DNA from: Hyphococcus sp.
Lineage (GTDB): Bacteria; Pseudomonadota; Alphaproteobacteria; Caulobacterales; Parvularculaceae
Length of the DNA stretch: 64,000 nt
Assembly: GCA_021776245.1 (NCBI GenBank)
Contig: JAJFGF010000072.1
Location: 62,001 to 126,000, forward strand
Direction: 5' to 3'
Position 1 is the first letter of the stretch. Each line of letters begins with the position of its first letter. A program made the position numbers and the translations under genes. The notes beneath the pieces are model-generated. The model was given only the letters and a program-made list of their open reading frames with translations. It had not been told where the DNA came from and ran no database searches. Below, piece after piece: positions 1 to 64,000 of the stretch.

Positions 1-781
1 CGGCCGCCGACATCAGGACTGACAGACAAAACCCGGTCAGGATAAGCGGTTTTGACAAGGAAAGCCGGCGCAGCATTGGCCGTTTTTTCTCTTTTCCTGA
101 TCTCCGCCAATCGCGGAATTCGTCATAATCGGAAGGAGACGCCTCATATAAAACGGCAACGCTGTCATTATCGCGGTTTTCCGCAACCGATAACGGCGCT
201 TCGATACGCCCGGCAAGACGGGCAAATATCTTTTCCTTATTTTCCCGTTGCGGGATCGCATTTTTCGGCAGGAATTCATAATCGCCATTCTTAAAGCGAA
301 ATATAAAACTGGTTTTGGTTTCCTGAATCCCGTCAAACGCCGCCCAGAGAATTTTCTGCGTTTTTAACGGCGTTTTGATGGTCAGGTTATCGGGGGAAAG
401 ATCGATCAGCGCCCTGCCGGTCGATAAGCCGTCTTTGACAAGCCCGGCTGGCGGCGCTTTGGGGCGCAGTTTGCGGCCAGCCCGATAGAGCCAGAACCAT
501 AGAAGCGCCGTAACGGCGGCGCCGGCAATTCCGATAATCAGTCCCGGCGCGTCCGCACCCATACCCATGGCCTGATCCATCAAAGCTGAGCCGGCGCGAT
601 TGGCCGCATTTTCCGCAAAGCTCGAGAGTTCGACATAAAGATTGAGAATGACCGTTACCGTCACCGCGCTTAAAAGGACGAAAGCGATGACAGTGCGGGC
701 GATCTCCCATTCCAGCCGGCGCCGGGCGCCAAGGAATGCATCCAACTGATCCTGTTTATCAATATGCGCCTGGATGATCAT
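1..781 (-). CDS. YcxB-like membrane protein, partial (C-terminus outside window)
   Basis: The frame is open from an ATG at 781 to the window edge, giving 260 visible residues. An AAGG lies about 7 bases upstream of the start. Two hydrophobic segments are visible at about residues 31-50 and 79-100, and a third begins near residue 243. Between the second and third is a soluble stretch (about 110-200) in which a hydrophobic strand, a WAAFDGIQET turn and a FLPKNAI motif follow each other, as in the C-terminal domain of the YcxB family. Family function is unknown. The first residues are charged and helical, so the N-terminus is probably cytoplasmic. The domain assignment rests on pattern only; the membrane topology is clearer than the family name. 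Confidence 0.6.
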   Translation of the reverse strand, partial: MIIQAHIDKQDQLDAFLGARRRLEWEIARTVIAFVLLSAVTVTVILNLYVELSSFAENAANRAGSALMDQAMGMGADAPGLIIGIAGAAVTALLWFWLYRAGRKLRPKAPPAGLVKDGLSTGRALIDLSPDNLTIKTPLKTQKILWAAFDGIQETKTSFIFRFKNGDYEFLPKNAIPQRENKEKIFARLAGRIEAPLSVAENRDNDSVAVLYEASPSDYDEFRDWRRSGKEKKRPMLRRLSLSKPLILTGFCLSVLMSAA

Positions 782-820
782 GTCGAGCCCTTGTCTGGAG
801 CGTTTCAGCGGTTGACAGGG

Positions 821-872
821 ATGCTTTCAATGGAATCCTTTGGCGGCTTCACCGGCAAACTCGCCGTTCCAG
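821..872 (+). repeat. Degraded copy of a dispersed double-hairpin repeat
   Basis: This stretch matches the right-hand part of the repeat at 5301-5375: GCTTTC, then GGAA, then TTTGGCGGCTTC followed by a decayed complement. The stems are broken, so this looks like an old copy. It lies between two minus-strand genes. Confidence 0.5.
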
Positions 873-1002
873 TGAAGCGCGTCAGCGCCGAACGCAATAA
901 AGCATCATTTGAATCGGATTGACTGAGCCTTGATTCAGCCAGCCCGCTCCAACGCGCTTTACTATGAACAAAGGCCGATAATCGTTTGTTAAATGAATAT
1001 GG

Positions 1003-1027
1003 ACAAAGCCGAAAATCCCGGCTTTGT
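1003..1027 (-). terminator. Hairpin downstream of the PON-like gene
   Basis: A perfect 9-bp stem (1003-1011 with 1019-1027) encloses a 7-base loop, 11 bases after the stop codon of the minus-strand gene that ends at 1039. Read on the minus strand it is followed by an AT-rich but not strictly U-rich tract, so it may be a weak intrinsic terminator or an mRNA 3'-end stabiliser. Confidence 0.55.
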
Positions 1028-1038
1028 TGCGCGCAATT

Positions 1039-2097
1039 TTATCGAAGTGGGCAGACCATCACATGGCCGTCAAAGACAGCGCCGACGATCAGCGTATCGT
1101 CATTTGCCGCGCCTACGGACGAAGCGTTGATTTCGCCGTCAGTTGAGATGAAAATATCTTCATATTCACCGCTTTCCGGGTCAATACGCACCACATGAGA
1201 CGGGGCGATGCTTGATGGGTCCTTGGCGTGGGCCAGGAAATCGAAAATCCTGGAGTGACCGCCGATCCATAATGCCCCGTCGGGCGCAATGTCGATATTA
1301 TCCGGCGCTGTATTTGCTTTGAACGAAGTACGCCACGTCAAGGCGCCGGTGGCAACGTCACGGTCAAAAACGGTAATGCGGCGCTTCAGCAATTCAGCAA
1401 CATAGAGCGTCTTACCGTCAGGTGACTGATTAACGCCGTTCGCGTAGGTCATGCCTTTTTGGATGATCCTGCCATTGTCGCCGTCGAAGTAAACAACGCT
1501 GGAAAATGGCAAAGCCATATAGGCTTCAAGCCACGCCATAAATCCTTTTTCATAGCCGCGATCGTTCGATGCGTAGAATGTGCGCGGCCCGACGCCGACA
1601 ACATCGTTGGGCGAATGCATGGCGCCAAAAGAAATGCTTTCCAGATGGGTGAGGGCGGCGTCTTCTCCGACAGAGAAAATCTCAACAATCTCACCGCCAT
1701 TCGGCGGGTGATTGACGACGAAGAGGCGTTTTTCGCCATTGTCTCCATGCCACAGGCTGGTGCCATGAGGAAGAAAATTATCGATTTCCGGCGACACACG
1801 CGCAATCGTGTCTGAACCGTCCAGCGCCAGCGTATAGATGCCGTTTTTCGGATTGGTTTCACCGTCGCCGGATTCGTTATACCAGCCACGTCTGTCCGCT
1901 GCTGAGATAAACGCAAGGTTCAGATCGGCGTCGATCGCAACATCTTCCGTACCCGGCGCCACATCCACCCGGCGGCATTGGTCAACCAGTTTGGGTTCCA
2001 GCTCTGCAAAGGCGCCCGACAAGGGTATGGAATGAGCCAGAGACCAGATCAGCGCCGCAAGAATTCCAAAAACGAGTACAAAAATAATGGTTCGCAT
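1039..2097 (-). CDS. Paraoxonase/SMP-30-like six-bladed beta-propeller protein
   Basis: This is a 352-residue protein. The start at 2097 is chosen because GGAGGG sits 5 bases upstream; the frame stays open to 2187 but lacks a better site. An N-terminal hydrophobic segment (about residues 4-20) suggests a signal anchor or signal peptide. The rest has repeating blade-like strands, with MHSPNDVV, TYANGVNQSPDGKTLYVAE and NTAPDNIDIAPDG motifs typical of the arylesterase/PON and strictosidine-synthase-like group, where Asn and Asp residues bind a central calcium. Such proteins are lactonases or esterases, so a lactone substrate is likely, but none can be named from the sequence. A hairpin follows the stop. 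Confidence 0.7.
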   Translation of the reverse strand: MRTIIFVLVFGILAALIWSLAHSIPLSGAFAELEPKLVDQCRRVDVAPGTEDVAIDADLNLAFISAADRRGWYNESGDGETNPKNGIYTLALDGSDTIARVSPEIDNFLPHGTSLWHGDNGEKRLFVVNHPPNGGEIVEIFSVGEDAALTHLESISFGAMHSPNDVVGVGPRTFYASNDRGYEKGFMAWLEAYMALPFSSVVYFDGDNGRIIQKGMTYANGVNQSPDGKTLYVAELLKRRITVFDRDVATGALTWRTSFKANTAPDNIDIAPDGALWIGGHSRIFDFLAHAKDPSSIAPSHVVRIDPESGEYEDIFISTDGEINASSVGAANDDTLIVGAVFDGHVMVCPLR

Positions 2098-2213
2098 GAC
2101 GCCCCTCCACATTGCACGCAATGATTCTGTCCGCACCGTGTCAAAATTGATGTTGCCGTGCAAGCAGCTTATACTGCTGCGATCCATTGGAGCGCATATG
2201 CGATGAAAAGATT

Positions 2214-3179
2214 ATGACCGACAAACCCGTTATCGCGACGCCACGGCGGTTGCCGGGTGCGCTTTCGGGCGCCTTAAAGGCGAAATATGACGTGCGCGAA
2301 CCTGAAAGCGACGTTGCGGAAGATGGCGCGTTTATGGCGATTGCCGACGGCGCTGCAGCAATATTCGCAACGGCGTTCGATGAGATGGATGCACGATTCA
2401 TCAGCGCACTGCCGGACAGCGTTAAATTTATCGCCTCAATCGGTGTTGGCGTCGATCACATCGATCTTGATACTGCAAAGGCGCGCGGGCTTGTCGTCTC
2501 CAATACGCCGGAGGTCACGACCGCTTGCCTTGCCGATACGACAATTGGGCTGATCATCGCCGGTTGCCGGCGTTTTCGAGAAGGGCTCGATATTGCCGAA
2601 ACCGGCGAGGGTCGCGGCATGCTGACGCCGGAAAGCTGGGGCCAGCGCGTCACCGGCCGCACGCTCGGCATTGTCGGCATGGGCAATGTCGGCAAAGCGG
2701 TCGCAAAGCGGGCGCGCGCTTTTGATATGAACATCATCTATACAACGCCGCGGCCGTCGGCCCAGATCGATAGTGAATTTGCCGCGCGCGCCGTCGCGTT
2801 TGAGGAGCTTTTGAAAACCGCTGATGTCATCTCGCTGCATTGTCCGCTTAAAGAGGAGACCCGTCATTTGATCGACGCGGCTGCAATCGAAAAAATGAAG
2901 CCGTCAGTTGTGATTATTAACATATCGCGGGGCCCGGTAATTGATGAGCTGGCGCTGATTGACGCGCTGAGGGCAAAGCGGGTTTTCGCCGCGGGGCTCG
3001 ATGTTTTTGAAACCGAGCCCGGGCCTATCCGGGAAGAGCTTCGGTCCTTACCAAATGCGTATTGTCTGCCGCATATTGCATCAGCCACATTTGAAAGCAG
3101 GGCAGGCATGGCGATGCGCGTGCTTGTCAATATTGACGCATTTTTTGAGACCGGCGCGCCTATTGATCAGGTGGTGTAA
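2214..3179 (+). CDS. D-isomer-specific 2-hydroxyacid dehydrogenase
   Basis: An NAD(P)-dependent dehydrogenase of 321 residues that would interconvert a 2-keto acid and a D-2-hydroxy acid in the cytoplasm, most likely glyoxylate/hydroxypyruvate-type. The Rossmann motif GMGNVG is at about residues 155-160. The catalytic Arg-Glu-His triad of the family is visible: Arg in INISRGP (about 239), Glu in DVFETEP (about 266-268) and His in LPHIASAT (about 297). ATG 2214 is preferred because the family alignment begins with KPVIATPR; an in-frame TTG at 2187 is the alternative. No obvious operon partner: the upstream gene is divergent and the next gene is 134 bp away. Confidence 0.85.
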   Translation: MTDKPVIATPRRLPGALSGALKAKYDVREPESDVAEDGAFMAIADGAAAIFATAFDEMDARFISALPDSVKFIASIGVGVDHIDLDTAKARGLVVSNTPEVTTACLADTTIGLIIAGCRRFREGLDIAETGEGRGMLTPESWGQRVTGRTLGIVGMGNVGKAVAKRARAFDMNIIYTTPRPSAQIDSEFAARAVAFEELLKTADVISLHCPLKEETRHLIDAAAIEKMKPSVVIINISRGPVIDELALIDALRAKRVFAAGLDVFETEPGPIREELRSLPNAYCLPHIASATFESRAGMAMRVLVNIDAFFETGAPIDQVV

Positions 3180-3313
3180 AGGAACGAACGTCAAATCGCC
3201 GCCATCTTATTGACCCGAAACGAAGCCGGGCGCGGCAAATTGCAGCGGTCAATCTAACCCGGCATTAACTCAAATGACGGAAATTTCTCCTCTGTATATC
3301 TGGGGATATTCTT

Positions 3314-3976
3314 ATGCGTCCTTTGGCGACGATATTGGCTGTTGTCTTTTTATCCGGCTGCGCCACGATGTCGGCGGAAGAATGTCTGACCGCCGACTGG
3401 CAGGCGATCGGATATGAAGACGGCGCCAGGGGCGCGTCTGTTTCAGCGGTTACATCACGCCGGCAGGCATGCGCAAAGACCGCAGGCGTTACGGTTGATA
3501 TGGCCGCCTATATGGCGGGTCGCGATATGGGGCTGGTTGAATTTTGTCAGCCGCCGAACGGTTATGCGCTGGGCGCCCGCGGCGGCGCCTATCTTGGGGT
3601 TTGCAGCGGGCCGGAAGAGCGCGAGTTTGTCGCGGCGTTTGAATCCGGCCGCCAGCTTTACGCGCTCGAGAACGCAGTGGCGTCGGCCGAAGCACAGATC
3701 AATAAGGCGCAATATGATTTGCATGAAGTTGATAAACAGATCACCCATACGGAAGTGACCCTGATCGCGCCAGGAACGCCGGCGGAACAGCGGTTGCGTA
3801 TGCTGGCGGACCTCAAACATCTGTCAGAGCGCAAGGGCAATATTGAAACTGCTCTCATCGCACTGAATCGTGATCATGTTCGCGCCCAGGAAGAGCTCGC
3901 CGAGTATCACCGCTTTATCGCATTTAACGGACCCTATCCGAATGTTGTGACGTCGCCGTCAAATGCAAATTTTTAG
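3314..3976 (+). CDS. DUF2799-family lipoprotein
   Basis: A 220-residue secreted lipoprotein. The N-terminus has a short hydrophobic core ending in the lipobox LSGC (Cys 16). The body has the DUF2799 features: the motif W-x-x-I-G-Y-x-D-G-x-x-G near residue 30, an AYMAGRDMGL block and paired cysteines (about 53, 78 and 97). Residues 120-205 are rich in charged heptad-like sequence and probably form a coiled coil (AEAQINKAQYDLHEVDKQI). The role of the family is unknown; it is an outer-membrane or periplasmic anchored protein. GGGGA lies 8 bases before the ATG. Confidence 0.75.
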   Translation: MRPLATILAVVFLSGCATMSAEECLTADWQAIGYEDGARGASVSAVTSRRQACAKTAGVTVDMAAYMAGRDMGLVEFCQPPNGYALGARGGAYLGVCSGPEEREFVAAFESGRQLYALENAVASAEAQINKAQYDLHEVDKQITHTEVTLIAPGTPAEQRLRMLADLKHLSERKGNIETALIALNRDHVRAQEELAEYHRFIAFNGPYPNVVTSPSNANF

Positions 3977-4046
3977 CTGCAATCTGACATAGGTAACCGG
4001 CATCGGCCGCTTTGCATCGGCGCCGGCCGGGGCTAAACCGCCTGTC

Positions 4047-4931
4047 ATGGACGGAATGAAAATTCTTGTGGCTGGCGCCGGCGCGACCATCGGCAGGGAA
4101 ATTGTCTGCGCGCTTCGGTCAAAAGGCGCTGAGGTTACGGCAACCTACCGGACGTCCCGGCCGGGCATTGAAGAAAAACTGTCGTCGATGGGCGCAGCGG
4201 CAATGCAACTCGACCTCACTGATGTTATAAAAGCAAAGGCCTTGCTCAAAGACGTTGATGCCGCGGTGTTCGCACCTATTTTGAGCGTCTCCGGCGCATT
4301 GGCAAATCTGTTACGCGATGATCAGCGCGCAGTTTTTTTCTCCAGCAACAATGTGGCAATTGTCCCCGGAACGGATGTCTATGCGCAGCTTCTGGAGATC
4401 GAAAGGGCAGTCACCCTTGCGGCGCCGCAGGCGGTGATTTTACGGCCGACAATGATTTACGGTTATCCGGGCGACGGCAATTTGAGCAGGCTTATGATGT
4501 TGATGCGCCGATTTTCCGTTGCGCCCCTGATCGGCGCGAGCGACGCATTACAGCAACCTGTTTATTACAAGGCCCTGGCTCAGGTCGCGGTCAATGCGCT
4601 TTTTGCGCCCCCCGGCCATCCGCGGCGATTCGCCGTTGCTGGTCCCCAGCCCATAACCAAAAGAGCATTGTTCGACGCTGTTGCGCTTGCCGCTGGGGCG
4701 CAGCCATTGATTGTCCCGTTGCCAATTGCCGGGCTTGCGCCAATATTGAGGGTTATTGAGAAGTCGGGCCTCTACCTGCCGGTATCATCAGATCAAATCG
4801 CCCGCGCTGAACTGGATAAAATCCCAGCCGGCGAACATGCGATATTGACCGATATGAAGCTGGAGGCGGGACTAGCGGCGCTGGCTGCGGCACTCGACGC
4901 CGGCCTTGACGAGGCCCCGGCGGGCGCCTAG
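4047..4931 (+). CDS. Atypical short-chain dehydrogenase-like NAD(P)-binding protein
   Basis: A 294-residue protein with an N-terminal Rossmann fold: MKILVAGAGATIGREIVCAL gives a GxGxxG-type dinucleotide loop (GAGATIG). An ILRPTMIYGYPGDGNL segment near 130-147 resembles the RP-x-x-xYGPGD block of NmrA/complex-I-NDUFA9-like atypical SDRs. The usual catalytic Tyr-x-x-x-Lys is not clearly present, so a redox reaction is uncertain; members often act as cofactor sensors or assembly factors. The start may be 4047 or the ATG three codons later. It precedes grxD by 30 bp in the same direction, so the two may be co-transcribed. Confidence 0.65.
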   Translation: MDGMKILVAGAGATIGREIVCALRSKGAEVTATYRTSRPGIEEKLSSMGAAAMQLDLTDVIKAKALLKDVDAAVFAPILSVSGALANLLRDDQRAVFFSSNNVAIVPGTDVYAQLLEIERAVTLAAPQAVILRPTMIYGYPGDGNLSRLMMLMRRFSVAPLIGASDALQQPVYYKALAQVAVNALFAPPGHPRRFAVAGPQPITKRALFDAVALAAGAQPLIVPLPIAGLAPILRVIEKSGLYLPVSSDQIARAELDKIPAGEHAILTDMKLEAGLAALAAALDAGLDEAPAGA

Positions 4932-4961
4932 CTAAGGCGTCAACCCAGGAGACTTCCGGCC

Positions 4962-5297
4962 ATGAGTGAAACCGCAGCCCATACCGATATCAAAGCCAGG
5001 ATCGACGCCGCCCCGGTCATGTTATTCATGAAGGGGACGCCGCAATTTCCGCAATGTGGTTTTTCATCAGTTGTCGTACAGATACTCGATCATCTCGGCG
5101 TCGAATATGACACGGCGAACGTCCTCGAAACTGACGAGCTGCGTCAGGGCATCAAGGAATTTTCAGATTGGCCGACAATTCCGCAGCTTTATGTAAAAGG
5201 CGAATTCGTCGGCGGTTGCGACATCATTCGCGAAATGTTTGAAAAAGGCGAATTGCGCAGCTTACTTCAGACCAAAGGCATTGAAGTTGCCGCTTAA
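4962..5297 (+). CDS. grxD: Monothiol glutaredoxin (CGFS type)
   Basis: A 111-residue Grx4-type protein that binds and transfers a [2Fe-2S] cluster with glutathione, usually together with BolA. The active site CGFS is at residues 32-35, preceded by the conserved MLFMKGTP loop; [19 protein letters not shown] is the GSH-binding cis-Pro region. AGGAG lies 11 bases before the ATG. In many alphaproteobacteria grxD sits beside bolA, which in turn follows purL. Here no bolA is adjacent; the only BolA in the window is fused to PurL some 52 kb away. Two perfect hairpins of the repeat at 5301-5375 directly follow the stop and could serve as its 3' end. Confidence 0.95.
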
Positions 5298-5300
5298 TGC

Positions 5301-5375
5301 GCGCTGAAGCATGATACGAAGTCGAAAGCGAAGCTTTCGACGGGAACCGTTTGGCGGCTTCGCCGCCAAACTTCG
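5301..5375 (+). repeat. Dispersed double-hairpin intergenic repeat, intact copy
   Basis: This has two perfect 9-bp hairpins: 5321-5329 with 5333-5341 (loop GAA) and 5350-5358 with 5362-5370 (loop TTC). A copy in the opposite orientation is at 51266-51345 and a degraded one at 821-872. It begins 4 bases after the grxD stop. No protein is encoded; an RNA-level role or a passive mobile miniature element are both possible. Confidence 0.8.
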
Positions 5376-5880
5376 AAAAATCAGGCGACAAAACAAAAAC
5401 AACGCGCGAAATGCCGATTCAGGTTTTTTGCATTTTGCTCTATGGCGCGGTTTTCATCGCCTTTTTCAGCGCTTTGTTAGCGGCGCCTGAATTGGCGCAA
5501 GGAGATCCGTCCACATCGGCAGCGTCAAGTCGCCTTGGGGCGCGCGTCAGCGCTTCTGCGATTTGGTCCTGTTTATCGAAACGCAAGCGCCGAAACACCG
5601 CGTCCGCTCTCGACCGCCGCAATTGCGACGTCGCGCCCAATCGCAGAAACAATTCCTGCGTCGTTACATCTAATTTACTCACGCCGGCCCCCAGCATGTA
5701 ATTATGGTTCGATACAGAGCGGGATCGACAGGTCGGTTTCAACCCGGCTCAAGATTCCTGTTTGCAGTTGATCAAAGCGGAAATCCGGCGGCGCCGCCGC
5801 CCTACGGCAGCCCCTATTTGCTTGTGATCAGGCGCACACGGTGATTCGAAATGGTTAATGAAAAGTTAACAACCTAAAGC
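5376..5880. other. About 500 bp without a convincing gene
   Basis: It lies between grxD and the end of phaC. A minus-strand open frame (5440-5742) and a plus-strand frame starting with a signal-like segment (from about 5411) overlap almost completely. Neither has a good ribosome binding site or a recognisable domain. Near 5791 is the palindrome GGCGGCGCCGCC. One of the two frames could be a decayed or orphan gene, but I cannot choose. Confidence 0.5.
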
Positions 5881-7830
5881 CTAGGCTTTTACTTTAACGT
5901 AGCTGCCAGGCGCGTCTTCAATAATACTGAGATCGCCGTCGCCGGGAACGCGCGCATCGACCTCGCCGGCGCTGACGCCGTCAAGCCATTTGAGCCAATA
6001 GGGCCACCAGGAGCCTGGATGACGTTCGGCATTGGCCTGCCATTGTTCAATTGTCGCGGGCAAGGCGCTGTTGGTTGAGTGGTGATATTTCATCTTGTCG
6101 GGATGGTTCACAACGCCCGCGATGTGCCCTGATCCGGCAAGCATATAGCAAACATCGCCGCCAAATAATTTCGCTGTCCGGTAAATCGAACGGTAGGGAG
6201 CGATGTGATCGGTTTCGCCCGCCTGCATGAAAATCGGAATATCGACCGCGCCGAGATCAAGGGTTTCGCCGTCCATGATCATTTCGCCCCTGGCGAGACG
6301 GTTATGCTGATAGAACTCGCGCAGGTAAAACAGATGAACTTTTTTCGGCATCCGCGTGGCGTCCGAATTCCAGGACAAAAGATCGAATTTGGCGGGGCTT
6401 TTGCCCTTCATGTAATTATCGATCACAAAGGACCAGATCAGATCGTTTGAGCGCAACATATTGAATGTTGTCGCCATGGCGCGACCCTCGAGAACGCCGC
6501 CGGCGGCGTCCATTTGCTTTTCGATGGCGTCCAGCTGCTCGTCGTCAACAAACAGGAGCAGATCGCCTGCTTCGGTAAAGTCCGCCTGCGCTGTAAAAAA
6601 GGTAGCAGAATTAATGCGGTTGTCGCCCTTCTTCGCCATCAGGGCGAGGGCCGTTGAAACCATTGTCCCGCCGATACAATAGCCGATCGTGTCGATTTTT
6701 TTCTCGCCTGTCGCTTTTTTGATTGCGCTGAGCGCCGCGAAAAGGCCTTCGTTGATATAATCCTCAAATGTCTTGTCGCGAAGCTCCCGACCCGGATTGA
6801 CCCAGGAGACGACAAATACGGTGCGCCCCTGGTCAACCAGCCATTTGATGAACGAGTTTTTCGGCTGAAGGTCGAGGATATAAAATTTGTTGATCCAGGG
6901 CGGGCAAATCAACATCGGCCGTTTCGCAACTTTGTCGGTTGTTGGCGCATATTGAATAAGCTGCATGATGTCATTTTGATAAACGACTTTACCGGGCGTC
7001 GTCGCAATATTCTCGCCAAGTTTGAAATGATCGGAATCCGCCTGGCGGATCGCCAACTCGCCATGGCCGCGATCAATATCTTCAAGCAGATTGCTAAGGC
7101 CCTTGAGAAGGTTTTCGCCTTTGCTCTCAAGCGTCGCCTCAATCACTTCCGGGTTGAGCATAGCGAAATTCGTCGGCGCCAATGCGTCAACGAACTGGCG
7201 GGCATAAAACTCCGCCTTGCTTTTTTCGTGCTCGTCCATCCCCTCCAATTGAGAGATGGTCGTTTCCAGCCAGCGCGCAAAAATCAGATAGGATTGTTTC
7301 GTGAAATCCAGCATCTGGTTTTCGCGCCACGCCGGATGCGCAAAACGTTTGTCGCCCGCTTGCGGTTCGATTGCCGGGCTGACGTCTTCACCGGACATGC
7401 GCCGCGACATCGTCGCCATCAATTTTGCGTAGTCGCCCCAGAGGTTGAACTGGCGCTGCATAACCGTACCAGGATCGGCGGAAAGCCCTTTCATCATTTC
7501 CTGGAAGGCTTCGCCGACATTTAACGGATCGGCGGAAACTTCGCCGGACATGCGCCTTAAATCCCCATGCTTGGCGAAAAATTCGCGTACGACTTCCTGA
7601 CTTTTGCCGGAAATTTCCGTCAAATACTCTGACAACGCGTCAAAGTCTTCATAGAGGCTTTTGTTTTCATGGGGAATTTCGACGTTTTCCTTTTGTCCGG
7701 AAGATCTGGACGCAGCGCCAGGCGCCGCCGCCGCCGCGGCCGCCGCCTCTGGGCCAGGCTTCGGTTTTTTCTTTTTCTTTCGTTTCGCGGGTTTTTTAGC
7801 GCCGCCGGATTTGTCTTCAGCTTGCGTCAT
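5881..7830 (-). CDS. phaC: Class I poly(3-hydroxyalkanoate) synthase
   Basis: The enzyme polymerises (R)-3-hydroxyacyl-CoA into PHB at the granule surface. It is 649 residues, longer than the usual 580-600. The alpha/beta-hydrolase lipase-like box GYCIGG (residues 383-388) carries nucleophile Cys385. The catalytic Asp is in ETDHIAPYR (Asp541) and the His in GSGHIAG (His569). The CPPWINKFYILDLQ segment (about 309-322) is a class I hallmark. The first 45 residues are an unusual tail: a run of lysines and arginines (AKKPAKRKKKKKPKPGP) followed by ten or so alanines, unlike the normal N-terminus. There is no phaA or phaB nearby. The adjacent lipoprotein gene is divergent, 54 bp away. Confidence 0.95.
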   Translation of the reverse strand: MTQAEDKSGGAKKPAKRKKKKKPKPGPEAAAAAAAAPGAASRSSGQKENVEIPHENKSLYEDFDALSEYLTEISGKSQEVVREFFAKHGDLRRMSGEVSADPLNVGEAFQEMMKGLSADPGTVMQRQFNLWGDYAKLMATMSRRMSGEDVSPAIEPQAGDKRFAHPAWRENQMLDFTKQSYLIFARWLETTISQLEGMDEHEKSKAEFYARQFVDALAPTNFAMLNPEVIEATLESKGENLLKGLSNLLEDIDRGHGELAIRQADSDHFKLGENIATTPGKVVYQNDIMQLIQYAPTTDKVAKRPMLICPPWINKFYILDLQPKNSFIKWLVDQGRTVFVVSWVNPGRELRDKTFEDYINEGLFAALSAIKKATGEKKIDTIGYCIGGTMVSTALALMAKKGDNRINSATFFTAQADFTEAGDLLLFVDDEQLDAIEKQMDAAGGVLEGRAMATTFNMLRSNDLIWSFVIDNYMKGKSPAKFDLLSWNSDATRMPKKVHLFYLREFYQHNRLARGEMIMDGETLDLGAVDIPIFMQAGETDHIAPYRSIYRTAKLFGGDVCYMLAGSGHIAGVVNHPDKMKYHHSTNSALPATIEQWQANAERHPGSWWPYWLKWLDGVSAGEVDARVPGDGDLSIIEDAPGSYVKVKA

Positions 7831-7884
7831 AGGGCCAGATAAGGGTTAAAGAGAAGCGAGAGCCTTAGTTTATAGGATGGTCCC

Positions 7885-8349
7885 TTGCCAAGTGTAAAAC
7901 AGCCAATCTTTGCCGGCGCCGTGATCCTGGCCGCCGCCGGTTGTACGGAACTGGAACTTGCGCGCTTTGCGCCCCCGGGATTGATCAAATATGAAGATCT
8001 GGCGGGGGATCAACCGGTAAATCCGGCGATTGAGGCGCGCATCCAAAACCGCAATATTGACGCTGACGCTCAATACCCGGTTTTGGCGCGTACGCCGGGG
8101 GAGGATGATCGGCCAACGCTTCGGCCAGCAGCTGAGCGCACAGCGCAAATGGACGAACTCGTCTCAATGCGCGAACAATTGCAGGTCGCCGCCGACCTTG
8201 ATCGCGCCGCCGTGGAAGCGGAAAAACCCGATTCTGAGCTCTTGCCTGAACATCGCGATGCGCTCAAAGAAAAGACAGAACTTGACGCTGCCGCAGCCAA
8301 GCGGGAACGCAAGGAATTGACGCCGCCCGACGGAATGCGCCCGGATTGA
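7885..8349 (+). CDS. Small lipoprotein of unknown function
   Basis: A 154-residue protein that starts at a TTG preceded by AGGA with 7 bases of spacing; no in-frame ATG precedes the signal peptide. The lipobox is LAAAGC (Cys 20). The mature part is charged, with a Pro/Glu/Arg-rich middle and a helical C-terminal half (about 85-145) rich in Ala, Glu and Lys that may be a coiled coil. No domain is recognised. It lies just upstream of glpX and recJ in the same direction, so it may share their transcript. Confidence 0.65.
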   Translation: MPSVKQPIFAGAVILAAAGCTELELARFAPPGLIKYEDLAGDQPVNPAIEARIQNRNIDADAQYPVLARTPGEDDRPTLRPAAERTAQMDELVSMREQLQVAADLDRAAVEAEKPDSELLPEHRDALKEKTELDAAAAKRERKELTPPDGMRPD

Positions 8350-8402
8350 CGCCCAGCGCGCCTGCAATTGCGCCGTTTAGTAAACATACAGGAACATTGA
8401 TA

Positions 8403-9362
8403 ATGCCAGCTGTCGAAACCTATCTTGATCGCGTTTTAACGATGGAGGTCGGCCGTTGCACCGAGGCCGCTGCGATTGCCGCATCCACCATGATCGGGCG
8501 GGGCGACAAGGAAGGCGCCGATCAGGCGGCTGTCACAGCATTGCGCGAAGCCTTCAACAAGCTGGAAATGGATGGAACTGTCGTCATTGGAGAAGGCGAG
8601 CGCGATGAAGCGCCGATGCTTTATATCGGTGAGAAAGTCGGCACCGGAAAAGGTCCAAAGATCGATATTGCACTCGATCCGCTCGAGGGCACGACGCTGA
8701 CGGCAAAAGCGATGTCCAACGCGCTTGCAGTCGTCGCGATGGCGCAGGGCGGTACGCTGTTACATGCGCCGGACGTCTATATGGACAAGATCGCCTGCGG
8801 ACCGGGATATCCTGACGGCGTGATCGACCTCGATGCGCCGGTCGAAGATAACATCAATGCGCTTGCTAAAGAAAAAGGCGCGCCCACTTCAGAAATCACG
8901 CTGTGCATCCTCGACCGGGAGCGCCACCAGCCGCTGATTGACGGGGCGCGCAAAATGGGCTCGCGGGTTTTTCTGATCCCCGACGGCGATGTCGCCGGCG
9001 TTTTTCACACGACTGAAAACTCGACCGGTATTGACCTTTATGTAGGGCAGGGCGGCGCGCCGGAAGGCGTTCTCGCGGCGGCGGCCTTGCGTTGTGTCGG
9101 CGGTCAGATGCAGGGACGGCTGGTGTTTCGCAATGACGATGAACGCGCCCGCGCGGAACGTATCGGCATTGCCGATCTCCAGCGCAAATACAATTTGCGC
9201 GATCTCGCCTCCGGTGATGTGATTTTTGCAGCGACCGGCGTCACCAACGGCACGATGCTTGACGGCGTTACATGGGAGCCGGGTTTTGTCGGCACGCACA
9301 CGGTGGTCATGCGCTCAAAAACCGGCACCGTGCGGTATATTCGCGCCAAAACAAAACGCTGA
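8403..9362 (+). CDS. glpX: Class II fructose-1,6-bisphosphatase
   Basis: This 319-residue enzyme hydrolyses fructose-1,6-bisphosphate in gluconeogenesis (some alphaproteobacterial versions also act on sedoheptulose bisphosphate). Signature blocks are VIGEGERDEAPMLYIGE, the metal-binding IALDPLEGT (lithium-sensitive phosphatase motif) and the MDKIACGPGYPDG segment. The start at 8403 is chosen because homologues begin near ETYLDRVLTMEVGRCTEAAA; the frame extends upstream to a TTG without support. It is followed by recJ after 12 bp, an order common in alphaproteobacteria, where homoserine dehydrogenase often precedes glpX; here a lipoprotein takes that place. Confidence 0.93.
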   Translation: MPAVETYLDRVLTMEVGRCTEAAAIAASTMIGRGDKEGADQAAVTALREAFNKLEMDGTVVIGEGERDEAPMLYIGEKVGTGKGPKIDIALDPLEGTTLTAKAMSNALAVVAMAQGGTLLHAPDVYMDKIACGPGYPDGVIDLDAPVEDNINALAKEKGAPTSEITLCILDRERHQPLIDGARKMGSRVFLIPDGDVAGVFHTTENSTGIDLYVGQGGAPEGVLAAAALRCVGGQMQGRLVFRNDDERARAERIGIADLQRKYNLRDLASGDVIFAATGVTNGTMLDGVTWEPGFVGTHTVVMRSKTGTVRYIRAKTKR

Positions 9363-9374
9363 GGCGACCCACAA

Positions 9375-11189
9375 ATGACATCAGGTTCCGCCGAGGCTGA
9401 TGTAAACGCCGGATTTGACGGCGCGCCTGTTCCATTACCGTCAATGGGCGCGACTGCCTCCGGACGGCGCTGGCGATTGCGCGCAGCCGACGATCGCGAG
9501 GCCCTGACGATCGCGCAAAAAGCCGGCGTCGATCCAATGCTGGCGCGGGTGCTTGCCGCCCGCGGCGTCACCCATGAAACAGTTGAAGACTATTTCGCGC
9601 CGTCTTTGCGGGCGGCGATGCCGGACCCGCTCATCTTGAAAGACATGGACCGCGCGGCGGCAAGGCTTGCGACCGCAATCCGCGAAGGCGAAATGGTCGG
9701 CGTTTTTGGCGATTACGATGTAGATGGAACGACTGCAGCGGCAATATTCAAAACCTATTTCAATTGGCTGAACCTGCCGCTCTTCGTTTATCTGCCTGAC
9801 CGCATAAGCGAAGGTTACGGACCATCGATTGATGCGTTCCGATCGCTCAAAGATGAGGGGGCAGGGCTGATCGTAACGGTCGATTGCGGCGCGTCGGCGC
9901 ATCAGCCGATTGAGGAAGCGGCCGCCGAAGGGCTCGATATTGTCGTTATTGATCATCACCAGATGAACGGACCGCCGCCAAAAGGCGCTGCGGCGACCGT
10001 TAATCCCAACCGTCCCGATGATATCTCCGGATTGACAAATCTCTCGGCGGCGGGCGTTGCGTTTATGACCATCGTCGCCCTTAATCGCGTTCTGCGCGAT
10101 GCGGGATATTTCAAAACGCGAAAGGAACCGGACCTAAAGGGGCTCCTGGACCTTACCGCGCTGGGCCTTGTTTGCGATGTCATGCCGATCACCGGCCTGA
10201 CCCGGGTTCTTGTGGCGCAAGGCCTCAAAGTGCTTGGCGGCGGCGGCAATGAAGGCCTCGCGGCGCTTGGTGAGCGGGCCGGCGTAAAAGGCGCGGCCTC
10301 GACCTATCATCTTGGCTTTTTACTCGGACCACGGATCAATGCGGCGGGACGCATCGGCCACGCCCGGCTGGCATTTGAATTGCTGACCACGGGCGATAAA
10401 GGCCGCCGGTTTGAACTCGCCGAAAAACTTCATCTGATGAATGCGGAACGCCAGGAAATAGAGGCCGTCGTTCAGGCGGCGGCGATACGCGATATTGTCA
10501 CCCATCAGCGTCAGGCGAACGACGTGATCGTAACGGCGGGCGAGGGGTGGCATCCCGGCGTCGTCGGTATTGTCGCCGGGCGTTTAAAAGAAATCTACGA
10601 AAAGCCGGTGATTGTGCTTGGGCTTGACGACGGGACCGGCAAAGGATCCGGTCGGTCAATTGCCAGCGTTGATCTGGGCGCGGCGGTGACGCAAGCGAGC
10701 GAAAAAGGATTATTAATTTCCGGCGGCGGCCACGCCATGGCCGCGGGCCTGACGATTGAACGCGGCAAGATCGACGCTTTTCGCCAATATCTCATCGACG
10801 CGCTGGGCGGCGCGGTGCGCGACGCATTGCAAAACAGGATTCTAGACATCGACGCGATGATTGCACCCAGCGCCGTCAGCAAATCTTTTGCCGATCTTGT
10901 CGCAACCGCCGGGCCTTACGGTCCCGGCAATCCTGAACCAGCATTCGCACTGGCGAATATGCGCAGCGTCGGCGCCAAAATTGTCGGCAAAGGGCATCTT
11001 TCCCTGACATTGACCAGCGATACCGGCGATCAGGTCCGGGCCATCGCTTTTCGCGCCGAAGGAGAACCCCTGGCGGAGATTTTAACTTCCGGCTGTCGCA
11101 TACATGTGACAGGCAAAATACGCGCTGACGACTGGCGCGGCGGCGCGGCAGGCCAGTTGCAGATCAGCGACGCCGCGCTGGCGAATTAG
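9375..11189 (+). CDS. recJ: Single-stranded-DNA-specific exonuclease RecJ
   Basis: A 604-residue 5'-3' ssDNA exonuclease acting in recombination and mismatch repair. DHH-family motifs are visible: motif I DYDVDG (113-118), the VDCG block near 169-172, motif III DHH (193-195), and the DHHA1 motif GGGHAMAAG in the second half. The C-terminal OB-type region ends the protein, with TSDTGDQVRAIAFR about 60 residues before the stop. The first 30 residues are poorly conserved and the true start could be slightly downstream. It is translationally close to glpX (12-bp gap). Confidence 0.94.
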   Translation: MTSGSAEADVNAGFDGAPVPLPSMGATASGRRWRLRAADDREALTIAQKAGVDPMLARVLAARGVTHETVEDYFAPSLRAAMPDPLILKDMDRAAARLATAIREGEMVGVFGDYDVDGTTAAAIFKTYFNWLNLPLFVYLPDRISEGYGPSIDAFRSLKDEGAGLIVTVDCGASAHQPIEEAAAEGLDIVVIDHHQMNGPPPKGAAATVNPNRPDDISGLTNLSAAGVAFMTIVALNRVLRDAGYFKTRKEPDLKGLLDLTALGLVCDVMPITGLTRVLVAQGLKVLGGGGNEGLAALGERAGVKGAASTYHLGFLLGPRINAAGRIGHARLAFELLTTGDKGRRFELAEKLHLMNAERQEIEAVVQAAAIRDIVTHQRQANDVIVTAGEGWHPGVVGIVAGRLKEIYEKPVIVLGLDDGTGKGSGRSIASVDLGAAVTQASEKGLLISGGGHAMAAGLTIERGKIDAFRQYLIDALGGAVRDALQNRILDIDAMIAPSAVSKSFADLVATAGPYGPGNPEPAFALANMRSVGAKIVGKGHLSLTLTSDTGDQVRAIAFRAEGEPLAEILTSGCRIHVTGKIRADDWRGGAAGQLQISDAALAN

Positions 11190-11278
11190 GGGCCTTGCGG
11201 CTTTATCGATTAGGGCTTGCATGGCGCGCCGGTCGTCGCATATACAGCGCCCTCGCCACCTCATGGCGGACCGGTCGC

Positions 11279-11353
11279 GGGCCCTTCGTCTATCGGTTAG
11301 GACGCCAGGTTTTCAACCTGGAAAGAGGGGTTCGATTCCCCTAGGGCCTGCCA
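11279..11353 (+). tRNA. tRNA-Glu (anticodon TTC)
   Basis: A full cloverleaf: acceptor GGGCCCT with AGGGCCT, anticodon arm CCAGG-TTTTCAA-CCTGG, T arm AGGGG-TTCGATT-CCCCT, and an encoded CCA end. It lies 90 bp after recJ. Confidence 0.95.
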
Positions 11354-11495
11354 GCTGGACCGGAAATTCGCCGCAATTGCGAAAGGCGCCGAAGAGCTTT
11401 CCCCAGAATGCGCCATAATGCACCGCAGCAATTGATTTTGCGGACGTTTTACCGTTTATTATAGGTTAGTAACTGGGGTCTCGCGTTGGAGGGGT

Positions 11496-11957
11496 ATGAT
11501 GATGAGATTGCTTATTTCCGCGATTGCCGCCGCGTTGATACTGGCTATTGCGCCAGCGCCGCAGGCCGAAGCCGCATCCATTTCCAAAAATCAAATCACC
11601 GATATACTTGAGGCCCAGGGCTACGCGGCCCATGACTATGATCAAAACAAGATACGCGTTGATGTCGCGGGATATGCAATCCTGATTGCCATAGACGGCA
11701 CAGATGGGGACATTACATACATTACATGGCTGAACGGTGTCAGCGGCGACGACGTTGGATTAAAACTCCTCAACAAGTTCAACAATGACGTTAAGTTTGG
11801 GCGCGCTTACATTGACCGCGATGGCGATGTCACGATCCAGATGGACCGCAATGCGGCCGGCGGCATTACCGCTGAAAATATCGAATCTGATTTCGACGTT
11901 TTTTTGTTGCTGATTTCAAAATTTCTATCTGATCTCGAATCTCAAACAATCGCCTAA
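11496..11957 (+). CDS. Exported YbjN-domain protein
   Basis: A 153-residue protein with a clear signal peptide (about residues 1-27, cleaved near AEAASI). The mature part matches the YbjN-like sensory fold pattern: ITDILEAQGYAAHDYDQNKIRVDVAGYAILIAIDG, then WLNGVSGDDVGLKLLNKFNND, a strand DVTIQMDRNAAGGITAENI and a terminal helix. YbjN-like proteins resemble class I chaperones of type III secretion but here the protein is exported, so a periplasmic role is likely. GGAGG with 5-base spacing precedes three consecutive ATG codons; any could be used. No clear operon partners. Confidence 0.7.
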   Translation: MMMRLLISAIAAALILAIAPAPQAEAASISKNQITDILEAQGYAAHDYDQNKIRVDVAGYAILIAIDGTDGDITYITWLNGVSGDDVGLKLLNKFNNDVKFGRAYIDRDGDVTIQMDRNAAGGITAENIESDFDVFLLLISKFLSDLESQTIA

Positions 11958-12154
11958 TGGCGCTATGGTGACAGTGCGCGGCAAATAATGCTGCCCGTAA
12001 TGTTATCTAATCACTGCAACTGTCTGGGGAAATTCGATTGCTCATGATCTAAAATAGTGCATTCTGTGCTCAGAAGGGAATGGCGTTTCGGCGCCTGTTG
12101 ATTATAGTTAATGAGAGATGATCTCTGGGCGCGACTGTGGGGATTAAGGGCAGT

Positions 12155-12700
12155 ATGGATGATCGACTGGACGGCGGCGACAGCGGCGGTCAGGAACCGG
12201 ATAACAAAGAAGAGAGCTTTACAATAAGAGGTATTGTAAAGTGGTTTGATCCTGCCAAGGGATACGGTTTCATTATTACCGAAGACGCTGACGGCGATAT
12301 TTTAATTCATTCATCATGTCTGAAGGCGGCGGGGCGCAGCACTGCGCGCGAAGGCGCAACGGTTGAATGCGAAGTCGTGCGCGGCAATAAGGGCTTGCAA
12401 GCGCTGACACTGCTTGAAATCGACGAAACAACAGCGACGGCGCTGCCGCCGGAAATGCCGACCGCCAGCCAGACGCCGGCCGGTGAGTTCATCCGCGCAA
12501 GCGTTAAATGGTTTAACCGCGCCAAAGGCTATGGCTTTTTAACGCGCGGCGACGACACCGAAGATATTTTTGTTCATATGGAAACACTGCGCCGGTGCGG
12601 CATGGGCGAGTTGCTTCAGGGACAACGCGTACAGGTTTCCTTTGCGGGCGGGCCAAAAGGCCAACTGGCGATAGAATTGCGGCCCGATCCGGAAAACTAG
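12155..12700 (+). CDS. Tandem cold-shock-domain protein
   Basis: A 181-residue RNA/ssDNA-binding protein with two cold-shock domains: residues 20-88 ([16 protein letters not shown] as RNP1, ILIHSS as RNP2-like) and 115-178 ([22 protein letters not shown]). A flexible Thr/Pro/Ala linker joins them. This two-domain layout is typical of alphaproteobacterial CspD-like proteins, many of which are stationary-phase rather than cold induced. AAGGG is 5 bases before the ATG at 12155; an in-frame GTG at 12137 is less likely. A DUF192 gene follows after 13 bp, a common pairing. Confidence 0.9.
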
Positions 12701-12713
12701 AGGCGCCGTCTTC

Positions 12714-13202
12714 ATGTATTTTGTTCGTGTCCTGACTTGTTTGAAAATCTTCTGCCTTTGCTTTTTTGCGATGGCCTGCGCGCAGGGAGATCGCGCAGCC
12801 GGTTTTGGCGCGCCGGGAAACGATACCGTTGTCATTTCCTCAGCCAGCGGCGAGCACCGCTTCAAGATAGAACTCGCCGACGACAACGAAGAACGCCGGG
12901 TCGGATTAATGTACCGCGAGGAACTCGCGGCCGGCGCCGGCATGCTGTTTGATTTTGGCGAGCCGCAACCGGTTTCCATGTGGATGAAGAACACGCTGAT
13001 CCCGCTCGACATGGCTTTCATTGACGAAACCGGCGTTATTCAGCGCATCGCCGCCAATACCACGCCGCGCTCGCTGGAGAGCATCGCGTCCGGCGCGCCG
13101 GTCACCGCCGTCCTGGAAGTGAATGGCGGCGTCTTTGAACAACTCGGCGTCAAACCCGGCGATCGGGTCAAACACCCAATCTTTAAGGCCGGCCAGCGTT
13201 AA
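12714..13202 (+). CDS. DUF192-family exported protein
   Basis: A 162-residue protein with an N-terminal hydrophobic segment ending in AMAC, so it is probably a lipoprotein or a cleaved Sec substrate. The DUF192 core covers residues 40-155: ERRVGLMYREELAAGAGMLFDF, the signature SMWMKNTLIPLDMAFID, and VTAVLEVNGG near the end. Biochemical role unknown; the family is widespread in bacteria and archaea. It follows the cold-shock gene by 13 bp and is probably in its operon. Confidence 0.85.
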   Translation: MYFVRVLTCLKIFCLCFFAMACAQGDRAAGFGAPGNDTVVISSASGEHRFKIELADDNEERRVGLMYREELAAGAGMLFDFGEPQPVSMWMKNTLIPLDMAFIDETGVIQRIAANTTPRSLESIASGAPVTAVLEVNGGVFEQLGVKPGDRVKHPIFKAGQR

Positions 13203-13304
13203 TCGCTGCGCTCGCCAGTCCCCGTGGCGGCATCGGCCGCTGGCGGGCAAAGGAGGGCTTTACAACGGCCCCAAGATGAACCATGTCAGCGCTCGCAATG
13301 ATGT

Positions 13305-13381
<77 letters not shown>

Positions 13382-13414
13382 TTTGGCGACAAAATCAAAA
13401 GACGGGAAAAGCGG

Positions 13415-13723
13415 ATGTTTGCGCGCATTTTCAAACCGGCCAAAACGGCGATGCAATCGGGCAAGGCCAAAACCAGTAACTGGTTTCTGGAATTTGAGGC
13501 GGAAACGGCCCGGCGCATCGATCCGTTGATGGGCTGGACCAGCACTGACGAGACCATTTCCGGTCAGGTGAGGCTTTCTTTTGCGTCCCGCGACGAGGCG
13601 GCCGCCTATGCGAAAAGACACGGGATCGCCTATCGCGTCGAAGAGGAACATGAGCGCAGCGTGCATCCGAAAGCCTATTCGGATAATTTCGCCTTTCACC
13701 GGCGCAAACCCTGGACCCATTAG
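13415..13723 (+). CDS. NDUFS4-like ETC complex I subunit
   Basis: A 102-residue protein of the ETC complex I subunit family (NDUFS4, 18-kDa accessory subunit), found in alphaproteobacteria and mitochondria. Conserved features are the N-terminal [20 protein letters not shown] segment, [17 protein letters not shown], a [15 protein letters not shown] helix and the C-terminal [15 protein letters not shown]. It associates with NADH:quinone oxidoreductase in the membrane arm-matrix arm region. The start at 13415 is chosen because the open frame further upstream runs into tRNA-Pro. The nuo operon itself is not in the window, as is common. Confidence 0.9.
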
Positions 13724-13770
13724 AAAATATTGCTGTTTGAGACAATTCCTGCTCTAGAGTCTTGTTTTTC

Positions 13771-13815
13771 GCGTGATCGAACCGGAAAACCGGTGTCCAC
13801 TTTTCCTGATCACGC
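13771..13815. repeat. Palindromic intergenic element
   Basis: Outer arms GCGTGATC (13771-13778) and GATCACGC (13808-13815) enclose an inner ACCGG/CCGGT dyad and the sequence TCCACTTTTCC. This type, carrying the GGAAAAGTGG-x-ACCGGTTTTCC consensus, is scattered in many alphaproteobacterial genomes. A partial related copy is at 37351-37391. Confidence 0.6.
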
Positions 13816-13818
13816 TCA

Positions 13819-13895
13819 GACCCCGTAGCTCAGCTGGATAGAGCGCTCGCCTTCTAAGCGAATGGTCGCAGGTTCGAATCCTGCCGGGGTCGCCA
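13819..13895 (+). tRNA. tRNA-Arg (anticodon TCT)
   Basis: Acceptor GACCCCG pairs with CGGGGTC; the anticodon loop is CTTCTAA; the T arm is GCAGG-TTCGAAT-CCTGC; CCA is encoded. The anticodon stem appears to have a C-A mismatch at its top pair (27-43). Confidence 0.94.
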
Positions 13896-13927
13896 TTTTC
13901 GCCCGCCGCCTGTATGAAATGTTTTCT

Positions 13928-14004
13928 GGCTCCGTAGCTCAATTGGATAGAGCATCGGCCTTCGAAGCCGAGGGTTGCAGGTTCGAGTCCTGCCGGGGTC
14001 GCCA
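13928..14004 (+). tRNA. tRNA-Arg (anticodon TCG)
   Basis: Acceptor GGCTCCG pairs with CGGGGTC through two G-U type pairs; the anticodon arm is TCGGC-CTTCGAA-GCCGA; CCA is encoded. Its 3' acceptor strand and T arm are nearly identical to the tRNA-Arg(TCT) 33 bp upstream, suggesting descent by tandem duplication followed by anticodon-arm change. Confidence 0.92.
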
Positions 14005-14011
14005 TTTATTT

Positions 14012-14311
14012 TTAATCGAGATCAGGCAAGGTTTGGGAATCGACGTCCTCGGTCGGCGCCGCCAGGTCAAGCGGGATCGTGACCGGCCCGCCGCCCGGTT
14101 CAATATCAACAAGGCGCGGTTTATAGCCCGCTTTGGCGATGGTGATGCGCCGGGTCCGGTCAAGTTTTATCGTGCAGGGTGTTTCGCATTCGCCAAACCC
14201 CGGAAGCGTAACAAGCGCGCCGGAAGGCGTTGAACGAATCTCGCGGCTGTCGCCAAGCGTCATGCAACCGCCAAGCATCACCATCAGGGCGATCGATAAT
14301 AAAAAACGCAT
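14012..14311 (-). CDS. PEGA-domain-like lipoprotein
   Basis: A 99-residue lipoprotein with lipobox LGGC (Cys 16). The mature part is a single PEGA-like module: REIRSTPSGALVTLPGFGECETPCTIKLDR, then ITIAKAGYKPRLVDIEPGGG and a Pro/Thr-rich tail. PEGA domains are surface-layer or envelope beta-sandwich modules. The start at 14311 is chosen because GGAG lies 7 bases upstream; a GTG five codons earlier is the alternative. It ends 7 bp from the 3' end of tRNA-Arg and lies just downstream of the sulfur amino-acid genes (19 bp), perhaps at the end of that transcript. Confidence 0.75.
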   Translation of the reverse strand: MRFLLSIALMVMLGGCMTLGDSREIRSTPSGALVTLPGFGECETPCTIKLDRTRRITIAKAGYKPRLVDIEPGGGPVTIPLDLAAPTEDVDSQTLPDLD

Positions 14312-14330
14312 TATGAATCTCCGCACCAGA

Positions 14331-15494
14331 TTACTTCAGGGCCGTCGCCATGGCATTAAAGGCGCGTTCCAGGTCGATTTTCAAGTCATCGATATCTTCA
14401 AGCCCCGCGTGAAACCGCACGACCGACCCTTCTTTTGTCCATCTAGTTGCGCTGCGGTCTTTTTCCGGATGCACATGAACAGCAAGACTTTCATATCCGC
14501 CCCAGGAAAAACCGATGCCAAAAAGTTTGAAGGCGTTGAAAAAGGTTTTCAGCGCGGGAAGGGGAACCGGCTTAAGCACGACGCTAAAAAGACCGGATGA
14601 GCCGGTAAAATCCCGTTTCCAATTGGCGTGTCCAGGACAGGATTTCAGCGCCGGGTGGATGACCGCATCAACTTCATTGCGTTTGCCAAGCCATTTGGCG
14701 AGATCAAGCGCATTGCGCTGATGGCGGTCCAGTCGTGTCGATAAGGTGCGCATGCCGCGTAACGCCAGAAATGCATCGTCTGCGGAAACATTGGACCCAA
14801 TCTGCAGCAGCGAATAAAAAATCTTTGAGGCGGTTTGTTCGTCTGAGGAGGTGATCGTGCCAAGAAGGCAGTCAGCGTGACCAATAAGATATTTCGTCGC
14901 CGACTGGATGCTGACATCGGCGCCAAGCGCGATGGGTTTGCAAAAATACCCGCCGCTCCAGGTATTATCGACGATCAGTTTGGCGCCGCCATCATGGGCG
15001 GCTTCCGCCAGCGCCGGAATGTCCTGAACCTCAAAGGTAAGGGAGCCGGGAGACTCGGCAAAGATCACTTTTGTCGCCGGCCGCATCAGCGCCGCGATTT
15101 CACTTTTTTTCGCAAGCGGGTCATAAAATGTCGTTTCAACGCCAAATCTTTCAAGAAACCGGTCGCAGAATTTGCGCGTCGGATCATAAGCGGAATCGGT
15201 CATCAGGATATGATCGCCAGCCGAAACAAAGGCGAGGATCGCCGCGGTGCAGGCTTGAAGTCCTGACGGCGCAAGACGTGTTTCAAAGCCCCCTTCAAGG
15301 GCCGTTACCGCTGCTTCGAGCGCGCGATGGGTCGAGACGCCGAGACGCCCGTAAGTGATATTTTTCGCGCCTTCAAGATAATCGTCATAGGTCGGAAAGA
15401 GGATCGTTGACGCGCGTTCCACCGGCATGTTGACCGGATGCGCGGGCCGATTATGCGGCCTTCCTGTGGCGACAAGTTTTGTGTTGTCTTTCAT
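14331..15494 (-). CDS. metC: Cystathionine beta-lyase
   Basis: A 387-residue PLP enzyme of the Cys/Met metabolism family, cleaving cystathionine to homocysteine, pyruvate and ammonia. The PLP-binding lysine is Lys201 in SIQSATKYLIGH; other family blocks are NITYGRLGVSTHRALE, RLAPSGLQACTAA and LIVDNTW. The segment FGIGFSWGGYESLAV near the C-terminus is typical of the MetC rather than the MetB/gamma-lyase branch. It is the fourth gene of a minus-strand run that begins with cysteine synthase, so the cluster joins cysteine and methionine metabolism. Confidence 0.9.
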   Translation of the reverse strand: MKDNTKLVATGRPHNRPAHPVNMPVERASTILFPTYDDYLEGAKNITYGRLGVSTHRALEAAVTALEGGFETRLAPSGLQACTAAILAFVSAGDHILMTDSAYDPTRKFCDRFLERFGVETTFYDPLAKKSEIAALMRPATKVIFAESPGSLTFEVQDIPALAEAAHDGGAKLIVDNTWSGGYFCKPIALGADVSIQSATKYLIGHADCLLGTITSSDEQTASKIFYSLLQIGSNVSADDAFLALRGMRTLSTRLDRHQRNALDLAKWLGKRNEVDAVIHPALKSCPGHANWKRDFTGSSGLFSVVLKPVPLPALKTFFNAFKLFGIGFSWGGYESLAVHVHPEKDRSATRWTKEGSVVRFHAGLEDIDDLKIDLERAFNAMATALK

Positions 15495-15562
15495 AAATTT
15501 GCCAAAACGCCTTGATGTTTCAGGGGTAATCCAGCCCCACTTACCTGTTCTTTTAAGACCTG

Positions 15563-16135
15563 TCAGCGGGGCGCCGGCGGCTGGTCCATCAGCTCCACAA
15601 CGCCCTGGCGGCGATCAAAAACCTTAAAACCGGCTTTTTGATAGAGCGGCAGCGCCGCCGGATGATCGAGCGTGCATGTCTCGAGACTCAGTTTTTTCGG
15701 CGCATGCGACCATGCAAGATCGAGAATATTGGTGAAGAAATAGCGGCCGAGACCGCGACCTGTGAAATCCGGGGCCAGTCCAAAAAATTTCAGTTCCGAG
15801 GCTTCCGGCTTGCGCTCGTCAATCTCCGCCATGCCAGCGGGGGCGCCATCGACATAAAGAACATAAAGATAGACATCGGGGTGATGGATGATTTCGGCAA
15901 TTTCTGCGTCATCCATGCGCCGCCGGCTCACCCAATGATAAGGATCGCCGATCAGCCGGTAGAGATAGCGATAGAAATGGACCGGCGCGTGTTCCGCGCG
16001 CAATAATGCGATCTTAAGGCGCGGCGGTCTTGCCGGTTGCGGCAGGTTTGGGCGTTCGGTTTGTTCGAGATAGGTAATCGTTACATCAACGCGGTTTCCC
16101 GTTTCCGCTTTCAACAGGGAATTCCGCGTCGTCAT
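15563..16135 (-). CDS. GNAT-family N-acetyltransferase
   Basis: A 190-residue protein. The acetyl-CoA-binding motif A is visible as LKFFGLAPDFTGRGLGRYFFTNIL (Q/RxxGxG/A as RGLGR). Motif B covers LSLETCTLDHPAALPLYQKAGF. Substrate unknown. The start at 16135 has GGGGAG 9 bases upstream. This start lies inside the 3' end of the sulfurtransferase gene (50-base overlap), which indicates translational coupling. Its place between the sulfurtransferase and metC suggests a link to sulfur amino-acid metabolism, but no direct evidence shows that. Confidence 0.8.
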   Translation of the reverse strand: MTTRNSLLKAETGNRVDVTITYLEQTERPNLPQPARPPRLKIALLRAEHAPVHFYRYLYRLIGDPYHWVSRRRMDDAEIAEIIHHPDVYLYVLYVDGAPAGMAEIDERKPEASELKFFGLAPDFTGRGLGRYFFTNILDLAWSHAPKKLSLETCTLDHPAALPLYQKAGFKVFDRRQGVVELMDQPPAPR

Positions 16136-16955
16136 TTTTTTCGTCTCCCCATTCGGCCCAGGAACCATCGTAAAGACCGTGCTCGCGGCAGCCGCTTACT
16201 TCAAGGGCAAGCGACAATATCGCAGCCGTCACGCCCGATCCACAGCTTGTGATGATCGGGCGCGATAAATCAACGCCGGCTGCTGAGAATATATTTCCCA
16301 ATTCGGGGCCCGGGCGCAATGTTCCGGCCTCGGTGAGGAGCGCAGGAAAGGGAAGGTTGACTGCGCCTGGCATGTGCCCGGATCGCAGACCCGCGCGAGG
16401 TTCAGCCGCTTCACCGGTAAATCGCGGCGCCGGACGCGCGTCGATCACCGCGCTATCCTTGTCGGCAAGCGCAGTGCGAATATCGGCCGCAGATTGTCGC
16501 CAGCCGGAATCCGGCGCTGCGGCATAGGAAACAGCAGCGACTGTTGGGGCAGCGCCGGTCATTGGGCGGCGTTCCCGCACCCATTTCGGCAGACCGCCAT
16601 CCAGTACGGCGACGCGCGGGTGGCCCATGGCGCGAAAATTCCACCAAACGCGCGGCGATGAAAAGATGCCCTTTTCGTCATAAACAATGACGCTGTCTGA
16701 CGCAGTAATGCCCAGGGCGCCGACGGCCTCTTCGAATTGCGCCGGCGGCGCCGCCATATGCGGAAGGCTGGTCTGTTGATCTGCAACCAGATCAAGGTCG
16801 AAAAAAACTGCGCCGGGAATATGTTCCTGACGATAATGATCAGCGGCATCGCCATCGCCCGGCATGCGCCATGAGCCGTCGATGATTTTTATTTCAGGCG
16901 CGTCAAGATGATCCGCTAACCAATCAGTGGAAACAAGCGGACCAAAAATTGTCAT
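16086..16955 (-). CDS. sseA: 3-mercaptopyruvate sulfurtransferase
   Basis: A 289-residue tandem rhodanese protein that transfers sulfur from 3-mercaptopyruvate to a thiol or cyanide acceptor. The N-terminal domain (1-130) is inactive; the C-terminal domain carries the active-site loop CGSGVT with Cys238, the loop form that marks mercaptopyruvate rather than thiosulfate sulfurtransferases. RPAPRFTGEAAEPRAGLRSG and HMPGAVNLPF are conserved rhodanese blocks. The ATG is separated from the cysteine synthase stop by a single base, so the two are coupled. Confidence 0.92.
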   Translation of the reverse strand: MTIFGPLVSTDWLADHLDAPEIKIIDGSWRMPGDGDAADHYRQEHIPGAVFFDLDLVADQQTSLPHMAAPPAQFEEAVGALGITASDSVIVYDEKGIFSSPRVWWNFRAMGHPRVAVLDGGLPKWVRERRPMTGAAPTVAAVSYAAAPDSGWRQSAADIRTALADKDSAVIDARPAPRFTGEAAEPRAGLRSGHMPGAVNLPFPALLTEAGTLRPGPELGNIFSAAGVDLSRPIITSCGSGVTAAILSLALEVSGCREHGLYDGSWAEWGDEKNDDAEFPVESGNGKPR

Positions 16956-16956
16956 T

Positions 16957-17958
16957 TCAACTCATCCAGGGCGGCGTCGGCAAATCCTTGGAACGCAGGA
17001 ATTCCGGATTGAAGATTTTCGTCGCATAACGATTACCATAGTCGCACAGCATGGTTACAACCGTATGGCCCGGGCCCATCTCTTTGGCGAGCCGTGTTGC
17101 ACCCGCAATATTGATGCCTGATGATCCCCCAAGGCACAGGCCTTCCTCGAGCACCAGACCATAGATGATCGAGAGCATTTCCGGATCGCCGATCTGAAAA
17201 GCATCATCAAGGGATACGCCCTCAAGATTGGCGGTGACACGGCCCTGACCGATCCCCTCGGTGATCGACCCGCCTGTTGCCTCCAGCGCGCCGGTTTTCA
17301 CCCAGCTGAAAATCTTCGAGCCCATCGGGTCGCTGACGGCGCAAATGACGTTCTTGTTGCGTTCTTTGAGCGCCAGGCTAACGCCGCCGATGGTGCCGCC
17401 GGATCCCACCGCACAGGCAAAAGCATCAACGCGGCCATCGGTTTGATCCCAGATTTCCGGGCCCGTGGTGCGCTCGTGAATATCGCGGTTGGCGGTATTA
17501 TCGAACTGGTTGGCCCACAGCGCTCCATTCGGAAGCGTTTCCGCAAGTTCCTCCGCGAGACGCCGGGAATAATGGACATAATTGTCGGGATTTGAATAAG
17601 GGACCGCATCCACTTCCACCAGCTCCGCGCCATAAATCCGGATCGCATCCTTTTTCTCCTGGCTTTGGGTCCTCGGGACGACGATTTTGGTCTTGTAGCC
17701 CAGTACGCTGCCGACCATGGCGAGACCGATCCCGGTATTGCCGGCCGTACCCTCGACGATTGTGCCACCGGGGCGCAATGCGCCCGATGCCTCAGCGGCG
17801 CGGATAATGCCCAACGCTGCGCGATCCTTCACAGATTGGCCGGGATTAAGAAATTCCGCTTTGCCGAGAATTGTACAGCCGGTCTCTTCGGACGCCCGTT
17901 TCAGTTTGATCAGCGGCGTGTTGCCGATCTGACCGAGAACATTTTCACTAAATTCCAT
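16957..17958 (-). CDS. cysK: Cysteine synthase family PLP enzyme
   Basis: A 333-residue fold-type II PLP enzyme making cysteine from O-acetylserine and sulfide. The PLP lysine is Lys44 in NPGQSVKDRA; the substrate loop EGTAGNTGIGLA follows near 69-80; the phosphate-binding loop is GSGGT. A GGAG lies 7 bases before the start. The protein is a little longer than E. coli CysK and ends in RSKDLPTPPWM, a feature of the cysteine-synthase-A-like group in alphaproteobacteria, so whether it is the main CysK or a paralogue cannot be told. It heads the sulfur gene run cysK-sseA-GNAT-metC. Confidence 0.85.
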   Translation of the reverse strand: MEFSENVLGQIGNTPLIKLKRASEETGCTILGKAEFLNPGQSVKDRAALGIIRAAEASGALRPGGTIVEGTAGNTGIGLAMVGSVLGYKTKIVVPRTQSQEKKDAIRIYGAELVEVDAVPYSNPDNYVHYSRRLAEELAETLPNGALWANQFDNTANRDIHERTTGPEIWDQTDGRVDAFACAVGSGGTIGGVSLALKERNKNVICAVSDPMGSKIFSWVKTGALEATGGSITEGIGQGRVTANLEGVSLDDAFQIGDPEMLSIIYGLVLEEGLCLGGSSGINIAGATRLAKEMGPGHTVVTMLCDYGNRYATKIFNPEFLRSKDLPTPPWMS

Positions 17959-18085
17959 CGATTTTCTCCGGACTATTGAAAAGACTTTTGGCGATCCTGT
18001 TTTTCAGCAGCGGCGGCGATCCAGTATGAACCGAAGCCGCCTGTTGGTCGTAATGCAATCAGTGGGAAAAAGGGGTCACATTCCG

Positions 18086-18751
18086 ATGAGGACGACGCTT
18101 GCGCTTTTCTTGGTGGTCTTTTTGTCGGTGATGCCAGCATCAGCGCGCGATCACGATGCAAATTTTCTAATCAAACGTGCAGGAAAAGTGATCGGCTTTC
18201 ATCATGTTGATATTTCGAACACCGCCGACGGCATAGTGGTTGAGACAACGATCAGGATGCGTGTGAAATTCGGACCTGTTCCCTTGTTTCGGTATGATCA
18301 CAAGGCTGTCGAAAAGTGGCGGGCCGGGTCATTATATTCCCTGTCGAGCGAAACCAATAATAATGGCGACGACGATTACGTGCGCCTGACCCGCATCGCC
18401 AATGGATACAAAATAGAGGGGTCGGGCTTTTCAGGCGTTGCGCCGGTCAGCGCTATGCCGTCGAGCTATTGGAACAAAAGCCTTGTTGAAACCAATCGCC
18501 TGATCAACACGCAAACCGGTGAAATCATCGACGTTACAGTCGCCGAACTTGGCCGCACAATGGCGCCGCACCAGCGCGACGCCGAACAATATCGCATTGT
18601 CGGAACGATTGCGCTCTATCTCTGGTATGACGGACCGAAATGGGTTGGATCGCAGTTTACGATCGACGGCGAAGAGTTGATCTATGAATTGGCCCCGTCC
18701 TCACAAGACTATGCGGTTCTTGGCGACAACCGCGGCGTCGCCGCTGACTGA
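18086..18751 (+). CDS. Exported DUF6134-family protein
   Basis: A 221-residue protein with a signal peptide (about 1-20, cleaved near ASARDHD). The mature part is beta-rich: VIGFHHVDIS, IVVETTIRMRVKFG, FRYDHKAVEKWRAGSLYSLSS and NNGDDDYVRL match the DUF6134 pattern, which in turn resembles periplasmic lipid- or polysaccharide-binding beta barrels. Function unknown. The start at 18086 has AAGGGG about 10 bases upstream; the frame extends further but adds a non-signal-like leader. Confidence 0.65.
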   Translation: MRTTLALFLVVFLSVMPASARDHDANFLIKRAGKVIGFHHVDISNTADGIVVETTIRMRVKFGPVPLFRYDHKAVEKWRAGSLYSLSSETNNNGDDDYVRLTRIANGYKIEGSGFSGVAPVSAMPSSYWNKSLVETNRLINTQTGEIIDVTVAELGRTMAPHQRDAEQYRIVGTIALYLWYDGPKWVGSQFTIDGEELIYELAPSSQDYAVLGDNRGVAAD

Positions 18752-18755
18752 CACA

Positions 18756-19589
18756 TCAGACTGTCTTGCGCTCCCGCTTTTCGAGTTCTTTCGCTTCGAT
18801 CCAGATCGCTTCCATTTCTTCAAGGCTTGCCTCTTGCGCGGTGCGGCCGGCTGCACGCAGCGTCGCTTCGATATGGCCGAAGCGGCGCATGAATTTTTCA
18901 TTGGACTTTCTGATCGCCGCTTCCGGATCGACATCGAGATGACGCGACAGATTGGCGAGGACAAAAAGAAGATCGCCGAATTCCGCTTCAATTTCTTCCT
19001 GTTCGCCGCCTTGCATCGCGTCTTTTAATTCGTGCGTCTCTTCGGTAATCTTGTCGAGCACATCCTGAGCATTTTTCCAGTCAAAGCCCACACGCCCGGC
19101 GCGTTTTTGCAGCTTAACGGCGCGGGTCAGACCCGGCAGTCCTACAGGAACGTCTGCGAGCAGACTATCTGCGCCCTGTTTTGCGCGCTCCTCGGCTTTT
19201 TGGGATTCCCAAGCCGTCGTCTGTTCATCCGCTGTGCGGAAATCCGCGTCGGCGAAAACATGTGGATGGCGGCGGATCATTTTATCGGTGATGGCGTCAG
19301 CGACATCGCTAAAGCTGAATAGTCCTTCTTCCTGCGCCATTTGCGCGTGAAACACGGTTTGAAACAATAAATCGCCCAGTTCGTCTTTCAGGGCCGCCAT
19401 ATCGCCGCGTTCAATCGCATCGGCCACCTCATAGGCCTCCTCAATCGTATAGGGCGCAATCGTGCCAAAATCCTGCTCCAGATCCCATGGGCAGCCGCCA
19501 TCCGGCGCGCGCAGTCTTTCCATGACCTTAAGCAGCGCATCGATTTTTTGCGCCTCGACGGTGGGGGTATTCTCACTATTTTTCGTCAT
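18756..19589 (-). CDS. mazG: Nucleoside triphosphate pyrophosphohydrolase
   Basis: A 277-residue two-domain MazG that hydrolyses (d)NTPs to NMP and PPi for pool sanitation and stringent-response control. The first domain shows GGCPWDLEQDF, then the metal-binding EEAYEVADAIERGD and KDELGDLLFQ (ExxE...ExxD). The second repeats this as EETHELKDAM and EAEFGDLLF. The start at 19589 matches the usual N-terminus; the frame runs on to 19745 but that part is not MazG-like. Convergent with the DUF6134 gene, with a 4-bp gap between stops. Confidence 0.93.
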   Translation of the reverse strand: MTKNSENTPTVEAQKIDALLKVMERLRAPDGGCPWDLEQDFGTIAPYTIEEAYEVADAIERGDMAALKDELGDLLFQTVFHAQMAQEEGLFSFSDVADAITDKMIRRHPHVFADADFRTADEQTTAWESQKAEERAKQGADSLLADVPVGLPGLTRAVKLQKRAGRVGFDWKNAQDVLDKITEETHELKDAMQGGEQEEIEAEFGDLLFVLANLSRHLDVDPEAAIRKSNEKFMRRFGHIEATLRAAGRTAQEASLEEMEAIWIEAKELEKRERKTV

Positions 19590-19798
19590 ATGATCAGTCC
19601 GGTGAATGCTGCCAAGAAAAAAAGGAATAGGGGGCCATTTGATCAAAGACCAGCGGAGACGTGAAGCTATTATTGTCGATCCCGGCGCTCTATTGGCATT
19701 TTCAACTTTCCCTTGCGGGCCAGCCCTTCGCTGGAGCGCTTGCAATTCTGAAGATCGTCGGCCATGGACATTGGGCTACGATATAAGGAAGACGGACC

Positions 19799-20722
19799 AT
19801 GCCGATCAAGGAAGCAAAACTCATCTGGCGCAATGGGGAAATGATTCCCTGGGCCGACGCGACAACACACATTCTGACCCACGCGCTGCATTATGGAACA
19901 AGCGTTTTTGAAGGGATACGCGCCTATGATACGCCGCATAAAGGCGTGTGTGTATTTCGCAACCGGGAACATATCGAGCGCCTGCATTTTTCGGCGCGCG
20001 TCTACCGCATCAAGATTGATTATTCCGTTGATGATTTGATGGGCGCCTGCCGGGATATTGTTCGGGAGAATGATCTTCAGTCGGCCTATATCCGCCCGGT
20101 CGCCTATCTTGGCTATGGTGAAATGGGCCCGGCCTCGCCGAACGTCAAATCAGAAACCGCAATCGCCGCCTTTCCCTGGGGCGCCTATCTCGGCGAGGAA
20201 GGCATGAAGAACGGCATTGACGTTGCGGTTTCAAGCTGGCGCCGCTTTGCGCCCGGCACAATTCCGGCTGGCGTCAAAGCCGGCGGAAATTATCTTTCGA
20301 GTCGTCTCGTTTCAATGGAAGCCAAAGAAAAAGGCTACGCCGAAGGGATTGGGCTTGCCCATGACGGCACAGTCAGCGAAGGCGCCGGCGAAAATCTCTT
20401 TGTCGTTCACAAGGGCCGGATCATGACGCCGCCGGCGGCGTCATCAATTCTTGCCGGCATTACACGTGACACAGTAAGCGTTCTCGCGCGCAAGGCGGGA
20501 TTTGAAGTCGTCGAACAGGCGATGCCGCGAGAAATGCTTTATGGCGCCGATGAAATTTTCCTGACCGGCACCGCCGCGGAAATAACGCCCGTGAGATCTG
20601 TCGATAATCTCAGCGTTGGCGATGGCGAGCGTCCAGTAACCGGCAAACTTCAGGAAATGTTCTTTGGGCTTTTCAACGGAGAAACCGAAGACGAATGGGG
20701 TTGGCTGGATCCTGTCGCATAA
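19799..20722 (+). CDS. ilvE: Branched-chain amino acid aminotransferase
   Basis: A 307-residue fold-type IV PLP aminotransferase for Val, Leu and Ile. The PLP lysine is Lys160 in AGVKAGGNYLSS; HYGTSVFEGIRAY (31-43) and EGAGENLFVV are family signatures. AAGGA is well placed upstream. Length and motifs are full and normal. Transcribed alone, divergent from mazG. Confidence 0.93.
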   Translation: MPIKEAKLIWRNGEMIPWADATTHILTHALHYGTSVFEGIRAYDTPHKGVCVFRNREHIERLHFSARVYRIKIDYSVDDLMGACRDIVRENDLQSAYIRPVAYLGYGEMGPASPNVKSETAIAAFPWGAYLGEEGMKNGIDVAVSSWRRFAPGTIPAGVKAGGNYLSSRLVSMEAKEKGYAEGIGLAHDGTVSEGAGENLFVVHKGRIMTPPAASSILAGITRDTVSVLARKAGFEVVEQAMPREMLYGADEIFLTGTAAEITPVRSVDNLSVGDGERPVTGKLQEMFFGLFNGETEDEWGWLDPVA

Positions 20723-20796
20723 GGCGTCCGGCGACCTAATTTTCCCGGGTCATTGCCGCTGTGCGAAGCGATCATCTGGCTGACCGGCCTTGCGCG

Positions 20797-22347
20797 CTAT
20801 CGGTTGCCCTCGTTGGCGCGCTTACGCAGATTCAATGCGTCGTCGATAACGTGAAAAATATAATTCTGCTCAACGACGCCGCCAAACAGATAAGCCCGTG
20901 GTCCGGACGCATAAATCGTGACGTCCTGGCCGCCATGCGTTTCGCCGCCGGTCGGAACCAACGCTTGCTGACGATAGGTCTTTTCCTTGACAGCGTCGGG
21001 GGCCGGGCGGCCATCAGAAAGATCAATGCCCGGTGCGAAAACCGTCCCCGGGCCGTTTGCATAGCCAAGGGTTGTATAGGGTTTGCCATCTCGCGCGAGG
21101 ATCGGGGCGACGACGCCGCTGTCGTCAATGTCGCTAGCAAGACCAAATATGTCATTGCCTTTGATTGGATAGCCCTGAAACGCCATTGTGTGACCGTGAT
21201 CGGCGGTGACAACGATCAGCGTATCATTTTCGCTGGTGAGCGCGCGCGCAGCGGCCACTGCCTGTGCATATTCCTGAGTATCGGAAAGCGCCTGATACGC
21301 ATTGCCCATATGATGCGCGTGATCGACTTTGCCGGCTTCGACCATCAGAAAAAACCCGTTCGGGTTTTTCGACAAAATCTCAATCGCTTTGCGCGTCATC
21401 TGTTCCAGGGACGGCTCGCCGCCTTTGTCTTCCGCGCGATCCGCTTCAAATTCCAGATGCGAACGTTCAAAAAGGCCTAGAATTTTTGCATTGGCGGGCG
21501 CCGCCGCCAACTGCGTTTCATTCCACACAAACAAATGTTCGTCAGACTTTGCGGTCCATTCCGCAGTCAGATCATGGTTGTCGCTGCGGGCGCCGGTCGC
21601 GCCGTCATCTTCCGGGTCCGAAGCGGCCGCTGGCAGGAAATGCGCGCGGCCTCCGCCGAGAGCAAGATCGAGACCGTCCCCATAGGGAAACTCGATAAGC
21701 TGGCGGGCGATATCCTTGCAGCCCGCCGCTTTGGCCTCTTCCGGCATTCTTGCATCTGTCGCCCACCATCGGTCTGCGGAGTGCGCATAAACAGCGCCCG
21801 GCGTCGCATGGGTAATTTCAGCAGTAGAGATAACGCCAACGCTCATCGCCGCCTGTTCCGCAAGCTCGCCGAGGGTCGGCGTGACGGCGGCGAGCGCGGA
21901 AGCGCAGTCGCCATGGCGGACAGCATCGGTAACAGACAAAACGCCGGACTTTGTTTTAACGCCGGTGACCATCGCCGACATGGTGCCTGCCGAATCCGCC
22001 ACCTGATGATCAGTCGTATAGGTTTTTGACATGGCGATATAAGGGAACTGCTCGAAGGAAAGAAGATTTTCCTCGCCCTCTTCGCCGCGCGATTGACCGT
22101 CAAAAATGCGCGCCGCGGCGACCGTTGTCGGGTCCATGCCGTCGGCGACAAAAAGAATGACGTTTTTGGCGCGGCCAGTGATCGGTTTTACTTTTTTTCG
22201 TGCGGCAAGGACGGTCTGCGCGTTATCGAACCAGGGATCGCCAGCAGATTGAACGGGCGCATCGGACAAACCGGCGCCGGGCGCGCCCAGCTGGGCGCAG
22301 GCGGCAAGACCTGTCGCGCAGGAAATCAACAAGATATTTTTCAGCAT
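20797..22347 (-). CDS. Lipoprotein alkaline phosphatase
   Basis: A 516-residue PhoA-family phosphomonoesterase. The N-terminus has lipobox LAAC (Cys 17), so it is anchored in the envelope rather than free in the periplasm. The catalytic Ser is Ser119 in VADSAGTMSAM; metal ligands are in FVADGMD (69-72), EAGKVDHAHH and VTADHGH. The C-terminal GGETHGGQDVTIYASGP with its His ligand is intact. GGGAG precedes the start by 10 bases. No pho box could be identified with confidence upstream. Confidence 0.9.
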   Translation of the reverse strand: MLKNILLISCATGLAACAQLGAPGAGLSDAPVQSAGDPWFDNAQTVLAARKKVKPITGRAKNVILFVADGMDPTTVAAARIFDGQSRGEEGEENLLSFEQFPYIAMSKTYTTDHQVADSAGTMSAMVTGVKTKSGVLSVTDAVRHGDCASALAAVTPTLGELAEQAAMSVGVISTAEITHATPGAVYAHSADRWWATDARMPEEAKAAGCKDIARQLIEFPYGDGLDLALGGGRAHFLPAAASDPEDDGATGARSDNHDLTAEWTAKSDEHLFVWNETQLAAAPANAKILGLFERSHLEFEADRAEDKGGEPSLEQMTRKAIEILSKNPNGFFLMVEAGKVDHAHHMGNAYQALSDTQEYAQAVAAARALTSENDTLIVVTADHGHTMAFQGYPIKGNDIFGLASDIDDSGVVAPILARDGKPYTTLGYANGPGTVFAPGIDLSDGRPAPDAVKEKTYRQQALVPTGGETHGGQDVTIYASGPRAYLFGGVVEQNYIFHVIDDALNLRKRANEGNR

Positions 22348-22476
22348 TCCGGCAAGCTCCCTCGGCGATAACTGACTGCTTTATAGGCTGGATTGCACCG
22401 GAAAAACCATGACATTGTCACAGCCTGGGTGGGCCAATCAGCGCAACGCCAGATGCGGTAAATGAGGGAACAAATA

Positions 22477-24645
22477 ATGAGGAAAATCCTTGCGGGCGCA
22501 GGCGCCTTGGCTCTGGCGGCGCTGGCCGGGGCCGCGCTCTATCTCAAAACCCCCGCCGCAGCCCCGTTTGACGCTGCAGCAGCGATTGATGCCGCAGCGC
22601 AATATGACGCCCGGATTTTGCGCGACGCTTTTGGCGTTCCGCATATATACGCCGGCCGCGATGTGGATGCGGCATTCGGTCTCGCCTACGCCCACGCTGA
22701 AGATGACTGGCAAACCATTGAGGATGTTCTGTTTTTCTCTCGCGGCGCTCTCGCGCAGCGCAAGGGTAAGGACGCCGCCATACCAGATTATCTGGTCGCA
22801 GCTCTGAAAGTTACCGAAGATGTGCGCGTCAAATATGAAACCGACCTGCCGCTGGAAACGAGGGCTCTCGCTGAAGCCTACGCTGCCGGCGTCAACCTTT
22901 ATTGCGCGGAGGAGAAAATCCGTTGTGCGCCCGGCGCGGCGCCGGTTACAGGACAAGATATTGTCGCCGGTTTTGTTTCGCGTACGCCGTTCTTTTACGG
23001 ACTGGACGAGCGGTTGACGGCAATCTTTGAAGGCGAAGTCGAGATCGCTGACGCCGCCGCTCGATCCCGCGAGGCTTTCCTGAAAATCCCAGCCGGATTT
23101 GAGACCGGCTCAAACGCCATGGCGACAGCGCCCAACCGCTCCGCAGACGGACATACGCGGCTGATGGTCAACTCGCATCAGCCCTATACGGGACCCGTCG
23201 CCTGGTATGAGGCGAGGGTCAAATCGGAAGAGGGCTGGGACATGATCGGCGGGCTTTTCCCCGGCGCGCCGTTGATTCTTGTTGGCGCAGGACCGGATCT
23301 GGGCTGGGCGTTTACGGTCAATAAGCCGGATCTCGTCGATGTCTTCGCGCTCGACGTCGATAACGCAAAAAAACCAACACGCTATCGATTTGACGGTGAC
23401 TGGAAAGAATTTCATGTCTCGCCAATTAAATTTCGCGTCAAACTCTTTGGACCTTTCAGCCTGCCCGTGACCCGGCGTGGCCTCACCTCGGTGCACGGGC
23501 CTGTATTCATCACGGACAAGGGCGTTTTTGCGGTTTCATATGGCGGCGCCGGCGATGTTCGCGCCATTGACCAATGGTACAAAATGAACAGGGCGACGAG
23601 TTTTGCCGAATGGACTGCGGCCATGGAGATGCTGGCGATCCCAAGCTTCAATGTCATCTATGGCGACGGCGAGGGGACGATCGCCTATTTTTATAATATG
23701 GCCATCCCCATGCGCAGCGCTGCGGTAGACTGGTCAAAAGCCCAACCGGGCGATCAGCCGGATTTATTGTGGACGGGCGTGCGTCCGTTTGGCGCTGCGC
23801 CGCAAGTGATCAATCCCGCATCGGGCTATGTCGTCAATTCGAACCATACGCCATTTGACGTCTCGGGGCCGCAAGACAACCCGCACATGTCAGATTTTCC
23901 ATCCCATTACGGGGTCGCCAACAAATCGACCAATCGCGGATTGCGCATACAAGCGCTGTTCGGGGCCGACGCTTCGATCACTGCAGAAGAATTCCTGGCC
24001 TATAAGTTTGATCATTCCTATGCGGATAATTCACGCGTCATGGAACTTGTGAACTCCCTCATTGCAAATGAAGACCTGCAGGCGGACGCAAAGCTTGCGC
24101 CGGCGCTGGATATTCTTGCGGGCTGGGACGGCGCCGTAACGCCCGAGAGCCGCGGCGCGGCGCTGGCGGTGCTGACCGCGCAAAAGGCGCGGGGCTATCT
24201 TCTCAACGATCAGCATGCCGAGACGCCCGATGCCGTCGCAGCGTTGCGTGAGGTCGCAACAGGGCTGGAACAGGGGTTTGGCCGCATTGATGCGCCCTGG
24301 GGCGAGGTCGTGCGATTGAAACGTGGAAACGTGGATTTAGCGCTTAATGGCGGGCCAGACACATTGCGCGCGGTTTATCCCGGCGGTGATCCGGCGCAAG
24401 GCGCGCTCGAAGCGCTCGGGGGCGACACTTATATTTTATATGCGGACTGGACCGGGCCGCGCGATGTAGCGATTAAAACCATTCATCAATTTGGCGCGGC
24501 AACCCTGGATGACACATCGCCGCATTATGCCGACCAGGCGCCGATTTTCGCCGCTGAACAATGGAAATCGCCGCCCATGACGCTGGAGGCGTTGCTGGCG
24601 GAAGCGACGGCGGATGACCGGATCGGCGGGAGTGTGGGTGAGTAG
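22477..24645 (+). CDS. Penicillin-acylase-family N-terminal nucleophile hydrolase
   Basis: A 722-residue secreted amidase precursor that self-cleaves into alpha and beta chains. The N-terminus is a signal peptide/anchor (about 1-23). The cleavage site and new N-terminal nucleophile is the Ser of ETGSNAMA (Ser212, in G-S-N), and RLMVNSHQPYTGPVAWYEA follows as in AHL/aculeacin acylases. Substrate could be acyl-homoserine lactones, cyclic lipopeptides or beta-lactams; PvdQ-like AHL acylases have the same layout. GAGGGAA lies before the ATG at 22477; an in-frame ATG 15 bases upstream is less likely. Confidence 0.88.
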   Translation: MRKILAGAGALALAALAGAALYLKTPAAAPFDAAAAIDAAAQYDARILRDAFGVPHIYAGRDVDAAFGLAYAHAEDDWQTIEDVLFFSRGALAQRKGKDAAIPDYLVAALKVTEDVRVKYETDLPLETRALAEAYAAGVNLYCAEEKIRCAPGAAPVTGQDIVAGFVSRTPFFYGLDERLTAIFEGEVEIADAAARSREAFLKIPAGFETGSNAMATAPNRSADGHTRLMVNSHQPYTGPVAWYEARVKSEEGWDMIGGLFPGAPLILVGAGPDLGWAFTVNKPDLVDVFALDVDNAKKPTRYRFDGDWKEFHVSPIKFRVKLFGPFSLPVTRRGLTSVHGPVFITDKGVFAVSYGGAGDVRAIDQWYKMNRATSFAEWTAAMEMLAIPSFNVIYGDGEGTIAYFYNMAIPMRSAAVDWSKAQPGDQPDLLWTGVRPFGAAPQVINPASGYVVNSNHTPFDVSGPQDNPHMSDFPSHYGVANKSTNRGLRIQALFGADASITAEEFLAYKFDHSYADNSRVMELVNSLIANEDLQADAKLAPALDILAGWDGAVTPESRGAALAVLTAQKARGYLLNDQHAETPDAVAALREVATGLEQGFGRIDAPWGEVVRLKRGNVDLALNGGPDTLRAVYPGGDPAQGALEALGGDTYILYADWTGPRDVAIKTIHQFGAATLDDTSPHYADQAPIFAAEQWKSPPMTLEALLAEATADDRIGGSVGE

Positions 24646-24819
24646 CGCCCGAAACTGAGGCGCCGGCGTCATCAGTGCTGCTGATGAGCCCGGCCTCCTT
24701 CACCAATTCTTATCCGACTGAGATAGAACTTCTCAAACAGGAAAGTTGCTATAAGCATGAGCAGGGGGCAAAAATGGAATTTATGGAATCTTTAATCAAC
24801 GTCCTTAAGATTGCGCTTA

Positions 24820-24848
24820 TTGACAATGGCAGCCGCCAGACAAATATT
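24820..24848 (+). promoter_or_regulatory. Sigma70-like promoter before the copper locus
   Basis: A consensus TTGACA at 24820-24825 is followed after 17 bases by AATATT at 24843-24848 (four of six matches to TATAAT). The expected transcription start falls at about 24855, right at the ATG at 24856, so the first gene could be read from a leaderless mRNA. Confidence 0.45.
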
Positions 24849-24855
24849 TGATGAT

Positions 24856-25182
24856 ATGCGCATTCTGCTTTTCATAGGTCTGACGATGTCCATGGCGCTC
24901 TCGCCGGCATTGGCCTCCGCGTCATGCGTATCTATGGACGCCGACAGCATGGTCATGGCGGATGGCGCCATGGCGAAAGATTGCGGCATGAACAGCGTTG
25001 ATGAAACCGATGTCGCCGATTGCGCCGCAGCATGCGCGCTGATGTGTCCCGGCTTTTATTCAGGACCGGAACTGGCGTCAGCGGAGCCGCCGAGCTTTCA
25101 ACTTACACAGCATATAATTCCTGCGGCGGACCCCGGCATTGCGATGCCGGCTTATCTCGATCCGCCGCCTCCACGTTTTTGA
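24856..25182 (+). CDS. Small exported Met/Cys-containing protein of the copper locus
   Basis: A 108-residue protein with a signal peptide (about 1-21, LLFIGLTMSMALSPALASA). The mature part is rich in Met, Asp and Cys: SMDADSMVMADGAMAKDCGM, then DCAAACALMCP with three spaced cysteines, and a Pro-rich end. No family recognised, but small Met/Cys-rich exported proteins are common at the start of Cu/Ag efflux operons and may bind copper in the periplasm. In-frame starts at 24811 and 24826 also exist; 24856 is preferred because it begins the signal peptide. The TolC-like gene follows after 93 bp. Confidence 0.6.
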   Translation: MRILLFIGLTMSMALSPALASASCVSMDADSMVMADGAMAKDCGMNSVDETDVADCAAACALMCPGFYSGPELASAEPPSFQLTQHIIPAADPGIAMPAYLDPPPPRF

Positions 25183-25275
25183 GCACACTCGCGTCCTAGC
25201 GCGAGCGTATTTCATCCTGCCGCACGGGTTTCCGCGCGCAGTGTTTGTTGAACATGCTCAAAAAACGAGTTTCAA

Positions 25276-26538
25276 ATGTCCAGAATTTTTGGGTCCAGAC
25301 CGTTTGGCGCGATAGCGGCAGCCATTGCAGCAGGATTGATCCCGGGGATTTCTTTTGCCTCGGACAAAATCCTGAGCCTTAATGAAGCGGTGACCATCGC
25401 CGTCACGGCGGATGATCCCGCTTATACGCAGTTCGATGTGCGCGCGTCAGCGCAGGAAGACCGCGCTGTCTCCGACGCGCAGTTGCCTGACCCGATTATA
25501 AAAACCGAGATTGCAAATCTTCCGATCGATACTTTTGCTTTCGGACAGGAGCCCATGACACAGCTGCAGGTCGGGCTCCGTCAGGAATTCGCCCGCGGTT
25601 CGACCTTGCGGCTCAATCGCGAAAGGCGAAACGCCGAAGCCAACATTGAACGCATGAAGCGCGCGCAAGCGGTAACGGATGCGACGCTCGCTGTTCGCAT
25701 GGCCTGGCTGCACAAGTTTCATGCATTGATCGGGCAACGCATCATCGAAGAAAGCAGGGCGGCGGTGAACGAATTGGTTGACGCGCTCAGCGCATCCTAT
25801 GCGCAGGGAAAGCTAACGAGCCAGGATGTATTGCGCGCCGAACTCGAATTGTCGCTGCTTGATGACAAGCTCGCAGAACTTCGCCAAAATGAAGCCGTCG
25901 CTGAGGCAGAGTTATCGCGGTTCATTGGTCAGGACGCATTTCGTCCACTGCCGGAAAACCTGCCGGCATTCGCAGCGCCTGGAACCATTCAGGAACTCGA
26001 AGCAACGCTAACGCGGCATCCTGTCGTTCTCATCGACGACGCAACAATCTCCGTAGAAGAAACAGAGATTGGTTTGGCAAAGCAAGCCTACAAGCCGAAA
26101 TGGTCTTTGGAGAGCGAATACGGTTTCCGCAGCGCAGACCGGCCCGACTTCGCCAGTGTCGGTGTTCGCTTTTCCGTCCCGATTCTCACCGGAAAGCGGC
26201 AGGATCGCGCGCTTTCGGCCGCGCGAAAGGAAAAGTCCGCCGCGGAGCTTAAGCGGGCGACAACCCTACTCGATCTGCGAGGCGAACTTGTAAAAACCTA
26301 TGCGGATTGGACTCAACTCGAAAAACGACTGGCGCTCTACGACGCTGTCGTCATCCAGCGAGCCAGTGAAACGGCGAATGCGTCCATCTCAGCCTATGGC
26401 GGCGGGCAGGCGGATTTTCCCGAACTCATCCGCAGTCAGCTTGCCGAACTCGATGCAAAGCTGATGCGGCATGATTTGAGGATTCAATACGCTGTCGCTT
26501 GGGCGCGGCTTTCCTATCTTGCGGGAGACAACCAATGA
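25276..26538 (+). CDS. cusC: TolC-family outer-membrane efflux protein
   Basis: A 420-residue outer-membrane factor that would form the trimeric exit duct of the Cus-type pump. A signal peptide covers about residues 1-28. Two long helical hairpins are visible (about 95-215 and 290-410), with the OEP repeat pattern SLNEAVTIAV near the N-terminus and SVPILTGKRQDRALSAARKE in the second half. It overlaps the downstream cusB by ATGA (26535-26538), so translation is coupled. It has no lipobox, unlike E. coli CusC. Confidence 0.85.
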   Translation: MSRIFGSRPFGAIAAAIAAGLIPGISFASDKILSLNEAVTIAVTADDPAYTQFDVRASAQEDRAVSDAQLPDPIIKTEIANLPIDTFAFGQEPMTQLQVGLRQEFARGSTLRLNRERRNAEANIERMKRAQAVTDATLAVRMAWLHKFHALIGQRIIEESRAAVNELVDALSASYAQGKLTSQDVLRAELELSLLDDKLAELRQNEAVAEAELSRFIGQDAFRPLPENLPAFAAPGTIQELEATLTRHPVVLIDDATISVEETEIGLAKQAYKPKWSLESEYGFRSADRPDFASVGVRFSVPILTGKRQDRALSAARKEKSAAELKRATTLLDLRGELVKTYADWTQLEKRLALYDAVVIQRASETANASISAYGGGQADFPELIRSQLAELDAKLMRHDLRIQYAVAWARLSYLAGDNQ

Positions 26539-27929
26539 AAATATCAATGCCCTTAATTGGTTCACTGATTATCCTTATTGGCGCTGTTGGGTTCTTCCTG
26601 TTGCGGCCTGCAAGCGACGCGCCGTCAGGCGAAAGCGGCGCCGTCGAGCGCATAGTTTCCTATTGGGTGGCGCCGATGGACCCGAATTACCGCAGCGACG
26701 CGCCGGGCAAGTCGCCCATGGGGATGGATCTCATTCCGGTTTATGAGGATGACGGTTCTGGCGTCGGCGGCGAGCCATCCATCAGGATCGATCCATCGGT
26801 CGTCAATAATATCGGCGTGAAAACGCAGCGCGTTTTGCGCGCGGATCTGGCGCGGGAGATCAACACCGTCGGCGCGATCATGATCGACGAAGAAGCGCGA
26901 TCCGACATTAACGTTCGCTCCGAGGGCTGGATCGAAAAGCTCCATGTCGAAGCGGTCGGCGAAAAGGTCGAGCGCGGCGAGGTTCTGTTTGAAATTTACG
27001 CTCCGGCGCTGGTTGCTGCGCAATCAGAATTTATCCAGGCGCTAAAGATCGGCCGGCCGGCGCTGATCCGCGCCGGAACAGAGCGACTGACTGCGCTCGG
27101 CGTGAGTGAAAGCCAGGTCGCCGATTTAACACGCAGCCGAAGCGTGCAGCGGCGCGTTGAAATTGTCGCGCCGCAATCGGGCATTGTGACCGCGCTGAAT
27201 GCGCGCGAAGGCATGTTCCTTCGCCGTAATGATATGGCGATGCAACTCGCTGACCTCTCAAGCGTCTGGATCATCGCCGATGTTTTTGAAAATGATGCGC
27301 ATTGGGCGGCGCCGGGCGACGCGGCGCAGATGACGCTGCCGGCTTTTCCGGGCGAAGTCTGGAATGGGGAAGTGGATTACGTCTATCCGACAGCGGAAAG
27401 GATGACGCGAACGGTTCAGGTTCGGCTCCGCTTTCCCAATCCCCGCGACCAGTTGAAACCAAACATGTTCGCGAATGTCCGTATCGGCGCGGCGCCGAAG
27501 AAAAATGTTCTGACGATCCCGCAATCGGCGCTCATTCGCACCAGCAAGGGCGACCGCGTGATCCTGGCGCTTGGCGATGGACGTTTCCGGCCCGCGCATG
27601 TCACGCCCGGCATTGAAAGCGGCGAAAAGGTCGAAATACGCGCCGGCCTGAATGAAGGCGAGGCCATCGTCGTCGAAAGCCAGTTCCTGATCGATTCCGA
27701 AGCGAGCCTTGACGCGGGACTGTTGCGATTGTCGGCGCCGTCAATGCCGGAAGGCGGGTCCATGGACGATCATGCCGAGAAAGAGATGGAGATGACGGAC
27801 GGTGAAGAAATGAGCGCGCGCGATATGGAAGCGATGCCGGAAGACGAGCCAATGCCCAACCATGAACATATGAATCATACGATGGATGATGAATCGATGG
27901 GAGATGAATCTCTGGGAGATGGGCAATGA
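26535..27929 (+). CDS. cusB: Cu(I)/Ag(I) efflux membrane-fusion protein
   Basis: A 464-residue periplasmic adaptor of the RND pump. After an N-terminal anchor (about 5-25) comes a heavy-metal-binding module with YWVAPMDPNYRSDAPGKSPMGMDLIPVYED (about 43-75), where the Met and Asp/Cys-type ligands take up metal. Then follow barrel-sandwich, alpha-hairpin and beta-barrel domains, as in HlyD-type adaptors (EIYAPALVAAQSEFIQA; VEIVAPQSGIVTAL). The last 65 residues are an unusual acidic tail rich in Met, His and Glu (NHEHMNHTMDDESM), a likely extra metal-binding region. It overlaps cusA by ATGA. No cusF gene is seen. Confidence 0.92.
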   Translation: MKISMPLIGSLIILIGAVGFFLLRPASDAPSGESGAVERIVSYWVAPMDPNYRSDAPGKSPMGMDLIPVYEDDGSGVGGEPSIRIDPSVVNNIGVKTQRVLRADLAREINTVGAIMIDEEARSDINVRSEGWIEKLHVEAVGEKVERGEVLFEIYAPALVAAQSEFIQALKIGRPALIRAGTERLTALGVSESQVADLTRSRSVQRRVEIVAPQSGIVTALNAREGMFLRRNDMAMQLADLSSVWIIADVFENDAHWAAPGDAAQMTLPAFPGEVWNGEVDYVYPTAERMTRTVQVRLRFPNPRDQLKPNMFANVRIGAAPKKNVLTIPQSALIRTSKGDRVILALGDGRFRPAHVTPGIESGEKVEIRAGLNEGEAIVVESQFLIDSEASLDAGLLRLSAPSMPEGGSMDDHAEKEMEMTDGEEMSARDMEAMPEDEPMPNHEHMNHTMDDESMGDESLGDGQ

Positions 27930-30900
27930 TTTCCCAGATCATTCGCGGCTCAATCGAGAACAGGTTTCTTGTCATCGTCGCCGCATTGTTTCTGGCGGTC
28001 GCCGGCTTTGTCTCGCTGCGATCAACGCCGCTTGATGCGATCCCCGATCTTTCCGATGTGCAGGTCATTATAAAAACAAGCTATCCTGGCCAGGCGCCGC
28101 AAGTCGTTGAGGATCAGGTTACCTATCCGCTGGCGACGGCGATGCTCGCGGTGCCGGGCGCGAAAACCGTGCGCGGCTACTCGTTCTTCAACGACTCTTT
28201 CGTCTACATCATTTTCGAAGACGGCACGGATCTTTATTGGGCGCGGTCGCGGGTTCTGGAATATCTGAGCCAGATCGCACCGCAATTGCCGGATGCGGCA
28301 AAACCGGCGCTCGGTCCCGATGCCACCGGCGTTGGGTGGATTTATCAATATGCGCTCGTCGATCGGACCGGCGCCCATAACCTTGCCGAGCTGCGATCGC
28401 TGCAGGACTGGTTCCTCAAATATGAACTGCAAACCGTAGAGGGCGTATCTGAAGTCGCGGCGATCGGCGGCATGGTGAAGCAATATCAGGTCGTCGTTGA
28501 TCCCAACCGCCTGCGCTCATTCGGCATTCCCTTGTCGGATGTGCGCCGCGCCATTGAGCGCGGCAATATGGAAACCGGCGGGCGCGTCGTTGAAATGGCC
28601 GAAGCGGAATATATTATTCGCGCCGGCGGCTATGTGAAATCGATCAGAGACCTTGAGCAAATTCCGTTGCGCGTTAACGACGCCGGAACGCCGATCCTCA
28701 TCCGTGATGTCGCTGATGTCCGGCTCGGGCCGGAGCTGCGCCGCGGCATTGGTGAATTAAACGGCGAAGGCGAGGCCGTTGGCGGCGTTATCATCATGCG
28801 CGCCGGCGAAAACGCCGCCGCCACGATCGAGGGCGTTAAGGCAAAGCTTGAAAGCTTGAAAGCGGGACTGCCCGAGGGCGTCGAAATCGTCACGACCTAT
28901 GACCGTTCAAAACTTATCAAGCGGGCGGTTGATACGCTGCGGGAAAAACTCTTTGAAGAGTTTTTAATCGTCGCGGTGGTCTGCGCGCTATTTCTCTTTC
29001 ATCTGCGCTCGGCCCTTGTCGTCGTCATCAGCCTGCCGCTGGGCGTTCTGGCCGCGTTTATTGTGATGAACGCGCAAGGCATCACCGCCAACATTATGTC
29101 CCTTGGGGGCATTGCGATCGCGGTCGGCGCCATGGTCGATGCAACCATTGTGATGATCGAAAATGTTCACAAAAAACTTGAAGGCAATGATGCGACCGGC
29201 GCCGCGCGCTGGCGGCTGATCTCGGACGCATGCGTCGAGGTTGGTCCGCCCCTCTTTTTCTCACTGCTGATCATCACACTCAGCTTCACGCCGATCTTTG
29301 CGCTGCAGGCCCAGGAAGGACGGCTGTTCTCGCCGCTGGCTTTCACCAAAACTTACGCCATGGGGGCGGCGACGATCCTGTCGGTGACGCTGGTTCCCGT
29401 ATTAATCGGGCTTCTGGTTCGCGGGCGCATCGCGCCGGAACATAAAAACCCGGTCAATAATTTCCTGACCCACGGCTACCGGCCGGTAATCGGCGCCGCG
29501 CTGCGCCGTCCCTGGACAATCATCGCGGCTGCGGGCCTTGTCATGGCAAGCATGATCGTTCCCGCGACGATGCTCGGCGGCGAATTCATGCCGGATCTGG
29601 ACGAGGGCGATCTTCTTTATATGCCGAGCGCCTATCCCGGCATTTCCGCAAGCAAGGTCGCGCAAACCGTCCAGCAGACAAACAAGCTGATCATGACCAT
29701 TCCGGAAGTTGAAACTGTCTACGGTAAAGCGGGCCGCGCGGAATCCGCGACCGATCCGGCGCCGCTGCCGATGATCGAAACAACGATCCAGTTAAAGCCG
29801 CGCGCCGAATGGCGAAAAGGCGTGACCATGGAAACGCTCAAAGCGGAACTTGATGCGCTGGTCGATGTTCCGAGCCTCACCAATGTCTGGATCATGCCAA
29901 TCAAAAACCGCCTCGATATGCTGGCGACCGGCATCAAAACGCCGGTAGGCGTCAAAGTCGCCGGTCCCGATCTTGATGTCATTGCCGACATCGGACGCGA
30001 AATCGAATCCGTTTTGCAAAACGTGACAGGCACTTCATCGGTTTACGCAGAACGCGTTACCGGCGGGCGTTTTATCGATGTTGATGTTGACCGCCAGGCA
30101 GCAGCCCGGGTCGGGCTTAATATTGCCGATGTTCATGACGTTGTGCGGTCGGCGATCGGCGGCATGACTATCGGTGAGAGCGTGGAGGGGCTCGAGCGCT
30201 ATCCGATTAATCTGCGTTATCCGCGCGACATTCGCGATTCCCCGGAGCGCCTGCGCGATCTGCCGATTGTCACCGATTCCGGTGCGCAAATTCCGCTCGG
30301 CAGCATCGCCGACATTCGCATCAATGAAGGTCCGGCGGTGATCCGCAGCGAGAACGCACGGTTAAACGGCTGGATCTATGTGGATATCACCGGGCGCGAC
30401 ATCGGTTCTTATGTTGCTGATGCGCAGCGAGCGGTTGGCGATCATGTCGATCTGCCCGCCGGTTATTCGATCTCCTGGTCGGGCCAATATGAATATATGG
30501 AGCGCGCAAAAGAACGCTTTACCTATGTTGGTCCGGGCATGCTGGTGATCATCATACTGCTTTTATTCCTGAACTTCCGAAACGTGACGGATGTGTTGAT
30601 CATTCTCGGAACTTTACCTTTCGCGCTTGTCGGCGGATTGTGGCTGATGTTCGTTCTCGGGTTTAATCTTTCTGTCGCTGCAGCCGTCGGCTTCATTGCG
30701 CTTGCCGGCGTTGCTGTCGAAATCGGCGTCCTGATGATCATGTATCTGAAACAGGAAGTGGCGGCGGCGAGGGCGCTCGCCCGGGAAAGCGGCGCGCCGG
30801 TGGATGAGGCGCATTTCGCCGAGGCTATCCGCAAGGGCGCCTTGCGGCGGTTGCGCCCGATCATGATGACCTTCGCGGTCATTCTGGCCGGCCTGATGCC

Positions 30901-31096
30901 GATCATGATTGGCCATGGCGCCGGCGCAGAAGTCATGCGCCGTATCGCAGCGCCCATGGTCGGCGGCATTGTCAGCGCGACAATACTCGCGCTTGTCGTC
31001 ATCCCCGCGGCTTATTTTCTCGTGAATCGGCGGGCGCTGTCGGGCGAACAGATTGGAGTTGAGCCGCCGCCGCCGGGGATGGCGCTTGTTGAGTGA
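27926..31096 (+). CDS. cusA: Cu(I)/Ag(I) efflux RND transporter
   Basis: A 1056-residue proton-driven inner-membrane pump exporting Cu(I)/Ag(I). The three metal-site methionines of E. coli CusA (573, 623, 672) are all present with a constant offset of seven: Met566 (GDLLYMPS), Met616 (APLPMIET) and Met665 (NRLDMLAT). This separates it from the Czc/Zn group. The proton-relay Asp405 is in GAMVDATIVMIEN. Twelve transmembrane segments and two large periplasmic loops are of normal size. It is the last gene of the coupled set cusC-cusB-cusA and its final 141 bases recur at 32515-32652. Confidence 0.95.
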   Translation: MISQIIRGSIENRFLVIVAALFLAVAGFVSLRSTPLDAIPDLSDVQVIIKTSYPGQAPQVVEDQVTYPLATAMLAVPGAKTVRGYSFFNDSFVYIIFEDGTDLYWARSRVLEYLSQIAPQLPDAAKPALGPDATGVGWIYQYALVDRTGAHNLAELRSLQDWFLKYELQTVEGVSEVAAIGGMVKQYQVVVDPNRLRSFGIPLSDVRRAIERGNMETGGRVVEMAEAEYIIRAGGYVKSIRDLEQIPLRVNDAGTPILIRDVADVRLGPELRRGIGELNGEGEAVGGVIIMRAGENAAATIEGVKAKLESLKAGLPEGVEIVTTYDRSKLIKRAVDTLREKLFEEFLIVAVVCALFLFHLRSALVVVISLPLGVLAAFIVMNAQGITANIMSLGGIAIAVGAMVDATIVMIENVHKKLEGNDATGAARWRLISDACVEVGPPLFFSLLIITLSFTPIFALQAQEGRLFSPLAFTKTYAMGAATILSVTLVPVLIGLLVRGRIAPEHKNPVNNFLTHGYRPVIGAALRRPWTIIAAAGLVMASMIVPATMLGGEFMPDLDEGDLLYMPSAYPGISASKVAQTVQQTNKLIMTIPEVETVYGKAGRAESATDPAPLPMIETTIQLKPRAEWRKGVTMETLKAELDALVDVPSLTNVWIMPIKNRLDMLATGIKTPVGVKVAGPDLDVIADIGREIESVLQNVTGTSSVYAERVTGGRFIDVDVDRQAAARVGLNIADVHDVVRSAIGGMTIGESVEGLERYPINLRYPRDIRDSPERLRDLPIVTDSGAQIPLGSIADIRINEGPAVIRSENARLNGWIYVDITGRDIGSYVADAQRAVGDHVDLPAGYSISWSGQYEYMERAKERFTYVGPGMLVIIILLLFLNFRNVTDVLIILGTLPFALVGGLWLMFVLGFNLSVAAAVGFIALAGVAVEIGVLMIMYLKQEVAAARALARESGAPVDEAHFAEAIRKGALRRLRPIMMTFAVILAGLMPIMIGHGAGAEVMRRIAAPMVGGIVSATILALVVIPAAYFLVNRRALSGEQIGVEPPPPGMALVE

Positions 31097-31122
31097 GGCG
31101 GTCGCATTTTGATGATCGTGTC

Positions 31123-32460
31123 TCACGCGTGGTGATGGGACGGCGGCTCGCCGGAATTCCTCAAACCGCTGAGATAAAACTTTTCAAAAGCGAATATGAC
31201 CGCGATCGCAGTCGCCGCGATCAAGACGATTGCCGGATCGGCTTTGCCTTTGATGATGAGCAACGCGCCAAGAACGCCGATGTCGAGGGCCATTGCAGAA
31301 ATCAAAACCCATGACTTCGCCGCCACTTCCCGGCGCAGATAGCGAAAGACGCCCCAGTGGATCGCTATATCCATCACAAGGTAGAAAATCGCACCAAGCG
31401 AGGCGATGCGGCTGAGATCGAAAAACGCCGCGAGAATCCCCGCCAACACCACCGTATAGACGAGCATATGTTTCTGAATGTCGCCAGGCATGCCGAAATG
31501 TTTGTGCGGGATGAGATTCATGTCGGTCAGCATGGTGAGCATACGGGAGACGGCAAAGATGCTGGCAAGAAGACCGGACGCCGTGGCGATGATCGCAATG
31601 GCGACCGTAAACCACACGCCAGCGACGCCAAACACCGGGCGCGCCGCCTCTGCAAGGGCGTAATTCTTCGCCCGGATGATTTCCGGAATGCTGAGCGTTG
31701 AACCGACGGCCCACACCACCATCAGATAGACGACGAGACAAATGATGAGCGAGATCATGATGGCGCGGCCGACATTTTTGTTCGGGTTCTTAACCTCACC
31801 GCCGCTATTGGTGATCGTTGTAAATCCTTTATAGGCAAGTATCGCCAGAGCGACGCCCGCGAGAAATCCGCTTACTGATGGTCTGTCGCCGGCGCCCGTC
31901 GCTTGTAACTCAAAGGAAAAACCGGCCGCCCAAAGCGTTATCAGCGTAAACGCCAGAATGCCGCCAACCTTCATCACTGCGGTCACTTTTGAAATGCCGC
32001 CAATGAATTTATTACCGGCAATGTTGATGAGAAAGGCAAAAATGATCAGCCCGATGGCAAGAAATGGTACGAGAATACCGCCTTCATCAATGTCGAAAAG
32101 TTGAAGCGTGTAGGTTCCGAACGTCCGCGCCACAAGACTTTCGTTGATGATCATGGAAATCGCCATTAACAGCGCGGCGCCGCCGGTCATCGTCGTGGGT
32201 CCATATGCCTTTTTGAGGATCATGGCGATGCCGCCCGCCGACGGGTATTTGTTGGAAACTTTGATATATGTGTAGGCGCTGAACGCGCTGATGATTGCAG
32301 CGACAAAAAACGCCAGCGGGAATAAGGCGCCGGCGAATTCCGCGACTTGGCCAGTGAGAGCAAAAATTCCGGCGCCTATCATCACACCGGTTCCCATCGC
32401 CACGGCGCCCGGAAGGCTGAGGCTGTCTTTTTTGTAGCTCGTTGATCTATCGTGTTCCAC
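31123..32460 (-). CDS. APC-superfamily amino acid/amine permease
   Basis: A 445-residue inner-membrane transporter with about 12 hydrophobic segments. The N-terminus SLPGAVAMGTGVMIGAGIFALTG carries the GxGIF motif of APC transporters that binds the substrate backbone; SAGGIAMILKKAYG and AILAYKGFTTITNSGGEVKNP are other family blocks. Substrate unknown. The C-terminus ends in PPSHHH. It starts at GTG. It is transcribed against cusA and sits between the true cusA end and a second, broken cusA end, so it appears inserted there. Confidence 0.85.
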   Translation of the reverse strand: MEHDRSTSYKKDSLSLPGAVAMGTGVMIGAGIFALTGQVAEFAGALFPLAFFVAAIISAFSAYTYIKVSNKYPSAGGIAMILKKAYGPTTMTGGAALLMAISMIINESLVARTFGTYTLQLFDIDEGGILVPFLAIGLIIFAFLINIAGNKFIGGISKVTAVMKVGGILAFTLITLWAAGFSFELQATGAGDRPSVSGFLAGVALAILAYKGFTTITNSGGEVKNPNKNVGRAIMISLIICLVVYLMVVWAVGSTLSIPEIIRAKNYALAEAARPVFGVAGVWFTVAIAIIATASGLLASIFAVSRMLTMLTDMNLIPHKHFGMPGDIQKHMLVYTVVLAGILAAFFDLSRIASLGAIFYLVMDIAIHWGVFRYLRREVAAKSWVLISAMALDIGVLGALLIIKGKADPAIVLIAATAIAVIFAFEKFYLSGLRNSGEPPSHHHA

Positions 32461-32514
32461 TATCTCTATCGGTATTTTCGTTCATTGCGCCAAAACGCGC
32501 CACCGTTTCGGTCA

Positions 32515-32652
32515 ATGGGCGCTGGCATTGTCTGTACGACAATTCTCGCGCTTGTTGTGATCCCGGCCGCTTTTTTTCTCGTAAATCGGCGGGCGCTGGC
32601 CAGCGATCAAAAAGAAATTTCACCGCAGTCATTTGGCACGCCAGTTGAGTAG
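32515..32652 (+). pseudogene. Duplicated 3' end of cusA
   Basis: The 46-codon frame (ATG 32515 to stop 32650-32652) matches the last 47 codons of cusA closely: GIVxxTILALVVIPAA(F/Y)FLVNRRAL, with roughly 80 percent base identity over about 100 bases by eye, then divergent tails both ending in VE. It has the same orientation as cusA. The preceding bases do not match. So the APC gene is flanked by direct repeats of the cusA terminus. The remnant encodes only one membrane segment and is unlikely to function. Confidence 0.8.
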
Positions 32653-33035
32653 GCAGACGGGCCAACACAATGTCGAAGCGGGAACAAGCCAATCCAGGTG
32701 GTCGCATAACCCGTTATCTCGGTGAGTAAATCGCCAAATAGTTTTGTCGCACAATTTATATTGTCGCAAATTATGATAATCGAAATTTCCGGTTGTGACT
32801 CATCAAAACGCCGGCCGCATAAAAAGAATTACGCGACCGGCGCTATTTCACCCAGGCAAATCCTCCCCCATAGAGTTGCCAAAGGGCTTGGCGATCTCCC
32901 CGGTGAGCCCCACAGGATAGGGCGCGTCGAAAGCGGCCGATAGGAGATTTTGGCCATATGAATTCGCAGTCGCACCAGATTGACGGCGACGGTCAAAAAT
33001 TCGACAGCCAGACTTTGCGTTGGATATTGGCGCTT
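32653..33035. other. Gene-free stretch
   Basis: About 380 bp between the cusA remnant and the AraC gene. The part at 32740-32790 is AT-rich (TTTATATTGTCGCAAATTATGATAA split by the end of a line of related TTGTCGCA words) and could hold a promoter. I see no convincing coding frame, hairpin terminator or RNA gene. Confidence 0.4.
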
Positions 33036-33869
33036 TTAGAAACTGGCCAAAGGATAATGAATCGGCGCCGCCAGCCGTTTGGTCTGCACGGCAGTGATCC
33101 ATTTGGCCTCGACGCTTGCAAACTGCCCCGGCGTGACGCCAATGAAGGATTTGAACTCCTTGATAAAATGCGACTGGTCGTAAAAACCGTCACCGGCAGC
33201 GGCTACCCATAAGGCTTTACCGGCGCGTATTCTATCAGCGGCGCGCAGCGCCCGGTATTTTCGCTGCAGCAGCTTTGGGGAAGCGCCGAAAACCTGTTTG
33301 GCAATTCGGTCTGTTTGCCGCCGGGATACATCCATCAACTCTATCAGCCGGTCAAGGTCCAAATCATTCGGATCGGCCAGCCATTGCTCCAGCGCCACGG
33401 GATAGGTGTTGTTGCGCGCCGTACGGTGCGCGATCAAGTGAGCAAAAAATCGATCGGCCGCCGCCGCCATCGCCGGCAGGCTCGGCGCGTTGCGGATTTC
33501 TTCGATTGTGCTGCGGCCCATGCGCCCGCCGAAATCGGTAAGGTCGTAAATACTATCGGCGATTTCAGCAGCGCTAAAACCCAGCAGCGGCCTCCAGCCG
33601 CGCGGCCTGATGCCGACGCCAAAGACGCGCGTTCCCGCCTCTACATTGAGCAAATAAGCGCCGTTTGTGGGCCCGAGGAGAAACGCCGTTGAAATCTCGG
33701 TTTCATCACCCGTGGAAAATTTTATCCGGCCCGCGCCACTGAGCAGCACGCGAATATTGCCCAATTCGGCGCACATGGGTTGTACTGACTGCGTTTCCGT
33801 TGAGAAATAATAATAAGCGCGGACATAATCCCGAAGATCCGTACGCGGTAAAAAATAATCTAGTTCCAT
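33036..33869 (-). CDS. AraC-family transcriptional regulator
   Basis: A 277-residue regulator. The N-terminal half (about 1-140) matches the DUF6597-type sensor domain found in front of AraC HTH domains (YFLPRTDLRDYVRAYYYF; GVGIRPRGWRPLLGFSAAEIADS). The C-terminal HTH shows LDLDRLIELMDVSRRQTDRI as the first helix-turn-helix and AAGDGFYDQSHFIKEFKSFIGVTPGQF as the second, with the usual FYDQSHFxxxFxxxxGxTPxxF signature. Target unknown; the cus locus is close but the AraC gene points toward it rather than with it. Start ATG 33869 or GTG 33875. Confidence 0.88.
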   Translation of the reverse strand: MELDYFLPRTDLRDYVRAYYYFSTETQSVQPMCAELGNIRVLLSGAGRIKFSTGDETEISTAFLLGPTNGAYLLNVEAGTRVFGVGIRPRGWRPLLGFSAAEIADSIYDLTDFGGRMGRSTIEEIRNAPSLPAMAAAADRFFAHLIAHRTARNNTYPVALEQWLADPNDLDLDRLIELMDVSRRQTDRIAKQVFGASPKLLQRKYRALRAADRIRAGKALWVAAAGDGFYDQSHFIKEFKSFIGVTPGQFASVEAKWITAVQTKRLAAPIHYPLASF

Positions 33870-34097
33870 CCTCACCCGTAACGCATGTTAATAAAACGCT
33901 GGCTGCTCAATGAAGCTAGCCCGCTTTCTCCCATCTGTCACATCTTTCAGCGGCGGCAATGCCGTATTTTCTGAGGTTTGCAAAACGTGACAGCCAAATG
34001 TTCAAGTAAATATCTTTAATTTACTGGTGTTTTCAAAGATTTAGGGAGTCCATCCTGCGCTACGTGCGGTCCATGAGCCACACTACACTGGTTAGTT

Positions 34098-34511
34098 TCA
34101 GGTTTGTCGCCGACCCGACAAAGTGAACAGAGTATCGTCATCGCGCAGCAGAAAAAGTGCAATCAATGCGCCGAGCGCGGGGATCGCCGCAATAAAAAGG
34201 TGGTTATGCGCGTCATAGGGATTTAACAGCCGTTCATAGGTCGACAGTGTGCTGAGCGCATGGATCAGCATCAAAAACCCATAGGACCAGAATTTTAAAA
34301 TTCCAAAAAAGAAACACGCGACAACAGCGATCTGCAGCGCGCCGATAGCATAGGCGGCGGCGACAGGAAGATTTTCAATCATATAAAACGCCTTCCAGAT
34401 CGCGATCGTCGTTTCCGGATCGACAAGTTTTTCAAGCGCCCAGACCAGAAAAAAAATCGCGATTGTCGCCCGAAGAATAAATAACGGCAATTTCAGTTTG
34501 GATTCATCCAT
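34098..34511 (-). CDS. DoxX-like integral membrane protein
   Basis: A 137-residue protein with four hydrophobic segments (about 9-27, 49-69, 73-92 and 107-125). The first segment FILRATIAIFFLVWALEKLVDP and the LNPYDAHNHLFIAAIPALGALIALFLL region resemble the DoxX/DUF417-type membrane family. Function not known. AAGGGG lies 7 bases before the start at 34511. The preceding 163 bp continue the frame of the upstream MBL gene after its stop, and that open stretch overlaps this start by 8 bases. Confidence 0.65.
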   Translation of the reverse strand: MDESKLKLPLFILRATIAIFFLVWALEKLVDPETTIAIWKAFYMIENLPVAAAYAIGALQIAVVACFFFGILKFWSYGFLMLIHALSTLSTYERLLNPYDAHNHLFIAAIPALGALIALFLLRDDDTLFTLSGRRQT

Positions 34512-34674
34512 TGTGCGCCCCTTGGTGTTTTTCCCAGAAGCCATAGCGCCCGTCGCGCATTGTGTCACGGCTGAACGCAAGCGCCCGTCCCTCCGGATCG
34601 ATCACAATCTCGAGTGTGCGGCGAGCAATGAGTGTGCGGATGTTAAATGTATGCCGACATTCTCGCGCGGAATT
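34512..34674 (-). other. Open stretch in frame with the MBL gene after its stop
   Basis: From the stop of the MBL gene (34675) the same frame stays open for about 54 codons and ends in a TGA that overlaps the DoxX-like start. It contains a peptide with MRDGRYGFWEKHQGAHNG at its end. There is no clear start codon with a ribosome binding site; a GTG in the middle is the best candidate. It may be a small coupled gene or chance. Confidence 0.3.
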
Positions 34675-35517
34675 TCAGCATGCAGCGTCGATTTCCATGC
34701 CGTCAAATGCCGGTTCGACGTTCGGCGGCAAATCGCGCCGCAATGTCGCGTAGTCCATATGCACATGCAAATTAGTGAGGATTGCGCGTTTAGGTTTTAT
34801 GCGGGCAATCCATTCCAGCGCCATATCCAGATGCGCATGTGTGCCATGCGGCTTGTATTGAAGCGCATCGACGACCCAGGTGTTGACGCCTGCAAGAATA
34901 TCAAAGCTCGCTTCCGACAGGCCGACGACATCGCTTGAATAGGCAATGTCGCCAAAGCGAAAGCCGAGGGATTGAACATTGCCGTGATCCTGCAGGAACG
35001 CAATTGCCGGAATGTCACCGCTCGGTCCCCCGACAGCAAAAGAAGCGCCGCATGGGGGCATATCAATTTTGTCGAGAATGGGCGGATAAAAACTGCCGGG
35101 TTTTTGTACAAAGCAATAGTTAAAACGGTTGACGAGCTCTCCGGATGTTGCGTCGTCAATATAGACGGGTATGCGTCTGCGCATCTGCAAAGCAAAGACC
35201 CTGAGGTCGTCAATGCCGTGACATTGATCCGCATGATCATGGGTGAAGAGAACGCCATCAAGACGCGAACAGCGTGCGGCCAAAAGCTGCGCACGCATAT
35301 CCGGCGATGTGTCAACCAGAACCGAGGTCACTCTATCATGACGAAAGCCATGAGTTCCGTCAGCGCGCTGCACCAATATGGAACATCGCGTACGGCGATT
35401 TTTTTGTTCGGCAGGATCGCACGCGCCCCAATCGCCGGCCCCGTCCGCGCCGCCAAAACGCGGCACGCCGCCAGACGATCCACTGCCGAGGATAGTGACG
35501 CGCAAATTTCCGCTCAT
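34675..35517 (-). CDS. Metallo-beta-lactamase-fold hydrolase (PhnP-like)
   Basis: A 280-residue MBL-fold phosphodiesterase-like enzyme. The dinuclear metal motif is THDHADQCHG (His93, His95, Asp97, with His100), further ligands are in AYSSDV and NLHVHMDYATLR. The start ILGSGSSGGVPR is characteristic of the PhnP/tRNase-Z-like group. It overlaps tatD by ATGA (35514-35517), so it is coupled. This MBL gene downstream of tatD is a standard alphaproteobacterial arrangement; substrate unknown, possibly cyclic phosphodiesters. Confidence 0.88.
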   Translation of the reverse strand: MSGNLRVTILGSGSSGGVPRFGGADGAGDWGACDPAEQKNRRTRCSILVQRADGTHGFRHDRVTSVLVDTSPDMRAQLLAARCSRLDGVLFTHDHADQCHGIDDLRVFALQMRRRIPVYIDDATSGELVNRFNYCFVQKPGSFYPPILDKIDMPPCGASFAVGGPSGDIPAIAFLQDHGNVQSLGFRFGDIAYSSDVVGLSEASFDILAGVNTWVVDALQYKPHGTHAHLDMALEWIARIKPKRAILTNLHVHMDYATLRRDLPPNVEPAFDGMEIDAAC

Positions 35518-36305
35518 GGGTTTTTCCGCGGATCGTTTGCACGCGCAAAGAGTCTGAAGAAATTATCGCTTGTCGCTGCGGCTATGTCTTCCAGCGCCAA
35601 ACATTTGATCTCCGCCAGCTTGGCCGCCACATGTTGTACATAAGCCGGTTCATTGCGCCGCCCGCGCATGGGAACTGGCGCGAGATAAGGACAATCCGTT
35701 TCGATGATGATGCGGTCAAGTGGCGTTGCTTCAGCGATCGCGCGGATATCGCTTGCGTTTTTGAACGTGATAATGCCGGCAAACGATATATAACCGCCAA
35801 GTTTCAGAACGGTTTCCGCAAGTTCCGGCCCGCCCGTATAGCAGTGAAGGAGGGGCGTGAAGCCCCCTTCCCCATGCTCTTCTGTCAGCAAATCCCGCGT
35901 CGCATCGTCAGCTTCACGGGTGTGAATGATCAGCGGCAAGCCGGTTTTACGCGCCGCCGCAATATGCGCTTTGAAGACCGGCAGTTGATCCTCGCGGGCT
36001 GAATATTCGTAGTGAAAATCAAGTCCGCATTCGCCGATGCCAACCACGTTGTCATCCACTGCAAGTTCAATCAGCGTCTCCGCTTTCAGATCAGTATATT
36101 CTTTTGCATGATGCGGGTGGACGCCGACGCTGCGCCAGATCAACGGGTCATTTTTCGCAATCGCCGCAATCGCCAATGTCGAAGAGAGTTGGTCCGATAT
36201 GGTCAGCATCGCCTCAACGCCTGCAGCGCGGGCGCGTGCAATGACGTCATCGAGATCGTCGGCGTATTGTTCAGAATGCAAATTGACGTGGCTGTCGACG
36301 AGCAT
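35514..36305 (-). CDS. tatD: TatD-family metal-dependent hydrolase
   Basis: A 263-residue TIM-barrel hydrolase related to TatD DNases. Metal ligands are visible as DSHVNLHSEQY (His6 and, in place of the usual second His, position His10), GECGLDFHYEYS, LIIHTREA, LLHCYTGG and ETDCPYLAP. It follows holB by 6 bp and overlaps the MBL gene. In many relatives a methionyl-tRNA synthetase gene lies between holB and tatD; here it is absent. Confidence 0.92.
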   Translation of the reverse strand: MLVDSHVNLHSEQYADDLDDVIARARAAGVEAMLTISDQLSSTLAIAAIAKNDPLIWRSVGVHPHHAKEYTDLKAETLIELAVDDNVVGIGECGLDFHYEYSAREDQLPVFKAHIAAARKTGLPLIIHTREADDATRDLLTEEHGEGGFTPLLHCYTGGPELAETVLKLGGYISFAGIITFKNASDIRAIAEATPLDRIIIETDCPYLAPVPMRGRRNEPAYVQHVAAKLAEIKCLALEDIAAATSDNFFRLFARANDPRKNP

Positions 36306-36311
36306 CGGAGA

Positions 36312-37334
36312 TTACGCCGCCCGGCCGTTTAAGCCAGCGCGAAGATCATAGGCAATCGCATAAATCAGCTGTGCACGATCAAGATTAAGGCCCTCGCCCC
36401 GGGAAATCAGCGCCGCGGTTTCTTCCCACGCTGCAACCAGTCCGGCCGGCGAGGCATTTTGGAATAACGGACTGATCTTTCCCGCCGCCGCGCCGCGTGC
36501 GGCGTCACTGAGCGTATCGACAATTGCCTCCTTGAAAATGTCCCATCGGCCGTCGCCCGCCTTGCCGGTAAGGCCCGCGATAAACGGTGCGATATCGCTG
36601 TTGAGCGCCGCGGACTTTAAAAAACCCTGCGCCAGTTTGATGGCTTCAACGCCGTCGCCGGCGGCGAGCGTCAACGCATAGCCCGGCCGACCCCGGGCAA
36701 ACGGCGCGAGGGTTTGGGCTTCATTGCGCGCAACCCCCGCCGCAATTAACAGCGCCTCGACGTCCGCATCGGCCAATGGCGGCAGATCGATCCGGCGACA
36801 GCGCGACCGGATGGTCGCAACCAAACGCCCGGGCGCCGCTGACAGCAGCAATAAGGTGGTTTTTGCAGGCGGTTCTTCGAGCACCTTCAAAAGCGCATTG
36901 GCGGCGTTGCGGTTCATATCGTCAGCGCTGTCGATGACGGCGACGCGATCGCCGCCGCCCGCCGCCGTGCGATTCATGAAAGAGATCAATCTGCGGATCG
37001 TTTCCACAGTAATTTCAGACTGGTATCTGGATTTCTTCTCGTCCCACACGCGTTCCGCCACAAAAAGATCCGGGTGGGCGCCTGCCGCCGCCAGATGAAA
37101 AACCCGGGCGTCACGGGAAACGTCAAAATCATCGTCATTGGCGAGCGCTTGAGGATCGAGCAGGCCCCGCGCAATGCGATAGGCCAGGGTCGCTTTTCCG
37201 GCGCCTTTTGGCCCGGCGATGATCCAGCCATGGCTCAACGCGCCGTCCCGGCGCAACGCTCTGAGGCGACGTTCAATATCGGCGCGACCGGTCTGTTCGG
37301 CGCGCGCCTGGGGCGGGAGGAGATCGCTTTCCAT
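36312..37334 (-). CDS. holB: DNA polymerase III delta' subunit
   Basis: A 340-residue clamp-loader subunit. The AAA fold is visible: GWIIAGPKGAGKATLAYRIARGLL (P-loop-like, GPKGAGKAT), VAVIDSADDMNRNAANALLKVLEEPPAKTTLLLLS (delta' signature with the LEEPP and SRC region). SRCRRIDLPPL follows. The lower half is the helical collar domain. It lies between tmk and tatD, 78 bp from tmk, where a partial palindromic repeat (37351-37391) fills the gap. Confidence 0.92.
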   Translation of the reverse strand: MESDLLPPQARAEQTGRADIERRLRALRRDGALSHGWIIAGPKGAGKATLAYRIARGLLDPQALANDDDFDVSRDARVFHLAAAGAHPDLFVAERVWDEKKSRYQSEITVETIRRLISFMNRTAAGGGDRVAVIDSADDMNRNAANALLKVLEEPPAKTTLLLLSAAPGRLVATIRSRCRRIDLPPLADADVEALLIAAGVARNEAQTLAPFARGRPGYALTLAAGDGVEAIKLAQGFLKSAALNSDIAPFIAGLTGKAGDGRWDIFKEAIVDTLSDAARGAAAGKISPLFQNASPAGLVAAWEETAALISRGEGLNLDRAQLIYAIAYDLRAGLNGRAA

Positions 37335-37350
37335 GGGATTTGTTTATAGC

Positions 37351-37391
37351 GCCGGACAAAAAGTGGCTACCGGTTTTTCGCCCCCCACCGG
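37351..37391. repeat. Partial palindromic element between tmk and holB
   Basis: CAAAAAGTGGCTACCGGTTTTTCG matches the central part of the alphaproteobacterial-type palindrome at 13771-13815 (AAAAGTGG-x-ACCGGTTTTCC). The outer arms are missing. Confidence 0.4.
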
Positions 37392-37412
37392 CTTTGCTGG
37401 CATTTGGGCGGC

Positions 37413-38066
37413 CTAAAGAATGCGAAATTTACGGGCGACGTCGTGGATCCGATGAAATACCGCATCGGCATCGCCGGTGGCGTCAACGACAGCGCAGCGC
37501 TCCGGCGTTCGTTTGGCAATTTCAAGATAGGCTGCGCGCACTTGTTCCTGGTAGGCGGCGCCTTTCGATTCAAATCTCTCTTCGCGACCGGTCGCCCCGC
37601 CGCGGGCGCCCGCGCGATGCAATCCGTCGGAGACGGGCAAATCGAGAATGATCGTGAGATCGGGATCATTATCGCCGACGACAATATCGTGGAGCGTGTT
37701 GACGGTCTCTTCGCCGAGCGCCCCGGCGATCCCCTGATAGGCCATGGTTGAATCGGCAAAACGGTCGGTGATGACCACAGCGTTCCGTTTTAACGCCGGC
37801 AGGATGGTGCGCTCCAGATGATCGGCGCGCGATGCGTAAACCAGAAGCGCTTCGGTCAGCGACGACCAACGTTCGGCGTCGCCTTCGACAAAAAGCTTGC
37901 GTATAATTTCTGCGCCCGGCGATCCGCCTGGTTCCCGCGTAATGACGACCTCACGACCGGCCGCGCCAAACGCATCAGCCAGCCGCTTGATCTGCGTTGA
38001 CTTGCCTGAACCATCGCCGCCTTCAAAGGAAATAAAAAGGCCCGGCCGTTTGGCGCCGCCGGGCAT
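37413..38066 (-). CDS. tmk: Thymidylate kinase
   Basis: A 217-residue enzyme phosphorylating dTMP to dTDP. The P-loop is FEGGDGSGKST, the DR(F/Y) motif DRFADSTMAYQG is complete, and ITREPGGSPGAEIIRKL is the dTMP-binding region. Its ATG directly follows the TAA stop of the D-Ala-D-Ala carboxypeptidase gene (38067-38069), so translation is coupled. Confidence 0.95.
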   Translation of the reverse strand: MPGGAKRPGLFISFEGGDGSGKSTQIKRLADAFGAAGREVVITREPGGSPGAEIIRKLFVEGDAERWSSLTEALLVYASRADHLERTILPALKRNAVVITDRFADSTMAYQGIAGALGEETVNTLHDIVVGDNDPDLTIILDLPVSDGLHRAGARGGATGREERFESKGAAYQEQVRAAYLEIAKRTPERCAVVDATGDADAVFHRIHDVARKFRIL

Positions 38067-39230
38067 TTACTGCGCCGCGCGGGTAGAGGTGTCTTCACTC
38101 GGCGGCTTGGCAAACAGCATCTTCGCCGCCAGCCCAATCTTGCCAAAAAGGCTCATTTCGCCGACGGCGCGGCCCGCATAGAGGGGATATTCCCGCGACG
38201 GCCCGCCTGCGACCGCGACTTTCAAATAACCAATTTGCTGGTTCTCCCGAATTGGCGCTGCGATTGGCCCTTCATAAACGACTGTCGCTGTCGCATCATC
38301 AAGCGCCTGGCGGTGCATGATCAGATCGACAGATTCCTTTGTTAAAAGCGGCACGCTTGCCGTCTTGCCTTTAAATACTTCCGCCTCAGCGACGACATCG
38401 CCAGGCTGAAAGAATTGCTTGGTCGCAAAATCATCAAAGGCGATGCGCATCAGCCGCGTCGTTTCCATAATCCGCTCTTTTTCGGAAGTAAGCCCGTTCA
38501 CGACAATGATGCGGCGCTCGTCATTGCGAACAGCTGATCCAACAAGGCCATACCCGGATTCCTCCGTATGCCCTGTTTTGAGGCCATCGGCGCCGTCAAA
38601 ACTCTCAAGCAACGGGTTACGATTGGGCTGGCGAATTTTTTCCCAGGTAAATTCACGCTCGGCGAACAACGCATAATAAGAACCATATTCGTTAATGATT
38701 TTGCGCGTCAGCGTCGCCAGATCGCGCATGCTCATCTTGTGATCGGGGTCCGGCCAGCCGGTGGCGTTGGCAAAAGTTGAATCGACCATACCCCATTCGC
38801 GCGCCTTTTGCGTCATCAACTCGGCAAAGGCTTCCTCTGACCCCGCGAGGTTTTCCGCAATCACAATACAGGCGTCATTTCCCGATTGAACGATAACGCC
38901 GCGCAAAAGATCGATCAGCGGGATCTGCGTATCGACGCGGACCCACATTTTCGATCCGCCCATGCGCCACGCCTTTGCGCTGACATTGAATTCATCCGTC
39001 AGGCTAAGCGAGCCGTTTTTGAGGCGCTCAAATACGATTGCAACAGTCATCAGTTTCGACATCGAAGCCGGCGCCGTTTGCACGCGCCCGTTTTTGTCAA
39101 ACAACACCTCCCCGGTGCGGTAATCCATGATAACAGCGTATTCCGCCGCCGTTTCAATCGGCGCCTGCGCGAACGCAGGCGCGGCGGCGCACAAACACAT
39201 CAGGGCAATAATTCGTTTGGCGAAAAGCAA
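38067..39230 (-). CDS. dacC: D-alanyl-D-alanine carboxypeptidase (class A PBP)
   Basis: A 387-residue penicillin-binding protein trimming peptidoglycan pentapeptides in the periplasm. A TTG at 39230 is the likely start, since GAGGAG lies 7 bases upstream; a GTG at 39248 is in frame but lacks a site. A signal peptide follows (RIIALMCLCAAAPAFAQ). Active-site motifs: SMSK (about 56-59), SGN in VQSGNDACI, and KTG in DGLKTGHTEES. The C-terminal beta-rich PBP5-like domain is present (EVFKGKTASVPLLTKES). It is the gene between rlpA and tmk. Confidence 0.92.
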   Translation of the reverse strand: MLFAKRIIALMCLCAAAPAFAQAPIETAAEYAVIMDYRTGEVLFDKNGRVQTAPASMSKLMTVAIVFERLKNGSLSLTDEFNVSAKAWRMGGSKMWVRVDTQIPLIDLLRGVIVQSGNDACIVIAENLAGSEEAFAELMTQKAREWGMVDSTFANATGWPDPDHKMSMRDLATLTRKIINEYGSYYALFAEREFTWEKIRQPNRNPLLESFDGADGLKTGHTEESGYGLVGSAVRNDERRIIVVNGLTSEKERIMETTRLMRIAFDDFATKQFFQPGDVVAEAEVFKGKTASVPLLTKESVDLIMHRQALDDATATVVYEGPIAAPIRENQQIGYLKVAVAGGPSREYPLYAGRAVGEMSLFGKIGLAAKMLFAKPPSEDTSTRAAQ

Positions 39231-39319
39231 TTCAAATCTCCTCAGCACTCAAAACAAAAATCGTCATTAAACGGCATCGGCCGCGGCGGAAAGCCCTTTT
39301 GAAGGCTCCTCAGGGCGTT

Positions 39320-40327
39320 TTACGGCGTCAAATGGACGATCGACGCATCACCATAGCCCGCTGCGCGCACCGCTTCCAGCGGCGCGGCGGCTTTTTCCGC
39401 CGAGGGATATGGCCCCATATTGATGCGGTAAAAAATTGCGCCATTCTCGTTTTCAATACGCGTGACCCTGAGCGGGCCGGTTTCCGAAAGGGCGCCTTTC
39501 AGGGTCTCAATATTGTCAAGGCTGGAAAGTGTGGCGACGCGAATGACGTAGAGCGCTTCGACGGCGCTTTCCGGCGCCTTTGTGAGATCAATGATCGGCT
39601 GTGCTTCCGGTTCCGGCAGGGGGATTTCTAATATCTCGACCAACGCCGGCTGTGCCGGGCTTGCCTCAGCAATTACGATTTTTTCTGAAATGACCCGCGC
39701 GGACTTTAGTGTGGGCGTCGGCGCCGGCGTACCCGCCATTGCGGTCATGACCGCGGCCGTATCTTCATCGTCGGCGACATTGCTCTCACCATCAATCAAC
39801 GCCGCAGCGGCGACAACAATCGGCTGTTCGCCGGGTTGCGGCGCCCTTCCCGCCAGCACCGCCGGCGCGACATAGCGGACCCGGACGCGGGCCAGCCCGT
39901 TTTGTTCGAAGCCGAGGCGGCGCGCGGCCGCACGCGACATATCGATCACCCGGCCCCGGGCGAACGGGCCCCGGTCATTAACGCGGACGTTTATCTTCCG
40001 GCCGTTTTCAAGATTGGTGACTTCAACAATCGACGGCAGCGGCAGGGTTTTGTGCGCCGCCGACATTCTGTTCATATCGAATATTTCGCCATTGGCGGTC
40101 GGCCGGCCATGGAATTCACGCCCATACCAGGACGCAACGCCCACGGCTTCATAGTCCGGATCGTGCTTTGGGTAATACCAGCGACCGCCCACCTGGTAGG
40201 GATTGCCGACTTTATAATGCGGCGACGGCGCCGATGTATGGCGCGGCGAGGCGCAGGCAGCCGCCAATAAGAGCAGCGCAAAAGCAAGCGGCTTTGAGAT
40301 CGGTCGAAAGGCTTTATTGGCGCTCAT
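39320..40327 (-). CDS. rlpA: RlpA-like septal ring lytic transglycosylase with SPOR domain
   Basis: A 335-residue outer-membrane lipoprotein (lipobox AAAC near residue 24). The double-psi beta-barrel RlpA domain covers about 60-155: GVASWYGREFHGRPTANGE, AAHKTLPLPSIVEVTNL, VNDRGPFARGRVIDMS, with the catalytic Asp in NDRGPF and the Glu in NGEIFD. A Pro/Ala-rich linker leads to a C-terminal SPOR domain (about 255-332) for binding denuded glycan at the division site. It acts on peptidoglycan strands lacking stem peptides in Pseudomonas. It is the first gene of the rlpA-dac-tmk-holB-tatD-MBL set. Confidence 0.92.
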   Translation of the reverse strand: MSANKAFRPISKPLAFALLLLAAACASPRHTSAPSPHYKVGNPYQVGGRWYYPKHDPDYEAVGVASWYGREFHGRPTANGEIFDMNRMSAAHKTLPLPSIVEVTNLENGRKINVRVNDRGPFARGRVIDMSRAAARRLGFEQNGLARVRVRYVAPAVLAGRAPQPGEQPIVVAAAALIDGESNVADDEDTAAVMTAMAGTPAPTPTLKSARVISEKIVIAEASPAQPALVEILEIPLPEPEAQPIIDLTKAPESAVEALYVIRVATLSSLDNIETLKGALSETGPLRVTRIENENGAIFYRINMGPYPSAEKAAAPLEAVRAAGYGDASIVHLTP

Positions 40328-40553
40328 GCGTCGGTTCCGGCGGCTTTCTGCCTGTCGCCTTGGTCGCCAACGCGGCGTGATCCGGGCAAAGGCGGCGGCT
40401 ATAGTTGCTCATCGCAGAAAGCCCGCCAAGTCTTAATCTTACGTTAACCGTTGAGCGTTTCGCAGAGGACATGCGGCTTGCCATTTCGAAAGGCCGCGCT
40501 ATGAGTGCGTGCACTTTGCGACAAGCGCTGGATGCCGGCGCAGCGCCCGGTCT

Positions 40554-40643
40554 GGAGGGGTGGCAGAGTGGTCGAATGCGGCGGTCTTGAAAACCGTTGA
40601 GCGTGTGAGCGTTCCGTGGGTTCGAATCCCACCCCCTCCGCCA
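40554..40643 (+). tRNA. tRNA-Ser (anticodon TGA)
   Basis: The class II cloverleaf is 90 bases: acceptor GGAGGGG with CCCCTCC, anticodon loop CTTGAAA, a long variable arm, T arm GTGGG-TTCGAAT-CCCAC, and encoded CCA. It lies between rlpA and the histidine kinase, on the opposite strand to both. Confidence 0.95.
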
Positions 40644-40732
40644 CTACATTCAATTGTCCAGCCCGGAAATACATCCGTACGCAGCCGGGCATCAGCGGTC
40701 TGCGCCTGCGCGGTCAAGCCCGTCAAATGAAC

Positions 40733-42943
40733 TTATGCGGATTTTTTCATCGGGAAAAGCAGGCTTTCGCAAATTGCCGCGCAGATGGACTCGGCGTTCA
40801 CCGGCTTGGAGACAAATCCGTCAAATCCAACGGCTTTATAATGCGCGACCTCATGATCCAATGTACATGCGGTAACGGCAATGACTGGAACGGGATCGCG
40901 CCTGGATAAAGTCTCCATCTTGCGGATGTCAGCCAATGCTTCTTCTCCATCCATGACCGGCATTTGAATATCCATCAGGACAATATCAAACTGGCCCTTC
41001 GCGAATTGCTCGACAGCCTCCTTGCCGTTCGTCGCAAATGTAAGCTTAAATCCCAGCGGTTCCATAAATGTTTGAAGCACCATTCGGTTGATTGCGTTAT
41101 CTTCTGCAACCAGCACGGCAATATCGGCATAGGGCGCGACGCCGTCCGTCTCGGGTGAGTCTATTTCGCTGTTTTCCGCCTCGGCGGCGTCCGTTACTTC
41201 AGTCGGCAACCACACGCGAAAAACCGAACCTGCATTTTCGGCGCTCTCCACGCTGATCCGGCCGCCCATCGCGGTCGTCAGACCTTTTGCGATGGAAAGC
41301 CCCAAACCCGTCCCGCCATAGCGGCGCGTTGTGGAATCATCAGCCTGTTGAAACCGATCGAAAACACGCGACAGCTGATCCGGCGTCATGCCAATGCCCG
41401 TATCTTTCACTTCAAACATCACTTCAGAATGCTCGGACTCATCGTCAAAGACGGTACAAAACACTGTCACATCGCCCTGGTCCGTAAATTTAATGGCATT
41501 GCCGACCAGATTATGCAGGACCTGCCAGATGCGGGTGGGATCCCCCAGGCGTAATTTGTCGAGGCCTTCGCAACCGTGTACAGCCAGCTCAATATCTTTT
41601 TCGCGTGCTTTGAGCGCATGAAGCGACTCAATTTTTTTCAGGATGTCGCTGAGCTGATACGGAACGTTTTCTATTGCAATCACGCCCGCTTCGATGCGCG
41701 AGAAGTCAAGAACGTCGTTGAGAATGCGCAAAAGCATGTCGCCGGATTCACGAATGACACTCAGTAACCGGGATTGTTTTTCCGAAAGATCGGTCGCTTC
41801 CAACGCCGCCGCCATCCCGAGGACCCCATTCATAGGCGTGCGGATTTCGTGGCTCATTGTTGCAAGAAAAGTTGATTTTGCCGCATTTGCCTGCTCGGCT
41901 TTATGCAAGGCCGCGGCCAGCTTTTCTTCACGTTCAATCCTTTCCGTAATGTCTCGTTCAATAGCGATATAGCGCTCAACTTCGCCACACTCATCAAAAA
42001 CCGGATTGATCTGCAATTCGAGCCAATAGGCGCGGCCGGATTTTGAATAATTTCGTACTTGCGTTCTGATCGGTTTCTTTTGCGCGAGGGCGTGGGCCAT
42101 TTTTTGCGCTGCGTCGGCATCGGATTGCTTTCCATGCAACAATTTTTCCGGCGCCCGGCCCTGCGCCTCCGAAAGGGAAAACCCCGTAAACTTTGTGAAT
42201 GCCGGATTCGCCCATTCAATTCTGCGGTCTTTATCACAGATAACAACGATATCTTCAGTATGTTGAGCAACAAGCGCCAGCCGCGCCAATTCAGCTGATT
42301 GCTCTTCTATTTGGCGATTTCGCTGCTCGATGGCTGACTGAATAGTGACTCGATCGTCACGTTCAAACGCGAGCCCGATCAGCTCTGCCAGAGAGGCCGC
42401 GAACGAGGTTTCGTCGGGCGTCCACCGCCGCCCCACGCCGACTGACTCACAACACAAAACACCACGTACGCCAACGCTTGATGGGATCTGGGCGTCCATC
42501 ATCGATACAATATTTAATGGGCGTAAATAGGATTCGTTGAATTCGCTCGTGCGCGGATCCGATTGCGCATCATGAACATCGATCACACGACTTGAGAATA
42601 CGGCTTCAAAATAGGCGGGATATTTTTCGCTTTCCAACTCGGCGCCATCGGTATGCGCGCGCGTTTCGGCATCATAGAGATCAATACAACAAATTTTTTG
42701 ACGATTATCATTATAGGTCCAAACGCTGGTGCGCCTTACACTCAGCATACGGCAGGCTGTTTCAGTCGCCTCCTTCAAGAATTCCTGCAACGGCGTTGCC
42801 GATGCGAAATGGAGCTGCATCAATAGATCGAGTTCATGATTATACTGCCGCATGCGCGCAAGCGCCTGTTGCGGCGCCGGGTTCGGCGCGTCGGGTCCGG
42901 TCTTCAACGCGACCTTTGTAATGGGATCAGAGGGCCGCGACAT
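40733..42943 (-). CDS. GAF-PAS hybrid sensor histidine kinase
   Basis: A 736-residue soluble hybrid kinase. Domain order: GAF (about 40-195), PAS with a PAC tail (about 225-335), HisKA with phosphorylation site His365 in MSHEIRTPMNG, HATPase (about 470-585; N box NLVGNAIKF, G boxes DTGIGM and GGTGLGLSI), and a C-terminal receiver with Asp658 in FDIVLMDIQMPVMDG. There is no transmembrane segment, so the signal is cytoplasmic, and no internal HPt domain, so a separate HPt protein is needed to pass phosphate on. The frame extends to 43057, but the upstream part lacks a good site; 42943 is an estimate. The signal is unknown. Confidence 0.9.
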   Translation of the reverse strand: MSRPSDPITKVALKTGPDAPNPAPQQALARMRQYNHELDLLMQLHFASATPLQEFLKEATETACRMLSVRRTSVWTYNDNRQKICCIDLYDAETRAHTDGAELESEKYPAYFEAVFSSRVIDVHDAQSDPRTSEFNESYLRPLNIVSMMDAQIPSSVGVRGVLCCESVGVGRRWTPDETSFAASLAELIGLAFERDDRVTIQSAIEQRNRQIEEQSAELARLALVAQHTEDIVVICDKDRRIEWANPAFTKFTGFSLSEAQGRAPEKLLHGKQSDADAAQKMAHALAQKKPIRTQVRNYSKSGRAYWLELQINPVFDECGEVERYIAIERDITERIEREEKLAAALHKAEQANAAKSTFLATMSHEIRTPMNGVLGMAAALEATDLSEKQSRLLSVIRESGDMLLRILNDVLDFSRIEAGVIAIENVPYQLSDILKKIESLHALKAREKDIELAVHGCEGLDKLRLGDPTRIWQVLHNLVGNAIKFTDQGDVTVFCTVFDDESEHSEVMFEVKDTGIGMTPDQLSRVFDRFQQADDSTTRRYGGTGLGLSIAKGLTTAMGGRISVESAENAGSVFRVWLPTEVTDAAEAENSEIDSPETDGVAPYADIAVLVAEDNAINRMVLQTFMEPLGFKLTFATNGKEAVEQFAKGQFDIVLMDIQMPVMDGEEALADIRKMETLSRRDPVPVIAVTACTLDHEVAHYKAVGFDGFVSKPVNAESICAAICESLLFPMKKSA

Positions 42944-43297
42944 CACGGCAAACAACATTTGCGCAAGGCGGCGGCCATGTGGGCAATTTGCAGCGAATTT
43001 GCGTTGTCTGTTCCGAGGCGGTAGCTCGCCCGGCAAACCGTTAAACGAAAATTCCAATCACCCACTGGCATTGCTGCTACCCGGTCGTCTAATCTCCCAA
43101 TTGAAACAACCTATAGGTGCATCGTTAAAGCTATATTAAAATTGCGCCACAACCCTATTGCTGCGGGCTGTCCAGCTATTTGCGACGCGCACTTTTAGTG
43201 ACCTGGCGCGGCACAAAATCGGGGCGCGCCATAAATCTGGCGGTCCTCCCCGGTCCTACTTAACCGGCATACACAAACACCGCGCTTGCCGCAAAAA

Positions 43298-43650
43298 TCA
43301 AGACAGCGCAGCGCGCCCGCGATCCGTCATGATCTGGTAAAGCTGTCGCGCATCATTCAAACGCGCGAGCGGCGGCGGATCGTTGTTGTCTTCTGGACGC
43401 TCACGCACCTCAAGCGCCGCAGTTGAGTCGAGGTCGAGCCGGGTCAAAAGCTGCGCGCGGGTTTCCTCTGGCGCGTCTGTGAAGCGCTCATAACAGAAAA
43501 ACACAAGCTGATCGCCCAAGGCGTCCGCCTGCTGCATCAAATAATCATAAGCGTCGATCCACAAATCGAGCCAGTAAGATAATTGCCCCGGCTCGCCATA
43601 AGCTGAAGCGGCGGCGCCGTCGAACACCAAACGCCGTTGGTCGCCGCCAA
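43298..43650 (-). pseudogene. Truncated sulfotransferase (3' fragment)
   Basis: These 353 bases encode a sulfotransferase C-terminus, with no PAPS-binding N-terminus. They line up without gaps, at equal length, with 46450-46802, the 3' end of the intact sulfotransferase. A core of about 100 bases (near 43550-43650 and 46702-46802) differs at only a few positions, while the last 200 bases are more diverged. The homology stops abruptly just after 43650. The frame stays open upstream to 44065 but that part is unrelated. Same orientation as the intact copy, so they are direct repeats flanking the large membrane protein gene. Confidence 0.85.
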
Positions 43651-43953
43651 GGCGCGCGTGCAAAAAACAGAGACTCTTGCAGTTTTTGTTGCAAACATTA
43701 ATGCCCCCTTGCCCCCGAAGCCGCCTCGTCGCGGCGGATATTGAAGAAATTGGAATCCGAGCCTGCGCCCAAATAAGTCTGGCAATAACCAAAACAAATT
43801 CGTCACAACAATCGTGACATCCAACGAAAAATGAAGGATATGGGATGGCGAAGAGTGAGCGGCCGTGGCTATGTGCGTGGCGCATGACTGCCCTTTTTTT
43901 GAGGCCGTCAACACCGCGTTGAGCGGGGCTATTTTGAAGGGAAGAAATCGCTG

Positions 43954-46146
43954 ATGCGATCAGTTGGACATCCATCAGGTGAAATCTGCAGCCGCGCGAA
44001 AGGTGACCTGCGCGATTGCTTTCCGGCTTTCCTGACGCCGCCCTCTCTGATACTGTCAGCAGCATTGATCGGTAAACTTTTCATATTCCTGGTCGTTGGT
44101 GGTTTAGTTTTTGGGACCGCGAACGCCGCGCCTTATGTTTCAAACGAGACGCCTGCGCTCCCAGGCTTACTCCGCCCCTTCATATTTATTGCGCTCATCA
44201 TACTGCCAGGTGCGTGGATTGGTTTTTCGCCGCTGGCGCGGAGGCTCGATGTATGGATGCGGCTTTGTCTCTCTGTTGTTTTGTCGCCACTCGTGCTTTT
44301 CGCGCAGTTTTACATGTTGCGTCTTTTTGGTCTGCCGGTTGGCCTGCTGCCTTTTATCTTAACACTGATCAATGCGTCGGCAGGCTTTTTAATATTCAAG
44401 GCCCGCCGGGAATTTGTGTTGCCGGATAGAGTGACGTTTGTTGCAACTCTTGCTGTGTTGGCGTTGCCGCTCAGTTTCCTGGCCTATAGCTTCCATGACG
44501 AGACGGTATTGGTCTTGCGCGCGCATAATTGGTTACACTCCGACTTGGTCTATCAATTCCTGGCAGGCAAATTGCTGCCGGAAGAAATGGCGCTTGCCGG
44601 CGAAGTGACGGCCTACCCCTGGGCTGCGCACATCTACCAATCGATATTAAGTGCGACGTTGCACGTCGCGCCGTCATTGAGTTATGCGTTAACAAACATT
44701 GTCTGGTTGCTGGCGCTGTTTGGAATTGCGGCGCTGATTGCAAAGGAGTTCGGCGGGGGGCGCATCGCGCAAATCACGGCGCCGATTTGGGTGACATTCG
44801 CTGTCAACCCCGTGGGTCTTGGCATTCGTCAAGTGGCTCCGTTGTTCAACATTCGCGATATTGTTCCATGGGATTTAATTCTACCGATATTCGGCGATCC
44901 ACGATATACATCGGTTCTCCGAAAATATTACAACTTTAATCAGATGCCCTTTGCGTTCGCATTACTTGGGGCACTGACTTATTTGGCTATCGTTGAACGA
45001 CCGGATTTCGGCCCAAAGGCGCGTGGTGCGTTGATGGGGGCCGTTCTGATAAGCATGCTTGTCATCTATCCCCTCTTTCTACCCGTCGGATGCGGTATCA
45101 TCGGCGCACGCATCGTTGCGGTTTGGTTCAATCAGGATGCAAAAGCGCGCTCCAGCCGGCGAAGTGAGGCGGTGGCGCTTTTCATCGCAATGGCTGTCAC
45201 CTGCACGCTGGCGTTTCCATATCTTGAGATCATCCTTCAGGACCGTATAGGCGGCAGTGGGCCGCGCCTCGACTTTTCAATGTACCAGATCAAGAAAGTC
45301 GCCCACACGGGTTTCGCATTGATTCTGCCGGTTGCAGCGTTCGCATTCGTAGCAAGGCGGTTATGGCCTGGAATGCAGACGGCGCTCCTGGTCATCGGGC
45401 TTACAGCCGTCGGTCTGATTGCACTTCATATTTTCGTCCATATTCCCAATTGGCGCGGCGAATACAAATTTATCATGGCGGCAGCCGTTATCCTGACACC
45501 CTTTGTGGGCGTCGCGATTGAACCTTGGGTTGCGGCGTTACAAAAAAATGGTCGCATCACTGCAGTGTTTGCAGTTGCAGCAGCGAGTTTGGCGATCGCG
45601 ACGCCGTCATCAATCAGGCTGTTTACTGAATTTGGGTATGGGCCAGTCGAAAGGCCAGATGTCTTCATCGACGGCCTCGATCTTAGATACGCAGCGAGCG
45701 AACCGCTTGCGGGCGCGCTCGACACGATCCGCACCAGGACGCCTCCCTCGACGCTGATCGTTTTCGCCCAAAAGAAATACTACCTGCCGACCATTGCGCG
45801 TCGTACGGCGTTCACGCCTTACGATCAGTTTGAGGCGCTTGCGGGTGTTGGCTTTCCGATAAATTACATGCTGTTCAGCGTTAAAGGCTACGACACACAA
45901 AAAAGCGCCTACCGAGTGGCGAGCGTCACTAACCTCTATTTCGGCGACAATGACGATGTGCGGGCGGAGGCTCTCGGCGAAATGCTGGCGCTTGCACGAC
46001 CGGTAGCCATCATCATTAATCGTTCAACAGAGCAAGATCTCGAGGCCTGGTTAGGGACCACAAATGGCGCCGCCGCGATCCATGAGGACGACAGCCACGC
46101 CGTTTGGCTTGTCTATCCCAATGAGTTCGATCACAGCAGCCCATGA
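43954..46146 (+). CDS. Large polytopic membrane protein of unknown family
   Basis: A 730-residue protein with about 12 hydrophobic segments (first at about 35-55, last near 540-560) and a soluble C-terminal domain of about 170 residues. Between early segments lies a loop with FHDE, HSDLVYQFLAGK and YPWAAHIYQS, and a later one with NFNQMPFAF. The layout of many membrane segments, an acidic residue in the first loop and a terminal soluble domain resembles GT-C glycosyltransferases or other polyprenyl-linked sugar enzymes, but I do not recognise the family. Base use looks more AT-rich than its neighbours. It is flanked by sulfotransferase repeats and reads opposite to them. Confidence 0.6.
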   Translation: MRSVGHPSGEICSRAKGDLRDCFPAFLTPPSLILSAALIGKLFIFLVVGGLVFGTANAAPYVSNETPALPGLLRPFIFIALIILPGAWIGFSPLARRLDVWMRLCLSVVLSPLVLFAQFYMLRLFGLPVGLLPFILTLINASAGFLIFKARREFVLPDRVTFVATLAVLALPLSFLAYSFHDETVLVLRAHNWLHSDLVYQFLAGKLLPEEMALAGEVTAYPWAAHIYQSILSATLHVAPSLSYALTNIVWLLALFGIAALIAKEFGGGRIAQITAPIWVTFAVNPVGLGIRQVAPLFNIRDIVPWDLILPIFGDPRYTSVLRKYYNFNQMPFAFALLGALTYLAIVERPDFGPKARGALMGAVLISMLVIYPLFLPVGCGIIGARIVAVWFNQDAKARSSRRSEAVALFIAMAVTCTLAFPYLEIILQDRIGGSGPRLDFSMYQIKKVAHTGFALILPVAAFAFVARRLWPGMQTALLVIGLTAVGLIALHIFVHIPNWRGEYKFIMAAAVILTPFVGVAIEPWVAALQKNGRITAVFAVAAASLAIATPSSIRLFTEFGYGPVERPDVFIDGLDLRYAASEPLAGALDTIRTRTPPSTLIVFAQKKYYLPTIARRTAFTPYDQFEALAGVGFPINYMLFSVKGYDTQKSAYRVASVTNLYFGDNDDVRAEALGEMLALARPVAIIINRSTEQDLEAWLGTTNGAAAIHEDDSHAVWLVYPNEFDHSSP

Positions 46147-46449
46147 CAATCGCCCCCCTGGACCTGATGTCACTTTCTTCTCGATGCTCGATTTGTCGAA
46201 ACCGATCAGCGCGGACCTTCACTTCGTTGCGGCAAAATTGCGGATCAATAGATCGACAGAAAGCCTTCGCGCCGCAGTCGGCGATTTGAAGAACAATGCA
46301 ATTCTTTTCTTCGGCTATTTTTGGTTATCCATAATCTCGCGCGTTTAACACAAAGGATGCGAATCGCGGCCTCCATCGTTTGGCCAAAAACTCCAACGAC
46401 GCTCGCAAAAGTCCTACGGCAAAGTTACAGGGCCTTGTTTCATCAGAGT
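46147..46449. other. Gap between membrane gene and sulfotransferase
   Basis: About 300 bp. A plus-strand open frame with ATG 46184 and stop at 46346-46348 reads LDLSKPISADLHFVAAK and onward and ends in a hydrophobic segment, but no site, family or coupling supports it. No terminator-like hairpin was found between these convergent genes. Confidence 0.4.
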
Positions 46450-47502
46450 TTAGGACAACGTGCTGCGGCTGCGTTCTGTCATGGTCTGGTAAAGCTTGTG
46501 CGCAATGTCCAGACGCTCGAATGATGATTTTTCAGTATCGTCTTTGCGTCTTTCGCGAACCTCAAGGACGGCTGTCGGCTCGAGATCGAGGCGATCGAAC
46601 AGCCGGGCACTGACTTCCTCCGGCGCATCCGTAAAGCGCTCGTAGGAAAAGAACACCAGCTGGTCGCCCAATGCATCCGCCTGTCGCATCAAATAGGCAT
46701 ACGCGTCGATCCACAAATCGAGCCAGTAAGATAATTGACCCGGATCGCCATAGACTGAAGCGTCGGCGCCGTCGAACACCAAACGCCGTTGGTCGCCGCC
46801 AAATTCGTGATGCGCGAGCCAGCCCATATATTGCCGGGAAAAAACATCTTCAGCGTGGGTCTTTGTAAATTGCTTATGCTGGCGCAGGAGTGATTTTGCC
46901 TGATCGGCTGGTTCGCGAAACGGGATGAGGATTGTCGCATTCGGAAACGCGCTGAGGATCGAAGAAAGGCGCAGGATCGAATTATTGTTTTTTGAAAGAT
47001 ATCGCGACGCCGCATATCGTTTCAAGATCAGCGCAACATAAAGGCGAAACTCGGCAATCACATCATCATCGGCGATCATGGGACAAAGCTTGTCCGCGCC
47101 GATATAATCGGGGCCGCAATAGGTTCGCCAAAAAACTTCTTCCAGCGCCTCCGGGCTGTCATAGTCAACTTCTAATCCATCGCCATGGGCGCGCTCCCGT
47201 CGGGCCATGGATTTTTGAAAAGCGCCCGATATGCCGCGCCAAAAATTTGGCGCCATCACCAGCGGCATATCGCGATAGGTAAGCGATGCGAAAGCGCCCG
47301 TGTCATGGAGCATGCGCATCAACAGCGTAGTGCCTGATCGCGCCAGACCAGATACAAAAACATGGGCGCCATCTGTCGCATCAGCACAGTCACGGCCATG
47401 CATCGCTTTTTCAATATCGAAAAACATTTCCGGCGTTGCGCGGCCCGAAAGCGCTATTTTATGAAACAGGCGCGCCCCTGCGCCATATCCTTCAGGAGAC
47501 AA
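46450..47502 (-). CDS. Sulfotransferase
   Basis: A 350-residue PAPS-dependent sulfotransferase. The 5'-phosphosulfate-binding loop is VFVSGLARSGTTLLMRML (about 48-65), and the 3'-phosphate-binding region is seen near NATILIPFREPADQAKSLL. It would add sulfate to a carbohydrate or lipid acceptor; the acceptor is unknown. It starts at a TTG that overlaps the upstream membrane gene by 11 bases. It is the last gene of a four-gene minus-strand operon headed by an arylsulfotransferase-like protein. Its 3' end is duplicated at 43298-43650. Confidence 0.85.
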   Translation of the reverse strand: MSPEGYGAGARLFHKIALSGRATPEMFFDIEKAMHGRDCADATDGAHVFVSGLARSGTTLLMRMLHDTGAFASLTYRDMPLVMAPNFWRGISGAFQKSMARRERAHGDGLEVDYDSPEALEEVFWRTYCGPDYIGADKLCPMIADDDVIAEFRLYVALILKRYAASRYLSKNNNSILRLSSILSAFPNATILIPFREPADQAKSLLRQHKQFTKTHAEDVFSRQYMGWLAHHEFGGDQRRLVFDGADASVYGDPGQLSYWLDLWIDAYAYLMRQADALGDQLVFFSYERFTDAPEEVSARLFDRLDLEPTAVLEVRERRKDDTEKSSFERLDIAHKLYQTMTERSRSTLS

Positions 47503-47860
47503 AACGAAGTCTCACAAAAGCATAGGCAGCAGCCACAGTGACGCTAAGAACCATACCGGGAATCGAAACGAAAAGGCTCATGAGCGGCACATTCACCAAC
47601 TGCGAGATCGCAAGGGCAACCAAAACCGGCGCAAAAGCCAGCGCGATCATCGCGCTAAGCCGCAATGTCTGCAGAAAAAGGGCGCCCGCATAGGCAGGCA
47701 GAACTCGTTCTTTCCAATGGTCGGATATTTTGTCGGCGCGGATCAGGATCGCTGATTTCGCCGCAATCACTGATGACCGGCGCACGCTGTCAATAATCGG
47801 CAGGCGGATGAATAACTCGGCGACTATAAATGTTGAGACGATTAAAAGAGCGAAAGCCAT
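47492..47860 (-). CDS. Small integral membrane protein of the sulfotransferase operon
   Basis: A 122-residue protein with an N-terminal hydrophobic segment (about 1-20) and two or three more (about 62-85 and 90-115). In between is an amphipathic stretch with SVRRSSVIAAKSAILIRADKISDHWKERVLPAYA. I do not recognise the family. It is 10 bp downstream of the YTGPGLGAA protein gene and overlaps the sulfotransferase by 11 bases, so it is tightly linked with both. Confidence 0.6.
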   Translation of the reverse strand: MAFALLIVSTFIVAELFIRLPIIDSVRRSSVIAAKSAILIRADKISDHWKERVLPAYAGALFLQTLRLSAMIALAFAPVLVALAISQLVNVPLMSLFVSIPGMVLSVTVAAAYAFVRLRFVS

Positions 47861-47870
47861 AATGGTGGTT

Positions 47871-48158
47871 TCATTTCACAGCCTCGCCTGAGGCTGCGTC
47901 CTCCGGGTCAGCTTTTTTTAACGTCGCTATATCATCGCTCGAATTCGTTGCAGCGCTGTGCGCCCGTGATTTTTTGCGATTCTTCAACAGCCGTTTTACC
48001 GGATACCAGATCACGGCAAACAGCGCGACAAAGATCGAGGTAAAGAAACCAACGACAATGGCAATGGTCGCCGCCCCGAGCCCTGGGCCCGTATAGGCGA
48101 GCGCCGGTTCGCTTGCCATCGCCGCAATTATTATCGATATGACAAAGAGCTTTTTCAT
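47871..48158 (-). CDS. Small membrane protein with YTGPGLGAA motif
   Basis: A 95-residue protein with a signal-like first segment (about 3-18, cleaved near ALAYTG), then YTGPGLGAATIAIVVGFFTSIFVALFAVIWYPVKRLLKNRKKS, a single membrane anchor with a basic stop-transfer. A charged, Asp/Ala-rich tail of about 30 residues follows. Proteins with the YTGPG-G motif are seen beside sugar- or sulfate-modifying genes in other proteobacteria (recalled, not checked here). The start at 48158 has AGG upstream; the frame extends further to 48245 but without the signal feature. Confidence 0.6.
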   Translation of the reverse strand: MKKLFVISIIIAAMASEPALAYTGPGLGAATIAIVVGFFTSIFVALFAVIWYPVKRLLKNRKKSRAHSAATNSSDDIATLKKADPEDAASGEAVK

Positions 48159-48229
48159 TTGAGCCTGCGCCTTTCTTGAATTGAACACCACATCCATTTG
48201 ACCAATCACATTTTCTCTTCCCTTTATTG

Positions 48230-49606
48230 TCAAACAGATTCGCAATCAAGATTTGCCAGCCTTGTACGCAGCCCATCCGCAGTGTCTGCGGATAGATATC
48301 TGGACCATTGGACATGGTACACTTGCTGGTCGCTCGCTCGGTTGACGTAACGCCATCGAATATCTCCATCAGAGTTCATGGCGAGAATTCGTCCAAAGTT
48401 CTGCTCTTCAACAAACACATCGCCATTAGGAAGGATCTCGCTCAACCCGTCGGTAATTGTTCTGACTTCATGACGGCGGAGGCCTTCGCTGTAGGAAGAT
48501 CGCACCTGATCACTTTCGAAATCATATATGAGTATTTCATTTGAGCCCAGAACATATTCGCCGCCGGGAGCCGCAGCAGTATGATTGTTGAAAATGCTTA
48601 TCTCGTGATTGCTCACGATGTCGACATCATGTTGGGCCATCCACGGACCGTGCTTGCGCCACAAGACCTCATTTGTGGACGGACGATACAGGATCACGGT
48701 GGAGCGATTTCGCAGGCTGAGAAACACATCACCGCGAAGCCAATATTGACCATCCTCCAAAACGGGCTGGATGTCGTTCAAATGCAACGGGTCTGCCATA
48801 TAGTCGTCGCCAGTATAAACCAGATATTCCAATCCGTTGTCGATCAGCAGTTGGCCAACCGATTTTTCGAAGAGAACCTCGCCATCCGGCGATATTTTCG
48901 CTATCGCGTTGTCCGAAAACGCCGCCGACGTCAGCGCGATTGAGGACGGCACAAGGTTTTTCGGCACCCAATAATTCCCGTTCGGACCGCGTTCGATAGA
49001 ATGATGAAAAATGCCGTCGAGCGCCCACTCGATCCGAGAGCAAGCGTCTACCTTAACAAACGGCGTTCCCATACCCTGAAAGGCGAGATGGCCATCCTCT
49101 CCGACCTCGGGATGAGTAATCATGTATCTCCCGGCATGATGATCGCGCGCATGATTGACTTCCGTCACGCTCAAATTTGATAGCGCGTTGATAGCATCGA
49201 AGTCCGGCGCGTATTTATGAATGACATCTCCACTGTCTACATCAATCAATTCGACAACAGACCGGCCAATATCACCATCATAGCGTGAGAGGACGAGGAG
49301 GCCGCCTGTGGGCCCCGCGGCGTTGATGATTTCAAAACCGGCTTGTCCCTCGAAACGCTGTTGCCGCGTTATTTGCGGGTGGGCGCCTTTGAAAACTTCA
49401 TTTACGACATGGCGCGTATCGGCTGGGATTCTCGCAATTCTCAGTGAAGCATCCGCAACCGGATTCGAGCGATAGGGGTCATTTGCCGCAAACTCGACCA
49501 AAGCGCCAAAACCAACAACACCAAAGATTGCAATAATCACCAGCAAGCCGAGTTGCCAGTTCTCGAACGCAATTCGCCGTTGCTTGAGAAAAAACTCTTT
49601 TATCAT
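48230..49606 (-). CDS. Arylsulfotransferase-like (ASST family) exported protein
   Basis: A 458-residue protein with an N-terminal membrane anchor (about 18-40). The rest is a beta-propeller-like fold typical of the arylsulfotransferase families: GLLVLSRYDG, HLAFQGMGTPFVKVD, IEWALDGIFHHSIERGPNGNYWVP, and QHDVDIVSNHEISIFNNH. In ASST enzymes a His in such an HHS/HHD motif forms the sulfo-histidine intermediate and PAPS is not used. Whether this one is active is not certain. GGGGA lies 6 bases before ATG 49606; an ATG two codons earlier is possible. It is the first gene of the four-gene sulfation-type operon. Confidence 0.75.
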   Translation of the reverse strand: MIKEFFLKQRRIAFENWQLGLLVIIAIFGVVGFGALVEFAANDPYRSNPVADASLRIARIPADTRHVVNEVFKGAHPQITRQQRFEGQAGFEIINAAGPTGGLLVLSRYDGDIGRSVVELIDVDSGDVIHKYAPDFDAINALSNLSVTEVNHARDHHAGRYMITHPEVGEDGHLAFQGMGTPFVKVDACSRIEWALDGIFHHSIERGPNGNYWVPKNLVPSSIALTSAAFSDNAIAKISPDGEVLFEKSVGQLLIDNGLEYLVYTGDDYMADPLHLNDIQPVLEDGQYWLRGDVFLSLRNRSTVILYRPSTNEVLWRKHGPWMAQHDVDIVSNHEISIFNNHTAAAPGGEYVLGSNEILIYDFESDQVRSSYSEGLRRHEVRTITDGLSEILPNGDVFVEEQNFGRILAMNSDGDIRWRYVNRASDQQVYHVQWSRYLSADTADGLRTRLANLDCESV

Positions 49607-49893
49607 TCGCATTCCCCGGACATCCGCTCAGCGTCAACGTTTACAGCCCACACACAACGGTACAACCAAATACTCCCTCCAACCCAATGAAATTATAGCA
49701 CCGGGGCGGATCCAAAACCATTTTTCCACTCCGAATTTATTGTTATTGTCACAACAGCTTGCAATTCAGTCGCAACAGCATTTGGCCGGGTTCCGCTGAT
49801 GGTTGTTTATCCAGCCCGAGATTCCCCATACGCTGTATATTGCTCGCTGTTCGCGAGCCTTTCCGTTCCCACCGCATGAGCTAGAATATCGTC
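49607..49893. other. Divergent intergenic region
   Basis: A 287-bp region between the arylsulfotransferase-like and VWA genes, with AT-rich blocks at 49690-49760 (for example TTATTGTTATTGTCACAAC) that are likely to hold promoters for both directions. No palindromic operator stands out. Confidence 0.4.
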
Positions 49894-51069
49894 ATGTTTA
49901 CAAAATTCTTTCATGAGTTGAAATCGGCGGGCCTGCCCGTGTCTCTGCGCGAATATTTGACCCTGATGGAGGCGATGGAAGCTGACCTCGCTGGCCGCAA
50001 GGTCGAAGACTTCTATTACCTGTCGCGTTCCACACTCGTCAAAGATGAGCGCAATCTCGATAAATTCGACCGTGTCTTCGCCCATGTTTTCAAGGGCATT
50101 GAAAGCGCGCCTGACGGCGTCACAGCTGAAATTCCAGAAGAATGGTTAAAGCTTCTGACAGAACGCTACTTCACCGATGAAGAAAAGCGGGAGATAGAGG
50201 CCCTCGGCGGCTGGGACAAGCTGATGGAAACGCTGAAGAAGCGCCTCGACGAACAGGAAAAACGCCACCAGGGCGGCAGCAAATGGATTGGCACAGGCGG
50301 AACGTCGCCCTATGGGTCAGGCGGGTATAATCCCGAAGGCGTACGCATCGGTAATCAGGGCAAACGCCAGGGTCGCGCCGTCAAAGTCTGGGAAAAACGC
50401 GACTATAAAAACCTCGACGATCAGGTCGAGCTGGGCACCAGGAATATCAAAGTCGCATTGCGGCGCCTGCGCCGCTTTGCGCGCCAGGGCGCCCCGGACG
50501 AATTTGACCTCGACGAGACGATCGACGCCACCGCGCGCGCTGGTTATCTTGATATAAAAATGCGCCCGGAGCGGCGCAATACAATAAAGGTCTTGTTGTT
50601 TTTCGACGCTGGCGGATCAATGGATCCATTCATCCGTCTTTGTGAGGAGTTATTTTCCGCGGCGCGATCGGAATTCAAACATATGGAATATTTCTACTTC
50701 CACAATTGCCTTTACGATTATGTATGGAAGGACAATCGCCGCCGCTGGACTGAAAAAATTCCTACATGGGAGGTGATGCACAAATATCCCCATGACTATA
50801 AAGTGATTTTTGTCGGTGACGCATCGATGTCGCCTTATGAAATTACGGTGCCAGGCGGATCAGTCGAATATTTCAATGAAGAACCCGGCGCTCTTTGGAT
50901 CAAGCGCTTGACGGATATTTATGAAAGCGTCGTGTGGCTTAATCCCGTGCGCCGAGACAGTTGGGATTATGTGCCTTCGACCCAGCTGATCCGGGAACTC
51001 ATTGGCGATCGCATGTTCCCGCTGTCTGTTTCCGGCATCGAAAAAGCGATGGCGGAATTGAAGCGCTAA
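49894..51069 (+). CDS. CoxE-like VWA-domain protein
   Basis: A 391-residue protein of the CoxE/DUF58-related VWA group. The N-terminal half is helical (GLPVSLREYLTLMEAMEADL), a Gly-rich middle (GTGGTSPYGSGGYNPEGVRIG) follows, and the C-terminal half is a VWA domain with the MIDAS sequence DAGGSMD (about 245-251), close to the DxSxS/DGSGSM type. In relatives a MoxR-type AAA ATPase gene lies directly upstream and acts with it as a chaperone pair for cofactor insertion into target proteins; here no such gene is in the 280 bp upstream or beyond. The start ATG has a weak ribosome site. Confidence 0.85.
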   Translation: MFTKFFHELKSAGLPVSLREYLTLMEAMEADLAGRKVEDFYYLSRSTLVKDERNLDKFDRVFAHVFKGIESAPDGVTAEIPEEWLKLLTERYFTDEEKREIEALGGWDKLMETLKKRLDEQEKRHQGGSKWIGTGGTSPYGSGGYNPEGVRIGNQGKRQGRAVKVWEKRDYKNLDDQVELGTRNIKVALRRLRRFARQGAPDEFDLDETIDATARAGYLDIKMRPERRNTIKVLLFFDAGGSMDPFIRLCEELFSAARSEFKHMEYFYFHNCLYDYVWKDNRRRWTEKIPTWEVMHKYPHDYKVIFVGDASMSPYEITVPGGSVEYFNEEPGALWIKRLTDIYESVVWLNPVRRDSWDYVPSTQLIRELIGDRMFPLSVSGIEKAMAELKR

Positions 51070-51265
51070 ATTGGCTCAATGTCATGAAGTGTGAGCGGGC
51101 GTGACAACGTCATAGCATGGGCGCCGGGCGAAAACACAACAATGCGGACAGAATGCACTGTTTTAGTAACTGCAAATGCGGTCCACGATCATTTTCCCTG
51201 CTGAACGCAAAATGCAAATAACCTGAATCGGCATTTTGCTTTGTGTTCCTGTTTTTCGCATGGTG

Positions 51266-51345
51266 CTTCCGAAAGTTTGGCGGTGAACCGCCAGACAGTT
51301 TCCGTCGAAAGCCTCGCTTTCGACCTCGCATCATGTGCTAGGCGC
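51266..51345 (-). repeat. Dispersed double-hairpin repeat, inverted copy
   Basis: Related to 5301-5375 but in the opposite orientation: stems at 51304-51312 with 51316-51324 (perfect) and 51276-51283 with 51288-51295 (one G-U). It overlaps the stop codon of the HPt gene by a few bases, so it is again placed right at a gene's 3' end. Confidence 0.75.
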
Positions 51346-51688
51346 AGTCTCGTAATTCTTTTGCCGCGCCGATTGTTGCGTGAAGTTTTTGCCGGATGGA
51401 GATCAGCAGCGCGGAACGCGTCTCGCGCTTTCCCGGAACCCCGCCAATTACATCTTCGGCTTCTTCGCATAGGGCGCCAAGGTCCCAGGCGCCGACGCCG
51501 CGCGCTGCGCCCTTCAATGTGTGAGCAGTGGTCCTCCAGCCTTCGTCGGTCTGGGCGGCGTCAAACTGGGCCATCAGCTTGGCCGCCTGTTCGACGAAAA
51601 TTGTCAGGATTTCATCGCGCAATGCATCGTCGCCGACGACATATTTCTCAAGATGATCCCAATCAATCAACAGGTTTTTTTTTGTCAT
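51338..51688 (-). CDS. HPt-domain phosphotransfer protein
   Basis: A 116-residue single-domain histidine phosphotransfer protein. The phosphorylated histidine is His56 in TAHTLKGAARGVGA, the standard HxLKGxAxxxG motif; flanking sequence is helical as needed for a four-helix bundle. It has no partner gene adjacent, but it could accept phosphate from the receiver of the hybrid kinase at 40733-42943, which lacks its own HPt. Its 3' end runs into a dispersed repeat. Confidence 0.9.
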   Translation of the reverse strand: MTKKNLLIDWDHLEKYVVGDDALRDEILTIFVEQAAKLMAQFDAAQTDEGWRTTAHTLKGAARGVGAWDLGALCEEAEDVIGGVPGKRETRSALLISIRQKLHATIGAAKELRDCA

Positions 51689-51789
51689 GCTTGCACCGCT
51701 ATCGCTTCCGCCCTCTTTTCTTGGTTCTAGGGACCAATCGCTGCAAGTTTCTTAAAATTTTATCAGTCTTGGTAAACGGGGCATTAACG

Positions 51790-51823
51790 AAACGCCGCTT
51801 TCCCATTCAGAAAAGCGGCGTTT
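51790..51823 (-). terminator. Intrinsic-terminator-like hairpin
   Basis: A 12-bp stem, AAACGCCGCTTT (51790-51801) with AAAGCGGCGTTT (51812-51823), and a 10-base loop. On the minus strand it lies 40 bases after the stop of the acidic protein gene (51863) and is followed by TTTCGTTAA. On the plus strand it is followed by a T-rich tract as well, so it may work both ways. Confidence 0.7.
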
Positions 51824-51862
51824 GTATTGTTTGTTGCACTAGCAATAAGGCGCAACCTGTTT

Positions 51863-52255
51863 TTATTGGTCAGGTTCGTCTTCAGCTGCATCGGCAGCAG
51901 CGTCTTCAGCCTCTTCGACGACTTCCTCTATTGCGTCCGCGGCATCGTCGGCAGCATCATCCAGGGCAGCCCCGGCGGCATCCGCCGCGTCCGTTGCTTC
52001 TTCGGCGACAGCGTCAGCAGCGTCTTCGACCGCATCCATTGCTCCATCAGCAGCCTCGCCAACTGCCGCGGCGCCATCATCAACAAGATCAGACGCCATA
52101 TCGCCAGCGTCGCCGGCCGCATCAACAGCATCTTCAGCCGTTGATTCCGCAGCCTCTTCTGCCGCAGTAACGTCAGTCTCGCCATTTTTGGTAAGTGTTG
52201 TAAGTCCATAAATTACAGCCAACGCGACTGCGATGACCAGCAGGATCCTAAGCAT
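51863..52255 (-). CDS. Acidic Ala/Asp/Glu-rich protein with N-terminal anchor
   Basis: A 130-residue protein. A hydrophobic N-terminus (LRILLVIAVALAVIYGLTTL) acts as a signal or anchor. The remaining 105 residues are almost only Ala, Asp, Glu, Gly, Val and a few others, in irregular repeats of type D(A/D)A(A/D)DA(A/V)(D/E), with no Lys or Arg after residue 23. It would be an extended or helical, strongly negative tail in the periplasm. No enzyme family. AAGGAAGGGG precedes the ATG. A strong hairpin follows the stop, so it is a single-gene transcript. Confidence 0.75.
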   Translation of the reverse strand: MLRILLVIAVALAVIYGLTTLTKNGETDVTAAEEAAESTAEDAVDAAGDAGDMASDLVDDGAAAVGEAADGAMDAVEDAADAVAEEATDAADAAGAALDDAADDAADAIEEVVEEAEDAAADAAEDEPDQ

Positions 52256-52525
52256 GGTGACCCCTTCCTTTGCTACTTTCTACTTCACGAAAAAACGCGG
52301 CGCGGCCCGCTGATATCCCCAAAGCCTAATGTCCGGTCGGACGCGCAGCGTTAAAAATCTACCCTTTTTCAAAGAGTGGGTAAATGCCTTGTTAACTGCT
52401 GATTACGGTGCACAAATAAGAATTTTCCAGTAAATACGGGCCTTTAACGGTTGCGACGGCGCTGCGGTCCGCCTAAACGCGGTGCTGGTTCACAAAAAAT
52501 CGAGATTTTACCGCCAGGAGCTCTC

Positions 52526-54022
52526 ATGACGGAAAACGCCGTTTTTCTCGGAAAAAGCGAAAACCCCGAATATCTCAATCTGAAATACGCCAATCGCCAC
52601 GGTCTGATCGCCGGCGCTACGGGCACCGGGAAGACGGTGACATTACAAATCGTAGCCGAAGGCCTCTCCAGAGCGGGTGTTCCGGTTTTTGTCGCTGACG
52701 TCAAAGGCGATCTCGCCGGCCTCTCGCAGCCCGTAGAAATGAAGGACTTCCTCGAAAAGCGCGCCGCTACGATTGGCCTCGATCCTTATACCCCATCGGA
52801 ATTTCCCGTGTGTTTCTGGGATCTGTTTGGCGAACAGGGCCATCCAATCCGCGCAACGGTGACCGAGATGGGACCGCTTCTTCTGGCCCGGCTGCTTGAT
52901 CTCAATGACACCCAGGAGGGCGTTCTCACCCTCGCCTTTCGCCTCGCTGATGATGAAAAACTGGCGCTTTTGGATCTTAAGGATCTTCGCGCCCTTCTGG
53001 TGGAGGTTGCCGATCGTTCAAAAGAATTGTCCGCTGAATATGGGCATGTATCACGGGCGTCCGTCGGCGCCATCCAGCGCCGGCTTCTTGGGCTCGAAGA
53101 ACAGGGCGCTGATCTTTTTTTCGGTGAGCCAGCGCTCGATCTCAATGATTTTCTGCGTACAACAGAAGACGGCGCCGGCATAATCAATGTCCTCGCCGCC
53201 GACAAGCTGATGCAAACGCCGAAACTCTACGCAACGTTCCTTTTATGGCTGCTGGCGGAACTATTCGAAGAGCTTCCTGAAATAGGCGATCCGGAAAAGC
53301 CGAAACTCGTCTTCTTTTTCGACGAAGCGCATCTTTTGTTTGATGACACGCCAAAAGCGTTACTCGAAAAAGTCGAACAGGTGGTGCGGCTTATTCGCTC
53401 CAAAGGCGTTGGCGTATTCTTTGTCTCACAAAACCCGCTTGACGTTCCGGACTCTGTTTCAAGCCAACTCGGCAATCGCGTACAACATGCGCTTCGGGCC
53501 TACACGCCTCGCGAACAGCGGGTCGTCAGGGCGGCAGCTGAAACCTTTCGACCAAATCCGGCGTTCAAGACACTTGATGTCATCACTGAACTCGGGATAG
53601 GCGAAGCCCTTGTTTCAACGCTTGTCACCAAAGGCGCCCCAGGCGTCGTCCAGCGCACACTGATCCGGCCGCCAGCCTCACGGATGGGCCCGATCACGAA
53701 AACCGAGCGCAAACATGTGTTGCGTTATTCGGACATGGCCGACAAATATGACGAGACCGTTGATCGCGAGTCCGCCTATGAAATTCTCGCCAGACGCGCC
53801 GAACGACGCGCCGAGGAAGAAGAAAAGGCGCGCGAACGTGACGACCGCGATAAAGAGGACGCGCGACGCGCCCGGTCGAAAAACAAAACGCCGCGCCGTC
53901 GCACGGCTGCCCGGCGGCGTTCAAACCGGCAATCCGTCGGCGAAGCGGCGATGAAGACGGCCGCACGCACGCTTGCAAGAGAACTTGTGCGCGGCGTGCT
54001 TGGCAGTCTGAAACGTCGATAG
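52526..54022 (+). CDS. HerA-like ATPase (DUF853 family)
   Basis: A 498-residue P-loop ATPase. Walker A is GATGTGKT (30-37), Walker B is [12 protein letters not shown] near residue 275, and an arginine-containing C-terminal HerA signature is seen at [25 protein letters not shown]. The last 60 residues are highly basic ([19 protein letters not shown]), which suggests nucleic-acid binding. The family is related to HerA/FtsK translocases; a defined role is not known. AGGAG lies 6 bases before ATG 52526. The CPBP gene follows after 10 bp. Confidence 0.9.
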
Positions 54023-54032
54023 GCGATGCGCA

Positions 54033-54644
54033 ATGTCAGCAAATGATGGTGATGATCGGGACCCGACGGAAAATAACAGCTTCGTCCCTGTTATCGCCGG
54101 AACAGTCCTCATTGGCGTTGCCGCCTTCGGATTTAGCCTGCTGCTTAAAACGCCGTTCGCTGCGCAATTTTCTCTTGAGCCAAACGACTTTCTGATTGGA
54201 GTCATCGCGACCTTGCCCTTGGTTCTTTTTCTTTGGTGGTTCACCAACACCGATATCGCGTCTTTGGCGGCATTTCGAGATTCGCAAATCGAATTTTTTG
54301 CGTCCCTTGGTTTTGAATTTACGCCCGCGCGCACGGCCTTGATGGCGCTCGCCGCCGGGATCAGCGAAGAACTGTTGTTTCGCGGCGTGTTAATGACATG
54401 GATGCAATATTTTATGCCGCTCGTCGTCGCGGTCATTCTTTCAAATATTGTTTTCGGCATACTGCATATGCGGACAGCGCTTTATGCGCTGATTGCCGGC
54501 TGCGTCGGCGTCTATCTCAGCATTCTCTTTATCGCGACAGGAAATCTTCTTGCGCCGATTACAACGCACATTCTCTATGATGCGGTCGCGCTTGAATATA
54601 CGCGCCGCGCAATCGCCGGCGCCCGGCGCACTGGCGCTCTTTAA
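54033..54644 (+). CDS. CPBP-family intramembrane metalloprotease
   Basis: A 203-residue membrane protein with about six hydrophobic segments. Family motifs: EELLFRG with Glu112, Glu113 and Arg117; FGILHMR with His145; and the last motif NLLAPITTHILYDA. Members process CAAX-type or other peptides and bacteriocin-type substrates. It lies 10 bp after the HerA-like gene, probably in one operon, and its stop is close to the convergent Nudix gene. Confidence 0.88.
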   Translation: MSANDGDDRDPTENNSFVPVIAGTVLIGVAAFGFSLLLKTPFAAQFSLEPNDFLIGVIATLPLVLFLWWFTNTDIASLAAFRDSQIEFFASLGFEFTPARTALMALAAGISEELLFRGVLMTWMQYFMPLVVAVILSNIVFGILHMRTALYALIAGCVGVYLSILFIATGNLLAPITTHILYDAVALEYTRRAIAGARRTGAL

Positions 54645-54648
54645 CCCG

Positions 54649-55434
54649 TCAAATCCGAAATGCGGTTTCAAGGGGTTCTTCTGTAACCGGATAGCCAAGG
54701 TGATTTGGGATCGTTACATAATTCCTGCCTTCTCGTTCAACAACGCACGGTTCAATTGCCTCAATCTTTCGCTGCGAAGCAAATTCGAAAACCGATTGCG
54801 CAGTCTCGCTGACATTTAGAAGCTCGACATTGCGCGCGGTTGGAAAGATCATTTTGCGTTCACCACGTTCTCGTGCGTCGAGCACGCCTTGCGGCGTCGT
54901 CCACAGGACTTCCGTTGCTTCATTTCCGTCTTCGCGGGCACTTTGCCCGACAGGCGTTTTCGCCGCAAAAAACCAGGTGTGATAACGCCTGTGCCGGGCT
55001 TCTTTCGGCGGCTGCCAACGGGCGAACAGATGCAACGAATCGCACGCAAGCCGCAGATTTTCCCCACGAATGAGATCGATAAAAATTGCCGCGTCGCGCT
55101 CAACATCACTGCGGCGGGCATCCAGCGATTGTGCAAATCGGTCATCAATCATGGCGCCGCCGGCATCGCGCGCAAGCAAGATGCCGGTCTCTTCAAACAC
55201 CTCACGAATTGCGGCGATGCAGGGCGCATGTTCCAACGGTTCGCGGGCCTCAAGCCCGCTGCAATGAGATTTCCAATCCGGCAGCGCGTCTGCGTCGTCA
55301 ATCCGTCCGCCGGGAAACACCATCGCCCCGCCAGCGAATTTGATGTCCGCATGACGCTCGATCATCAGGACTTCAAATGCGGGTTCATCGCGCAAAAGCA
55401 GGATTGTCGCCGCCGGAATCGTATCAGTTGTCAA
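54649..55434 (-). CDS. NUDIX hydrolase
   Basis: A 261-residue hydrolase of the CoA/NUDT19-like Nudix group. The box is EHAPCIAAIREVFEETGILLARD, with the core REVFEETG. The usual first Gly of the box is not seen, as in some NUDT19-like members. The substrate may be an acyl-CoA or nucleotide. The best start is the TTG at 55434, overlapping the upstream gene stop by 11 bases; the frame also extends to 55500. Convergent with the CPBP gene. Confidence 0.75.
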   Translation of the reverse strand: MTTDTIPAATILLLRDEPAFEVLMIERHADIKFAGGAMVFPGGRIDDADALPDWKSHCSGLEAREPLEHAPCIAAIREVFEETGILLARDAGGAMIDDRFAQSLDARRSDVERDAAIFIDLIRGENLRLACDSLHLFARWQPPKEARHRRYHTWFFAAKTPVGQSAREDGNEATEVLWTTPQGVLDARERGERKMIFPTARNVELLNVSETAQSVFEFASQRKIEAIEPCVVEREGRNYVTIPNHLGYPVTEEPLETAFRI

Positions 55435-55840
55435 AAATAGCTCGCTTCTGGTGTTTCTCCGGATAGGCGGCTGTCGCCCGCAACAGCTTGATGGCCGCAA
55501 AGCCGCCGCCGGCCGTTGCTAGTGCCGAAATCGGCCACAGCATCCAATGCAATGAAAACGACATCAGGGCAATTGCAGCAGAAAAGAAAACTGTCGCCGC
55601 AGCAAGACCGCCAAGCGGCGCCCAACGCTTACCGATGAAGAGCGCGCAACATGCTGCCGCAAAGGCGGCGAAGGCCCATGCGACAACCAAAACGGCGCCA
55701 TAGCCGTCAGCCATAACGACAGTCGCGCCTTCGATCGGCGCCGGCGCGTTCAGTAACAACTGGCCGGCGCCTTCGGTGAATTTGGAAACCGTGAGGCCGA
55801 CCAAAGTTGCAACCAGTACCGCGATGAAGGAGCGCAACAT
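55424..55840 (-). CDS. Small four-helix membrane protein of unknown function
   Basis: A 138-residue protein with four hydrophobic segments (about 4-20, 47-68, 73-92 and 95-118) and a charged tail AAYPEKHQKRAIFDN. No recognised family. It overlaps the Nudix gene start, so it is likely to be co-translated with it. Confidence 0.6.
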   Translation of the reverse strand: MLRSFIAVLVATLVGLTVSKFTEGAGQLLLNAPAPIEGATVVMADGYGAVLVVAWAFAAFAAACCALFIGKRWAPLGGLAAATVFFSAAIALMSFSLHWMLWPISALATAGGGFAAIKLLRATAAYPEKHQKRAIFDN

Positions 55841-55983
55841 TAGTGTTTCTTTCTTTTGCAGCGCCCCTTATGGCAAAGTTTGGCGCGAGATTCAGCACTT
55901 TGGTGCAGTGCAAATTGACTTCCATACCCGGCGCAAAGCTAATTCCCCGGAAATAACGCCAGCTTTCATTCAAGGGAACAACA

Positions 55984-57309
55984 ATGACCGACCAGCAAAA
56001 CGCCCCAAAACGTCAATGGTCCTCGCGCTCTGCATTTTTGATGGCGTCGATCGGCGCGGCAGTCGGCCTCGGCAATCTCTGGCGGTTTCCGTTTCAGGCC
56101 GGCGAAAATGGCGGCTCGGCGTTTGTCTTCGTCTATCTTCTATGCGTGCTCGTCGTGGTTTATCCGGCAATGATGGGAGAGCTTGCAGTTGGGCGGCGCA
56201 AAGGATTATCCGCTGTTGGATCAACCCGAGAAATGGCGAAAGATGCGGGGCGCTCGCCGCTCTGGGGCATTGTCGGCCTTGTCGGCGTTAGCGCCAGCTA
56301 TTTCGTGCTGACAATTTATGCCGTGATCGCCGGCAGAATACTGGCATATTCGCTGATGGCGTTTACCGGCGCCTTTGCAACAGGCGGCGCCGGCACAGAA
56401 TCAATTATCTATGCCGGCCCGCTTCAGGCGGTCTTCTGGCAGACATTATTCATGGGCGTTACGATCGCCATTGTGGCGCGCGGCCTGCATGGCGGCATTG
56501 AGCGCTTTACTTTTCTCCTGATGCCGGCGTTTTTTGTCTTGCTGGTCGGACTTTGCGCCTATGCGCTATTTACCGGCGCTGCCGGCGACGCCATCAATTA
56601 CCTCTTTGCACCCCGTTTTTATGAAATCACGCCGCAGGTCGTTCTTGCCGCCTTCGGGCAGGCGTTCTTTTCCGTCGCCGTCGGCGGCGGCGTCATGCTC
56701 ACCTATGGCGCGTTCCTTTCAAAAGAAGAAGATATCGCCGGCAATGGCGCAATCATCGCCGGGTCTGATACGCTGGTCGCCATCGTTGCCGGGCTGATGA
56801 TTTTTCCTGTTGTCTTTGCTTTTGGCCTTGATCCGGCTGCAGGCATGGGTCTTATTTTCAGCGCCATGCCCGCATCTTTCGCAACCATGCCGTTCGGGTC
56901 GATGATCGGCGGCGCTTTTTTCTTTCTGGCTTTTATCGCCGCCCTCACCTCGTCAATTTCAATGTTGCTGCTCGCGTCTGTTGTCGGGGAGGAACAATTG
57001 AAAATGGGCCGGCGTCAGTCGGTTTTCATATTTGGCGCTATTGCCTGGGCAATCGGCGGGGCGAGCATTCTCGTGCCACATTTAAGCGAATGGATCGATT
57101 TTTTCGCAGGGCAAGTCGCTATGCCCGTGGGCGGCATTCTGGTTGCGGTCTTTGCCGGATGGGTTGCGCCCCGCGCTGTCATGCGCGGCGAACTATCGGG
57201 GCTTAGCGATTTCGTCTTCCGGCTGTGGCGTTTGATCGTGCGCTATGTGGCGCCGATTGGCGTGTCGCTGGTTTTGGTGCTGGGACTGAAGGCGCATTTT
57301 GGGTTGTAG
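55984..57309 (+). CDS. Sodium-dependent transporter (SNF family)
   Basis: A 441-residue neurotransmitter-sodium-symporter homologue with about 11-12 segments. The N-terminal SRSAFLMASIGAAVGLGNLWRFPFQAGENGG has the sodium-binding GxGNxWRFP signature (about 23-36). AFFSVAVGGGVMLTYGAF is the family's mid-protein motif and SSISMLLLASVVGEE follows. Substrate is probably an amino acid. AAGGGAAC before the ATG. Convergent with purL. Confidence 0.92.
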   Translation: MTDQQNAPKRQWSSRSAFLMASIGAAVGLGNLWRFPFQAGENGGSAFVFVYLLCVLVVVYPAMMGELAVGRRKGLSAVGSTREMAKDAGRSPLWGIVGLVGVSASYFVLTIYAVIAGRILAYSLMAFTGAFATGGAGTESIIYAGPLQAVFWQTLFMGVTIAIVARGLHGGIERFTFLLMPAFFVLLVGLCAYALFTGAAGDAINYLFAPRFYEITPQVVLAAFGQAFFSVAVGGGVMLTYGAFLSKEEDIAGNGAIIAGSDTLVAIVAGLMIFPVVFAFGLDPAAGMGLIFSAMPASFATMPFGSMIGGAFFFLAFIAALTSSISMLLLASVVGEEQLKMGRRQSVFIFGAIAWAIGGASILVPHLSEWIDFFAGQVAMPVGGILVAVFAGWVAPRAVMRGELSGLSDFVFRLWRLIVRYVAPIGVSLVLVLGLKAHFGL

Positions 57310-57384
57310 TTGGGTTTACGACGCCGTCGCTGCGAATTATCCTTTCCAAACACAGAAAACCAACGCCTCTTTCGCAATCCTTTC

Positions 57385-57618
57385 CTATTCCCGCGCTTCC
57401 GTCTCCAGCGCCAAAGCGTGCAGCTCGCCGCCCATGCGACCCTTTAATGATCTGTATACCAATTGATGCTGCTGGACACGGTTCTTGCCGTTAAAGGCGG
57501 CGGAGATAACCCGCGCCCGGTAATGATCGCCGTCACCGGCGAGGTCTTCAATTTCGATCTCGGCGTCGGGCAAGGCTTCTAATATGAGCTTTTTGATGTC
57601 GTCGGCGGCCATCGGCAT
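57385..57618 (-). CDS. bolA: Possible internally started BolA
   Basis: Within the purL fusion frame, ATG 57618 (residue 833, MPMAADD) is preceded by GAAGGA at 57629-57634. The resulting 77-residue protein equals a normal BolA/YrbA. BolA partners CGFS glutaredoxins in iron-sulfur handling, and grxD is at 4962. Initiation here is inferred, not shown. Confidence 0.45.
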
Positions 57619-60114
57619 TGGCGTTGTTTCCTTCAGTGTTTCGGCATTCATGTAGTCCGGCAGGGCGGAATCAAAAATATCAGATAAATCAAGCAGTGAG
57701 AGCGCATCCTTGCCGTCCAGCAGGATGTCCGGCCCGCCGAAGCGGCCGATTTTCGACGCCTGGACCCCTGCCATCGCTGCTTTCAAAAGCAGCGTGTCGG
57801 CGGCGGCGGGCGCAGCAGCGACAAGATAGCGTCCCTGATCTTCACCGAACCAGAACGCCGCGCCGCGCGCCTTGACCGGCGTTTGCAGATTAAGGCCGCG
57901 ACCGGCGGCGAGCGCCATTTCTGCGGCGGCGACGATCAGCCCGCCATCGGCGACATCATGACAGGCGGTAATCAAGCCTTCATCGATCAGCTTACGGATG
58001 AGTTCGCCGGTCTTGCGCTCAGCGGCAAGATCAACCGGCGGCGGCGCGCCATCGTCGATCTCAAAAAGCTCGCGCAGATAGAGTGATTGACCCAGCCAGC
58101 CCCGGGTGATGCCGATCGCCAGGAGTTCTTCGCCGGCTTCGGCGCCGCCGACCCGCACCGCCTTGCCAACGTCCTCCAGAACGCCAACGCCCCCAATCGC
58201 CGGGGTTGGCGGGATCGCTTCGCCATTGGTTTCATTATACAGCGAGACATTGCCGGAGATCACCGGATAGTTGAGCGCTTCGCAGGCTTCGGCGATGCCT
58301 TCAACGGCGCCGACAAATTGCGCCATGATCTCAGGCCGTTCAGGATTACCGAAATTGAGGCAATTGGTGATCGCCAGCGGCGCGGCGCCGGTTGCACAAA
58401 TATTGCGCCAGGTTTCTGCGACCGCCTGTTTGCCGCCTTCATGGGGATCGGCTTTGACATAGCGCGGCGTCACGTCAGTTGAGATCGCCAGCGCCCGATT
58501 GGTCCCGTGGACGCGCACCAGCGCCGCGTCGCCGCCCGGCGCAATCATGGTGTCGCCCATGACGCTATGATCATATTGTTCCCAGATCCAGCGCCGGGAA
58601 CAAAGATCAGGCGATGCCATCAGCTTTGCCAGCGCCGTCAGCATGGTGTCGCCGCCCGGCGTTTCCGCGAGGCTTAATTGCTCTTCGCGGTGTTCGACTT
58701 CGGCAGTTTCGACAATGCCGCCGACGCCGAGATTGCGGGCGGCTTCTTCAAAACCGTCAAAGACAACGCCTTCAGGTTTCGAGCGAACATAAACACGTGC
58801 TTCACCGGGCGTCGCGGTCAGGCCGACCGCATCGACGAGGCTGGCATCCGACAACCGGTCTTCGATCAGCGCACGGGCGATCGTCTCCATTTCGTCTCGG
58901 GTTTTACCCGGCGCGCGTAATATTGCCTCTGCTTCCCTGAAGGTCACATTGGGATCTTCGAGCAGCGCCGGTTTTTCCAGCGGCGCATGCGGGCGATCAT
59001 ATTCCGGGGCGCCGCCCGCCAGCGGTTTTACCGGCAGATCGGCGACGATTTCACCCTTGTGGCGAATGACCAATTGACCGCTGCGGGTTGTTTCGCCAAT
59101 GACGGCAAAGTCGACGCCCCATTTTTCAAAGATGGCGCGGGCGCCTTCTTCCTTGCCCGGTTGCAGCACCATGAGCATCCGCTCCTGGCTTTCCGACAGC
59201 AACATTTCATAAGCGGTCATATTCTCTTCGCGCTGAGGAACCTGATCAAGGTCCAGCTCAAAGCCGCCGCCGCCTTTCGCCGCCATTTCAACGGAAGACG
59301 AAGTAAGGCCCGCCGCGCCCATATCCTGGATGGCAATGATCGCGTCCGACGCCATCAGCTCAAGACAGGCTTCAAGCAGAAGTTTCTCTGTAAATGGATC
59401 GCCAACTTGCACGGTGGGGCGTTTTTCGTCTGATGCGTCATCAAACTCAGCGCTCGCCATGGTCGCGCCGTGAATGCCGTCGCGGCCGGATTTTGAACCC
59501 ACATCGACAACAGGGTTGCCGGCGCCGCGGGCAGCAGAATAAAAAATCTTGTGCTTGTCAGCGATCCCAACGGTCATCGCATTGACAAGAATATTACCAT
59601 TATAGCCGCGATCAAAATTCGTTTCACCGCCAACGGTCGGCACGCCCATGCAATTGCCGTAACCGCCAATACCGGCGACAACGCCGGAAACCAGATGCCG
59701 GGTCTTTGCGTGAGACCAGTCTCCAAAGCGCAGCGCGTTCATATTGGCGACGGGCCGCGCGCCCATCGTAAAGACATCGCGCATGATTCCGCCGACGCCG
59801 GTCGCAGCCCCCTGATAAGGTTCGATAAAAGACGGGTGGTTGTGGCTTTCCATTTTGAAAATCGCCGCAAGGCCCTCGCCGATATCGATGACGCCGGCGT
59901 TTTCGCCGGGGCCGCAAATCACCCAGGGCGCTGAAGTCGGGAGCTTCTTGAGATGCTTGCGTGAGGATTTATACGAACAATGCTCGGACCACATGACCGA
60001 AAAGACGCCGAGTTCTACGAGATTGGGCTCGCGGCCCATATGCTCCTTGACGCGCTCATATTCTTCCGGCGTGAGCCCGTGTTCGGCGACAATTTCGGCG
60101 GTAATAGCGGTCAT
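57385..60114 (-). CDS. purL: PurL-BolA fusion: phosphoribosylformylglycinamidine synthase subunit II with C-terminal BolA
   Basis: A 909-residue fusion. Residues 1-825 are PurL, which makes FGAM from FGAR, ATP and glutamine-derived ammonia ([60 protein letters not shown]). Residues 833-909 are a full BolA/YrbA domain ([36 protein letters not shown]), which in other alphaproteobacteria is a separate gene just after purL. PurL itself is about 100 residues longer than usual because of an insert at about 386-487. There is no stop between the two parts. An internal ATG at 57618 has GAAGGA with 10-base spacing, so free BolA may also be made. The membrane gene upstream overlaps the ATG by four bases. 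Confidence 0.92.
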
Positions 60115-60722
60115 TCAGTATTCCCTGGCGAAGATCCGGTCTCGTGGATGTTGATCATTAGACGACGTTTGCGGGCGCCCGCAATAATCATCCCGAGGGC
60201 CCCCAATTCAAACAGCCAGTTCATTCTCACTCCGACAATGCGCGTATTGATGAACCGGTCCATATGATGAAAGCTTGAGGCGCGCATCAAAACGAACACC
60301 ATGAGTATAAAGAGGCCAGCCAAAACCAACCTTTGCTGGCGTATATGGCGGCGCAGCGCCCATAAGGCCAGCCCAAAAACTCCCGCACCGGCGATCATGA
60401 GCCCGAAGATGAACCCGGCCTGAACGCCGCGCCGCGCCCCATACCAGCCTTGAGCCTGCGCCTGACATCGGCCGGCCGCTGTAAGAAGCGACTGAAAATC
60501 CATTTGTTTGTTGATCGCCAGCAGGAACAGGAGGCCTGCAATGGCAATCCAGAAGAACCTCAAATCGCCGGTTTCCGGCGGGATCGCGGCAAATTCATCG
60601 CGCGCGCGCTGAAAGGAAAACACCGCCGCGACAAGATAGGCAAGAACCGTGAGCCAGCCAAAGATTGTCGGATCGCCAAGGCCCGGCGACCAGCGATAGG
60701 ATATGCATTCTACTAAGCCCAA
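60111..60722 (-). CDS. Integral membrane protein upstream of purL
   Basis: A 203-residue protein with four to five hydrophobic segments (about 22-37, 55-70, 100-120, 130-146 and 170-184). It starts at TTG 60722 with GAGG about 8 bases upstream. The HHMDRFIN segment and [11 protein letters not shown] suggest a conserved small membrane family, but I cannot name it. Its stop overlaps the purL ATG (ATGA), so purL translation is coupled to it. Confidence 0.65.
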
Positions 60723-60789
60723 GCCCCCGCCTCAAATATCGATGGACGCTTGCTTAATCTGAACGCCGGTTATGTGCAAACGGCGCCGT

Positions 60790-61365
60790 TTAATCATACT
60801 CCAGGTCACATTTGACCGGTGCGTTGGCCTCCGAACATAAAACTTCTATCTCGGATCGACCTGGCGGATTGGCGAGCACGAAGGATGCTGCCAACAATAT
60901 CGAAAAGGCGACGCCCGCAGCAAATCCACTCAAAAATACACGGTTGCGATCAACGAAATCAATGACCCTCCGCGAATAAGATCGAAACGCCGCCGTCTCG
61001 GATGCGGCGGGCCTGATATTGGCCTGAACGCCGAGACGGTATCCTTGCTTCGGTACGGTCTGAATAATCCGGTGCGGCCGCGATGTGTCGTTCAAAGCTC
61101 TGCGCAGTTTGGAGATCGCCTGGGTTAGCGCCTCATCCGAACCCAAAACGCCCCAGATATCGTCGAGCAACGCTTCTCGCGTCACCGGCCCGTCGGCTCT
61201 GGCAAGGTATACCAAAAGATCGCCGATTCGCGGCTCCATTGTCGCCGCCTGGCCGTCAATCAATAGCGTCCGTGTGGATAACTCGTAGCGTGCATCCCCG
61301 ATTTTTATTACATCACTCTCATCTTGCGCAACGAGCGTGGAGAACGGCGCTTCCGTAACTGTCAT
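60790..61365 (-). CDS. ToxR/CadC-like membrane-anchored winged-helix regulator
   Basis: A 191-residue protein. Residues 18-115 form an OmpR/PhoB-type winged helix: VTREALLDDIWG, SDEALTQAISKLRRALNDTSRP and IQTVPKQGYRL are the usual wHTH signatures. A membrane segment follows at about 142-165 (VFLSGFAAGVAFSILLAASFVLA), then a short periplasmic tail of 26 residues with two cysteines, Cys178 and Cys186, which may form a disulfide sensor. It lies divergently from the beta-lactamase-like gene with 89 bp between them and is a natural candidate for its regulator. Confidence 0.88.
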   Translation of the reverse strand: MTVTEAPFSTLVAQDESDVIKIGDARYELSTRTLLIDGQAATMEPRIGDLLVYLARADGPVTREALLDDIWGVLGSDEALTQAISKLRRALNDTSRPHRIIQTVPKQGYRLGVQANIRPAASETAAFRSYSRRVIDFVDRNRVFLSGFAAGVAFSILLAASFVLANPPGRSEIEVLCSEANAPVKCDLEYD

Positions 61366-61454
61366 GAAACGTTTCCAAATCTTTTGGTCAGGCTTTTTGT
61401 GCTTTTTGCCGACAGTAAAGGGACATTGTGTAATGAAAAAGGGACGCTAAATCC

Positions 61455-62609
61455 ATGACGCAGCCTCATAAACCCAGTATTGCCCGCACCGTCGCGAGAA
61501 CCGTTCAACTGGTCGCACTTTTGAGCCTCATCGCCGCAGCGCCTGCCTGTGGGAAGAACGAAACCGGCGAAAACGCCGTGCAGGCCAGTTTGGATCAGAA
61601 GCTCGCCGTCGCCTATAAAAATCTCGAGCGGCGCGGTTTTCATGGCGTCATCGCTGTTGCGCCGTCGGGCAAGGACCCGATCATCAGGGGTTTTGGCGGC
61701 GCGGCGACGCCCGCAGGCATCCCCGATGGAACGACGTTTGTCGATATGGGGTCAATCACCAAAACCATTACTGCAACGGCGGCGCTGAGGCTCATCGATG
61801 AGGGCAAACTGGCGACATCGGACCGCCTTTCAAAGTATTTTCCCGATGCCCCCGCAGATAAAGCCGGCATCACGGTGCATCAGCTATTGACCCACTCAGC
61901 CGGGTTGCCGGACGCAGTCGCGTCAGATGAGGAAACCATCACCCGCGGGACATTCATTATTCGCGCCATGGCGGCGGATCTCTTGTTTCAACCGGGAAGC
62001 GAATATTCCTATTCCAATGTCGGTTATTCCTTTGTCGCGGCAATCATTGAAGACATTACCGGCCAGTCCTATGAGCGCTATGTTCGCGATAGGCTGCTCG
62101 CCGGGCACAATCTTGCAAGCATCGGCTATGCAAGCACATTTGATCCGCGGCGGTCGTTGTTGACTCGCGACGGCAAGAACATCCGCGAATTTAGCTGGGG
62201 TGGCGACGATGCCTATTGGGCGCTGATCGGCAATGGCGGGCTCACAGTAACCGCAACAGACATGATTGAATTCCGGCGCCGGCTTACCGCCGGAGCGCTT
62301 GTATCGCGAGCTGCAGTCAATCTCGCGCAAACGCCAATGGTGCGCGAGGGCGAAGACGCGCCGAGCCACTACGGATATGGGATGGTTGTCGAGGATCACC
62401 CGGAATTCGGCCGCATCTATTGGCATAATGGCGGCAATACGGAATTCATGGCGAACTGGACAGATTATGCCGATCGGGGCGTCATTGTTTTCACAGCGTC
62501 TAATTCGCCAGAATTTAACGCCGACCTCGCAAGCCTGACCATCGCTGAGGCCCTGTTTGGCGTTAAAATATTCCCCGATGACTACGACGAGAAGCGAAAC
62601 AACAAGTAG
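61455..62609 (+). CDS. Class C beta-lactamase-like serine hydrolase
   Basis: A 384-residue exported enzyme of the beta-lactamase/esterase family. Active-site motifs: SITK with Ser100 and Lys103, Y-S-N at 186-188 (YSYSNVG), and HNGG at 324-327 in place of KTG. This is closer to the EstB/D-aminopeptidase/PBP4-like hydrolases than to true AmpC, so the substrate may be a peptide or ester. The N-terminus (VQLVALLSLIAAAPACG) is a signal peptide, possibly a lipoprotein (Cys32). AGGGA precedes the ATG. Divergent from the ToxR-like gene. Confidence 0.85.
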   Translation: MTQPHKPSIARTVARTVQLVALLSLIAAAPACGKNETGENAVQASLDQKLAVAYKNLERRGFHGVIAVAPSGKDPIIRGFGGAATPAGIPDGTTFVDMGSITKTITATAALRLIDEGKLATSDRLSKYFPDAPADKAGITVHQLLTHSAGLPDAVASDEETITRGTFIIRAMAADLLFQPGSEYSYSNVGYSFVAAIIEDITGQSYERYVRDRLLAGHNLASIGYASTFDPRRSLLTRDGKNIREFSWGGDDAYWALIGNGGLTVTATDMIEFRRRLTAGALVSRAAVNLAQTPMVREGEDAPSHYGYGMVVEDHPEFGRIYWHNGGNTEFMANWTDYADRGVIVFTASNSPEFNADLASLTIAEALFGVKIFPDDYDEKRNNK

Positions 62610-62646
62610 CTCTCAAACGCCCGGTATGTTCGATACCCGTTTGTCG

Positions 62647-63327
62647 TCAGGCCTTCGGGATATTAAAATCGACATTGGTGTCTTTGAACTTTTCATCGAA
62701 TGCATATTTTGCATGAGGTCCGTCGGCATCCACCCAGTGCAGAAATACATGCGCCGACCAGCGGTTCGGGTTCGGCTCCAGCCTGCCATGACGCCGATCA
62801 TAACCGGGATAGAGAACGCCATCGCCAGGCGCCATCGTCAGCCGGTGATACTTTGCGGCGCCGTGATCCTCCGCAACGACCTTGCCTTCATCGGCATCGC
62901 TGTGATCAACCAGGCTGTCGCTGACCGTAAGATCCCATGGCAGATCGTCGGAATAGGCGAGCGTCAACGACATCGAATATTCACAGGATGACCGGTCGGA
63001 ATGGACAAATAGATGATTGTCCTTTTGGTATATCTGAAAATATGCAAAGCCGGGCGTCAAATTGGCGCCGGTAATATCGCGCACCAGCCCCGTCAGACCC
63101 CATTGGAAACTATTGAGCAGCTTGTAGTCGTGGCTGTAGATTTCCAGCCCGGGATTTGAATGAATGCTCGTCTGACCGAAAAACTTATCCATGCCGACAC
63201 GATGAATATCTTCCGCGACATCCGCGAGCAGGCGCGCCGCAACATCGGGCGTTAGCACCGATTTGATCAGGCAGAACCCATCCCTGGCAAACTGTTCATG
63301 ATAGGTTTCAACCGCAGTTTTGGTCAT
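62647..63327 (-). CDS. Phytanoyl-CoA-dioxygenase-like Fe(II)/2-oxoglutarate oxygenase
   Basis: A 226-residue putative oxygenase. The facial triad is seen as H-x-D in FVHSDRSS (His109, Asp111) and a distal His180 in DRRHGRL, with the 2-oxoglutarate Arg close by (RL). The N-terminal FARDGFCLIKSVLTPDVAARL is typical of the PhyH group. The substrate is unknown. The start ATG 63327 lacks a strong site. The methyltransferase gene at 63528 is divergent; the 200 bp between hold no gene. Confidence 0.75.
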   Translation of the reverse strand: MTKTAVETYHEQFARDGFCLIKSVLTPDVAARLLADVAEDIHRVGMDKFFGQTSIHSNPGLEIYSHDYKLLNSFQWGLTGLVRDITGANLTPGFAYFQIYQKDNHLFVHSDRSSCEYSMSLTLAYSDDLPWDLTVSDSLVDHSDADEGKVVAEDHGAAKYHRLTMAPGDGVLYPGYDRRHGRLEPNPNRWSAHVFLHWVDADGPHAKYAFDEKFKDTNVDFNIPKA

Positions 63328-63527
63328 CAGGTTAATCCACAGAGCTTAACCGGCGCCCGCCGCTCGCCCAGTCCGATTGCGCGCACCCATTCACGTCTTT
63401 GTGGGGGCACTCATAATGGCGTTGCCGGCGCCGCGCAAACCGTTCATGACGGGCGCGACGGAAAGGCGCACAATATGTGGATATTGAAACAGTATAAAAA
63501 CTGCGCGTTACAGCATCGCGAGGGGCC

Positions 63528-64000
63528 ATGAACATCCGGGACAATGTCAAAGATTATTACGGCAAGGTGCTGCAAAACTCGGACGACCTCAAGACCGATG
63601 CTTGCTGCACGATCGCTGATTTGCCCGGCTATTTAAAGCCGGTGCTTGCAAATATTCATCCTGAAGTTTCAGCCCGCTATTATGGCTGCGGACTGATCGC
63701 GCCCCTCGCGCTTGGCGGCGCCCGGGTGCTCGATCTTGGTTCCGGCTCCGGTCAGGACGCTTATGCGCTGTCCCAACTTGTCGGCGCCGATGGTGAGATT
63801 ATCGGCATTGATATGACGACGGAACAGCTCAGCGTCGCCCGGCAATACCAAGATTGGCATGCAGAAAAATTCGGGTTCGCCAATGTCAACTTTATCGAAG
63901 GCGATATCGAACGACTGGAAGCGCTTGATCTTGAACCTGCGTCATTCGACGTCATTATCTCAAATTGCGTGATCAACCTCGTTGCGGACAAGGAAGCGGT
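63528..64000 (+). CDS. SAM-dependent methyltransferase, ArsM-like, partial (3' end outside window)
   Basis: 157 residues are visible. The N-terminus DNVKDYYGKVLQNSDDLKTDACCT contains a Cys-Cys pair (26-27), as in arsenite-methyltransferase-like proteins, and HPEVSARYYGCGLIAP adds a third Cys. The SAM-binding motif I is ARVLDLGSGSGQDAY (GSGSG at 71-75), followed by IIGIDMTTEQL and FDVIISNCVINLVADK. The window ends within the Rossmann domain. ArsM-type function is plausible but needs the missing C-terminal half. GAGGGGCC precedes the start. Confidence 0.75.
   Translation, partial: MNIRDNVKDYYGKVLQNSDDLKTDACCTIADLPGYLKPVLANIHPEVSARYYGCGLIAPLALGGARVLDLGSGSGQDAYALSQLVGADGEIIGIDMTTEQLSVARQYQDWHAEKFGFANVNFIEGDIERLEALDLEPASFDVIISNCVINLVADKEA

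Follow-up and report, generated by a model that had tools for sequence, protein, structure and literature searches.

Among bacterial PAPS-independent sulfotransferases the exception is Cpz4; the natural substrates of the others are unidentified and their role is poorly understood, according to a 2026 review (PMC13426309). In the caprazamycin system of Streptomyces, Cpz8 uses PAPS to put sulfate on a carrier, from which Cpz4 hands the group on (PMC6731281). Two-step sulfation by a PAPS-dependent and a PAPS-independent enzyme is thus already known. The E. coli CFT073 enzyme AssT (assT-dsbL-dsbI) and, on the PAPS-dependent side, mycobacterial Stf1 and Stf9 and the tyrosylprotein sulfotransferases (TPSTs) are the other systems to be compared.

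Here we describe a gene cluster in a 64,000-nucleotide stretch of Hyphococcus sp. DNA (the window), which pairs a predicted PAPS-independent arylsulfotransferase (ASST) with a dedicated PAPS-type sulfotransferase (ST) and two conserved membrane proteins (YG and MP). The pairing makes the question of the sulfate donor testable and could explain the sulfate source of these poorly understood bacterial enzymes; the two unnamed families, YG and MP, gain a function to test. Its relatives were studied in 81 loci, i.e., the window and 80 of 111 confirmed stretches, picked by ST similarity and not a random sample. Three of them (L037, L039 and L052) are apparently the genomes of the search seeds L033, L034 and L032 and match by construction. 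The features of the window are:

48230 to 49612, minus strand: ASST, a predicted membrane-anchored propeller of the PAPS-independent arylsulfotransferase type (460 aa; PF14269)
48629 to 48631, minus strand: codon of ASST His328, which lines up with His436 of E. coli AssT and is proposed as the catalytic residue that becomes sulfated (invariant in 57 of 57)
47871 to 48158, minus strand: YG, a small Y-x-G-P-G membrane protein (95 aa from the ATG at 48158; in 76 of 81 loci)
48093 to 48095, minus strand: codon of YG Tyr22, the invariant tyrosine, residue 1 of the predicted mature protein
47492 to 47860, minus strand: MP, a membrane protein of 122 aa (in 74 of 81 loci), whose basic loop of the ISDHWKE type is conserved
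46450 to 47502, minus strand: ST, a predicted PAPS-type sulfotransferase (Sulfotransfer_3 family, PF13469) with 350 aa and a TTG start
43298 to 43660, minus strand: a truncated ST duplicate, probably a pseudogene (matches ST residues 230-350 only)

Like the caprazamycin system, the window and 68 of the 81 loci encode a PAPS-type sulfotransferase together with a Cpz4-like ASST. Unlike there, the ASST carries a predicted membrane anchor, two undescribed membrane proteins are added, and the module occurs in several phyla. With assT-dsbL-dsbI it shares the propeller fold (Z 24.7) and the aligned His436 region; YG, MP and ST, however, match no Dsb family, the partner here being a sulfotransferase, and in place of the N-terminal beta-sandwich domain of AssT (PMC13426309) the ASST model has helices at residues 2-44 and 51-74. 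Stf1, Stf9 and the TPSTs resemble ST in PF13469, in PAPS-site-like motifs and in fold, the latter judged from a relative (L040), yet ST belongs to a conserved subfamily with its own motifs and has MP fused or adjacent in most loci. The initial annotation knew of no named pathway with these four genes. In the open-licence PMC literature searched the set with YG and MP is indeed not described, and a search for YxGPG gave unrelated papers only; the two-step principle, in contrast, had its precedent in caprazamycin.

The four minus-strand genes (46450-49612) are as tightly packed as initially claimed. All frames are open; gaps of 71 nt and 10 nt separate ASST from YG and YG from MP, respectively, and MP and ST overlap by 11 nt, the TTG start of ST lying over the end of MP. 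Of the former cluster bounds, one had to be moved: the ASST frame opens at 49612, and the earlier end, 49606, belongs to the later of two in-frame ATGs. Conserved co-occurrence across genomes, for which the initial annotation had called, was found: within 4 kb of ST, YG is present in 76, MP in 74 and ASST in 68 of the 81 loci, which had been collected by ST similarity and spread over several phyla. Such a joint recurrence of relatives of the whole set is far beyond chance. Among the loci are named strains that carry the core in culture, such as Parvularcula lutaonensis KCTC 22245 and Denitrobaculum tricleocarpae R148. The order ASST-YG-MP-ST is seen in 47 of 81 loci, MP-ST-ASST-YG in 4. In other bacteria MP is fused to the N-terminus of ST; of the 74 loci having both, 17 encode the two in a single open frame. 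MP is not essential everywhere, since 7 of 81 loci lack it and, in L075, L091 and L102, the interval between YG and ST is too short for it.

ASST matches PF14269 with 150.9 bits (6.6e-44; cutoff 27), and a single N-terminal membrane anchor is predicted (hydrophobic 14-44). Its model (pLDDT 92.8) comes closest, among solved structures, to Cpz4 (Z 28.1), followed by E. coli AssT (up to 24.7) and the next non-ASST (22.1); the relation to Cpz4 is also supported by a profile match (5e-13) and Foldseek (3.5e-12). Searching the solved structures with the ASST sequence by itself was of no use (best 0.058), whereas the alignment-based search worked; profile matches to designed propellers and trefoils were set aside, as they look like repeat similarity. 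In an alignment of 57 ASSTs (54 of the 67 full-length ones from the loci, the window's and two paralogues), H277, N279, S299, Q327, H328 and N343 are identical throughout, while R301 is kept in 54, H203 in 52 and H204 in 56. H328 aligns with His436 of AssT in two profiles, the second made from 40 of these 57, given no gap in the first 3-4 columns; the equation of H277, N279 and R301 with AssT His356, Asn358 and Arg374 is by motif correspondence only. Profile, modelled propeller fold and catalytic or sulfuryl-binding residues make ASST a predicted PAPS-independent enzyme, as the initial annotation had supposed. The identity to solved ASSTs is low (12-18%), and one might consider the propeller a non-catalytic scaffold, leaving ST as the sole enzyme. 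We deem this very improbable, since H277, N279 and H328 are kept in 57 of 57 sequences and R301 in 54, and the top fold kin are solved ASSTs.

ST matches PF13469 with 62.2 bits (1.1e-16; cutoff 27). Its GLAR[SA]GTT loop is conserved, and G52, A54, R55, G57, T59, R196 and S204 are invariant in 49 of 49 sequences (48 of the 79 full-length STs from the loci, and the window's). The first five residues presumably form the PAPS-binding loop, R196 and S204 the site for the 3'-phosphate. The subfamily has motifs of its own (SL-YRDMP, KNNN, HHEFG). From profile and PAPS-site residues ST is predicted to be a PAPS-dependent sulfotransferase, in line with its initial assignment. An APS kinase domain in the window's genome (7.8e-70, 235 bits) predicts that the host can make PAPS. 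The two small membrane proteins had been noticed before, too; neither has a Pfam match over the cutoff. MP has no match in Pfam or NCBIfam, the fused MP-ST gives only chance-level matches in NCBIfam, and the window's YG finds no Pfam family over the cutoff, only weak matches to unrelated membrane families.

The reading we prefer, with a confidence slightly better than even, is that the module is a patchily spread, self-contained two-step sulfation relay across the inner membrane. What is observed is that the genes are conserved and co-occur, that MP can be fused to ST, and that there are a predicted fold, conserved active-site residues and an APS kinase; topology, carrier, direction and acceptor we infer. 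In the first step ST, held by MP at the cytosolic face, would use PAPS to sulfate an aromatic hydroxyl of a membrane-held carrier. The carrier would get to the outer face, where ASST, presumably anchored by its one N-terminal helix with the propeller in the periplasm, would take the sulfuryl group on His328 and hand it over to an acceptor in the envelope, probably a glycan or a lipid. YG may sit beside ASST at the outer face as a partner, a lid or the carrier. The core would be YG-(MP)-ST, and ASST an exchangeable output enzyme. If true, the relay offers bacteria a general route to sulfating targets beyond the cytosol, in places where no PAPS is to be expected.

The aryl carrier of caprazamycin is made by a type III PKS. 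No match to such an enzyme was found in the window's genome, and that carrier is therefore inapplicable there. Among 11 module genomes, 4 had no match, 3 one over the cutoff and 4 weak ones, which may be related condensing enzymes; 5 of 14 control genomes match.

Two types of ASST, 21% identical to each other, pair with one ST family, and the type switches 9 times on a quick ST tree, in which 24 of 58 inner branches are drawn open. Distances of ST and ASST correlate with 0.28 over all 60 loci and with 0.45 and 0.42 within the two types (0 of 1000 shuffles).

How far does one enzyme depend on the other? Of course, ST and ASST could also sulfate in parallel, ST with PAPS inside and ASST with surrounding aryl sulfates outside, each modifying its own sites on one envelope polymer; they would be found together because both serve one product. 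In vitro, the ASSTs characterised so far work with simple aryl sulfates, their natural substrates not being known (PMC13426309). Such independence also fits the presence of ASST without the core in some genomes, in 5 of the 13 ASST-bearing ones of a class sample of 192 evenly drawn Alphaproteobacteria, and the extra ASSTs away from the core in several genomes. It does not lead one to expect, however, that for all ten YG-MP-ST loci without a nearby ASST the genome encodes one at another place. Two of these ten loci were known beforehand, and the contig of L041 stops at YG; the comparison with 13 of 192 genomes (Fisher 4.6e-11) mixes taxa, and its p-value is not relied on. Three MP-ST loci are cut by contig ends; of these, the genome of L089 has no ASST match and that of L086 weak ones only. 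Also at odds with parallel sulfation, the 1.2-Mb genome G232 retains ST, YG and ASST, with one TAA each in the ST and ASST matches, and the Pelagibacteraceae loci L075 and L093 have all three genes as well. We consider parallel sulfation possible, if on the unlikely side.

In the class sample, YG lies within 1.1 kb of ST in all 9 genomes with a strong ST match (one YG being partial), and ASST within 1.2 kb of YG in 7 of the 9. Anywhere in the genome, ASST is found in 8 of the 9 (8/1/5/178; Fisher p 2.9e-10); in G141, ST occurs with a partial YG and no ASST match. Of the 13 genomes with a YG match, 4 (G063, G148, G216 and G246), all with weak values (1e-8 to 8e-5), had no ST match. G235, with ASST matches and no YG match, was set aside as outside the ST family (ST match 8e-6).

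YG starts with a predicted signal peptide, followed by the Y-x-G-P-G motif, one more hydrophobic stretch and a basic tail; its alignment comprised 46 of the 75 locus YGs and those of the window, L033, L034 and L006. YG was at first taken mainly for the partner of ASST, an idea that was dropped, as YG distances track ST rather than the ASST type (partial correlation 0.23 with ST, 0.09 with ASST). The tyrosine is invariant in 76 of 76 loci and thereby one candidate for the carrier in the relay. In 69 of the 76 it is directly preceded by a signal-peptidase-like site, loosely defined as A, G, S or C at -1 and A, V, S, G, T, I, L or C at -3; in 4 loci the YG frame opens less than 16 residues before it.

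In the boldest version YG is a sulfuryl carrier protein: a TPST-like ST would sulfate the invariant tyrosine from PAPS before or during export, and the tyrosine sulfate on YG would be the donor that the periplasmic ASST uses physiologically to serve the envelope acceptor. An aryl sulfate encoded by a gene would account for the lack of any recurring phenol-making gene and would explain how small genomes of the Pelagibacter type can run the module, and why an invariant tyrosine stands beside a signal-peptidase-like site. To this idea we give little credence, and equally little to its more general form, in which ST is a protein-tyrosine sulfotransferase acting on YG, ASST acts on the tyrosine sulfate, and YG is either carrier or product. 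The invariance and position of the tyrosine and the closer tie of YG to ST speak for it, and tested ASST acceptors include tyrosine-containing peptides (PMC13426309). Further, the MP-ST model of the fused L040 relative, which is not the window's ST, finds TPST1 (15.5, tied within 1) and TPST2 (15.2) behind Stf9 (16.4) and Stf1 (16.3) and above the non-tyrosyl sulfotransferases (at most 13.6), yet kinship of fold shows no substrate. The predicted topology, moreover, places the tyrosine outside and ST inside, which implies that sulfation must precede export; each YG would carry one sulfate unless reloaded; and more distant small Y-x-D-P-G proteins occur in G015 and G017 (L035 and L036), two genomes without an ASST match.

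As to the acceptor of the relay, the neighbourhood gives a hint. No fifth gene recurs: the largest other family, a GT2 glycosyltransferase, occurs in 9 of the 80 loci (E 1e-8, with simple ORF picking) and in 6 of these lies no more than 700 bp from the module, a number that has no control for random genes. That the genes sulfate an envelope lipid or glycan had been the initial proposal; a dedicated system is supported by co-occurrence and key residues, while the type of acceptor stays at the level of the plausible. Scavenging or detoxification of aryl sulfates, ASST stripping incoming phenol sulfates and ST re-sulfating or exporting the phenols, could be imagined as well, phenol sulfates being substrates of known ASSTs (PMC13426309). 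But the top recurring neighbour is this glycosyltransferase, and MP-ST fusion and YG would be left unexplained; we find it improbable.

The convergent polytopic gene at 43954-46146, initially drawn into the system, is real and had to be given up as a partner: in 60 genomes, its own included, one other relative was found (G028), on a contig other than that of the module. Its protein matches no family in Pfam or NCBIfam. Pfam was also run on 20 neighbours, namely one GT2, 18 polytopic genes from the loci and the G028 relative. Eight had no family; the others comprised PMT-like proteins in L049, L059, L069 and L087 (L059 under the cutoff), a GT87-like one in L081 (under the cutoff), transporters of the ammonium, lactate, MFS and AI-2E types and one acyltransferase.

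The truncated second ST at 43298-43660 was missing from the initial annotation. It shares 69-70% protein identity with ST, and 77% DNA identity over 338 bp, and is probably a pseudogene.

The four genes that the initial annotation had singled out as a candidate sulfation system lie tightly packed on the minus strand and together span 46450-49612:

48230-49612, minus strand: ASST, an arylsulfotransferase-type propeller protein of 460 aa (PF14269 match, 6.6e-44)
47871-48158, minus strand: YG, a small Y-x-G-P-G membrane protein of 95 aa
47492-47860, minus strand: MP, a membrane protein of 122 aa
46450-47502, minus strand: ST, a PAPS-type sulfotransferase of 350 aa (PF13469 match, 1.1e-16)

ASST and YG are 71 nt apart, YG and MP 10 nt, and the MP and ST frames share 11 nt. 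In a search of curated families neither YG nor MP had a match over its cutoff. The set is real, and it is conserved far beyond the genus. When genome contigs were scanned with the ST alignment, 111 stretches were confirmed, of which 80 loci were kept; their record titles name Alpha-, Gamma- and Betaproteobacteria, Desulfobacterota, Bacteroidota, Planctomycetota, Nitrospinota and Opitutales, among others. With the window added, profile searches found YG at 76, MP at 74 and ASST at 68 of the 81 loci, all within 4 kb of ST. The order ASST-YG-MP-ST prevails (47/81), followed by YG-MP-ST (10), ASST-YG-ST (5), MP-ST-ASST-YG (4), MP-ST alone (3) and an inverted ASST with YG-MP-ST (3); nine arrangements were seen once each. 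From these orders, the genes tend to pair up, ASST with YG and MP with ST. At 17 of the 74 loci having both MP and ST, the two lie in a single open frame. Dongia deserti has three tandem ASSTs upstream of a single YG-MP-ST core (L088:1599-6437).

The convergent polytopic protein (43954-46146, 730 aa), which had been proposed as a further partner, is no longer counted as a member. It has no match in Pfam or NCBIfam, and among 60 genomes, own included, a relative besides that of the own genome occurs in G028 only (39% identity). Beyond it, on the side opposite to the module, lies a second ST copy, truncated to its C-terminal third (43298-43660; 77% DNA identity to ST), which is a duplication relic.

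In the same 60 genomes ASST matches are confined to four: the own genome, G021, G025 and G028. Only 3 of the 28 genomes of the genus have one, and the gene is therefore patchy there. In G025 the complete four-gene order recurs at a different genomic place, its ASST being just 22-29% identical. G021 has YG-MP-ST alongside the window's upstream genes (that for a 391-aa protein and those beyond), with no ASST at this locus and three elsewhere in the genome; G028, too, combines YG-MP-ST with ASSTs located elsewhere. Two of the G021 ASSTs stand in tandem, and behind them come two paralogous proteins of 343-345 aa, also in tandem, which resemble each other at their N-termini (L028:7193-12682). The own genome contains two further full ASSTs, about 50% identical, without a module around them. 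On its contig C73 (L006:9391-17217) a distant ASST is followed by a YG of its own, with a closely related full-length ASST paralogue on the opposite strand and two ASST fragments nearby: a family both expanding and decaying.

What could such a module do? A precedent is found in caprazamycin biosynthesis, where Cpz8 sulfates a triketide pyrone with PAPS as donor and Cpz4 transfers the sulfate onto the aminoribose moiety of a biosynthetic intermediate (PMC6731281). ST and ASST would divide the work as Cpz8 and Cpz4 do, with membrane parts added. By analogy, the module would be a variant of an already known kind of two-step sulfation. It bears directly on an open question, the sulfate donor of bacterial ASSTs.

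The structural evidence is in line with this precedent. The ASST model (mean pLDDT 92.8) starts with a long helix (2-44) containing a hydrophobic stretch, followed by the propeller. Its best solved match is Cpz4 (Foldseek 3.5e-12; Z 28.1, rmsd 3.4, 314 aligned), compared with Z up to 24.7 for E. coli AssT (rmsd 4.0, 319 aligned); an uncharacterised propeller follows at 22.1. With the family profile, too, Cpz4 (5e-13) scores ahead of AssT (1e-4). H277, N279, S299, Q327, H328 and N343 are identical in 57/57 sequences, H204 in 56, R301 in 54 and H203 in 52. In two profiles the matched stretches would place H328 at AssT chain position 436, the histidine described in PMC13426309 as transiently sulfated.

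In ST, G52-A54-R55-G57-T59 and R196/S204 are kept in 49/49 sequences. The natural MP-ST fusion of locus L040 was modelled (pLDDT 84.5) and matches Stf9 (Z 16.4), Stf1 (16.3), TPST1 (15.5) and TPST2 (15.2), as against 13.6 or less for other sulfotransferases, except a tick tyrosylprotein sulfotransferase (14.7). MP carries a basic loop, RSxxISDHWKE; because this loop and the fusion place it so by the positive-inside rule, ST would act on the cytosolic side. An APS kinase is present in the own genome.

A two-step division of labour with membrane parts would account for the joint occurrence of ST and ASST and for the dependence of the core, YG-(MP)-ST, on an ASST. In a less biased sample, 192 evenly drawn Alphaproteobacteria, ASST was matched in 13 genomes, YG in 13 and ST in 10; one ST match (G235, 8e-6) was set aside, leaving nine strong ST genomes. 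All nine have YG within 1.1 kb of ST (that of G141 is a partial match with a stop), in seven an ASST lies no more than 1.2 kb from that YG, and eight have one somewhere in the genome. A further five genomes carry ASST but no strong ST, and 178 lack both (Fisher p 2.9e-10). In four of the 13 YG-bearing genomes ST went unmatched; YG itself matched only weakly there (1e-8 to 8e-5), perhaps by chance or through distant kinship.

Where no ASST lay within 4 kb of ST (13 loci), the rest of the genome was searched, and in 12 cases one was found elsewhere (E 0.001 or better). These include all ten of the 13 loci that have YG-MP-ST (best E 5e-135 to 8e-77); the genomes of two of them (L037, L039) were already known from the near-relative comparison; at a further one (L041) the contig ends at YG, and an adjacent ASST is possible. 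The three MP-ST loci are all cut by contig ends: the L042 genome has a full ASST, that of L086 weak matches only (best 1.5e-31) and that of L089 no match. The core needs an ASST.

Which ASST it uses varies. The ASSTs of the 60 loci with full ST, ASST and YG are of two types (26 and 34 loci), with 21% identity between and 32-34% within types; the STs of both groups are 40-46% identical throughout. Along a quick ST tree the type switches 9 times. Within types, ST and ASST distances correlate at 0.45 and 0.42 (0/1000 shuffles), and YG tracks ST more than ASST. ASST is thus the exchangeable part of the module, which is consistent with donor synthesis by the core and choice of the acceptor by ASST as output enzyme.

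The carrier appears to differ from that of caprazamycin, since no type III PKS match was found in the own genome; among 10 other module genomes, three had one over the cutoff and three had no match. It may be something most cells have, e.g., a quinol, or be encoded by the module itself, as the YG tyrosine. As to the acceptor, six loci have a GT2 gene no more than 700 bp from the module and three have one farther off, which hints weakly at an envelope glycan or lipid. At L043:2141-4743 a GT2/DPMS gene and a family-less polytopic gene directly upstream of the module are a possible clue.

All 76 YG sequences have the YxGPG tyrosine, and in 69 a signal-peptidase-like site just precedes it. As the invariant tyrosine adjoins such a site, YG would expose it at or near its N-terminus on the outer face. 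At L091, L102, L107 and L109 the frame opens fewer than 16 residues ahead of the tyrosine, which leaves no space for a usual signal peptide. More distant small YxDPG proteins occur in G015 and G017, where no ASST match was found; the tyrosine is therefore not unique to the ASST-YG-MP-ST system. These distant YG relatives (L035:8056-8313, L036:3211-3432) combine a signal-peptide-like start with YxDPGTGS; the former adjoins nucleotide-sugar genes, the latter methyltransferase- and YidC-like genes (named by eye).
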